Of a stretch of DNA of 35,871 nucleotides, positions 1 through 35,871 are shown one piece after another. How positions within the stretch are numbered: the stretch's first letter is position 1; every line of letters begins with the position of its first letter. The position numbers and the translations under genes are program-made. Below the pieces are notes generated by a model. That model was not told the origin of the DNA and searched no databases. It saw nothing but the letters and a program-made list of their open reading frames with translations. Location of the stretch: assembly GCA_937918955.1 (NCBI GenBank), contig CAKZRZ010000150.1, positions 1 to 35,871 on the forward strand. The letters are read 5' to 3'. The stretch comes from an uncultured Arenicella sp. GTDB taxonomy: Bacteria; Pseudomonadota; Gammaproteobacteria; Arenicellales; Arenicellaceae.

Positions 1-398
1 TACTGTCTATGGTCGCGCTCGATGCTGCTCTAGAGGTATTCGACCTTTGTTCAATGGCTGAGTTGAGATCTAAGTCATTAGCCTTAAGCGAGTTGTTTAT
101 TGAGCTGCTTGAACAGAGCCCTTGCCTAGCTGATTTCACAATTGAATCTCCTCTGGATAAATCGCTGAGAGGGAGCCAGATTGCCTTGAGTCACGAGCAG
201 GCTTTTTCAGTTAGCCAAGCTCTAATAGCACACAATATCATCGTTGATTTTAGAGAGCCCAACATCATTCGTTTCGGTTTTACGCCGCTGTATTGTCGTT
301 ATGAAGATGTGTTTCAAGCGGTAAAAACCTTGGAAAATATTGTTGAAAAAAAATTGTACCAAGAGACAAAATATCATCAGCGCAATGCTGTAACTTAA
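1..398 (+). CDS. kynU: Kynureninase, C-terminal fragment (5' end outside window)
   Basis: The visible part is about 130 residues of the C-terminal domain of a PLP-dependent kynureninase, which cleaves kynurenine or 3-hydroxykynurenine to anthranilate or 3-hydroxyanthranilate plus alanine in tryptophan breakdown. The family signatures seen are the RGSQIALSH strand, the VDFREPNIIRFGFTPLY stretch that closes the active site in the dimer, and the final helix. The PLP lysine lies upstream of the window. The reading frame is open from the first base, so no start is assigned; the ATG at 9 is internal. The stop is TAA at 396-398. The C-terminal tail after the last conserved helix is short and polar. 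Confidence 0.9.
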   Translation, partial: LSMVALDAALEVFDLCSMAELRSKSLALSELFIELLEQSPCLADFTIESPLDKSLRGSQIALSHEQAFSVSQALIAHNIIVDFREPNIIRFGFTPLYCRYEDVFQAVKTLENIVEKKLYQETKYHQRNAVT

Positions 399-411
399 GC
401 TTATCAAATTG

Positions 412-434
412 CTTGCTTTTGCTTTTAAAGCAAG
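412..434 (+). terminator. Hairpin after kynU, possible weak terminator
   Basis: Perfect 8-bp arms CTTGCTTT (412-419) and AAAGCAAG (427-434) enclose a 7-base T-rich loop, 13 bases after the kynU stop. There is no T-run on the 3' side, so it may only protect the 3' end or act as a weak or Rho-assisted terminator. A near-identical core recurs at 12252-12266 after the TetR gene. Confidence 0.35.
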
Positions 435-688
435 GACTTAAGCTCGAGGCCAAACCATATTTACTCCACTCGTATAGAAATAGTTTATTTATTTCAATGA
501 GATACGATTGATCCCTGCATACGTATTCAATTTATTTTCTAAAAATACTGGTAGACAATAGTCTCGCTTTTTTAGGTGAGCTGGTTCTGTATAGGCCGAT
601 TACTAGTGTTTATTTACCCGCAGGGCGTGCACCTCAAACAGGCGATAAAAATAATAATTTGTTTGTTACCCTACAATCGAGGATCAAG

Positions 689-3600
689 ATGGAAACCATC
701 AAACCCCTACGCTCGAAACTCCATCGCGTTTCAAGCCTGCTTGCGAAAACATGCGCGTTATTGGCGCTTAGTTTTACTGCTAACTCTGCATTTTCGGCTG
801 ATACTCCTGAGCCGGCTACCGTTACCATTCCTGGCACAATTCAAGAGTCTCAAGGTTGTCCATCGAATTGGCAACCTGCATGTGCTAATACCTATCTTGA
901 GTTTTTAGCCACAGCCCAAGTTTGGAAAGCGACGTTTAGTTTGCCCGCAGGCGACTACCAATACAAAGCAGCGCTGAATGATTCTTGGGATGAAAATTAT
1001 GGTGCTAATGGCAACCGAGATGGCGCTAATCTAAACTTGAGTATCACCAGCGAAACGGATGTTAGCTTTTATTATGACCATCAAAGCAATTGGGTAACTG
1101 ATAATCAAAGCTCACGCATCGTTATTGCGGTCGGCAGCTTTCAAGAATACTTTGGTTGCACCGGCCCTTGGCAACCAGATTGCCTAAACTCTTGGTTGCA
1201 AGACGTCGACGGTGATGGGATCTACACCATCAAGACTAGCAATATTCCAGCGGGTGATTATCAAGCTAAGGTAACCATCAATGAAAGCTGGGACGAAAAC
1301 TATGGCGACGGTGGCATTCGAGACGGTGCGAATATTCAATTTTCTGTTCCTGCTGCTGATGCAGAAATGTTTTTCAGCTTTGATTCGCAAAGCAATGTGC
1401 TAACGGTGAAAGCCGATGGCGAGCCCAATGGTGATTTAGCATCAGCGAGGGCTCAATGGGTAAGCGCAGATATAATTGCGTGGGACGCCGATATTGAGGC
1501 TGGAGACCGTGTGTTTTTACACGCGAGTGACGCAGCCGAGCTCGCCTTAACTAGCGAGGGTGTTATCGGTGGCGATGCGTTCGAGCTTTCGATAGACGGA
1601 GCGCTGGCCAGTGAATTAGAAGATAAGTACCCCTTAACACGTGGCTATACTGCGCTAGGTTTAAGCGCACTGAGTGATGCTCAAAAGCGCTCGGTACTTA
1701 AAGATCAAATTGCCGTTTCTGTCGTTGATGCTAATGGTACAGTTAAAGACGCTACCGCGATTCAAATTGCAGGCGCTTTAGATTCACTATTCATCTTTGA
1801 TGGCTTTCTAGGGTCGCTAGTAAATGATGAGATAGTTCAGGCGAGTGTTTGGGCACCAACTGCTAAAAACGTAGAGCTGTTGTTGTTTGATACCGCCCAG
1901 CAGGGAGAGCCAAGCCAAATTGTGCCAATGACGGAAGACCCGCTTACTGGAGTTTGGTCTGCTGAAGAGTCTAGCGATTGGAATCGCAAGTTTTATCGCT
2001 ATCGCGTAACGGTCTATACCTCAATTACCCGTCAAGTCGAAAGTAACGACGTCACTGACCCGAACTCGCTAAGCTTAAGCACCAATAGCGAATACAGCCA
2101 GTTTGTTGATCTAAATGACGCCGATCTAAAACCGAGATCTTGGGACCGTACCTATAAGCCGCGCGTTCTTGCTCCTGAAGATATCAGTATTTATGAGTTG
2201 CACGTGCGCGACTTTAGTATTAATGATCACACCGTTGCTGAACAAGATCGTGGTACCTTCAATGCGTTTTCATATAGCCGGTCAAATGGCATGAAACACC
2301 TCAAGCGTTTGTCTCGATCAGGGCTTTCACATATTCATTTGTTACCCGTTTTCGATATTGCAACGGTAAACGAAGACAGATCACAGCAAGTTGTGATCGA
2401 AGAAGACCTGAGCTTATTGCCAGCGGATTCTGAACGGCAACAAGCCGCCGTTAACGAGATTCGAGATCTAGATGGTTTTAACTGGGGTTATGATCCTTAT
2501 CACTACACTGTGCCTGAGGGCAGCTATAGCTCAGACCCTGAAGGCGTGACGCGTATTCGCGAGTTTCGTCAAATGGTGCAAAGCTTGAACCATAACGGTT
2601 TGCGCGTAATCATGGACGTGGTCTACAACCATACCTCATCATTTGGTCAGTTCAATAATTCGGTGCTAGACAAAATTGTGCCGAGCTACTATCACCGCTA
2701 TAACGCCGATGGTGGTTTGGAGATGAGTTCGTGTTGTGCGAACACTGCGTCAGAAAACCGCATGATGGAAAAGCTCATGATTGACTCGCTTTTAGTGTGG
2801 GCAAAAGCGTATAAGGTCGACGGTTTTCGCTTTGATCTTATGGGCCATCACACTAAGCAAAACATGTTGAAAATTCAGCAACAGCTTAGTGCGCTAACCA
2901 TGGAAAAAGACGGTGTTGATGGCAGCGCCATTTACCTTTATGGCGAAGGTTGGAATTTCGGCGAAGTGGTCGACAATGCACGGTTCGAACAAGCCACACA
3001 GCTGAACATGGCCGGTACTGGCATCGGGTCGTTTGATGACCGAGGGCGTGATGCAATTCGTGGCGGCAATCCGTTTGGTGGTTATCGTGACCAAGGTTTT
3101 GGTAACGGCCTATTCACCAATCCAAATGGTTTTGGTGATGACCGAGAAAGTATGTTACTTGAGCTGGCTGATCGTACGCGTAGCAGCCTTGCCGGCGGTT
3201 TGAAAGACTATGCCTTTGAAACTAAAGACGGCGAAGTTATTAACGCGTACAACATCGACTACTTTGGTTTGCCGACGGGTTACACCGATGATCCTCAAGA
3301 GCAAATCGCGTACATTGCAGCACATGACAATGAAACCTTGTTAGATGGCATTCAGCTCAAAGCTCCTGATTCGGCGACAATCGAAGAGCGTGCTCGAATG
3401 CAAAACTTTAGCTCATCTTTAGTGATGCTCGGGCAAGGCGTGCCATTTGTTCATGCCGGTCAAGACTTTCTTCGTTCGAAGTCATTGGATAGAGATAGCT
3501 TTAATGCCGGAGATTGGTTTAATGCCATCGATTTTACTTTCGAAGATTCCGGTTGGGGTAAAGGCTTGCCCATCGCTGAGAAAAATGAAGATCAATGGCC

Positions 3601-4066
3601 GACCATGGCTCCTTTGTTAGCAAACCCAGACTTAGATCCATCGCAATGGTTGATGGCAAAATCGAGCATCTATTTTCGCGAGCTATTGAGAATTCGATAT
3701 AGTTCTCGTTTGTATCGTCAGCGTGATGCGCAAGGCGTAATCGATACGGTTAGCTTCTTGAACACTGGCCCATCTCAATTGTCTGGTTTGATCGCGATGC
3801 GATTAAAAGATGATCAAGGGTGGCGCAAGCAAGAACAGCTTGTTTTATTTAATGGCACCAGCCAAGAAATCGAGTTTAGCCACGAGGAGTTAGATGCGTA
3901 TTCTTATAGCCTACACCCAGTGCAACGTTGGTCGATCGATGCTGATACTCGCGCGTCGAAGTATCAAAACGGTACGTTCACCGTTCCAGCAATGACAACT
4001 GCCGTCTTCGTAGCCAAGAAGCGTCGAACCTGGAATTTTTGGCCATGGTTTTTTCGCCAATATTAA
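689..4066 (+). CDS. pulA: Secreted pullulanase-type alpha-1,6-glucosidase (GH13)
   Basis: The 1125-residue product is a starch-debranching enzyme that hydrolyses alpha-1,6 links in pullulan or amylopectin outside the cytoplasm. The ATG at 689 was chosen over the upstream in-frame codon at 659: it has AGGA 5-6 bases upstream and starts directly into a signal peptide (about 1-37, cut near FSA). Next come two homologous starch-binding-like modules (about 44-138 and 143-240), each with a Cys pair in a GCxxxWQPxC pattern, an N2-like domain (about 256-370), a CBM48-like domain (about 383-480), then the GH13 barrel. Barrel motifs are FNWGYDP at 597 (the pullulanase YNWGYDP signature), DVVYNH at 643, GFRFD with nucleophile D716, acid/base E753 in YGEGWN, and HDNE with D880. 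A beta-sandwich C-domain ends the protein. No maltodextrin genes adjoin it. A terminator follows. Confidence 0.95.
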   Translation: METIKPLRSKLHRVSSLLAKTCALLALSFTANSAFSADTPEPATVTIPGTIQESQGCPSNWQPACANTYLEFLATAQVWKATFSLPAGDYQYKAALNDSWDENYGANGNRDGANLNLSITSETDVSFYYDHQSNWVTDNQSSRIVIAVGSFQEYFGCTGPWQPDCLNSWLQDVDGDGIYTIKTSNIPAGDYQAKVTINESWDENYGDGGIRDGANIQFSVPAADAEMFFSFDSQSNVLTVKADGEPNGDLASARAQWVSADIIAWDADIEAGDRVFLHASDAAELALTSEGVIGGDAFELSIDGALASELEDKYPLTRGYTALGLSALSDAQKRSVLKDQIAVSVVDANGTVKDATAIQIAGALDSLFIFDGFLGSLVNDEIVQASVWAPTAKNVELLLFDTAQQGEPSQIVPMTEDPLTGVWSAEESSDWNRKFYRYRVTVYTSITRQVESNDVTDPNSLSLSTNSEYSQFVDLNDADLKPRSWDRTYKPRVLAPEDISIYELHVRDFSINDHTVAEQDRGTFNAFSYSRSNGMKHLKRLSRSGLSHIHLLPVFDIATVNEDRSQQVVIEEDLSLLPADSERQQAAVNEIRDLDGFNWGYDPYHYTVPEGSYSSDPEGVTRIREFRQMVQSLNHNGLRVIMDVVYNHTSSFGQFNNSVLDKIVPSYYHRYNADGGLEMSSCCANTASENRMMEKLMIDSLLVWAKAYKVDGFRFDLMGHHTKQNMLKIQQQLSALTMEKDGVDGSAIYLYGEGWNFGEVVDNARFEQATQLNMAGTGIGSFDDRGRDAIRGGNPFGGYRDQGFGNGLFTNPNGFGDDRESMLLELADRTRSSLAGGLKDYAFETKDGEVINAYNIDYFGLPTGYTDDPQEQIAYIAAHDNETLLDGIQLKAPDSATIEERARMQNFSSSLVMLGQGVPFVHAGQDFLRSKSLDRDSFNAGDWFNAIDFTFEDSGWGKGLPIAEKNEDQWPTMAPLLANPDLDPSQWLMAKSSIYFRELLRIRYSSRLYRQRDAQGVIDTVSFLNTGPSQLSGLIAMRLKDDQGWRKQEQLVLFNGTSQEIEFSHEELDAYSYSLHPVQRWSIDADTRASKYQNGTFTVPAMTTAVFVAKKRRTWNFWPWFFRQY

Positions 4067-4091
4067 ACCTGTAAGTTTAAATATGTTTTGG

Positions 4092-4124
4092 AAAAGGAGT
4101 GGTCAAATTGGCTGCTCTTTTTTT
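4092..4124 (+). terminator. Intrinsic terminator after pulA
   Basis: The stem pairs 4092-4104 with 4110-4122 around the 5-base loop AAATT, about 13 bp with several G-U pairs. The 3' arm runs into seven Ts (4118-4124). It starts 26 bases after the pullulanase stop. Confidence 0.65.
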
Positions 4125-4268
4125 GCTCTTTTTCTCGGATGCATGTAGCGACAATATCTCAAACACAAAGCTCTGGGGGTCGGTGTGATATCGCGATAGT
4201 ATTAAGTGCGCCTCGCGCATTTGTCATCTGTACTTACAAAGACGAATAAAAATAACGAAAGGATTGCT

Positions 4269-5090
4269 ATGACAACTTCAGAACAAAGCCCTTATGCCGC
4301 GCCTAACTCCCCGATTGGCAGCAACTCAACTCAAGGAATGACCAAGTGTATTGCTTGCTCAAAAGAGATACCCAAAATTGCAGGTGTATGTATGAGTTGC
4401 GGTGTTTCGCAACGTGCGCGCCCTTATCGAAATAAAAATGTAGCCGGCGCGTTAGCTATGGTGTTCGGTGCGTTCGGTGTGCATCGTTTTTATATGGGGC
4501 AGTGGTGGGGTGTTTTATATCTGCTGACGTTCTGGACCATGATTCCAAGCATAGTGAGTTTTATCGAAGCCATCGTATTTTGGTGCGCTGATCTTAAAAA
4601 ATGGGATGACAAATACAACGAGAGTAAGCCCGCGGGAGTAACTGAAAAGTCCAGTGGCGCTTTGGTAGTATTGATTGTCTTGATGGTATTCGGCGGTGTC
4701 GTCGTCTTAGGAATTCTCGCTGCCATTGCGGTGCCCGCTTATCACGACTACAAGGTGCGCGCGCATGTTAGCCAGTCTATTTTCGAAACGCGCGAGCACC
4801 AGACTGCTATTGATGACTACTATAATCGTAATGAGCAATTACCGGGCAGTTGGAGCGAGGTTGGTATCGATGGTGACAAATTGGCGTCTGGAAATCTAGT
4901 AGAGCTCAGTGATAGCGGGTACGTGATTAACTATGTCACCTCTGAGATGGCTATGGTGCAATCGAAAACGATTGAATTTCAGGCCTATCTTGATGATAAC
5001 GAACAAATCGCGTGGGATTGCACCGGCGGTTCTTTACAGAACCGCCATAGACCGTCAATGTGCCGAGAGCAAAGCGGCTCTGATTACTAG
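4269..5090 (+). CDS. Zinc-ribbon / TM2 domain / type IV pilin-like fusion protein
   Basis: The 273-residue membrane protein starts at ATG 4269, which has GAAAGGA 6 bases upstream; the frame is open further up to 4206 but lacks a site there. A short zinc ribbon (C27xxC30, C41xxC44) precedes a TM2 domain (about 55-108; GAFGVHRFYMG motif, two helices). A third hydrophobic helix (131-156) then runs into GILAAIAVPAYHDYKVRA, the N-terminal helix pattern of type IV pilins. The following globular part ends with C251 and C265, spaced like the pilin D-loop disulfide. There is no GFTLIE prepilin peptidase site, so the pilin-like part is probably kept as a membrane anchor. Function is unknown; no pilus genes are nearby. 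It is convergent with the epimerase gene. Confidence 0.85.
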   Translation: MTTSEQSPYAAPNSPIGSNSTQGMTKCIACSKEIPKIAGVCMSCGVSQRARPYRNKNVAGALAMVFGAFGVHRFYMGQWWGVLYLLTFWTMIPSIVSFIEAIVFWCADLKKWDDKYNESKPAGVTEKSSGALVVLIVLMVFGGVVVLGILAAIAVPAYHDYKVRAHVSQSIFETREHQTAIDDYYNRNEQLPGSWSEVGIDGDKLASGNLVELSDSGYVINYVTSEMAMVQSKTIEFQAYLDDNEQIAWDCTGGSLQNRHRPSMCREQSGSDY

Positions 5091-5115
5091 CTTACGTGCC
5101 ATTAGGAATGTGCTC

Positions 5116-5149
5116 AAAAAGCTCGGGTATGTTTAAGCCCTCGCTTTTT
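5116..5149. terminator. Candidate bidirectional terminator
   Basis: Arms AAAAAGC (5116-5122) and GCTTTTT (5143-5149), with an inner GGG/CCC pair and a 10-base loop, sit between convergent genes. The A-run/T-run symmetry lets it work on both strands. It overlaps the last codons of the epimerase gene. Confidence 0.5.
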
Positions 5150-6092
5150 CTTGCTTGATCGGCCAGTTAAGCCTGAGAGTCTCAAGGCCTGCTCGATTAT
5201 TGTTCTTTGGCTTTGCCATTAACTCTAGTAAACGGTTCGGGTGCGCAACGTTGTCAAACTTCAATAACTCGTAATGCCCAAATGAAAACGGAGTAATATG
5301 AAGTAAATCGCATACATGGCTAAGTAATCTTGCCAGCAAGCTTGGCACCTTAATCACTCTTGCCGGTTTAATCAATGAGCCATTGGCTTGGCGCTGTCGT
5401 AGGTCATTTAGGTAGTCAACTAGGCTTAGCACTTGCTCGCCGCCAAGTTGAAAGATACGGCTAGCTTCAGGGCGAGGCTCGTCGGTCAGCATGGCAATCT
5501 TAGCAACTGCACAACCAAGATCTTGAGCTCTAATCGGGCTCATCAAGCCTCTGGCGTTGCGCGGTATAAAATAGATCGGCCATTTAGACACACGCTCAAA
5601 CCATCTAGCGCCGAAACCTCCGGCTCCATCGACTAATGAGGGTCGAACTAAGAACCAATCGGCCTTGCTGTTTACCAATGCGTGCTCTCCATCAAGCTTA
5701 CTTTTTAAGAACCGGCTGCGCACCTGGTTGTTTAGCCCGATTGCTGAGACATGAATAATTCGAACTCTTTTTTTGGCGCATGCATGTGCCAGCTCAGAGA
5801 TCGCGCGGTGATGGACGTCGTCATAGTTTTCTCTCCAGCGTTGACGCAAAATTCCCACGGCGTTTATCACTACGTCAACGTTATTTAAGAGTTCCGCATG
5901 GCGAGCAGGGTATTGAATAAGTCTATGAAGGGAAACTTGTCTCTCGTGAGGGCTAATAGGCCGTTTGCGTGTGCCTATTAAGACCTTCGCTCCTAGTACC
6001 TCAAGAGCTTCGACAATGTGACGGCCGATAAAGCCATAACCACCGAGCACAAGAACCCTTGGCGCACGACTTTTGATAGTTCGATTTCGCAT
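5133..6092 (-). CDS. Atypical SDR / NAD(P)-dependent epimerase-like protein
   Basis: The 319-residue Rossmann-fold protein carries GGYGFIG (17-23), the GxxGxxG dinucleotide-binding turn of atypical SDRs such as the NDUFA9 and NmrA-like groups. VVINAVGILR and HVSAIGLN follow as the usual strand 4 and strand 5 segments, and VRPSLVDGAGG resembles the substrate-side loop. The classical YxxxK catalytic pair is not evident, which fits a non-catalytic or divergent member. Its ATG overlaps the desaturase stop as TAATG, so translation is coupled to the upstream desaturase and a linked role in lipid or membrane metabolism is likely. The substrate is unknown. Confidence 0.85.
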   Translation of the reverse strand: MRNRTIKSRAPRVLVLGGYGFIGRHIVEALEVLGAKVLIGTRKRPISPHERQVSLHRLIQYPARHAELLNNVDVVINAVGILRQRWRENYDDVHHRAISELAHACAKKRVRIIHVSAIGLNNQVRSRFLKSKLDGEHALVNSKADWFLVRPSLVDGAGGFGARWFERVSKWPIYFIPRNARGLMSPIRAQDLGCAVAKIAMLTDEPRPEASRIFQLGGEQVLSLVDYLNDLRQRQANGSLIKPARVIKVPSLLARLLSHVCDLLHITPFSFGHYELLKFDNVAHPNRLLELMAKPKNNNRAGLETLRLNWPIKQEKARA

Positions 6093-7015
6093 TACTTCCT
6101 CCTTACAAGTTCAGCTCTCGGTGCTAGGTCATGCGGAGTAACTAAGTCGCTCACTAAACCGACCTTTTTTAGTGCCAGCAGGGTTAGCCAACCAGGGTCT
6201 AGTTGCCCCTTTTCTAGGCCTAAGTTCGCAGACTCGGGAAAAGCATGATGATTGTTGTGCCAGCACTCGCCCATGGTTAACAGAGCTGTCCAAGGAATGT
6301 TGTGGCCTTGAACTGCGGCACCTTGAACATGCCAATCATTGTGATGATCGATGTGGTCAAAGTCATTATGGGCGAAGAAACCAATTAGCCAATGTCCCAT
6401 AACGCCGACACTAACTCTCGTCGCTATGCCCCAACATACCCAGCCGAAACCGCCAATAGCGAAGAAGACAAGCGCCCAGGGAAGTTGTTGTAACATCCAG
6501 GTTTTCTCCATCCAATGGTATACAGGGTCATTGGCAATTTCCGCCTCAGCTTCAAATGCGGGCGGGTTTTGCAGTTTGATGCTGTAGAACAATTGCCAGA
6601 GCGCGTCTTTAGCCCAATGGCTATCGTGTGCGAAGTAGGGGTGACATTGATTTTGGCGTTGCGCCCAATCGCGCATGTCGTGAGTTTTCAACATACCCAT
6701 TGGTCCAGCAAGGCCTATCAAGGTGCCAAAATGTACAAACAAGTATTCCAATAGTTTCGGACACTGATAACTGCGGTGAATAAATCGGCGATGCATTCCT
6801 AATGAATGCCCAAACAACAAAGTGATACACGTTGTCACCACAAATAGAAGCACAGCACTAAAACTGATGGTCAAGGCGCTGCCGATGGTGCCAACTAAGA
6901 GCATAGTGCCAAGCCACGCCACCTTAGGGTAGTCGAGGCTTACCTCACCATTCATGGCGTCGTTCACTTGTTCGGGGCGATCTATTCTTGGGTTGTTATA
7001 GCGCGGGGTACTCAT
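6092..7015 (-). CDS. Membrane fatty acid desaturase (acyl-CoA desaturase-like)
   Basis: This integral membrane di-iron desaturase is predicted to introduce a double bond into a fatty acyl chain. From ATG 7015 it has 307 residues; a GTG at 7048 would add 11, and neither start has a strong ribosome site. Histidine motifs are H70SLGMH75 (HX4H), H112DMRDWAQ and H253NNHH257. The second box is HDxRDWAQ rather than HRxHH, a variant of the family, with further histidines at 125, 130, 216, 221, 224 and 225 available as ligands. Hydrophobic helices lie near 34-68, 88-107, 175-200 and 203-215. It is the first gene of a coupled pair with the epimerase and lies behind a membrane AraC regulator on the same strand. 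Confidence 0.9.
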   Translation of the reverse strand: MSTPRYNNPRIDRPEQVNDAMNGEVSLDYPKVAWLGTMLLVGTIGSALTISFSAVLLFVVTTCITLLFGHSLGMHRRFIHRSYQCPKLLEYLFVHFGTLIGLAGPMGMLKTHDMRDWAQRQNQCHPYFAHDSHWAKDALWQLFYSIKLQNPPAFEAEAEIANDPVYHWMEKTWMLQQLPWALVFFAIGGFGWVCWGIATRVSVGVMGHWLIGFFAHNDFDHIDHHNDWHVQGAAVQGHNIPWTALLTMGECWHNNHHAFPESANLGLEKGQLDPGWLTLLALKKVGLVSDLVTPHDLAPRAELVRRK

Positions 7016-7163
7016 GTGTTCGTGCTCAATTTTATTGCTGGAGAACACACAATAGCGAGTCTTACTTAAGTAAGCCTCTCGGTTTATAGCCTATGAATAG
7101 AAAAATATTTTCCTTTTTATTATCAATGGCTTGCGAATTTCCTGGATTATAGAATAGGCAGAT

Positions 7164-8195
7164 TCACAGGTTTTCCTGTTTACGAAAACTGGCCGGAGAT
7201 TCGCCGGTGAGTTCCTTAAACGCGGTATAAAAACTCGATTGCGATTTAAAGCCTGTCATCATACTAATTGATAGCACTGATGCATCAGGCTCAGTTAGAA
7301 GCAATTTCTTGGCGGCTTCAACCCGGTGCTGACGAACAAACTGAGGAAAACTGCATTGGTGATGGGTGTTAATCAGTTCTGATAATTGATGGCTCGAGAG
7401 GTCGAGTACGTCGGCAACAGTGGCGAGGTTTAAGTTCTCGTTTTCGTAATGCTTATCGATATTCATAAGGTCATTGAGTTCCGCTATCTTTGTTGGCGTA
7501 TCAACGCCTGCTAATTTCGATTTCGCATAAGTGAGCTCGGTAATTAGCATGATGTCGTTAAGTAGCTCGGGGAAAATCAGCAAGGCTGCGATCACCAGCA
7601 TTAAAGCAATAGAGATTGCGTTTGAGTAACTCAGAAAGAATATACTCGCGTCGAGATATGGGAGTGCGAGGCCTAGGATAAGGGCTACTAAAGCCATGAC
7701 CGCGAACATTGCGAAAAAGAAGAATTCGAATTTATAGCGAGCCCTTTGATCTTTCAACTTTAATAAAGTGCGTGCAAACCAGAAGGTGTAGGCGGTGCCA
7801 AATAAAAATGCATAGCCTGGAATATATTTCAGAGCGATAAAAAGGCTCATCAAAGGCATCAATGCGTGCAGCGCGTCATACCATCTATATTTCACATCAG
7901 AAAACAAAACTTCGCGACCGAAGAAAAAAAACGAAGGTGGCAGAATGACTAGCAAGCTGGCATAAGCTCGTGAACTTAATAATTCATAGTCGATAGTGAA
8001 GTAGAGAAAGTGGCAATACTGTAGTCCAGCTAAACCGAGGAGCACAAAACAACATGCTAGTTTTGAGGCGGCTGTTTTTCGCATATTGCTCAAGAAAAAG
8101 AGATAAGCAATTAACAAGACCAAGGCGCTAGTAAAGCCGAAGCCGGCTAGCATGCCGCTTAACTGATAGCTGATGTTATAAAGGTTGTTTTGCAC
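7164..8195 (-). CDS. Membrane-bound AraC-family transcriptional regulator
   Basis: The 343-residue protein combines about seven hydrophobic helices (roughly 16-36, 43-65, 79-93, 107-124, 128-144, 157-178, 184-208) with a cytoplasmic AraC/XylS DNA-binding domain (250-340). The C-terminal signature GFKSQSSFYTAFKELTG and an SPASFR ending are typical of the family. The 7-helix sensor plus AraC layout is known in bacteria, usually without an identified ligand. The start is GTG at 8195 with no clear ribosome site, so the true start could be slightly internal. It lies 148 bases upstream of the desaturase gene on the same strand, making it a candidate regulator of that operon, possibly reading membrane state (inference). 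Confidence 0.88.
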   Translation of the reverse strand: MQNNLYNISYQLSGMLAGFGFTSALVLLIAYLFFLSNMRKTAASKLACCFVLLGLAGLQYCHFLYFTIDYELLSSRAYASLLVILPPSFFFFGREVLFSDVKYRWYDALHALMPLMSLFIALKYIPGYAFLFGTAYTFWFARTLLKLKDQRARYKFEFFFFAMFAVMALVALILGLALPYLDASIFFLSYSNAISIALMLVIAALLIFPELLNDIMLITELTYAKSKLAGVDTPTKIAELNDLMNIDKHYENENLNLATVADVLDLSSHQLSELINTHHQCSFPQFVRQHRVEAAKKLLLTEPDASVLSISMMTGFKSQSSFYTAFKELTGESPASFRKQENL

Positions 8196-8456
8196 AATAG
8201 TATTTTAGTGTTGTTTTGGCTCGTTGCCTAAAAAGTGTATGGTTTGGGTTTTTACAGTACAAATACTTTGTGCAAAATGTGACTATTTAGACAGATTACT
8301 CACCTATCACTCATTGGCCCCGATACTGCCTAAGGTTACGCGACTCTGCTTGTCAATATGATGGCGATGATAAGCTGTTTACTAATCCCAAGCCGAGTAA
8401 AGATTTAGTGGTGTGCTAAACGCTATTGTTGTTTATTTAAAGACGGTTAACAAAAG

Positions 8457-9125
8457 ATGAAACGAATAACGATTTTATTATTACTGCTTTGTTTGCACGC
8501 AGTCGAGAGGCAGTATGCCATGGCAGGGGGGCTTTACGACAATTTTCCTGATGAGATCGACCCCCAGGCGAAGTACCTTTTCTATTCGCACGGCTTTATC
8601 GTCGAAGGTGATGACCCAAAGCCTGTTCACCCTCGTTGGGGTAGCTACGATTTTCCAAAGGTTAAGGAGTCCTTGCTAGGGATAGGGCATCATCTGATTG
8701 CCTATCATCGGCCTGCGGGTACCGACGCGCATGAGCACGCTAAGAAGCTATCTAATGAGGCAAAGGTTTTGATTGCGAAAGGAGTAGCGCCAGAAAACAT
8801 TACCTTTATTGGCTTTTCTCGAGGTGGCTCTATCTCGATTTTGGTATCGGATATGCTGAAAGATAAAGACCTTAACTTTGCGATCTTGGCAGCGTGCGGC
8901 AGCTATATTAACGATAATCAGACTATCGAATTTTATGGCAATATATTGTCTATTCGAGAGACTTCAGATGACCTCGTAGATTCATGTGCTCCGCTAGCCG
9001 AACGTAGCTCAAAGCTAACTAGCTTTAAGGAAATCACCATTAGCACGGGCAAGGAGCATGGCGCTTTTTATCGTCCTGAGCCTGAATGGCTCGACCCCCT
9101 GTCTAGATGGATCAAGCGAGAATAA
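8457..9125 (+). CDS. Exported alpha/beta hydrolase-like protein
   Basis: The 222-residue protein begins with a hydrophobic signal-like segment (about 1-23). It has an alpha/beta hydrolase layout: strand YLFYSHG (40-46), nucleophile elbow GFSRGG with S121, an acidic residue at D171 or D172, and H201 in GKEHGAF as the likely base. It is shorter than typical esterases and has little room for a cap domain, so a small-substrate hydrolase or a divergent member is likely. Substrate is unknown. Its TAA (9123-9125) touches the stop of the convergent glutaredoxin gene with no bases between, so the two transcripts must overlap. Confidence 0.8.
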   Translation: MKRITILLLLLCLHAVERQYAMAGGLYDNFPDEIDPQAKYLFYSHGFIVEGDDPKPVHPRWGSYDFPKVKESLLGIGHHLIAYHRPAGTDAHEHAKKLSNEAKVLIAKGVAPENITFIGFSRGGSISILVSDMLKDKDLNFAILAACGSYINDNQTIEFYGNILSIRETSDDLVDSCAPLAERSSKLTSFKEITISTGKEHGAFYRPEPEWLDPLSRWIKRE

Positions 9126-9512
9126 TTAGTAAGCGGCAAGCCTATTTTCTAAAAAAGAGATAATGTCATTCGACTCATACATCCAGCGCACCTCACCTTC
9201 GTCTTCAATTCGTAGACACGGCACTTTTACGCGACCACCACCTTGCTCTAATTGCTCTCGAAACTCAGGATATTTATTAATATCTCTCGCTTCGACGTTT
9301 ACGTTTAACTTATGAATTGCGCGGCGCGTTTTGGTGCAAAATGGACAGGCAAAGAATTGATACAAGGATAAACCCTGCATCGCCGATTGCGCGCTAGCTT
9401 GCTCTTGTTCGCTTCGCTGTAAGGGTTTCGATCTAGAAACCCAGTCGAAAAAAACAATGATCAGGCCAAGACCGTTGCGTACTGCTTTTAGAATAAGTGA
9501 TTTGATAGACAT
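9126..9512 (-). CDS. Membrane-tethered glutaredoxin/GST-N-like protein
   Basis: The 128-residue thioredoxin-fold protein has the active-site motif C56PFC59, the cis-proline motif KVP (about 96-98) and the YESNDIISFLE end common to glutaredoxins and GST N-terminal domains. A 45-residue N-terminal extension contains a hydrophobic stretch (about 13-24), which suggests membrane association; the catalytic domain side is not certain. It may reduce protein or glutathione mixed disulfides. It is a single gene convergent with the exported hydrolase, and its own promoter must lie in 9513-9660. Confidence 0.85.
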   Translation of the reverse strand: MSIKSLILKAVRNGLGLIIVFFDWVSRSKPLQRSEQEQASAQSAMQGLSLYQFFACPFCTKTRRAIHKLNVNVEARDINKYPEFREQLEQGGGRVKVPCLRIEDEGEVRWMYESNDIISFLENRLAAY

Positions 9513-9671
9513 TCTTTAAGTGCAATGGTCTTGCACAGGGTAACTATGAGTTCGGCGCGAAGTCTACTCTGATTTGCCAAGCGAAAGAAGTGTGTTTGAG
9601 CGAGTTTTACCTTGTATCTGATTAATATTAGCGATACCGTGGCGGCCAATGAGTCTGTCCCTTTTATATAG

Positions 9672-9760
9672 CGCCTAGGGCTTTTTAAACTAACGCTAAA
9701 GGCTTTTTAAATTAACGCTAAAGGCTTTTCCAAACATCGCTAAAGGCTTTTCTAAACCAT
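9672..9760 (+). repeat. Four 22/23-bp tandem repeats before the VF530 gene
   Basis: Units begin at 9672, 9694, 9716 and 9738 (lengths 22, 22, 22, 23). Each carries the core CGCTAAAGGCTTTT followed by a variable A/T-rich half; the first unit reads CGCCTAGGGCTTTT. The array ends six bases before the ATG of the downstream gene, so it forms the promoter or 5' leader. A period of 22 bp is close to two turns of B-DNA. Confidence 0.85.
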
Positions 9761-9765
9761 TGCTT

Positions 9766-10242
9766 ATGTCAGAACAAGATCGTAATAACCCGCTGCATGG
9801 AGTTGGCCTAGACGCCATGTTCTCTGAAATTCTTCGTCATTATCATTGGGAGATCCTCGCCGAACAGCTTAAATTTAAGTGTTTGGAGAATCATCCGAGT
9901 TTTGCCGCGGCAACTAAATTTTTAAAGAAGACAAAATGGGCGCGAGAAAAAACCGAAGCGTTTTATTTATATCGATTTAAACAGCTCCCAATTCCTACTG
10001 ACGAGCAACACGAACTTCCACCACGCGAACGCACTTTCCCTAGTGGTTTGGAAGAGCAAGATCCCGCTGTCATCAAACTCGGTGATAAAGAGTTTTTCGA
10101 CGACCCAATTTCAGGCCCTAAGTTCTCAAAGAAAACTGGCTTCGTGGAAAGCAAGTCTCCTCGAAAGCGGGCGCCAGCTACGCCCAAGCCTAAACTCGAA
10201 ACCAGTGGTGATAGCTCCGACCCTTGGGCCAAGTGGAAATAA
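9766..10242 (+). CDS. VF530-family DNA-binding protein (DUF2132) with extended tail
   Basis: The 158-residue protein has the compact VF530 domain at its N-terminus (about 7-70): NNPLHGVGLDAMF, an HYHWEIL helix and KFLKKTKWAREKTEAFYL are diagnostic. The family is described from structure as a small helical DNA-binding fold whose biological role is unsettled. The remaining ~85 residues are a Pro/Lys-rich, probably disordered tail not needed for the domain. ATG 9766 is preferred over the in-frame TTG at 9760. No Shine-Dalgarno is visible; instead tandem repeats fill the leader, which suggests unusual control of this gene. Confidence 0.88.
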   Translation: MSEQDRNNPLHGVGLDAMFSEILRHYHWEILAEQLKFKCLENHPSFAAATKFLKKTKWAREKTEAFYLYRFKQLPIPTDEQHELPPRERTFPSGLEEQDPAVIKLGDKEFFDDPISGPKFSKKTGFVESKSPRKRAPATPKPKLETSGDSSDPWAKWK

Positions 10243-10374
10243 GCGAGAGCGCGTAAGAATCCCTTCTTTAAAGGTCATAGCTCTTTTAAACCTGCGTATG
10301 ACGTTATTGAGTGATTTTGGTAGTAAGCTACGCGCCATTTTATAAAAGTCATTGACCCCAATATCAAACCTTAC

Positions 10375-10403
10375 TTGACTATATATTGTTTCACGACTAT
10401 TAT
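10375..10403 (+). promoter_or_regulatory. Sigma70-type promoter of the dehalogenase gene
   Basis: TTGACT (10375-10380) and TATTAT (10398-10403) are separated by exactly 17 bases, each one mismatch from the sigma70 consensus. The predicted start point falls near 10410, inside the palindrome at 10404-10419. Confidence 0.7.
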
Positions 10404-10419
10404 TTGAACGATCAGTCAA
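10404..10419. promoter_or_regulatory. Candidate TetR-type operator
   Basis: TTGAACGATCAGTCAA is an imperfect palindrome centred on GATC (12 of 16 positions symmetric). It directly follows the -10 box and covers the predicted transcription start, a typical repressor position. The TetR gene two positions downstream (11644) is the obvious candidate binder. Confidence 0.5.
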
Positions 10420-10435
10420 TAAATAGAGGTTTGCC

Positions 10436-11479
10436 GTGTTGAAAATATTTGGAATTTGTATTTTGGTGCTGTTACTTGCAGCAGTAATTATCGTCATGTC
10501 GTTCCAAGCATCTGAGAAATGGTCGGTAGGAAAAGTGATTCGAACACCTGATAGCGCGTTTCAAGGGCTACCTGATTATCCGTTTGCGGCTAATTATGTT
10601 GACAGTCTGGGTTATCGAATACATTACGTCGATGAAGGGCCACGTCATGGCCAGGTAATATTGTTAATGCACGGGCAGCCTTCTTGGAGCTACCTCTACC
10701 GGCATATGATTCCCGTGTTAGCGAACGCCGGGTTCCGGGTAATTGCGCCAGATAATGTCGGCTTTGGAAAATCCGATAAGCCATTAAAAAGCAGTGAACA
10801 TTCTTATCAAATGCATATTGATGTGATGAGCAATTTTGTTGATGAGTTAGCGCTTGAAAATGTGACATTCTTCGGGCAAGACTGGGGAGGTTTAATAGGT
10901 CTGCGAGTCGTGGCAGAACGTCCGTCTAGATTTTCTCGAATTATGATTTCAAATACGACTTTACCGGCAGCGCCGGGTATTAAAGGTTGGTTGGGCTACC
11001 CACTTTTTCGTCTTAGTGTTTGGAAGGAAGGGGATATCCAAGAGCTAGACCCAGATAGCTTCAGCTTTGCTAAGTGGGTTGCTTACGCCCGCCATGCTAA
11101 AAACTTTGATTTCGAGGGCTTGTTTCAAAGAGCCACAACTCGAACCTTGAGCGATGAAGACTTAGCCGGCTATGCAGCACCATATCCGAGCAACGAATAT
11201 AGTGCGGCGATCAGAATATTCCCAACGTTGGTTGCCAGCCAGCTTCGCCAAAACCAGAAGGTGATGGATGAATTCTATTCGAAATGGGATAAGCCTTTGC
11301 TCACGGCATTTGGAACAGACGATACTCTGATGGCGGGGCGCGATGAGGTTTGGCAAAAAACAGTGCCCGGTGCCAAAGGCCAACCGCACACTTTGGTTGA
11401 GGGTGGGGCGCATTTTATTCAAGACGACAAGCCAAACGAATTGTCTCGATTGCTTATTGAGTTTATCAAAAGTAACTAA
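10436..11479 (+). CDS. Membrane-anchored haloalkane dehalogenase-like alpha/beta hydrolase
   Basis: The 347-residue protein starts at GTG 10436, with GAGG 6 bases upstream. A hydrophobic N-terminal segment (about 4-22) acts as signal anchor. The catalytic domain matches haloalkane dehalogenases of the DhlA-like subgroup: TPDSAFQGLPDYPFAANYV entry, oxyanion motif HGQPSWSYLYR (79-89), nucleophile D149 followed by halide-binding-type W150 in GQDWGG, acid in GTDD (about 295-296) and base H326. The usual HGEPTW glutamate is replaced by Q81. Known members are soluble cytoplasmic enzymes of about 300 residues that release halide from haloalkanes; a membrane-anchored, probably periplasmic form is less common. 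An epoxide hydrolase is possible, but the GQDWGG context favours dehalogenase. It is likely repressed by the downstream TetR protein. Confidence 0.82.
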   Translation: MLKIFGICILVLLLAAVIIVMSFQASEKWSVGKVIRTPDSAFQGLPDYPFAANYVDSLGYRIHYVDEGPRHGQVILLMHGQPSWSYLYRHMIPVLANAGFRVIAPDNVGFGKSDKPLKSSEHSYQMHIDVMSNFVDELALENVTFFGQDWGGLIGLRVVAERPSRFSRIMISNTTLPAAPGIKGWLGYPLFRLSVWKEGDIQELDPDSFSFAKWVAYARHAKNFDFEGLFQRATTRTLSDEDLAGYAAPYPSNEYSAAIRIFPTLVASQLRQNQKVMDEFYSKWDKPLLTAFGTDDTLMAGRDEVWQKTVPGAKGQPHTLVEGGAHFIQDDKPNELSRLLIEFIKSN

Positions 11480-11484
11480 TACCC

Positions 11485-11508
11485 TTTGTCACCCTAATTG
11501 GTGGCAAA
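11485..11508 (+). terminator. Hairpin after dehalogenase gene
   Basis: Arms TTTGTCACC (11485-11493) and GGTGGCAAA (11500-11508) form a 9-bp stem with one G-U pair and a 6-base loop, six bases after the stop codon. No T-run follows, so termination would be partial and some read-through into the TetR gene is plausible. Confidence 0.4.
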
Positions 11509-11643
11509 AGCTGCTCGAAAAGAGGGCGAGTCGATTGACGATCTTTAGTATTGCCTCAATAGTGCTCCGTCTAATTTTGATCGCTCTAAGGTAAACTAAA
11601 GACAGTCTATAAAATCTATTATCGAGGGTTTATTATCCGCTCT

Positions 11644-12234
11644 ATGACACGAGGAAGACCAAAGAAATTTGACGACGCTGAAGTGCTTGCACGTGCGATG
11701 ACAGTCTTTTGGAAAAAGGGCTATGCCGCTACATCGCTCGACGATCTGGTAAATGCGATGGGAATACCGCGGCAGAGCCTTTACAGAGCGTTTACTGATA
11801 AACACACGCTCTTCTTACGATCGCTCGACTTCTATAACGAAAATGTGGGCAATAGGTTGATGTCTATTCTCTCTGCAGAAGGCCCAGCGATTGATAACCT
11901 AAGAAATGCATTGGCGTTCTGGAGATCTGGTGTGAGCTCAACAGAACGGATCGGCTGTATGATGGTAAATACCAGTACGCAAGACTTTTCCGAAGACGCT
12001 GAGGTAACTCAACTAGTAAAAGCTAGCCATCTGCGCGTCGTTAAGGCATTTGAGGAAACTTTAAAGCGGGCGCAACTCGAAGGCGCTGTTAAAACTTCGA
12101 TTGATTCTAAAGCGGTTTCACGCACAATCTTTGCTACGGTAAACGGAATGTTAGCGATGTCTAGAGCCGGAATTTCTGATGCGTTTCAAAATGACGTATT
12201 TGAAACCCTACCTTCACTTATTGGCATGGATTGA
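11644..12234 (+). CDS. TetR/AcrR-family transcriptional regulator
   Basis: The 196-residue protein has the N-terminal TetR helix-turn-helix: RGRPKKFD start, AMTVFWKKGYAATSLDDL, then recognition helix IPRQSLYRAFTDK (about 41-53). The C-terminal ligand domain carries IGCMMVNT, like the RGCLLVN motif in the NemR/AcuR-like subgroup, where a cysteine can sense electrophiles. That subgroup and the adjacent dehalogenase suggest control of a response to reactive or halogenated compounds (inference). ATG 11644 has GAGGG only 15 bases upstream, so initiation may be weak. It lies 164 bases after the dehalogenase stop on the same strand. Confidence 0.9.
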   Translation: MTRGRPKKFDDAEVLARAMTVFWKKGYAATSLDDLVNAMGIPRQSLYRAFTDKHTLFLRSLDFYNENVGNRLMSILSAEGPAIDNLRNALAFWRSGVSSTERIGCMMVNTSTQDFSEDAEVTQLVKASHLRVVKAFEETLKRAQLEGAVKTSIDSKAVSRTIFATVNGMLAMSRAGISDAFQNDVFETLPSLIGMD

Positions 12235-12251
12235 TTTCTGTCGTGCTTAAT

Positions 12252-12266
12252 TTGCTTTAAAAGCAA
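12252..12266 (+). other. Short palindrome after TetR gene
   Basis: TTGCTTTAAAAGCAA has 7-bp symmetric arms around one base, 17 bases after the TetR stop. The core GCTTTAAAAGCAA differs by one base from GCTTTTAAAGCAA at 421-433. The zero-length loop makes an RNA hairpin weak, so a protein site is as likely as a terminator. Confidence 0.35.
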
Positions 12267-12392
12267 TAAAATGACATTCAACCATTAATGTAATCCAGAA
12301 GCGACGGTAACTAGAGGCATTCCCGTTGATTGCATTAACCCTGAGCTCTTAACCGTCAGCAATTTTGCTTAGTTTTTATCCTAGTTTCTAAC

Positions 12393-12953
12393 TTAATTTC
12401 TAAATAGCTCAGCAGTAAATCTCGGCGCGGCATTACGCTCTAAATGATAGGTCAACGTTTGTGCGTCATCACTTAGGCTTAGAGTCCAAACATTAGTGCT
12501 CGCAGCAGGGATGATCGTTGCGGTATGTTTGTCTGCTGCAAAAGATTGACTCGAAGAACTGCCGCCATTGACGGCCGTTCCACCGTACCTATTAATTTCA
12601 TGTTCGCTACCATCTTTATGACGATGGTCGTGTTTAAGTTGAAGGCCAAATTCGGTTTTAGTGATAAGCCATGTTCGAGATGTGTCTTCGCCCACCGAGA
12701 ACGGAATTCGAATTTGCGACTCACTGCAACTCTCAAAATGAGCCACCAGCTCTTTGCCAGCAAACGAATCTTGGCCTTCGATAGGAAAGGTCATCTCGCC
12801 CGAATAGGATTGTTGGCATAGCGCTTTGAGCGCCTCAAAAAATGACTCTTGTTCATTGTTCAGCTGTGTTTGAGCCCCAATACTGGCGGGAGCGCTGACT
12901 AGCGCAACTATAAACAAAACGTGGGATGTAGATAATGTGCGCAGCATTTTCAT
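12393..12953 (-). CDS. Secreted conserved hypothetical protein
   Basis: The 186-residue protein has a clear Sec signal peptide (about 1-27, cut near IGA|Q). The mature part resembles a conserved proteobacterial family of small secreted proteins with no known function: FFEALKALC start, RIPFSVGEDTSRTW, then LKHDHRHKDGSE and AATNVWTL-type segments. Two cysteines (C45, C75) could form one disulfide. The His/Asp-rich HDHRHKD could bind metal, but that is speculation. ATG 12953 has AGAGA 5-6 bases upstream. It follows the MOSC gene on the same strand, separated by a short tandem-repeat region. Confidence 0.85.
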   Translation of the reverse strand: MKMLRTLSTSHVLFIVALVSAPASIGAQTQLNNEQESFFEALKALCQQSYSGEMTFPIEGQDSFAGKELVAHFESCSESQIRIPFSVGEDTSRTWLITKTEFGLQLKHDHRHKDGSEHEINRYGGTAVNGGSSSSQSFAADKHTATIIPAASTNVWTLSLSDDAQTLTYHLERNAAPRFTAELFRN

Positions 12954-12963
12954 ATGTGTCTCT

Positions 12964-13013
12964 TTAGTCAGGTGACGTTAGTCAGGTGAATTTAGTCGGA
13001 TCCGAGTTTAGTC
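12964..13013 (-). repeat. 14-bp tandem repeat between MOSC and secreted-protein genes
   Basis: TTAGTC recurs at 12964, 12978, 12992 and 13008. The first two units are identical for 12 bases (TTAGTCAGGTGA) and spaced 14 bp; the third diverges into the perfect 10-bp palindrome TCGGATCCGA (12996-13005). The fourth overlaps the MOSC stop codon. The array sits in the leader of the downstream minus-strand gene. Confidence 0.75.
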
Positions 13014-13499
13014 TAGCGTGTTCAGCACACGAACGGAATCGTTCAGACTAATTCTCCCGCCTTCAACAACCTGCGCGGTTATACCGCCGTGGCCTCGGAC
13101 TGCGTTATAGGCGCCTGGGCCCAATGTTGTTTGCATGAATGAGCAGGGGTGGCACAAACCAGTAAACTTCAACACTGCGTCGCCAACCTTAAAGGCTTTG
13201 CCCTTTAAGGCTAGTAAGTTTATTCCGCTAACGCAGATGTTTCGACGTAAAAGCTCAGGTGGGCAGCGCTCAATACTTAGTAAGCTTGCTATTACTGCAA
13301 GATGTTCTTGCTGGCTAATACTTACCTGCCGTTTACCACTGCTACCAGAATAACGATCGCCAATTAAGCCTTCGTGTTGATCCGCAATAACATGGTCTAC
13401 TACCTTAATGGGGGCACGGCGTTCAGGGCGTAAGCCAATCCATGTTACTGATCCAACTTGTGGTAAGTCGGCTAGCAGCTCTGCAACACTGATTGCCAT
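13008..13499 (-). CDS. MOSC domain protein
   Basis: The 163-residue MOSC (molybdenum cofactor sulfurase C-terminal) domain protein has the family pattern: an N-terminal strand VTWIGLRPERRAPI, GLIGDRYSG, QVSISQQEHL, RRNICVSGINL, and the conserved cysteine region GLCHPC (about 114-119). Proteins of this type bind molybdenum cofactor or carry sulfur on the conserved cysteine, and some reduce N-hydroxylated compounds or amidoximes. Stand-alone short MOSC proteins have no fixed substrate. It follows the yceI-family gene by 24 bases on the same strand and is probably cotranscribed with it. Confidence 0.9.
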   Translation of the reverse strand: MAISVAELLADLPQVGSVTWIGLRPERRAPIKVVDHVIADQHEGLIGDRYSGSSGKRQVSISQQEHLAVIASLLSIERCPPELLRRNICVSGINLLALKGKAFKVGDAVLKFTGLCHPCSFMQTTLGPGAYNAVRGHGGITAQVVEGGRISLNDSVRVLNTLD

Positions 13500-13523
13500 T
13501 CTAGTTTTCGAATGGCTCTGCGG

Positions 13524-14129
13524 CTATTGAGTTTCGAACGCCAGCGAAAAACTCACGGGTACGGTTTCAGCGATGGCCAAATTGTTGACTAGGCTAGACA
13601 ACTTCACCACGCCTTCGAGCATATTGTAATCCTTAGCTCTAATTAAAACCGGCTGCGAACTGCTGACCAGTAAACGAGTTTTACTGAGCTTACTTACACG
13701 CACTGCAAGGTCTATATCTTTGCTAACACCATGCATACTTAAATTGGCAGGCAGGCTGATTAACTGAGACTGACCAACTTCGAGTTCAGCAAGAGCAGCT
13801 TCAACGTTGGCTTTGATCGTGATTTCGGGGAAAAGCCCAGTTTCAAAAAGGAACTCGCGCATTCGCTGATTGCGAATATCCACATTTGATTCAATGCTCT
13901 CGGTTTTAATTGTGACTGTCGCGGTGCCCCCATCGACCTTTCCATCAAACTGGGCGAAAGTATGAGTCTCAGCGATATTGCTCTTTTTAATGCTAATAAA
14001 GCTGACGTTTGAGTTTGACGGGTTTAATTGCCAGTTTTGATGGTGTTTGGCGGCTGCGTTAGCACTGAACAGCATTGCGGCGGCTAGTAAAAGGCTCTGA
14101 AGTGTTTTGTACAGGGTATAAGTTTTCAT
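13524..14129 (-). CDS. YceI-family periplasmic lipid/isoprenoid-binding protein
   Basis: The 201-residue protein has a Sec signal peptide (about 1-27). Its mature region shows the YceI lipocalin-like barrel pattern: WQLNPSNSNVSFISIKKS, an AEThTFAQFDGKV strand pair, IESNVDIRNQRMREFLFETGLFPEITI (which spans the typical R.xHL.s.FFd position) and ANLSMHGVSKDIDL. Members of the family bind long isoprenoid or fatty-acyl chains in a tunnel. It is the first gene of a minus-strand group with the MOSC gene and is divergent from the AbiEi-like gene, sharing the 216-bp region 14130-14345. Confidence 0.9.
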   Translation of the reverse strand: MKTYTLYKTLQSLLLAAAMLFSANAAAKHHQNWQLNPSNSNVSFISIKKSNIAETHTFAQFDGKVDGGTATVTIKTESIESNVDIRNQRMREFLFETGLFPEITIKANVEAALAELEVGQSQLISLPANLSMHGVSKDIDLAVRVSKLSKTRLLVSSSQPVLIRAKDYNMLEGVVKLSSLVNNLAIAETVPVSFSLAFETQ

Positions 14130-14218
14130 AGGGTTTAAGAGAGTAAAGGGCCTGGTTGGGCTATTTAATACCCGCGATAAATGTTGAGTATGCGACTAAG
14201 TATTGCTTAATGTTGATC

Positions 14219-14297
14219 ATTTTAGTGTTATTTTGGCTCTTTAAGGTTCAAATCTCGTAAAAGTGCCAATCAACGCTAATGATTCATAGACTAAAAT
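14219..14297. promoter_or_regulatory. Inverted ATTTTAGT elements in the divergent yceI/abiEi-like promoter region
   Basis: ATTTTAGT at 14219-14226 is matched by the inverted copy ACTAAAAT at 14290-14297. Ten of 13 bases agree when flanks are compared. The elements lie between two divergently transcribed genes and could be sites for a shared regulator. Confidence 0.3.
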
Positions 14298-14298
14298 A

Positions 14299-14349
14299 AT
14301 GTTCATGATTGAGCCATTTTTATTAAAAACGCACATGATTGCGCCATGA
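14299..14349 (+). CDS. Possible 16-residue leader peptide ORF
   Basis: A short ORF (ATG 14299, TGA 14347-14349) encodes MFMIEPFLLKTHMIAP. Its stop overlaps the start of the next gene as ATGA, the arrangement used for translational coupling. No Shine-Dalgarno is visible before it, so translation is uncertain. It contains both copies of the direct repeat described at 14304-14347. Confidence 0.25.
   Translation: MFMIEPFLLKTHMIAP
14304..14347 (+). repeat. Direct repeat overlapping the AbiEi-like start codon
   Basis: CATGATTGAGCCAT (14304-14317) and CATGATTGCGCCAT (14334-14347) match at 13 of 14 bases with a 30-bp period, about three DNA turns. The second copy overlaps the ATG at 14346. This is a good autoregulation site for the winged-helix protein encoded immediately downstream. 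Confidence 0.7.
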
Positions 14350-15425
14350 GCACCAAGATTTCAGTTGAAGAGCGTATTGCCGCAAGGGCGGTTGATGCAT
14401 TGCATGCTAAAAGCGGCTTGCGCCTTGAGATGACCGATAAAAATACGGTTCTAGGCACGGGGCTTTGGCCAGATATGTGTTTTGCTATCAGCGGCAGCGA
14501 GCTAGAGCTTGTCTGCGAGGTTAAAAACGGGCTTAGCCGAAACATGCTTGAGCCTGTTGTGAAGTTACTCAAATCCGCGGCAGAAGGGCGACCGCCGATG
14601 ATTATGACTAACTACATTGATGCTAAACTGGGTAAAGCACTGCGCGACCTGGAGGTAAATTATGTTGATGCAAGCGGCAATGCCTATATCAATTTGTCTC
14701 CGTATTTCGTCTTTATTGAAGGTCAATTAATTGCCGATGGGCTTACTCAAATCAAACCCGCTAAACCTTTTAGCGCGACTGATATGCAGGTAATTTATGC
14801 CTTGCTCACCAAACCTGAATTACTTAATCAAAACTATCGAACAGTGGCCCAGTGTGCAAATGTTGCCATGGGTGTTTGCGGCTCGGTATTACGTGAACTG
14901 AAAGATCAGGGGTTCTTCGTTGAAACTATCGTCAGTAACACCTCCGGTGTTAGCACCGTTAAACAGCGCGAATGGCGTGCACGGCATCAATTGATTGGTC
15001 GCTGGGTAGAGCAATATTCAACGCTTTCTAAGCGCACTTATTTAGGCGAATATTCATCCCCTGATTTGACTTGGCTGGAATCATCGGAATTTGTCGATTT
15101 TGATGCTCAAATTGGAGGCAAAGCCGCGGCGTATCGTTATGCAAATGAAACGCAGATGAATATCGATGGCGTGTCGGTTTACATTAATGATCAGCAGCAA
15201 TGGCAATTTATTCGGCAAATGGGCTTGAGCAAAGAGGCCTCAGAAACGAGCCAAAACAGTAGCGTGAAAGTTTATTCTAAATTTTGGGGTGATGATCATG
15301 ATGCGAAGAGCGCAGGGCAGCCTAAGATGGTGCATCCGCTAATGGCATACGCTGAGCTTATTGAACAAGGCAATGAGGCCGGACGCCTTGCGGCTAACCA
15401 AATTGCCTCGCGCTATTTTGTATAA
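14346..15425 (+). CDS. AbiEi-like orphan regulator with nuclease-fold N-terminus and winged helix
   Basis: The 359-residue protein resembles the group annotated as type IV toxin-antitoxin AbiEi antitoxins. Residues about 30-115 look like a restriction-endonuclease-type domain: P42-D43, then E58-V-K60 (a PD...ExK pattern), and the YVDASGNAYI strand typical of this group. Residues about 143-195 form a MarR-like winged helix (TVAQCANVAMGVCGSVLRELKDQGF). The C-terminal part ends with VHPLMAYAELIEQGN, another hallmark. AbiEi proteins repress their own operon and neutralise the AbiEii nucleotidyltransferase; no AbiEii partner is present here, as the next gene is YchJ. Nuclease activity is unproven. 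Its start overlaps a possible leader ORF and a direct repeat. Confidence 0.65.
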   Translation: MSTKISVEERIAARAVDALHAKSGLRLEMTDKNTVLGTGLWPDMCFAISGSELELVCEVKNGLSRNMLEPVVKLLKSAAEGRPPMIMTNYIDAKLGKALRDLEVNYVDASGNAYINLSPYFVFIEGQLIADGLTQIKPAKPFSATDMQVIYALLTKPELLNQNYRTVAQCANVAMGVCGSVLRELKDQGFFVETIVSNTSGVSTVKQREWRARHQLIGRWVEQYSTLSKRTYLGEYSSPDLTWLESSEFVDFDAQIGGKAAAYRYANETQMNIDGVSVYINDQQQWQFIRQMGLSKEASETSQNSSVKVYSKFWGDDHDAKSAGQPKMVHPLMAYAELIEQGNEAGRLAANQIASRYFV

Positions 15426-15439
15426 AACTCGATGTGGCC

Positions 15440-15823
15440 ATGAATTCATGTGTTTGCCAAAGTAATAAGGCGTTCAATCAATGTTGCCAGCCTTTGCTCG
15501 AAGGTGAAAAACACGCAAGTACACCGGTTAAGCTTATGCGCTCTCGTTATAGCGCTTTTGCCCTAGGTGGCTTTGGCCACTATTTAAAAGAAACTTGGCT
15601 TCCGAGTTTGGCACACAGTCTCGATGCAGCCAGTTTGTCGCAACGAAACATCAACTGGCAAGGTTTAGAGATCGTTTCAAACTCTCAAAAAGGTGATCTC
15701 GGCGTAGTTGAATTTAAAGCCTATTTTCTGGATGAGGGCAGTCAAAAACAAGCGCACCACGAGGTGTCACAATTTCAACGTATCGGCGGCAAATGGTTCT
15801 ATGTAAATGGTAAGGTTAGCTAG
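15440..15823 (+). CDS. YchJ-family protein (UPF0225)
   Basis: The 127-residue protein has the SEC-C-like zinc motif near its N-terminus (C4, C6, C15, C16: CVCQSNKAFNQCC) followed by the YchJ core LMRSRYSAFALGGFGHYLKETW and a compact alpha/beta end WFYVNGKV. YchJ proteins are widespread in Proteobacteria and have no defined function. ATG 15440 is preferred over GTG 15434; neither has a strong ribosome site. The gene starts 14 bases after the AbiEi-like stop, so it may depend on the same transcript. Confidence 0.9.
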   Translation: MNSCVCQSNKAFNQCCQPLLEGEKHASTPVKLMRSRYSAFALGGFGHYLKETWLPSLAHSLDAASLSQRNINWQGLEIVSNSQKGDLGVVEFKAYFLDEGSQKQAHHEVSQFQRIGGKWFYVNGKVS

Positions 15824-15869
15824 CGGAGACTTAAATTCGATTGCTCAGTAAACGCCGCAAGCGTGAAGG

Positions 15870-15878
15870 TGCTATTAT
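15870..15878 (+). promoter_or_regulatory. Possible extended -10 promoter of the oxygenase gene
   Basis: TGCTATTAT fits the extended -10 form (TGnTATnnT) 40 bases before the oxygenase ATG. No good -35 box is present, which is common with extended -10 elements. Confidence 0.3.
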
Positions 15879-15918
15879 ATCTTCAGACAAACCTATATTA
15901 ACTCACCATTAAGTTCGT

Positions 15919-16845
15919 ATGAGCCGTATTCCTATCCTCGATATTCGCCGTTTTGATTCAGATTGCGAACAGTTTTTAACTGAGTTTAGAGATGCTTATC
16001 AAGAGTGGGGCTTTGCTGGAATTACGGGGCATGAGCTTGACCCGCAATTAATACAGGCGGCCTGGTCCGCCTCCGAAGGCTTTTTTGCGTTGCCCACTAA
16101 AACTAAGATTCAATATGAAGGTGCCGAGCGAGATCGCTCACGTGGATATATTCCTTTTGGTGTTGAGAAAGCCAAGGATTCGAAACATTCCGATCTTAAA
16201 GAGTTTTATCATATTGGCCATCAAGTAGACGGGTTTGAGCATTTGTCTCCCAATATTTGGCCAGCTGAGCCGATCGAATTTCAAGCAATCTTTGAAACTC
16301 TCTATGCCAAACTCGAAGGCTTAGCGCGCAGAGTTTTAATGATTTTCGCCGTGTCTTTAGAGTTGCCAGAAGACTATTTCGATTCACGTATATATGCTGG
16401 CGAAACCTTGTTGCGCGTTTTGCACTACCCGCCAATTCTCGATGCTGATATCCCGAACCTTCGCGCGGCCGAGCATGAAGATATAAACCTTATCACCTTA
16501 CTTGCTGGCTCAGAGCAAGATGGTTTAGAGGTCCTCAGCCGCCAAGGCGATTGGGTTCCAATTAACATGATCGAAGGCACTATTATTTGTAACGTTGGCG
16601 ATATGTTACAGAGATTGACCAATGCAAAATTCCCATCTACTACGCATCGAGTAGTCAACCCAAAGGGTGATGCGGCTCGCAGAAGCCGCTACTCAATTCC
16701 ATTTTTTGTTCACCCCAGTCCAGAAGTGTCGCTGAATTGTTTAGAGCAATGTGTCGACCGAAAACATCCTCAACAATTTGACAACATTAATGCCGGCGAC
16801 TATTTGGAACAACGTTTGCGAGAGATTGGTTTATTAAAAACATAG
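15919..16845 (+). CDS. 2-oxoglutarate/Fe(II)-dependent oxygenase (isopenicillin N synthase-like)
   Basis: The 308-residue non-heme iron oxygenase shows the double-stranded beta-helix iron ligands H186xD188 (AAEHEDINLITLL) and H243 (TTHRVVNP), and the co-substrate arginine R257 in RxS (RYS 257-259). The N-terminal region PILDIRRF ... WGFAGITGHEL is the usual DIOX_N start. Length is normal for the family, which includes plant-type dioxygenases, IPNS and ethylene-forming-like enzymes; the substrate cannot be read from sequence. It is followed after 32 bases by ribokinase on the same strand, so a role linked to nucleoside or sugar breakdown is possible but unproven. Confidence 0.9.
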   Translation: MSRIPILDIRRFDSDCEQFLTEFRDAYQEWGFAGITGHELDPQLIQAAWSASEGFFALPTKTKIQYEGAERDRSRGYIPFGVEKAKDSKHSDLKEFYHIGHQVDGFEHLSPNIWPAEPIEFQAIFETLYAKLEGLARRVLMIFAVSLELPEDYFDSRIYAGETLLRVLHYPPILDADIPNLRAAEHEDINLITLLAGSEQDGLEVLSRQGDWVPINMIEGTIICNVGDMLQRLTNAKFPSTTHRVVNPKGDAARRSRYSIPFFVHPSPEVSLNCLEQCVDRKHPQQFDNINAGDYLEQRLREIGLLKT

Positions 16846-16877
16846 AGCGCTCGAGTACTTAACTTCACGGAGAAATT

Positions 16878-17759
16878 ATGAAGCCACGGATATTAAATTT
16901 TGGATCAATCAATATTGATCATGTTTACCGAGTAGATCATTTCGTTCAAGCAGGAGAGACCTTGGCCAGTGATAGCATGTCAACTGTGCTGGGAGGTAAG
17001 GGCGCGAACCAGTCGGTAGCAATCGCGCGTGCAGGTGGAGACGTTAGACATATTGGCCGTCTTTCTGAGGCCGACCAATGGGTGTCCACTTATCTTGAAG
17101 CTAGTGGCGTAGACATTTCTTTGCTCGAGTCAGTAGCTGAGCCAAGCGGTCATGCGATTATTCAAGTTGACCGTAATGGAGAGAATTCAATTTTATTACA
17201 CGGCGGTGCAAATCAAGGTTTTGAAAATGCAAGCTTAGAAAGCGCGATAAGCGAATACAATTCGGGAGACTATTTGTTGTTGCAAAACGAAACCAATGCA
17301 ATCGCTCACGCCTTCGATTTGGCGGTTTCGCAAGGCTTGAAAGTGGTGTTGAACCCCGCGCCGATGAGCAACGATATATTGTCTTTACCGCTGGAAAAAT
17401 TAGATACCCTGATAGTGAATTTGGGTGAAGCTCAAGCATTAGCCTCTCAAGACGCGTTAGATCAAGTCGTCGATACGCTGGCAGCAAAGATGCCTGAAAC
17501 TCGCATAATAATTACTCTGGGAGAACGAGGCGTGGTGCTTGTCAACAATGGTGATGTTACTAAAGTAGATGCCACTACCGCTAACGTGGTTGATACCACC
17601 GCTGCAGGTGACACCTTTGTTGGTTACTTTATTGCGAGTATTGTTGATGGTTTAAAAGACCTTGAAGCCTTAGATCGAGCGTGTCGCGCGGCCGCACTTG
17701 CGGTTGAGAGCTTTGGAGCAATGCCATCAATTCCCACTTTAGATCAACTCGAAAGCTAA
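16878..17759 (+). CDS. rbsK: Ribokinase (PfkB family)
   Basis: The 293-residue PfkB sugar kinase carries the N-terminal signature GGKGANQSVA (39-48), a GSINID start and the C-terminal anion hole and base motif DTTAAGDTFVGYF typical of ribokinase. The predicted reaction is ATP-dependent 5-phosphorylation of ribose. ATG 16878 has GGAGA at the right distance. Seven bases separate it from the nucleoside hydrolase gene, so the two are certainly cotranscribed: hydrolysis frees ribose and this enzyme phosphorylates it. No ribose transporter is present. Confidence 0.9.
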   Translation: MKPRILNFGSINIDHVYRVDHFVQAGETLASDSMSTVLGGKGANQSVAIARAGGDVRHIGRLSEADQWVSTYLEASGVDISLLESVAEPSGHAIIQVDRNGENSILLHGGANQGFENASLESAISEYNSGDYLLLQNETNAIAHAFDLAVSQGLKVVLNPAPMSNDILSLPLEKLDTLIVNLGEAQALASQDALDQVVDTLAAKMPETRIIITLGERGVVLVNNGDVTKVDATTANVVDTTAAGDTFVGYFIASIVDGLKDLEALDRACRAAALAVESFGAMPSIPTLDQLES

Positions 17760-17766
17760 TATTTAA

Positions 17767-18753
17767 ATGCACAAGATTATTATTGATACCGACCCTGGTA
17801 TTGATGACGCTCAAGCGATCGCCTTTGCTATCGCACATCCTAAGATCGACTTGCTTGGGCTAAGCACCGTATTTGGCAATGCTGATATTGATAACACGAG
17901 TCGTAATGCCTTAAAACTGTTAGAAATATTCGCAAGGCCCGATATTCCGGTTGTAAAAGGTGCCAGTAAGCCGCTGGTTCAAAAACGTTTGCCCGCGCCT
18001 GATTTTGTTCATGGCGTTGACGGTTTAGGGAATCTAAACCTCGATAAACCCACAATAAATGTGGCCAATGAACGAGCCGCTGACTTTATCGTGCGTATGG
18101 CCAACGAGCAACCGGGAGAAATCACCGTGGTGGCGGTGGGGCCGTTAACGAATATCGCACTTGCGGTAGGTCAAGATCCGACCTTAGCAAGTAAGCTTAA
18201 GCAGCTTATTGTGATGGGCGGCACGGTCCAACAAGCAGGCAATGTCTCTCCACTAGCCGAAGCTAATTTTTTAGGTGACCCCCACGCTGCTGACATTGTG
18301 TGTGCTCATGATTGGCCATTGAAAATTATTGGTCTCGATGTGACTCTAGAGGTAATGTTGAGCGACGAGCACTTAGCGTGCCTGCGAGACAATGCTGGTC
18401 AAACAGGTAAGCTCATTTGGGACAGCAGTCGTTTTTATGTTGATTTTTATACCGCTGACCAAAACCAAGCCGGTGTTGAGAGTCCTGTGAGACAATGCGC
18501 AATGCACGATGCTAGTGCGGTTGTTTGTGTAGTCGAAGAGAGCGCCTTCGAGTTTATATCAGGCGGAGCACGTGTGATACCTGAAGGTATGGCGATCGGA
18601 CAGTTGGCTCTAAATCAAAAAGCAAGCAGCGGCATTGAATATGCCGTGCCACATTGGCAGAGTCGGCCTTTAGTGCAGGCGGCTATGCGAGTTGATGCTG
18701 ATCGTGTGCGAAACACATTTCTTAATACCCTGATAAATCACGCTTTGAGCTGA
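17767..18753 (+). CDS. Inosine-uridine-type nucleoside hydrolase
   Basis: The 328-residue protein has the nucleoside hydrolase calcium signature DTDPGIDDAQA (from D7; D9, D13 and D14 are the likely ligands), VVKGASKPL, HGVDGLGN, the VAVGPLTNIA strand and a C-terminal MHDASAV with H247 and D248 completing the site. It splits the N-glycosidic bond of ribonucleosides to base and ribose; base preference (inosine, uridine, pyrimidine) cannot be told. No signal peptide, so it acts in the cytoplasm on imported or recycled nucleosides. Sits between ribokinase (7 bases) and thymidine kinase (21 bases). Confidence 0.92.
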   Translation: MHKIIIDTDPGIDDAQAIAFAIAHPKIDLLGLSTVFGNADIDNTSRNALKLLEIFARPDIPVVKGASKPLVQKRLPAPDFVHGVDGLGNLNLDKPTINVANERAADFIVRMANEQPGEITVVAVGPLTNIALAVGQDPTLASKLKQLIVMGGTVQQAGNVSPLAEANFLGDPHAADIVCAHDWPLKIIGLDVTLEVMLSDEHLACLRDNAGQTGKLIWDSSRFYVDFYTADQNQAGVESPVRQCAMHDASAVVCVVEESAFEFISGGARVIPEGMAIGQLALNQKASSGIEYAVPHWQSRPLVQAAMRVDADRVRNTFLNTLINHALS

Positions 18754-18774
18754 CTTCGCATTTGAATTGTTAAT

Positions 18775-19350
18775 ATGGCCAAACTCTATTTTTATTACTC
18801 AACCATGAACGCTGGTAAGTCGACTACATTGCTGCAGTCGAGCTTTAATTACCGTGAGCGAGGAATGCATACTTTGTTGTTGACGGCGGCTTTCGATGAC
18901 CGTTATGGCAAGGGCAAGGTGAGTTCACGTATTGGCCTATCTCAAGAGGCGGATTTATTTAATGCCGATGACGACCTATTAAGACATGTGCAAAACAGCC
19001 ATGCCGAAAAAGCGATTAATTGTGTTTTAGTCGATGAGTCACAATTTTTAAGTGAAGCCCAAGTATGGCAACTCAGTGATGTGTGTGACAAGCTTGGAAT
19101 TCCTGTGCTCTGTTACGGTATTCGTACTGACTTTCAGGGGCAACTATTTCCTGGCAGCAAAGCCTTACTCGCGTGGGCCGATGAGCTCCAAGAGCTTAAA
19201 ACTATTTGTCACTGTGGCTCAAAAGCCAACATGGTTGTACGTGTTGATGAGCAGGGCAATGCACTCAAGGAAGGCTCTCAAGTCGAAATTGGTGGTAATG
19301 AGCGATATGTCTCCTTGTGTCGTCGACACTTCAAGCAAAGCTACCTCTAG
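18775..19350 (+). CDS. tdk: Thymidine kinase
   Basis: The 191-residue type II thymidine kinase phosphorylates thymidine with ATP. It has the P-loop [10 protein letters not shown] (8-17), the Walker B/catalytic VDESQFL, the YGIRTDFQG lasso-side motif and the zinc site from CHCG and the C-terminal LCRRHF. Length matches bacterial Tdk. It closes the salvage cluster with ribokinase and nucleoside hydrolase, 21 bases after the latter. Confidence 0.95.
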
Positions 19351-19394
19351 AAAGCCGCCGATTTGGTTTATCATAGCTAACCCTTCTAAATAAT

Positions 19395-20009
19395 ATGTTC
19401 ATTGATTTTAAAACTCTTTCCGTTGGCCAGTGTTACGGCACTATGGTTCAGACAATTGTGCCGCGGCCTATCGCTTGGGTACTTACGGCAAATGGTGACG
19501 GGAGTCATAACTTGGCTCCATACTCGTTCTTCACGGGTATTTGCAGTGACCCTCCTTTATTGATGATTTCGGCTGGTAAAAAAGATGCCAAAGAAGAAAA
19601 AGATACTCGTTTAAATATTCGTGAGCGTAAAGATTTTGTAGTACATATTCCGAGCACTCGACACTTAGCATCGGTAAATGCTAGTGCAGCGACACTTGCG
19701 CATGGCGAATCTGAAGTTGATCTTGCTAAACTAGATCTCACCTCAATTGAGGGCTTTGAGTTACCGCGAATTGTCGATTGTGATATCGCCATTGCATGCA
19801 GCTTGTATCGTTTAGATGAGATTGGCAACACACCTCAAGCAGTAATTTATGGAGAGATCCAAAGCGTAACTATTGATGATGACATTGTTGTTCCACAAGA
19901 TAATGGTCGGCTGCATTTAGATGCGAAAAAAATGGATCCGCTATCTCGCTTAGGTGGAAGCTTTTACGGCGGATTAGGTGACATATTGGCGGCAAATCGC
20001 CCTAAGTAG
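19395..20009 (+). CDS. Flavin reductase-like FMN-binding split-barrel protein
   Basis: The 204-residue protein has the flavin reductase split-barrel pattern: VPRPIAWVLTANGDGSHNLAPYSFFTGICSDPPLLMIS, which binds FMN phosphate and isoalloxazine, followed by TRLNIRERKDFVVHI and the C-terminal DPLSRLGGSFYGGL. Members reduce flavins or use FMNH2 in small oxidoreductases; partner unknown. Lies 44 bases after tdk on the same strand and 5 bases before the IMPACT gene. Confidence 0.88.
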   Translation: MFIDFKTLSVGQCYGTMVQTIVPRPIAWVLTANGDGSHNLAPYSFFTGICSDPPLLMISAGKKDAKEEKDTRLNIRERKDFVVHIPSTRHLASVNASAATLAHGESEVDLAKLDLTSIEGFELPRIVDCDIAIACSLYRLDEIGNTPQAVIYGEIQSVTIDDDIVVPQDNGRLHLDAKKMDPLSRLGGSFYGGLGDILAANRPK

Positions 20010-20014
20010 AGCGC

Positions 20015-20386
20015 GTGCTGCAAATCGAAAATGTGGTGACCGATCGCGGGTCAAAATACGCGGTTAGTGGCGGGGTCGTGAAGCAGCCTAGCGATGTGAA
20101 AGCATTTTTGCGCAAGCTTTGTGCTAAGAAAAAGTACGCTAAGGCGACGCACAACACCTGGGCAGTGATTTACGCCGACGGAACTCAAGTGAAAAATGAC
20201 GATGGTGAGAGTGGCGCAGGCATGATCATTCTAAGAATGCTCGAGCGCGAACAGTTATTTGACCATTTGATTGTGGTGACTCGATGGTACGGTGGCGTGC
20301 ATTTAGGCGGCGATCGTTTTCGTCATGTGCAAAGCTGCGTTAATGCCTATATGGGCGCTAAAATGAAAGAGCATGATAATGGGTAA
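20015..20386 (+). CDS. IMPACT/YigZ-family protein, N-terminal domain only
   Basis: The 123-residue protein matches the UPF0029/IMPACT domain: GSKYAVSGGVV, a KKYAKATHNTWAVIY segment with the conserved histidine, DDGESGAGM (the DDGEP.GTAG equivalent) and VVTRWYGGVHLGGDRF. The bacterial YigZ protein is about 200 residues with a second C-terminal domain; that domain is missing here, as in the short IMPACT group. The start is GTG at 20015, five bases after the flavin reductase stop, so translation is probably coupled. Function in bacteria is not settled. Confidence 0.88.
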   Translation: MLQIENVVTDRGSKYAVSGGVVKQPSDVKAFLRKLCAKKKYAKATHNTWAVIYADGTQVKNDDGESGAGMIILRMLEREQLFDHLIVVTRWYGGVHLGGDRFRHVQSCVNAYMGAKMKEHDNG

Positions 20387-20537
20387 GTATTGCTGCGAAG
20401 CAGCGGTCTATAGTAAGCATGCACGACCCTATGACATGAAACAACGCACTCCTGCGGTTGTTAATGAGACCCAAATGCTTAATGAAACCTACAAGCACCT
20501 CCATACTGTCTTTTCTTTTATCTGCTAAGCTAGGTTG

Positions 20538-21308
20538 ATGTCTCACTCTGGCCCGCCTATTTTATTGTTCCGCTTAAGTCGAATTTACAGTCGACGCATT
20601 CGCAGAACCCTCCGTTACGACTTTCGGCGTGACCACCTCAAGTCAGCATTGTTATTAGCGGCGATCGCCCACATGATATTGGCCTTAGCCTTACCTGACC
20701 TACCGACCTTGAGCTTAAGTGGTTTTCAACGCCCGCCAAGTTTGACGGTGTTTCTGAAGCAAGTGGAGCAAGAAGAGCGATTTGAGCAGACTCTGAATCA
20801 ACAATTGCCTTTACCAGCAAAGATCGACACACTCGCTGATCCATCCTTAGGGTCTACCAGTGTTGAGAGCGGAGAAGACAGCCTGGTGAGCGAGGCCGTT
20901 GAACCGTCGCAAAAAGCTGAGGATGATGCGAAAAACCAGTCTTCGAACGGAGCTGAAGGAGAAGGCGATGCTAGCCCTACCATTCGCTTTGATTACGCTA
21001 CGGTGCGCTTATTTGCGCAACAAGAAGCTGCCCGATATGCGGACTTGTTTCCTAAGAAAGTCGAGCGATTCGCCCGCACGTTTAATCGCTCTAGAAACAT
21101 TCGTCGGCGAACTCAGTCAGATAGTTTTCGAGATAGACTGGGCGATCTCTACGCGCGCTCTAATTCATCAGATGGTGATATTTGTTTCAAGCAAGAGCGA
21201 CAGTATGCGGTTGATGAATTTACAACCAATACCGTGTACTTTTTTCGTTGCGACAAACAACCTCAAGGTCTAGATCTAAGCAAGACTAACGATCGTCAGA
21301 GCGGGTAG
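20538..21308 (+). CDS. Unknown single-pass membrane protein with TonB-like N-terminus
   Basis: The 256-residue product is not recognised. An N-terminal Arg-rich basic stretch (about 12-32) precedes one transmembrane helix (HLKSALLLAAIAHMILALAL), then a PxSLxVFL strand that resembles the start of TonB-like proteins. The middle is acidic and Ser/Glu-rich (about 95-148), probably a disordered periplasmic linker, and the C-terminal region (about 150-245) is basic with a Cys pair (CFKQE and FFRCDKQ). No TonB C-terminal YP motif is visible. ATG 20538 is chosen over TTG 20535. Convergent with the PDZ gene, 25 bases apart. Confidence 0.7.
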   Translation: MSHSGPPILLFRLSRIYSRRIRRTLRYDFRRDHLKSALLLAAIAHMILALALPDLPTLSLSGFQRPPSLTVFLKQVEQEERFEQTLNQQLPLPAKIDTLADPSLGSTSVESGEDSLVSEAVEPSQKAEDDAKNQSSNGAEGEGDASPTIRFDYATVRLFAQQEAARYADLFPKKVERFARTFNRSRNIRRRTQSDSFRDRLGDLYARSNSSDGDICFKQERQYAVDEFTTNTVYFFRCDKQPQGLDLSKTNDRQSG

Positions 21309-21333
21309 CAATTAGGTAGTGGTTTGTTTATCG

Positions 21334-22191
21334 CTATCGCCTGAAGCGTCCGCGGCCAGAGCTGCTAACACCAATTGGCCCACGAGGTATAGTCAGTTGA
21401 ACCGACGATCCGTCTCTTTCAACTTCGACTAAAACGCTTTCGCCAACGGTACCTTGGACGGTTAGGTTATTTATTTCATTCAAATTGAAAACCCGTTGAC
21501 CCGCATAAGACGTTATTTGATCGCCGGCTCGCAGACCCGCATTTTCGCCAGGTGATCCGCCGATGACAGAGCCAATTCTTGCCGCAGTAGGCCAGCCGTT
21601 TGCTTCGAGATAACGTTCATAGTTTTCGTCGCCGAGCTCGGCTCTAATAGGGTTTAAATTAGCAATATCAGAACCGCTTTGCTCTGAGCGAGCGCGTCGT
21701 AACTCATATTGTTGCTGCAATTGTCGTAATGACTCTTGAGATTCTAATTGCACTATTCGAGCCGCTTCTTCTTGAGCAAAACCCGCCTCGACAAGTTGGT
21801 TTGTGCGATAACCAGGTTGCTGGCGGGCTAATCGTTCGGTACGTCGTTGTTCACGAATACGTTCGAGTTCTGCTTGACGATCTTGCGCATTGCTATTGGG
21901 GGCTGCTACAGCCGCTTGAAGCTGAGCTTGCAGAGTTTGCTCTGTAGTCGATGTTTGCGATGCAGGTGCTGTAGCGCTCGACGCTCTACTTAATAGCTGT
22001 TGCTGTATTGCTTCACGGGCTTGGATTTCTTTAGATAAGTCTTCTCTCAGTTGAGCGACTTCAAGCGCTAGTGTGCTTGAAGTCGCTACAGGCGTCTGCG
22101 GCAACTTACCCATATTCATGACGCCAGCGGTTAGTGCGGAACTGGCGATAGCGCTAACGCCGATAGCGATTATTGTGACTTTAGTATCCAT
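21334..22191 (-). CDS. Membrane-anchored PDZ-domain protein with coiled coil
   Basis: The 285-residue protein has an N-terminal membrane anchor (about 4-25), a Gln/Glu/Arg-rich coiled-coil region (about 43-70 and 100-175) and one PDZ domain (about 195-275) with GSVIGGSPGENAGLRAGDQI and LVEVERDG. There is no protease domain, so it is not a DegS or RseP type; the anchor-coil-PDZ order is closer to a scaffold. GspC has a similar order, but no type II secretion genes are nearby. The tail RGRFRR is basic. Peptide partner unknown. Confidence 0.85.
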   Translation of the reverse strand: MDTKVTIIAIGVSAIASSALTAGVMNMGKLPQTPVATSSTLALEVAQLREDLSKEIQAREAIQQQLLSRASSATAPASQTSTTEQTLQAQLQAAVAAPNSNAQDRQAELERIREQRRTERLARQQPGYRTNQLVEAGFAQEEAARIVQLESQESLRQLQQQYELRRARSEQSGSDIANLNPIRAELGDENYERYLEANGWPTAARIGSVIGGSPGENAGLRAGDQITSYAGQRVFNLNEINNLTVQGTVGESVLVEVERDGSSVQLTIPRGPIGVSSSGRGRFRR

Positions 22192-22247
22192 GATCAGCTT
22201 TCAAATTAGGTTATGAGGAATCTTTAGATTGAGGCTCCCGTGTTATA

Positions 22248-22261
22248 AAACAGACCTGTTT
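22248..22261. promoter_or_regulatory. Palindrome upstream of the PDZ gene
   Basis: AAACAG-AC-CTGTTT is a perfect 6-bp-arm palindrome, 57 bases upstream of the PDZ gene start. It overlaps a minus-strand TATAAC-like -10 element, which is a plausible repressor position. Confidence 0.35.
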
Positions 22262-22288
22262 ATGCGATATTTCATCACCTAAACTTCT

Positions 22289-23548
22289 TTAGTTAAGTGT
22301 TTCTATTGCTTGATAAGCGCCAACTTTTAAATCGAAGCGCAATGGCCAGGATGAGTTATAGAGCTGGACTAGTGCAATTCCTATTAATTCTTCCTTTGGG
22401 TCTATCCAAAATTTTGTGCCTGCAAGCCCAGCCCATGATAGTTCGCCTTTGGACGATGTTGACGGCATCAATGCAGGGTTTGTCACTACGCCATAGCCCA
22501 ATGCCATACTTTGGCCCGCATGCAGATTGTGCTTACCTACGGCACGCACCTCAGGTGTCATATGATTCGAAGCCATATATTCGACTGTCTTTGGTCCAAG
22601 TATCCTTGCACCGTCGAGCTCGCCACCGTTAAGAACCATTTGCGAAAAGCGAAAGTAATCGTAAGCGCTGGATATTAAACCTCCACCGCCCATGAATAAT
22701 CCTACCTTATCGAACGAGCGAGATTGGTCGGCAGGCATCGCCATTACTTTGTTATTCTTCGCATCCCAAAACTGGTCGCTAGCGAAACGAGCCTTTTTGG
22801 CCTGAGGTAGCTCGAAGAAGGTATCGTTCATCTTGAGGGGTTCAAAGATAGTCTGAGCGAAATACTGATCGAGCGGCATACCGCTCAGTTTTTCGATAAC
22901 GGCGCCAAGCACATCCATACTAACGCTGTAATGGTAACGTTCCCCGGGTTGATAGCGCAGCGGCAGTTTGGCGACCTTGGCAATAAATTCGTCTAAATTG
23001 GCACTCTGAAATAGCTGTGCTTTTTGGTAGGCCACATCGACAGGGTTGTCAGCAACAAATCCGTAGGTCAGCCCAGCCGTATGCATAAAAAGCTGGCGCA
23101 TTAGCATTGGCGTTTCGGGTGCAACGAGCTCTCCGTCAATCAGTACTTTTTGATCAGCAAATTGTGGTAGATACTTGCTCACAGGGTCGTTCATGTGGAA
23201 TTTCCCTTGTTCATACAAGGTCATGGCTGCGACCGCCGTGATGGGTTTGGTCATTGAGTAAATTCGAAACAAGGTGTCCTGTTCCATCGGTTTAGCATTA
23301 TCAACTCCATAGTTTCCATGAGCCTTGAAGTGCACTATTTTACCTTTTCGAGCGACTAGGGTTACCAAGCCGGAGTAATGTCCGTTCTCTACATAAGCTT
23401 TGCCTAGACGGTCCAAGTGCTCGAGTCGCTCACTCGACATACCAACTTTTTCAGGCTTGCTTATCGATTGCGTCAAGCCCAATTGTGACGTGCCTAGTAG
23501 CAATAGTGAAAACGCTAGCATTTTAATTTTGGAAACGGGCTTGTGCAT
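22289..23548 (-). CDS. Exported class C beta-lactamase-like serine hydrolase
   Basis: The 419-residue protein has a signal peptide (about 1-27) and a beta-lactamase/transpeptidase-like domain with the nucleophile in S98MTK101 (SxxK), Y207SV in place of YxN, and a late GLAGTKFWIDP segment where the KTG-like strand is expected. Substrates for this broad group include esters, D-amino peptides and beta-lactams; the substituted YSV motif makes real beta-lactamase activity unlikely. Its promoter region is shared with the divergent MFS gene, so the two may handle the same compound. Confidence 0.9.
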   Translation of the reverse strand: MHKPVSKIKMLAFSLLLLGTSQLGLTQSISKPEKVGMSSERLEHLDRLGKAYVENGHYSGLVTLVARKGKIVHFKAHGNYGVDNAKPMEQDTLFRIYSMTKPITAVAAMTLYEQGKFHMNDPVSKYLPQFADQKVLIDGELVAPETPMLMRQLFMHTAGLTYGFVADNPVDVAYQKAQLFQSANLDEFIAKVAKLPLRYQPGERYHYSVSMDVLGAVIEKLSGMPLDQYFAQTIFEPLKMNDTFFELPQAKKARFASDQFWDAKNNKVMAMPADQSRSFDKVGLFMGGGGLISSAYDYFRFSQMVLNGGELDGARILGPKTVEYMASNHMTPEVRAVGKHNLHAGQSMALGYGVVTNPALMPSTSSKGELSWAGLAGTKFWIDPKEELIGIALVQLYNSSWPLRFDLKVGAYQAIETLN

Positions 23549-23618
23549 CAGTTGAGCTCCTTAGGATCTTTTAGTTTATTGCCTCGGCCGAGTTTACCGC
23601 GCGGGTGTGTTTGAAGTG

Positions 23619-23630
23619 TTAGGTGCCTAA
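23619..23630. promoter_or_regulatory. Palindrome in the divergent hydrolase/MFS promoter
   Basis: TTAGG-TG-CCTAA is a perfect 5-bp-arm palindrome; a related TTAGGTAGT follows at 23668-23676 and its inverse ACCTA at 23633-23637. The 165-bp region between the two divergent genes is short enough for one regulator to control both. Confidence 0.3.
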
Positions 23631-23713
23631 TTACCTACTCGCAAGACTTCAGTGTTAGCATGGTCATTAGGTAGTGGGCCAAAAGGGCTCGAAAATCAAA
23701 GAGCTTATACATC

Positions 23714-25000
23714 ATGCAATCAAGACCTCAAACAAATGAGATGACAACCGCTCAACGGTATTTAAAACTTGCAGTGCTCGTTTTGATCGCGGGTAATATT
23801 TATCCGTTGATTTATCTTAGGCAAAACTTTGAAGTCAGTATTGTTGAGACCTTTGGAATCACCTCGGCTCAGATCAACGATAACTATTTTTGGCTGGGCA
23901 TTATTTACGTCGTTACTTACATCCCTAGCGGCTGGCTTGCTGACCGAGTGTCTCCACGCATATTAATGTCTTTTTCATTGTTGATGGCCGGCTTACTTGG
24001 CGTGTGGTTCGCTAGTATCCCGTCAGCGACGGAAATTACGTATATTTTTGTAGGTTGGGGAATTTCCGCAGGCTTGACGTTTTGGGCCGCTTTGATCAAA
24101 GTAACAACTTTGCTGGCAAAACCTGAGGAGCAAGGGCGCTTCTTCGGGATCTTAGATGGCGGACGTGGCTTAATTGAGGCACTTTTAGGGTCTATTGCAG
24201 TCGTTATCTTTGCCTATTTTACCGGGGCTGACGGCGAAGGTACCCCTGATGCCATGGTGAAGGTTATTTGGCTTTATGTAGGCATGATGCTAGCCCTTGC
24301 ACCTATTGCATTTTTTATTCTCGACGACCCAATTGATCGAGTAGTTGCTGAGAAAAAGGGTCGATCAATAGCCCGATTTTTTAGTCAAGTCTATGAGGTT
24401 CTATGCAAGCCTGAGATATGGCTTTGTGCTTTTTGCATCATGACCGGCTATCAATTATTTTGGGCTACTTACTCATTTTCGGTCTATATGCAGAGTGAGA
24501 TGGGGCTTACAGCAGTGGCGGTTGCATCTATTACCGTAGCAAAGCTTTGGATGCGTCCAATCGGAGCTGTTTCAGCAGGCTTTGTCGGTGACTTTTTCAA
24601 TATTGAAAAGGTTCTGGCAATCCTAATGGTGCTCGCATCCCTTGCACTTGCGGCTTTGGCTATAGTGCCGGTTGGTGTGAGCGTAACTTTGTTATTGGGG
24701 ATTGTGCTAGTCATCGGTTTTCTAACCTACGCCGTGCGCGGAATATTTTGGGCAACCCTTGAAAGTTGTGATGTCTCGAATCCAGTTAAAGGCTTGGCAA
24801 TTGGTCTAATCTCCTTTGTGGGCTATGCGCCCGATGTATACTTACCTAAACTCAACAACTTTTTGCTTGCCGCTTATCCTGGTAAAGCTGGCTACGCAAT
24901 TTATTATCTTGTTATTGCCGGCATGGGATTGTTGGGGGCTATTGCTGCGCTGATTCTCAAGAAACTAGTGGATAAGAAAGTCACTCAGAAAAGCACTTAG
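23714..25000 (+). CDS. MFS transporter
   Basis: The 428-residue protein shows about 12 hydrophobic helices and the MFS cytoplasmic loop GWLADRVSPR after helix 2, with the equivalent FVGDFFNIEK after helix 8. A GRFFGILDGGRGLIEALLG segment in helix 5 resembles antiporter motif C regions only loosely. The N-terminus has a short polar stretch and no signal peptide. Substrate unknown; the divergent serine hydrolase might supply or modify it. Confidence 0.9.
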   Translation: MQSRPQTNEMTTAQRYLKLAVLVLIAGNIYPLIYLRQNFEVSIVETFGITSAQINDNYFWLGIIYVVTYIPSGWLADRVSPRILMSFSLLMAGLLGVWFASIPSATEITYIFVGWGISAGLTFWAALIKVTTLLAKPEEQGRFFGILDGGRGLIEALLGSIAVVIFAYFTGADGEGTPDAMVKVIWLYVGMMLALAPIAFFILDDPIDRVVAEKKGRSIARFFSQVYEVLCKPEIWLCAFCIMTGYQLFWATYSFSVYMQSEMGLTAVAVASITVAKLWMRPIGAVSAGFVGDFFNIEKVLAILMVLASLALAALAIVPVGVSVTLLLGIVLVIGFLTYAVRGIFWATLESCDVSNPVKGLAIGLISFVGYAPDVYLPKLNNFLLAAYPGKAGYAIYYLVIAGMGLLGAIAALILKKLVDKKVTQKST

Positions 25001-25020
25001 CTAATCTGCATAGATTGAAA

Positions 25021-25037
25021 TCGCAAAGCAATTGCGA
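25021..25037. other. Hairpin between convergent MFS and DoxX-like genes
   Basis: Arms TCGCAA and TTGCGA flank the 5-base loop AGCAA, 20 bases after the MFS stop. No T-run follows on the plus strand and only a short one on the minus strand, so termination would be weak. Confidence 0.3.
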
Positions 25038-25127
25038 AATACCTAGCTTTGTAAATATGCTTAAGGCGAGCGGGTTTATCAAAAGCATAACCGCAACTGG
25101 TTTATTACTGTGGCTGTTCAAATAGGT

Positions 25128-25568
25128 TTAGTCGAGCTTAGTTTCTTTTTTACTAAGTAGGAAAATCAATAAGCAGCTCAACCAAACTCCGCAGGCCATA
25201 TAAAATAAGATGCCACCATCCGTGTCGCCTGCGGCGTTGACCACGCGATTAACACCAAGTGGTGTCGCCAAGTGAAAGAAGATTGCGCCAGAGATTACAC
25301 AAAAGCCTATCGCGGCGCCCAGTCGGCGTGTTGCGACTAAAAGCAGTAGAATGCTAGCGATTAGCTCAATTCCACCAACGACGTAACCACCGATTGATTC
25401 AAATGTCGGTGCAATAAAGCCAAGACCGACTCCGTTCATCCATGTTGCGATGGTCGAAAAAATAATATCGGTTTCTTCTGAGCCGACGAACTTAAAAAAC
25501 AGCGACTGAACGAAAACGAAGATCACATAAGCGATCAAGGCGTAGATAAAACCATTTTTAACGGTCAT
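25128..25568 (-). CDS. DoxX-like four-helix membrane protein
   Basis: The 146-residue protein has four hydrophobic helices (about 5-25, 50-66, 72-90, 112-136), with the motif GGYVVGGIELIASILLL and a FHLATPLGV loop similar to DoxX/DUF417-type membrane proteins. Function is not known; relatives are linked to oxidative stress or thiosulfate/quinone metabolism. ATG 25568 was chosen because GGAG sits 6 bases before it, whereas ATG 25580 has none. That ribosome site lies inside a long hairpin (25569-25614). The SulP gene ends 89 bases upstream on the same strand. Confidence 0.8.
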   Translation of the reverse strand: MTVKNGFIYALIAYVIFVFVQSLFFKFVGSEETDIIFSTIATWMNGVGLGFIAPTFESIGGYVVGGIELIASILLLLVATRRLGAAIGFCVISGAIFFHLATPLGVNRVVNAAGDTDGGILFYMACGVWLSCLLIFLLSKKETKLD

Positions 25569-25614
25569 TGCGCACTCCATGATGAAAATAGAATTTCTCC
25601 ATCATAAGTGCGCA
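25569..25614 (-). promoter_or_regulatory. RNA hairpin masking the DoxX-like ribosome-binding site
   Basis: On the minus strand, 8 bp (TGCGCACT with AGTGCGCA) and a further 6 bp (ATGATG with CATCAT) form a 14-bp stem with a 1x2 internal loop and a 15-base A/U-rich loop. The Shine-Dalgarno GGAG lies in the internal loop and the 3' arm, and the ATG follows immediately. Formation would block initiation, as in thermosensors or protein-controlled leaders. Confidence 0.6.
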
Positions 25615-25617
25615 TGG

Positions 25618-25631
25618 ATCCTAGCGCTAGG
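25618..25631. other. 14-bp perfect palindrome between SulP and DoxX-like genes
   Basis: TCCTAGCGCTAGGA lies between the DoxX-like leader hairpin and the SulP stop. A related CCTAGC follows at about 25645-25650. It could be a protein-binding site or a short hairpin processing SulP mRNA; no T-run accompanies it. Confidence 0.45.
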
Positions 25632-25656
25632 AAAATCGTCTTAGCCTAGCAAATTT

Positions 25657-27249
25657 CTATGCTTCAGAGGGCGCATCAGCATCCCAATCAGCGCTCTCAA
25701 TTGCGACGAAATAGTTTGGATCTTCTACCACATTTACTTCGACCATATCGCCTGCTTTCTTCAACAGCTTTTTACACTCGGGGCTAAGGTGTATTAAATG
25801 CAAAGTGCGATTGTTCTTTTTATATCGCATCGCTAAGGCGTCGATCGCCTCAATTCCAGAATGGTCGGCTACTCGAGAGTCGGCAAAGTCGATAATTACG
25901 TCAACATTGTCATCGGCTGGCGTAAAATGCTCTGCGAATGAAGACGTTGAGCCAAAGAATAATGGCCCGTGTACTGTGTAGTAATGCGAGCCGTATCTAT
26001 TCTCACGCTTTTCAACAGTTACTTGCTTGGCATGGTTCCATGCGAATACCAGGGCCGAAATAATAACGCCAACGATCACAGCAATTGCCAAGTCGGTGAA
26101 AACGGTGACCGCAGATACGGTGATCAGCACGAATGCATCTTGCTTAGGTACACGGCGAATAATGCGAAAACTACTCCATTCAAAAGTACCGATGACTACG
26201 ATGAACATTACACCGATCAACGCAGCGATTGGGATTTGCTCGATCAGTGATGATGCAAACAAAATGAACACCAATAGCGCAAGTGCACCGGTGATACCAG
26301 ATAAGCGCCCACGGCCGCCCGAGTTCACGTTGATCATGCTTTGACCAATCATGGCGCAACCGCCCATGCCGCCGAAGAGGCCGGTTGCGGTGTTTGCTAA
26401 ACCTTGGCCAAAACACTCGCGATTGCCGTTGCCGCGTGTTTCTGTGATTTCGTCAATCAAACGCAAGGTTAATAGAGATTCGATCAAACCAATTGCGGCT
26501 AGAATAACCGCGTATGGAAAAATGATGCCAAGCGTCTCAAGAGTGAACGGTACCGAAGGAATACTAAAGCTTGGTAAACCTCCAGCAATTGAGGCTACGT
26601 CGCCGACCACTTTTGTGTCGATTTGCATACCAAATACCGCCAACGAAACGACCACAATTGCTGCTAATGATGACGGTATCGCTGTTGTTAGCATTGGCAA
26701 GAACTTAATGATTGCCATCGTTACTGCAACCAAAGCAAGCATGATGGTTAATTGGTCAGCTGCTAACCAGGCTACGTCTAAAATGCTGCCTTCTAAGAAA
26801 GTGCCAGTTGCCCAACCAGGCTGGCCTGGCTCGCCAAATTGACCGAGCTGTGCAAGAAAAATCACAATCGCCAAGCCGTTAACAAAACCCAGCATAACAG
26901 GGTGGGGTACTAATCGAATAAATCGGGCAATACGCAATGCACCGGCCGCCATTTGAAGTAGACCCATAAGTACAACCGTGGCAAACAAGTATTGCACGCC
27001 GTGATCCGCTACTAAGGCGACCATAACAACTGCCAATGCGCCTGTGGCACCTGAAATCATACCGGGTCGACCGCCGGCCACTGCCGTGATGAGTCCCACC
27101 ATAAACGCGGCGTATAGTCCGACCAACGGCTCAACACCGGCGATCAATGCGAATGCCACCGCTTCTGGTACAAGAGCTAACGCAACGGTTAAACCGGAAA
27201 GGACATCATTTTTTATACTGCTGCGTCGTGACGCTGAATTCTCAAACAT
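25657..27249 (-). CDS. SulP-family inorganic anion transporter with STAS domain
   Basis: The 530-residue protein has the SulP membrane core ([24 protein letters not shown] near the N-terminus, about 10-14 helices over residues 15-410) and a C-terminal cytoplasmic STAS domain (about 420-520, with [22 protein letters not shown]). SulP proteins carry sulfate, bicarbonate, chloride or dicarboxylates; substrate cannot be told and no sulfate assimilation or carbonic anhydrase gene is adjacent. Serine at the usual STAS phosphorylation position is present in DHSGIEA. The start ATG 27249 has no good Shine-Dalgarno. Upstream lie a palindrome and phased repeats suggesting activator control. Confidence 0.93.
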
Positions 27250-27282
27250 GGGAGGCCCGGGTTGTTGAGTGAATTTGGATTG

Positions 27283-27297
27283 AGTTCACTATGAACT
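27283..27297. promoter_or_regulatory. Palindrome in the SulP leader
   Basis: AGTTCA-CTA-TGAACT has perfect 6-bp arms around three bases, 34 bases upstream of the SulP start. It is a good size for a dimeric regulator site downstream of the promoter. Confidence 0.45.
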
Positions 27298-27314
27298 TAA
27301 CTGCTGAACGGTAC

Positions 27315-27320
27315 TGTATA
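27315..27320 (-). promoter_or_regulatory. Possible SulP -10 element
   Basis: The minus strand reads TATACA here, 66 bases from the SulP ATG. The region where the -35 should lie is not consensus and falls inside the phased repeats, as expected for an activator-dependent promoter. Confidence 0.35.
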
Positions 27321-27321
27321 A

Positions 27322-27408
27322 CTATGTGACAAAGTTAGGAATCTATGGTTAAGAAGTTCGGCAACTATGGTCACGAAGCAATGGAACTATGGCTCGGCGC
27401 GCGGATTT
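27322..27408 (-). repeat. Four phased ~22-bp repeats upstream of SulP
   Basis: Imperfect units begin at 27322, 27343, 27365 and 27387 (periods 21, 22, 22). Each starts CTATG, the second to fourth CTATGG; the first three share an AAG near base 10-13 and end in GGxAA or GGAA(T). The fourth is partial. On the minus strand they run from the presumed -35 region upstream. Confidence 0.7.
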
Positions 27409-27522
27409 TATGAGCATTGGCAAAATAGCACAAGGTATAGCGTGCTAAATAGTCTGTTTGTTAGCCTTAGAACCTATTTAGTTTAGGCTAGTTTGCACTA
27501 ATAACACTGTGTTGTATGGGCT

Positions 27523-27589
27523 AAAAATCAGCTATATTCGGGCCCCAGAGCGCCTATCTGGGTTGTAAACTGTAAAACCCGCTGATTTT
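27523..27589 (+). promoter_or_regulatory. Structured leader upstream of rpsP
   Basis: Outer arms AAAATCAGC (27524-27532) and GCTGATTTT (27581-27589) pair over 9 bp. Inside, CCCAGA (27544-27549) pairs with TCTGGG (27557-27562), while GGGTT (27560-27564) can instead pair with AACCC (27576-27580); the two inner stems share GGG and are mutually exclusive. A further stem-loop lies at 27650-27670. This could be a ribosomal protein-type leader, but there is no experimental or homology support. Confidence 0.35.
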
Positions 27590-27787
27590 CTTCATATTTA
27601 CCCCAAATAACTTTCAATTTCACACCTTACGGGCTAAAATCGCGCGCCTCGTGAGGGTGAACCCTTTACGATTAGAAAAACTCGAACAAAGGCACAGTAC
27701 TATGAGCCTTAATGAGTCTTTAAGAAGTTAAACAAATGCTGACTGCCTAGCAATCGGCGAACACATTAAAAACAGAGTACACAAATT

Positions 27788-28237
27788 ATGGTAACTATTC
27801 GTTTAGCCCGTGGTGGCGCAAAAAAACGTCCTTTCTACGGCATTATGGTCGCTGACTCACGTCGCGCACCGCGTGGCCGTTTCATCGAGCGCGTTGGTTT
27901 TTTTAACCCTCGTGCAGTTGGTGGTGAAGATCGTTTGCGTGTTGATATGGAGCGCGTTGAATATTGGATTAGCAAAGGCGCTCAGCCTTCTGATCGTGTT
28001 GCGAGCTTGCTTAAGCAATTCGCAAAAGGCCCTGAAGCACTAGAAGCTGAGAAAGCCAAACTAGTTGCAGCAACTGAAGCAAAACAAGCAGCGGCGGCTA
28101 AAGCTGAAGCAGATGCAGTTAAAGCACAAGAAGCAGCTGAAGCCGAAGCTAAGAAAGCGGCCGAAGCAGAAGCAGCTGCTGAAGAAGCGCCTGCTGAAGA
28201 AGCTCCTGCCGCTGATGCGGAAGAAGCAGCTGAGTAA
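27788..28237 (+). CDS. rpsP: Ribosomal protein bS16 with Ala/Glu/Lys tail
   Basis: Residues 1-82 are a standard bS16: [43 protein letters not shown] and an [11 protein letters not shown] end. The protein binds 16S rRNA early in 30S assembly. Residues about 84-149 form a low-complexity Ala/Glu/Lys tail, nearly doubling the usual ~80-residue length; the last third is strongly acidic. Such tails occur in some proteobacterial S16 proteins and are probably disordered. It is the first gene of the conserved rpsP-rimM-trmD-rplS operon; ffh, often upstream elsewhere, is absent. The ribosome site is weak (AGAG about 10 bases upstream). Confidence 0.97.
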
Positions 28238-28270
28238 TTCTCTTCGCCTTATATAGCAGTAATAAATAAG

Positions 28271-28792
28271 GTGTACGTAGAACTCGGCAAACTTGTCGGC
28301 GTATGGGGTGTTAAAGGCTGGGTAAAACTCCACTCCTACACACGCAACCGCGCTGACATAAGCCAGTATAAAACCTGGTATTTACAAGCACCACGCTCAA
28401 AAGCAGACCCAACACCAATTAAGGTGTTGAACTGTCGAGAGCAAGGTCAAGGCATTGTCGCTGAACTCGACGGTGTCACTGACAGAGATCAAGCAATGGC
28501 CATGAGTGGTCAAGTTATTTTTGTCAAGCAAAGCGATTTGCCAAAGCTGCCTCAGGGCGAGTTTTATTGGCAACAGCTAATTGGGCTAAAGGTTAAGAAT
28601 GAATCTGGCGAAATTGCACAGGTAAAATCAATTCTTGAAACTGGAGCCAATGATGTGCTTGTTTGTAAAAACATCGAAGACGGTAAAGGTGATGTGCTGA
28701 TACCGTACACAGATGAGACAGTATTAGAAATTGATTTAGAAGCTGGGACCATGTTAGTAGATTGGGATCCGAGCTTTTTATTAGAAGACTAG
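28271..28792 (+). CDS. rimM: Ribosome maturation factor RimM
   Basis: The 173-residue protein binds uS19 and assists 30S head assembly. The N-terminal RimM barrel shows VELGKLVGVWGVKGWVKL and GIVAELDGVTDRDQAMAMSGQVIFV; the C-terminal PRC-barrel has FYWQQLIGLKV, VLVCKN, DVLIPYTDETVLEIDLEAGTMLVDWDPSFL, a diagnostic end. The start is GTG 28271, immediately after AAGG, which is too close to act as a normal ribosome site; no better in-frame start exists. It begins 33 bases after rpsP and ends 23 bases before trmD. Confidence 0.95.
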   Translation: MYVELGKLVGVWGVKGWVKLHSYTRNRADISQYKTWYLQAPRSKADPTPIKVLNCREQGQGIVAELDGVTDRDQAMAMSGQVIFVKQSDLPKLPQGEFYWQQLIGLKVKNESGEIAQVKSILETGANDVLVCKNIEDGKGDVLIPYTDETVLEIDLEAGTMLVDWDPSFLLED

Positions 28793-28815
28793 CGACTTGA
28801 AAAACCGACCGAAAA

Positions 28816-29580
28816 ATGGATCTACACGTTATTTCAATTTTTCCAGGTATGTTCAGCGCGATCACAGACGAGGGTGTAATTGGTCGAGCGATTAAGCAGA
28901 ATGTGCTTAGTTTGACGCTTCATAACCCTCGGGCTTACGCCGACGACAAACATAACACTGTCGACGGCCGGCCTTATGGTGGTGGTCCTGGTATGGTGAT
29001 GACGCCAGAGCCAATGGTTAAAGTTATTAAGGCCGCTAGGTCTCATGCTAAGCCAGGCGCCAAAGTGGTTTATATGAGCCCTCAAGGCAAACGCTTTGAT
29101 CATCAAACAGCAAAGCAGTTCGCTGCGACTGACTCGCTGATTTTATTGGCAGGTCGTTATGAAGGTATTGATGAACGAGTAATCGAGCATCATGTTGACG
29201 AAGAGTGGTCGATTGGTGACTTTGTGTTATCAGGCGGCGAATTACCCGCAATGGTAATGATTGATGCGATAGCGCGATTATTGCCAGATAGCTTAGGTAA
29301 TCGCGAGTCTGCTGAACAAGATTCGTTCGCCCAAGGCATGTTAGATTGCCCGCACTATGCGCGACCAGAGACATTTGCTGGTCAAAAAGTGCCCGATGTA
29401 TTGCTTAGCGGCGATCATCAAGCCATCGCACAATGGCGCGAACAACAAGCATTTGTTCGCACCCTAGAGCGACGGCCAGAATTAGTAACTGAAGAGTTAT
29501 TAGAAAAAATTAAGTTAACAGATGATCAACTTGATCTGTTAGCTGAGTACAGAAAAGCTACTTCGGATAATCTGAATTAG
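28816..29580 (+). CDS. trmD: tRNA (guanine37-N1)-methyltransferase
   Basis: The 254-residue SPOUT (trefoil-knot) enzyme transfers a methyl group from S-adenosylmethionine to G37 of tRNAs, preventing +1 frameshifts. Family motifs are the N-terminal MDLHVISIFPGMF, GGGPGMVM (55-62), the SAM knot strands MSPQG (87-91) and LLAGRYEGIDERV (110-122), and SIGDFVLSGGELPAM (132-146), followed by the C-terminal helical domain. Third gene of the rpsP operon; 69 bases precede rplS. Confidence 0.98.
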   Translation: MDLHVISIFPGMFSAITDEGVIGRAIKQNVLSLTLHNPRAYADDKHNTVDGRPYGGGPGMVMTPEPMVKVIKAARSHAKPGAKVVYMSPQGKRFDHQTAKQFAATDSLILLAGRYEGIDERVIEHHVDEEWSIGDFVLSGGELPAMVMIDAIARLLPDSLGNRESAEQDSFAQGMLDCPHYARPETFAGQKVPDVLLSGDHQAIAQWREQQAFVRTLERRPELVTEELLEKIKLTDDQLDLLAEYRKATSDNLN

Positions 29581-29649
29581 TGGAATGAATTTGATAGACG
29601 ATACTTCCTTCAAGCAATACCGCGTTGAATAGTAGAGTTGGAGATTAAA

Positions 29650-29997
29650 ATGACTAACATTATTGATGACATTAACAACGAGCAGTTGAACGCTAACATC
29701 CCGGACTTCGGCCCAGGTGACACAGTAGTTGTTCAAGTAAAAATTAAAGAAGGTAACCGTGAGCGTTTACAAGCCTATGAAGGCGTTGTAATTGCAAAGC
29801 GTAACCGTGGTCTGCATTCAGCGTTCACGGTTCGTAAGATGTCTTACGGCGAAGGTGTTGAGCGCGTATTCCAAACGCACAGCCCATTAATTGATTCAGT
29901 AACAGTTAAACGTCGTGGTGCGGTTCGTCGTGCTAAGTTGTACTACTTGCGTGAATTGACTGGCCGTAAGGCACGAATCAAAGAGAAGCTTTCATAA
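29650..29997 (+). CDS. rplS: Ribosomal protein bL19
   Basis: The 115-residue protein matches bL19: [59 protein letters not shown] and [17 protein letters not shown]. It sits at the 30S-50S interface. ATG 29650 has GGAG 6 bases upstream and is preferred over the in-frame upstream codon at 29638. It ends the rpsP operon and is followed by a strong terminator. Confidence 0.98.
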
Positions 29998-30018
29998 GCT
30001 AATCTTGCTTGAGATTTT

Positions 30019-30061
30019 AAAGAGCCCCTGTGCAGAGACGCGCAGGGGCTCTTTTCGTTTT
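30019..30061 (+). terminator. Strong intrinsic terminator of the rpsP operon
   Basis: Arms AAAGAGCCCCTG (30019-30030) and CAGGGGCTCTTT (30043-30054) pair perfectly over 12 bp, and the 3' arm continues into a T-rich tract (TTTTCGTTTT). It lies 21 bases after the rplS stop. Confidence 0.95.
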
Positions 30062-30163
30062 AGGGCTAAATACATCGTTCTGGTACGAAATAGCTCTTTG
30101 ACATTTGTTTGACTAGGCGAAATACTCGTGAGTAATTAAAAATCCAACGACCTCTGAATAACC

Positions 30164-31033
30164 ATGCAGTCGAAGAAAGGAATTGGCTCTCTAGCTTGTG
30201 TATTAGTCTTAGCTCTTTTTTCAGAAGCCAATGCGGCAGATACATACCAAATTGACGAAATTGAATTTGACAGCGCAGGCGCTACTCTTTCTGCCTCGAT
30301 CATTGAACCAAAAGATCGAGATGTTTACGCAGCGGTGGTGTTTGTTCACGGCTCTGGCCCGCAAAGTCGAAACCTCGATATTGCTAAACGCTTTGCCGAT
30401 AATGGAATAATGGCTCTTGTTTATGATAAGCGTGGTGTCGGGAAATCTGGAGGCAACTATGAGGGTAAGCAAAGCGTTAGCGGTAAAAATATTGACTTAC
30501 TAGCCGATGATTCTCTTGCAGCCGCTAAGTTCCTAAGCTCCTATCACGCAAGCGAAGGTTTAACTATTGGCTTAAGCGGAATAAGCCAAGCCGGTTGGAT
30601 TGTTCCGCTGGCGGCTAAAAAAGATAAAGCAGCCGGAAAGCCTGTGGTCGATTTTATGTTGATCTGGAGTGGGCCAGTATGCAAAGTTAGTGAAGAAGAT
30701 ATTTTCAGCAAGTACACAGCTGATTCTGATTCGGCTAGCGTTCCGAGCTATCAAGAGGCGCTAAATGCTCGAAAGCGTGCGTATGTATGGCCTGGGTTTT
30801 TAGGCAGAGACACTGATTCCAGTGAAGACCTGGCAGCGTTAGAGATCCCGGGCCTTTGGATATTTGGTAAAGACGATGGCAGTATCCCAGTCGATCTCTC
30901 TATACAGAAACTCAGCGCACTGGAGCAAGCTGGCAAGCCTTATCAAAGCGTACTTTTTTCATCTGCGGGCCATAACAACATGACTGAAACATTCGCTACC
31001 GCAATCGATTGGTTAAAGCGTTTAGGAGACTAA
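30164..31033 (+). CDS. Exported alpha/beta hydrolase (dienelactone hydrolase-like)
   Basis: The 289-residue protein has a signal peptide (about 1-24, cut near ANA|A). Motifs are oxyanion HGSGP (62-66), YDKRGVGKSGG, nucleophile S141 in GISQAG, acid D237 or D238 in FGKDDG, and base H270 in SAGHNN. It is an ester or peptide hydrolase acting in the periplasm or outside; YDKRGVGKS is common in BAAT/DUF1100-like and X-prolyl-like enzymes. Its last 12 bases overlap the 3' end of the convergent GST gene. Confidence 0.88.
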   Translation: MQSKKGIGSLACVLVLALFSEANAADTYQIDEIEFDSAGATLSASIIEPKDRDVYAAVVFVHGSGPQSRNLDIAKRFADNGIMALVYDKRGVGKSGGNYEGKQSVSGKNIDLLADDSLAAAKFLSSYHASEGLTIGLSGISQAGWIVPLAAKKDKAAGKPVVDFMLIWSGPVCKVSEEDIFSKYTADSDSASVPSYQEALNARKRAYVWPGFLGRDTDSSEDLAALEIPGLWIFGKDDGSIPVDLSIQKLSALEQAGKPYQSVLFSSAGHNNMTETFATAIDWLKRLGD

Positions 31034-31972
31034 GTTCAACTCAAACCCTTGTTTAGGGAAGTGCACGTTGATACGACCAAAGTCATTGGTCTCCCGCGCT
31101 ATGATCCAGCGATAGTCGTCGGTACCGAGCAATACACCGTCTACTGCATCTTTAGCGTAATCATTTGGAGCAATGCTTACTTTTTTACCGATATGGTCAT
31201 GACGTAAGTTGGCATCGGTGATCTCACGTGTTTGGGTTTCTTTTGCGGCAGAAAATGCGATTGATTTCGAACCTTCTATTTCCTCACCATGACCAAATTT
31301 CGCCATTCGTTGAAACCAAGCATTAACAGAAGGCTTCGATTCTAGCGTGGAACTGCCTTGGGTTAGATGTTTGAACCAAAGGTTGTGATAAGCCGAAAAG
31401 TCAGCGACGCTTGGTTTATCATCACTAAATAAATAGGAGCTCGACTTTAACATTACTTCCATTTGATGATAGTGCTGATCAAGCAAGTCATTGGCGCGGC
31501 GATACCCAATTGGTTTCAAAGATGAGCGTTTTTGAATACTTGCTCGATCTTTAATGAACTTTAGCCCGTCGAGTGGGGAGAATAATTTAAACACCGCGAC
31601 TAACATCGCCAATGGCTTAGACGACTGGACGCCTGCCATAAAAATGTTTGTATCAACGTTATGCGAGTAATCAATTGCATCCTTATTTGTCTCTAGAAGA
31701 GCTGACTCTGGAAAAGGGTTGAGCTCAGGTTTTGAAAAACGTGCTGCCAGCTCAGCCGAAATGAGCTTAGTATCACAGAACACATCGGCGCCGATTTGCA
31801 TCACGGGAATTCGTCGATAGCCGCCGACAATGGGGTCAACAACTGGGCGTGGCGGCATGGCTGGTGATATCACCGAGTACCACCGCGCCTCACAGTATCC
31901 GAGCGTCAAGCGAATTTTTTCCGAAAAGGGCGATGGCGCATAGTGGTGAAGGATAATGTCAGCGTCTTGCAT
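31022..31972 (-). CDS. Glutathione S-transferase-family protein with C-terminal extension
   Basis: The N-terminal thioredoxin-like domain (5-80) has YAPSPFSEKIRL with candidate catalytic S14 or S17, and cis-proline P56 in RRIPVMQIG. A helical GST C-domain follows (about 90-225: HYHQMEVMLKSSSYLFSDDKPSVADFSAYHNLWF with the conserved N-capping and hydrophobic staple). The protein continues for about 90 further residues (to 316), with a VDGVLLGTDDYRWIIARET strand-like region not found in standard 200-230-residue GSTs. Substrate unknown. Overlaps the convergent hydrolase gene by 12 bases. Confidence 0.9.
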   Translation of the reverse strand: MQDADIILHHYAPSPFSEKIRLTLGYCEARWYSVISPAMPPRPVVDPIVGGYRRIPVMQIGADVFCDTKLISAELAARFSKPELNPFPESALLETNKDAIDYSHNVDTNIFMAGVQSSKPLAMLVAVFKLFSPLDGLKFIKDRASIQKRSSLKPIGYRRANDLLDQHYHQMEVMLKSSSYLFSDDKPSVADFSAYHNLWFKHLTQGSSTLESKPSVNAWFQRMAKFGHGEEIEGSKSIAFSAAKETQTREITDANLRHDHIGKKVSIAPNDYAKDAVDGVLLGTDDYRWIIARETNDFGRINVHFPKQGFELNLVS

Positions 31973-32473
31973 GGTGTTTGGTGTTTTAGAGCTCTATTTT
32001 GAAGTATCTTGGCAATAAAAATGATGCTATTTGCTCTAGAGTATAGCGCTATTTGAGAGATTGCTTTTTCACGGCTCGGTCGCCATGTTTGGCTGGCCGT
32101 GATTGATTAAAATATAGCTATCTAATGAATCACTGCTTTGACGGACTAATAGCGCACAATAAACCTTAGTGCTTTGAGAATTATATTTACAACTAATCCT
32201 GTAGCGATTGAGTGCCGATTAATCTCTAAGTGATTAAAGGTTTTGCCTATATAAGTCATTGATTTTGTTATGTTATATAGTAACTAAAATAAAAATTTTC
32301 TCGAATTTAATTCTGTTTCATAGGAATTAACGAAAATATCTATCGAACCGCGTGTCATTTAGCGTAGCGTTAGGTCATTTGGCTAGTCTCGCTCATAGAT
32401 CTTGATAAGATCATATAAGGGTACGGGTTGGAACTAATGTAACAATTAATTCTAATAACAGGAAAATATTAAA
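31973..32473. other. 501-bp leader region of the secreted metalloprotease operon
   Basis: No ORF of note is seen. It contains a stem-loop with arms CACGGC (32070-32075) and GCCGTG (32096-32101), two GTCATTT copies 18 bp apart (32354 and 32372), and a perfect palindrome at 32398-32412. The AT-rich stretch 32200-32310 has several -10-like boxes but no clear pair. The GST promoter (minus) must lie at its left edge. Confidence 0.6.
32398..32412. promoter_or_regulatory. Palindrome upstream of the metalloprotease operon
   Basis: GATCTT-GAT-AAGATC has perfect 6-bp arms, 62 bases upstream of the first gene's ATG. The AT-rich promoter-like TAATAA lies further downstream (about 32452-32457), so it is well placed as an activator or repressor site. 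Confidence 0.45.
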
Positions 32474-32986
32474 ATGAAGTATAAACCCTACGCCTTAGCA
32501 CTAACTGCAATGCTTGGTTCTGCTGTGTCAACGACTAGCCTCGCTACCACCAATGAGCTGCTTGATTTGTCAGGAATGACTGAATTAGCGTCTACGATCG
32601 TTACCGCTGAAGTGATAAGCAGTGAGGTCGACAGTAGCTCCGATCAAGTATCAACTCGTGTCACGCTTCGAGTCACAGACGAAATCAAAGGCAATACTCT
32701 TGAAACGATTACCGTGACCCTGCCGGGTGGCTCATACAAGAAGGGGCGATTTCGAGTTGGTGAAGTCAGCGCCGGAACACCGCAATTATTTGCCGACCAG
32801 GATGCTCTACTATTCCTAACTGAAGGATCGCAAAGTAACAGCTATAACATCGTTGGTTATTCGCAAGGTTATATGTCCATTAGGGAAGAAGGGGGTAAGC
32901 AAATGCTTCAAAACACCACAACCGGCGGCAAGGCGATTAGCGTGGATGTAATGAAGCAACAAATTCGCGAAATGGAGGCACAGTAA
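32474..32986 (+). CDS. Secreted partner protein of the metalloprotease
   Basis: The 170-residue product has a Sec signal peptide (about 1-24, ending near SLA|T). The mature protein begins with a short helix (LDLSGMTELASTIVTAEVI) and then a beta-rich domain with RVTLRVTDEIKGNTLETITVTLPGG, FRVGEVSAGTPQLFADQDALLFL and YNIVGYSQGYMSI. This pattern matches a small family of secreted proteins that occurs beside matrixin-like proteases, but its function is not known. A chaperone, inhibitor or propeptide-like role is possible. AGGA lies 10 bases before ATG 32474. Its TAA overlaps the protease ATG as TAATG. Confidence 0.8.
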   Translation: MKYKPYALALTAMLGSAVSTTSLATTNELLDLSGMTELASTIVTAEVISSEVDSSSDQVSTRVTLRVTDEIKGNTLETITVTLPGGSYKKGRFRVGEVSAGTPQLFADQDALLFLTEGSQSNSYNIVGYSQGYMSIREEGGKQMLQNTTTGGKAISVDVMKQQIREMEAQ

Positions 32987-34893
32987 TGAGAAAGCAAATA
33001 CTAGCGGCTTCAGCAGCCTCACTAAGCGTTTTCATGAGCAGCCAGTCTCTCGCTGGCGGTAATTTGGATACATTCAATTTTATTGGTATCGAGGTAGCTC
33101 CGAGCATCAGCTTGGTAGAAGTTGTGCCAATTCGTTGGGACCCTCGTTGTTCTACTATTAACTATACTCTCGATACGGTGAACCCCAACGCAGGTACTGA
33201 AAACGAAATATCTCTTGAAGACACTCGCGCAGAACTACAAACGTCGCTTGACCAATGGAATCAGATTCCAACCTCGTTTATCGAGATGAATATTACCGAA
33301 GTACGTACGCTTAATAATGGCTTGCGAAGTTTTGATTTTATTAACGAATTAACTTTCGAAACGGCAGACGATTTTACAGCCTTAGCGTCATCGCCTTCTA
33401 CAAGCTTACAGCAAGATACTGAATTCTTAGTTGGCGATGATATCGACGGTGACGGTGATTCCGATGTATTTGATCCAGAAGTAGCGGGCAGAAACACTTG
33501 CTTTGATTTCGATGACGATGGAGATATTGAGTTTCCAGCGGGATTCTACCTCGCAGGCACCATTTTAGATAATGATGTGCAGTTTGGTCAGAGTGTGCTT
33601 TGGAGTACTGTAACTGGCTCAGATGGTGCTGCTGATATACAAGCAGTTGCGACTCATGAATTTGGTCACTCGCATGGTTTGGCTCATACAGCAATTAACC
33701 AAATTTCAAAGACCGATGGCTCAGGGTCAACCATGTTCCCATTCATTGACATTGGAGATGGGCTGGCCGAAGAGCAAACTCGTTCACTTCATGAGGACGA
33801 CATAGCTTGGTCGTCGTTTAACTATCAAGAAGGTTCGCAGGAGTCAGGCATCGGTGCATTGCAAGCTGGAGATCGTGCGTTTAACCAAGATTATGCCGTC
33901 ATATCAGGCGAAGTAACTCGTGGTGGAGCGCCGGTTATTGGCGCTAGCGTATTTGCAGAAACCTTTGATCAACGTGAGCGAATGGTATCTGCGGTAAGCG
34001 GCGCGGCAGTTGTACTTGAATTCCCCGACGGTTCATTGAATTTAGCTCCACCTGAGCTCGGTGTTCTTGATGGTGAGTATGAAATTCCATTGTTACGTGG
34101 CGGCTACCGTTTGGGCTTGCAAGCATTGGATGGGACACCTGTTTCGGGTGATCGTGTTTCAATTGTTGGTAACTTAGGAGTACTTTACGGTCAGCAAAAT
34201 TTCGCAAATGAATTTATTTCAACCGGTTCTCAAGAAAGCAGCAATGAAGATGAGCCGGGGCGTTCACGTTATATTCCAGCCTTACCAGAGCGCCCCTTCA
34301 CCGATGTTGATTTTGTTGTTAATGAAGACGTTGCTTTATCGAGCTATGTGGACCAAGACTTCATCGGTACTGGCCAAGTAATTGGTCAATCTGATGTTGT
34401 CTACGCAACTCGGTTCTCGAATGAAGAAGTGCTTGCTCAATTAGAAGCAGGCGCAATTCTGACCACTGCAACAATCAGCACCTTCGCGTTTGATGCTGCG
34501 CAAGTACCTATGTTTAAGAGTGCGAAACTAGTAAGCGGTCACCTCACAGCCGATGGCACAATTGCAAATTTAAACCCTTACTTTGCATTTAGACAAACCT
34601 TTGGTGGCTTTGTTGGCGATTCGAATGACGATACACCGTTCTATTTCGATGGTGCGCGTGGTTTGAGTGGCCGTCTAATGAACGAGCTTCGCCGCGATCC
34701 AACATTGGATTTATTCGTTGTCGTTGAAGCTGAAAATGACTTCGTAACGGGTGCCAGTGGTTTACCACCATTGGTGGGAGTTGATGTTGATGGCCCATTT
34801 GGCAACTCATTTTTGTCGCTCAATGGTGGAAATTTAGAGGTATCTAATACTTTGAATTTTGGTATTCAACTACGCTTCACGCCAGCGGAGTAA
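32986..34893 (+). CDS. Secreted metzincin-type zinc metalloprotease
   Basis: The 635-residue protein has a signal peptide (about 1-23, SLA|GG). The catalytic domain (about 45-280) has HEFGHSHGLAH with H224, E225, H228 and H234 (HExxHxxGxxH) and a Met-turn STMFPF (M250), both metzincin (matrixin-like) hallmarks. A calcium-loop-like DIDGDGDSD (152-160) and DFDDDGD (174-180) sit before the zinc site. Residues about 306-390 look like a carboxypeptidase-regulatory-like beta-sandwich (VISGEVTRGGAPVIGASVFAE ... GEYEIPLLRGGYRL). The C-terminal ~240 residues are of unknown fold. No clear cysteine-switch propeptide is seen. Translation is coupled to the upstream partner; a strong terminator follows. 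Confidence 0.9.
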   Translation: MRKQILAASAASLSVFMSSQSLAGGNLDTFNFIGIEVAPSISLVEVVPIRWDPRCSTINYTLDTVNPNAGTENEISLEDTRAELQTSLDQWNQIPTSFIEMNITEVRTLNNGLRSFDFINELTFETADDFTALASSPSTSLQQDTEFLVGDDIDGDGDSDVFDPEVAGRNTCFDFDDDGDIEFPAGFYLAGTILDNDVQFGQSVLWSTVTGSDGAADIQAVATHEFGHSHGLAHTAINQISKTDGSGSTMFPFIDIGDGLAEEQTRSLHEDDIAWSSFNYQEGSQESGIGALQAGDRAFNQDYAVISGEVTRGGAPVIGASVFAETFDQRERMVSAVSGAAVVLEFPDGSLNLAPPELGVLDGEYEIPLLRGGYRLGLQALDGTPVSGDRVSIVGNLGVLYGQQNFANEFISTGSQESSNEDEPGRSRYIPALPERPFTDVDFVVNEDVALSSYVDQDFIGTGQVIGQSDVVYATRFSNEEVLAQLEAGAILTTATISTFAFDAAQVPMFKSAKLVSGHLTADGTIANLNPYFAFRQTFGGFVGDSNDDTPFYFDGARGLSGRLMNELRRDPTLDLFVVVEAENDFVTGASGLPPLVGVDVDGPFGNSFLSLNGGNLEVSNTLNFGIQLRFTPAE

Positions 34894-34912
34894 TTCGTAA
34901 ATTTAGAACGAG

Positions 34913-34941
34913 AAAGGCCGAGCAATTGCTCGGCCTTTTTT
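34913..34941 (+). terminator. Strong intrinsic terminator after the metalloprotease
   Basis: Arms AAAGGCCGAGC (34913-34923) and GCTCGGCCTTT (34928-34938) pair perfectly over 11 bp around AATT and run into a T-tract ending at 34941. It is 20 bases after the protease stop and mainly directs plus-strand termination; nadC converges from the other side. Confidence 0.92.
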
Positions 34942-34979
34942 GTGTCTGCGTGATTTGAATCTCGTCTTATTGTTACTAT

Positions 34980-35840
34980 CTATTTATAGTCAAACAACAT
35001 ACTCAAATCTAAAGCACGCACATGCTTAGTGATCGCACCTGATGAAATAAAGTCAACACCGGTTTCGGCGATGGCGGCAATGGTATGGATATTCACATTG
35101 CCAGACGCTTCTAAATCAGCCTGCTCACCAGTTAGCTCAACAGCTAGGCGCATATCGTCCATACTAAAGTCATCAAGCATGATGCGCTTTGCTCCAGCGT
35201 GCAATCCGCGTTCTAATTCTTCGATGGTTTCAACTTCAAGCTCTACTAGCGAGCCTTCTGGCATAGATGCGATCGCATCAGCAACTATGCGTTCTAAGCT
35301 CTTGCCGCTGCGCAAATGATTTTCTTTGATAATGATGCCATCGTATAAGCCCATTCTGTGATTAACGCCGCCACCGCACAATACTGCATATTTTTGTGCT
35401 TCGCGCATCATTGGCAAAGTTTTTCGTGTATCGAGCAAGCGCGCTTTTGTATGTGCTATTGCATCGGCGTATTCTCGTGTCACAGTTGAAGTGCCAGAAA
35501 GCGTTTGCATGATGTTTAAGGCCGTGCGCTCCCCAGATAATATAGGGTGAGCTAGGCCTTCAAAACGACATAATGTTTGATTCGGTTCTACTCGGTCTCC
35601 GTCTTTGACCTTCCAATCTACATCCAGTTTAGTATCGTGGCGTTTGCCTACTTGCTTAAAAACTTCGGTGGCCCAGGCAACCCCGCAGACAATGCCGTGT
35701 TCGCGCGATATGATTTTGCCATCAACTTGCGCATCGCGAGGAGTGAGGCGGGCGGTAACATCACCAGCACCAATGTCTTCGGCTAGGCAGTGTTTTACTA
35801 AACGTTTAATAACTTTCTTTTTCGGAAGCGGGTGCGACAT
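34980..35840 (-). CDS. nadC: Nicotinate-nucleotide pyrophosphorylase (quinolinate phosphoribosyltransferase)
   Basis: The 286-residue enzyme converts quinolinate and PRPP to nicotinate mononucleotide in de novo NAD synthesis. Motifs are CLAEDIGAGDVTA, SGTST, DTRKTLPMMREAQKYAVLCGGGVNHRMGLYDGIIIKENHL, VELEVETIEE, IMLDDFSMDDMR and SSGAITKHVRALDLS, all typical of type II PRTases. ATG 35840 is chosen because GGAGA lies 8 bases upstream; the in-frame TTG at 35858 lacks one. It is complete in the window. Confidence 0.96.
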   Translation of the reverse strand: MSHPLPKKKVIKRLVKHCLAEDIGAGDVTARLTPRDAQVDGKIISREHGIVCGVAWATEVFKQVGKRHDTKLDVDWKVKDGDRVEPNQTLCRFEGLAHPILSGERTALNIMQTLSGTSTVTREYADAIAHTKARLLDTRKTLPMMREAQKYAVLCGGGVNHRMGLYDGIIIKENHLRSGKSLERIVADAIASMPEGSLVELEVETIEELERGLHAGAKRIMLDDFSMDDMRLAVELTGEQADLEASGNVNIHTIAAIAETGVDFISSGAITKHVRALDLSMLFDYK

Positions 35841-35871
35841 AAGCGTTTCTCCATACAATCGATTCGCCTAT

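Follow-up and report, generated by a model that had tools for sequence, protein, structure and literature searches.

A solitary abiEi-like gene in a housekeeping setting

The window – the whole stretch of DNA analysed here, 35,871 nt in length – is contig C150 of genome G000 (3.2 Mb in 308 contigs, 85.6% complete), whose closest named relative within the genome collection is an uncultured Arenicella; the lineage is an Arenicella-type gammaproteobacterium. Two neighbouring genes of the window are central to what follows:

14346–15425, + strand: abiEi-like gene without a toxin gene, 359 aa (PF09952/COG4861, "AbiEi_2")
15434–15823, + strand: YchJ-like gene (PF17775), a possible co-transcribed neighbour

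The abiEi-like gene is present in one copy in G000, and the sole AbiEi family in Pfam matched by its product is PF09952 (residues 213–357; E=6.5e-13, 49.7 bits against a curated cut-off of 21), which one paper equates with COG4861 (PMC7251935). Within a sample of Gammaproteobacteria, relatives were detectable from the window protein in 22 of 369 genomes. Its closest orthologues make up subclade A, which comprises the genes of the window (G000), G007, G003 and G008, plus that of G012, located at another chromosomal site.

The surroundings are ordinary chromosomal housekeeping genes, and nothing among them suggests a mobile element or a defence island: the window encodes a pullulanase, MOSC and YceI proteins, the YchJ-like protein, a ribokinase-type protein, a nucleoside hydrolase, thymidine kinase, the ribosomal S16-RimM-tRNA methyltransferase-L19 set and quinolinate phosphoribosyltransferase. 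PADLOC-DB models matched no family in the window at E values up to 10, and an Rfam scan of the window returned no match. A preliminary description of this DNA had proposed a defence role; with no PADLOC match and housekeeping surroundings, we found no evidence for one. The same description had reported that AbiEii is missing nearby, and none is indeed encoded in the neighbourhood of the abiEi-like gene.

The YchJ-like gene starts 8 nt past the abiEi-like stop codon, an adjacency shared by the four subclade A genomes in which synteny is conserved. In G003 the genes beyond the YchJ-like gene differ, yet the YchJ-like gene itself stays adjacent. Adjacency as the ancestral state was considered but is not supported: other neighbours flank the ychJ-like gene in G002, G005, G009 and G013.

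Predicted architecture of the protein

The full-length protein was modelled with AF2 (mean pLDDT 87.6, pTM 0.83), and three domains can be delimited on the model:

14346–14720, + strand: N-terminal PD-(D/E)XK-type domain, residues 1–125 (AF2 mean pLDDT 87, structure matches)
14472–14525, + strand: putative catalytic motif D43 ... E58-x-K60 within it (conservation, placement in the model)
14760–15017, + strand: winged helix-turn-helix, residues 139–224 (VIA-align matches with CRP/MarR-type domains, Z as high as 8.6)
15018–15422, + strand: C-terminal AbiEi_2 domain with nucleotidyltransferase-like fold, residues 225–359 (structure matches)

The N-terminal domain has the order alpha-beta-beta-beta-alpha-beta, and its secondary structure is unchanged when it is modelled alone. 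In the full-length model, VIA-align matches residues 7–110 with NucS/EndoMS, where 97 residues align at an rmsd of 2.8 (Z 8.3), and with XisH (Z 7.4). For the domain alone the top matches are NucS/EndoMS, PaqCI, Hjc, AF1548, XisH and Can2-type nucleases, with Z values from 7.1 (rmsd 3.6, 94 aligned) to 4.3, each modest when taken singly; nearly all of the 50 matches listed are PD-(D/E)XK proteins. Foldseek likewise placed EndoMS and MspJI on top, at E values of about 0.02–0.03 (0.024 at best). D43, preceded by P42, lies just ahead of strand 44–48 of the model, and E58 and K60 lie within strand 54–60. Given the consistency of the match list, the order of strands and helices, and where D43 and E58-x-K60 fall in it, the model makes a convincing case, at the level of fold, that residues 1–125 adopt a PD-(D/E)XK-type fold. 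The likeness to the NucS/EndoMS, Hjc and XisH nucleases thus covers the predicted fold and the placement of the D-ExK residues; it does not extend to a sequence-level match, and the window domain differs from these enzymes in being fused to a winged helix and a nucleotidyltransferase-like domain. Searches of PDB sequences with profiles of the full-length protein and of its N-terminal domain gave nothing significant.

A nuclease-fold N-terminus had been suspected from the sequence, and at fold level the model bears this out. The P42-D43 and E58-K60 pattern and the HPLMAYAEL ending (residues 330–338) were also found as described, while the winged helix, first placed at residues 143–195, is extended by the model to about 139–224; a Pfam match of the winged helix to TrmB is a weak hint (E=0.21).

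Residues 239–359 of the model match the ANT(2'')-Ia and LnuA nucleotidyltransferases (VIA-align Z 7.1–7.7). This is informative because the structures 5KQJ and 4FO1, which one study gives as results of a DALI search with canonical AbiEi (PMC7319586), are both among the window matches: by that account, the C-terminal folds of canonical AbiEi and the window protein both match antibiotic adenylyltransferases. Canonical AbiEi structures themselves are absent from the structure matches listed for the window model, an absence that carries no weight. Since hhalign found no sequence homology between the C-terminal domain and AbiEii toxins, only a resemblance of fold to other nucleotidyltransferases is claimed.

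Canonical AbiEi (COG5340; S. agalactiae AbiEi, Rv2827c) has a winged helix followed by a C-terminal domain, as does the window protein. However, the canonical protein consists of these two domains with the winged helix first, whereas in the window protein an extra N-terminal PD-(D/E)XK-type domain precedes a central winged helix. Dy et al. state that COG4861 has no sequence identity to canonical AbiEi (PMC3985639). On the model, the window protein looks like an AbiEi-type core preceded by a domain of nuclease type. In the available portions of the literature that names COG4861 as partner of AbiEii-type toxins, we found no description of a COG4861 structure.

The toxin partner and its probable loss

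COG4861-COG4849 (AbiE-like) pairs, for example MenA4-MenT4, contain an antitoxin of the same family (PF09952/COG4861) as the window protein. Rv0837c of M. tuberculosis is a COG4861 member; MenA4 is Rv0837c, and the pair MenA4-MenT4 is Rv0837c-Rv0836c. COG4861 is described by Dy et al. as a regulator partnered with COG4849 toxins (PMC3985639). Outside the genus, the downstream side can be read for 25 homologues; in 20 of them a toxin-type nucleotidyltransferase ORF (with the motif typical of AbiEii) follows directly, usually overlapping. The window gene, unlike these, has no adjoining toxin.

Within the genus, a complete toxin accompanies the gene only in G004. At a second locus, G015:C2, the AbiEii-type toxin (L030:8680-9021) is cut to about 113 aa and stands beside an intact antitoxin gene and a full 20/20 operator (described below): this is toxin decay in progress. 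Subclade A and a second group, subclade B (G001, G002, G006, G013, G015:C1 and G017), have no adjoining toxin wherever the downstream side is readable; the G006 contig ends inside the gene, and the G013 gene, split over two contigs, was left out of the trees. In the tree of full-length sequences, the two subclades form a joint branch nested among the toxin-bearing rows G004 and G015:C2 (support 97/91). Because the orphan lineage branches inside toxin-bearing relatives, the toxin was most likely lost within the genus and the regulator retained. A single loss in the common ancestor of A and B is the simplest reading; two independent losses are possible, since support for monophyly of the ten orphan rows drops to 89/69 without the N-terminal domain.

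Orphan genomes were also searched with the G004 partner toxin, which found no homologue in any of them except the truncated one of G015:C2; G007 (99% complete) encodes no AbiEii anywhere. G000 has one AbiEii (PF08843; contig C21, L044:2641-4183), overlapped by an AbiEi_3_N/DUF6088-like gene. Within the 85.6% complete G000 assembly, a toxin partner elsewhere was rejected: the sole AbiEii has an antitoxin-like neighbour of its own, and a search with the COG4849-type toxin of G004 gave no match.

A solitary antitoxin might instead be kept to neutralise COG4849/AbiEii toxins brought in by mobile elements. Other contigs in the order often carry AbiEii genes, MenA4, itself a COG4861 antitoxin, is reported to rescue growth from MenT4 toxicity (PMC11211403), and the window protein retains its C-terminal domain, which in canonical AbiEi suffices for neutralisation (PMC3985639). 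Yet in the MenA study non-cognate MenA antitoxins failed to rescue MenT3/MenT4 (PMC11211403), the only AbiEii of G000 has its own partner, and the C-terminal domain is the fastest-changing part of the protein, with 18 non-synonymous changes between window and G007 vs 5 in the N-terminal domain. We regard such an anti-addiction role as unlikely.

Two further arrangements were seen at related loci. In subclade B the orphan antitoxin gene is closely preceded by a conserved ORF of 89–95 aa (L034:7077-7355, L036:7510-7797, L037:7191-7475, L039:8306-8590, L041:650-919), the product of which has an N-terminus resembling a signal sequence and the motif YxDPxTGE...LLSEMTD; a Pfam scan of two of these ORFs found no family above cut-off. 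In G044 (L040:1546-4248) a COG4861 gene without AbiEii is followed by a 900-aa ORF, the start of which resembles, by eye, a SIR2-type sequence, and which is possibly an exchanged effector.

Selection and the catalytic-type residues

Comparison of window and G007 reveals 130 synonymous and 31 non-synonymous codon changes (dN 0.045, dS 1.26), giving a dN/dS of about 0.04 with dS near saturation. Non-synonymous changes are fewest in residues 1–125, and the ORF is intact in all five subclade A orthologues. By these codon comparisons the gene is under strong purifying selection.

D43, E58 and K60 are all present in 5/5 subclade A proteins and in 16 of 22 toxin-paired relatives, but in 0/6 of subclade B, where D43 is lost in all six and K60 is kept in one. 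The conservation anticipated for these residues thus holds in subclade A and in most toxin-paired relatives, and this distribution suggests that the ancestor probably had the nuclease-type residues, which subclade A has retained and subclade B has lost.

These data bear on the idea that the protein is a stand-alone enzyme of defence or genome maintenance, in which the winged helix guides the PD-(D/E)XK domain to the DNA that it cuts. Consistent with an active nuclease are the predicted fold, the intact D43/E58/K60 of subclade A, the invariance there of VLGTGLWPDM (residues 35–44, the longest invariant run) and the low count of non-synonymous changes in the domain. Set against it are the lack of a PADLOC match, the housekeeping neighbours and the fact that across toxin-paired relatives D108-G111-N112 is more conserved than D43/E58/K60. 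Moreover, the losses of D43 (6/6) and K60 (retained in only 1/6) in the sister orphan lineage argue that catalysis is not needed for retention of the gene in subclade B. On balance, an active nuclease seems rather improbable.

Promoter boxes and the ancestral operator

The region around the start codon holds the following features:

14292–14297, + strand: TAAAAT, candidate -10 element (invariant in five orthologues)
14299–14349, + strand: 16-codon leader ORF, judged from conservation not to be functional
14301–14305, + strand: GTTCA, possible remnant of an ancestral operator (comparison with toxin-paired relatives)
14304–14317, + strand: operator-like box 1, CATGATTGAGCCAT (30-bp register with box 2, five orthologues)
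14334–14347, + strand: operator-like box 2, CATGATTGCGCCAT, overlapping the start codon (30-bp register with box 1)

The two boxes are identical at 13 of 14 positions and lie 30 bp apart, start to start. Such a repeat pair is not in itself rare: 15 of 356 stretches of 300 bp in the window hold one. When, however, box 1 is compared with the downstream sequence and matches are summed over the five orthologues, an offset of 30 scores 47/70 vs 30/70 for the next best; in G003 and G012, taken singly, another offset scores equal or better. It is the recurrence of the 30-bp register in all five orthologues that lifts the repeat pair above chance, and the boxes are conserved in G012 despite its different chromosomal locus.

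TAAAAT lies inside a conserved block (CTAAAATAA..TTCATG) that starts 55 nt before the start codon (56 in G012), and a second conserved box, around ATTGCGCC, adjoins the start codon in subclade A. With the window as reference and ungapped comparison, the 55 nt 5' of the start codon are identical at 41–42 positions (75–76%) to G003 and G008, vs 22/100 (22%) for the 100 nt farther upstream. A consensus promoter scan recognised no sigma-70 promoter on the + strand at the abiEi-like gene, a point against the self-regulation favoured below.

Genome searches with the paired box returned the gene's own promoter as best match in G000, G003, G008 and G012, and in G007 as a tie with two other two-mismatch sites; the pattern was built from these same promoters, and the result bears on uniqueness rather than function. 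As a search for a regulon it gave no convincing second site, the weaker matches being little above a reversed-pattern control. Box 2 could be retained for translation initiation. From their conservation and position the boxes would fit a self-regulatory site, self-regulation being documented for canonical AbiEi (PMC3985639); canonical AbiEi operators are inverted repeats, whereas the window boxes are direct.

The preliminary description had noted that these repeats cover the junction of the gene with the 16-codon ORF, and had suggested leader-coupled expression. The ORF is present and overlaps the start codon as ATGA, and the repeats are kept, register included, in the five orthologues, but the ORF is not. 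It overlaps the start codon in this way in the window and G007 only. In G003 and G008 a stop codon ends it after 6 codons, and in G012 it runs on into the gene in the same frame; between window and G007 it shows 3 synonymous and 7 non-synonymous codon changes. Being disrupted in 3/5 orthologues and free of coding constraint, the ORF was rejected as a conserved coupling device, and leader-coupled expression of the gene is hardly credible.

The upstream regions of toxin-paired relatives have in common an unexpected array of four half-sites, GTTCA-N12-GTTCA-N7-TGAAC-N12-TGAAC. All 22 toxin-paired loci score at least 14/20, and 18 lie above all 300 shuffles, numbers that are descriptive, the motif having been noticed and scored on the same loci. 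The array spans many gammaproteobacterial families (L007-L063) and lies within the 150 nt that precede the antitoxin gene; in three related loci, L016, L018 and L019, the half-sites take the variant form GTCCA/TGGAC. The window scores 15/20, above all 300 shuffles, its four orthologues 10–13/20 and subclade B 10–13. Toxin-paired relatives carry the four-half-site operator, whereas the window lineage has lost most of it and conserves a pair of direct boxes in its place. Because little of the array is left in the orphans, and because one of its half-sites (GTTCA) is overlapped by box 1, the ancestral operator has probably been replaced by the repeat pair.

Loss of the toxin and of much of the ancestral operator is what a decaying, functionless remnant of a toxin-antitoxin pair would display. 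Such a remnant would not be expected to keep its ORF intact in all five orthologues, to accumulate synonymous over non-synonymous changes in the ratio observed, or to conserve its promoter boxes even at the different locus of G012: we consider decay very improbable.

A probable domesticated regulator

We favour, with a probability of roughly two in three, the interpretation that the window gene encodes a domesticated, solitary, self-regulating COG4861 AbiEi-type protein. It draws on the fold, the family, the missing toxin, the conserved promoter boxes and the purifying selection, all of which are evident from computation; the strength of selection, together with a fold whose catalytic residues are intact, leads us to prefer a domesticated protein to a new defence system. 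The ancestor would have carried the usual COG4861-COG4849 (AbiE-like) toxin-antitoxin pair, of which the toxin would have been lost within the genus while the regulator was kept under selection. The winged helix would bind the pair of direct boxes, which are placed between the promoter -10 region and the start codon at a spacing of 30 bp, or about three helical turns, and the protein would thereby repress its own gene and possibly also ychJ-like expression. As modelled, the PD-(D/E)XK-type domain at the N-terminus probably helps to bind DNA or metal, and it may have remained catalytic. The stand-alone regulator first suggested for this locus is thus upheld in its essentials: an orphan, with a conserved repeat pair at its promoter and probably self-regulating.

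A bolder version holds that COG4861 proteins combine an AbiEi core with a functional PD-(D/E)XK nuclease and that, with the toxin discarded here, the window protein has become a free-standing DNA-targeting enzyme, or nuclease-regulator, acting via its own operator-like boxes; we think this unlikely.

Arenicella offers a graded series: a pair that is still intact (G004), a toxin cut short (G015:C2), and two subclades without a toxin, of which one has kept the catalytic residues and the other has lost them. The operator shared by toxin-paired relatives provides a concrete candidate binding site for the COG4861 family. Finally, the model would unite COG4861 with canonical AbiEi through a shared C-terminal fold and would add to it a nuclease-type N-terminal domain – which makes one ask if certain type IV antitoxins are themselves nucleases or had nucleases as ancestors.
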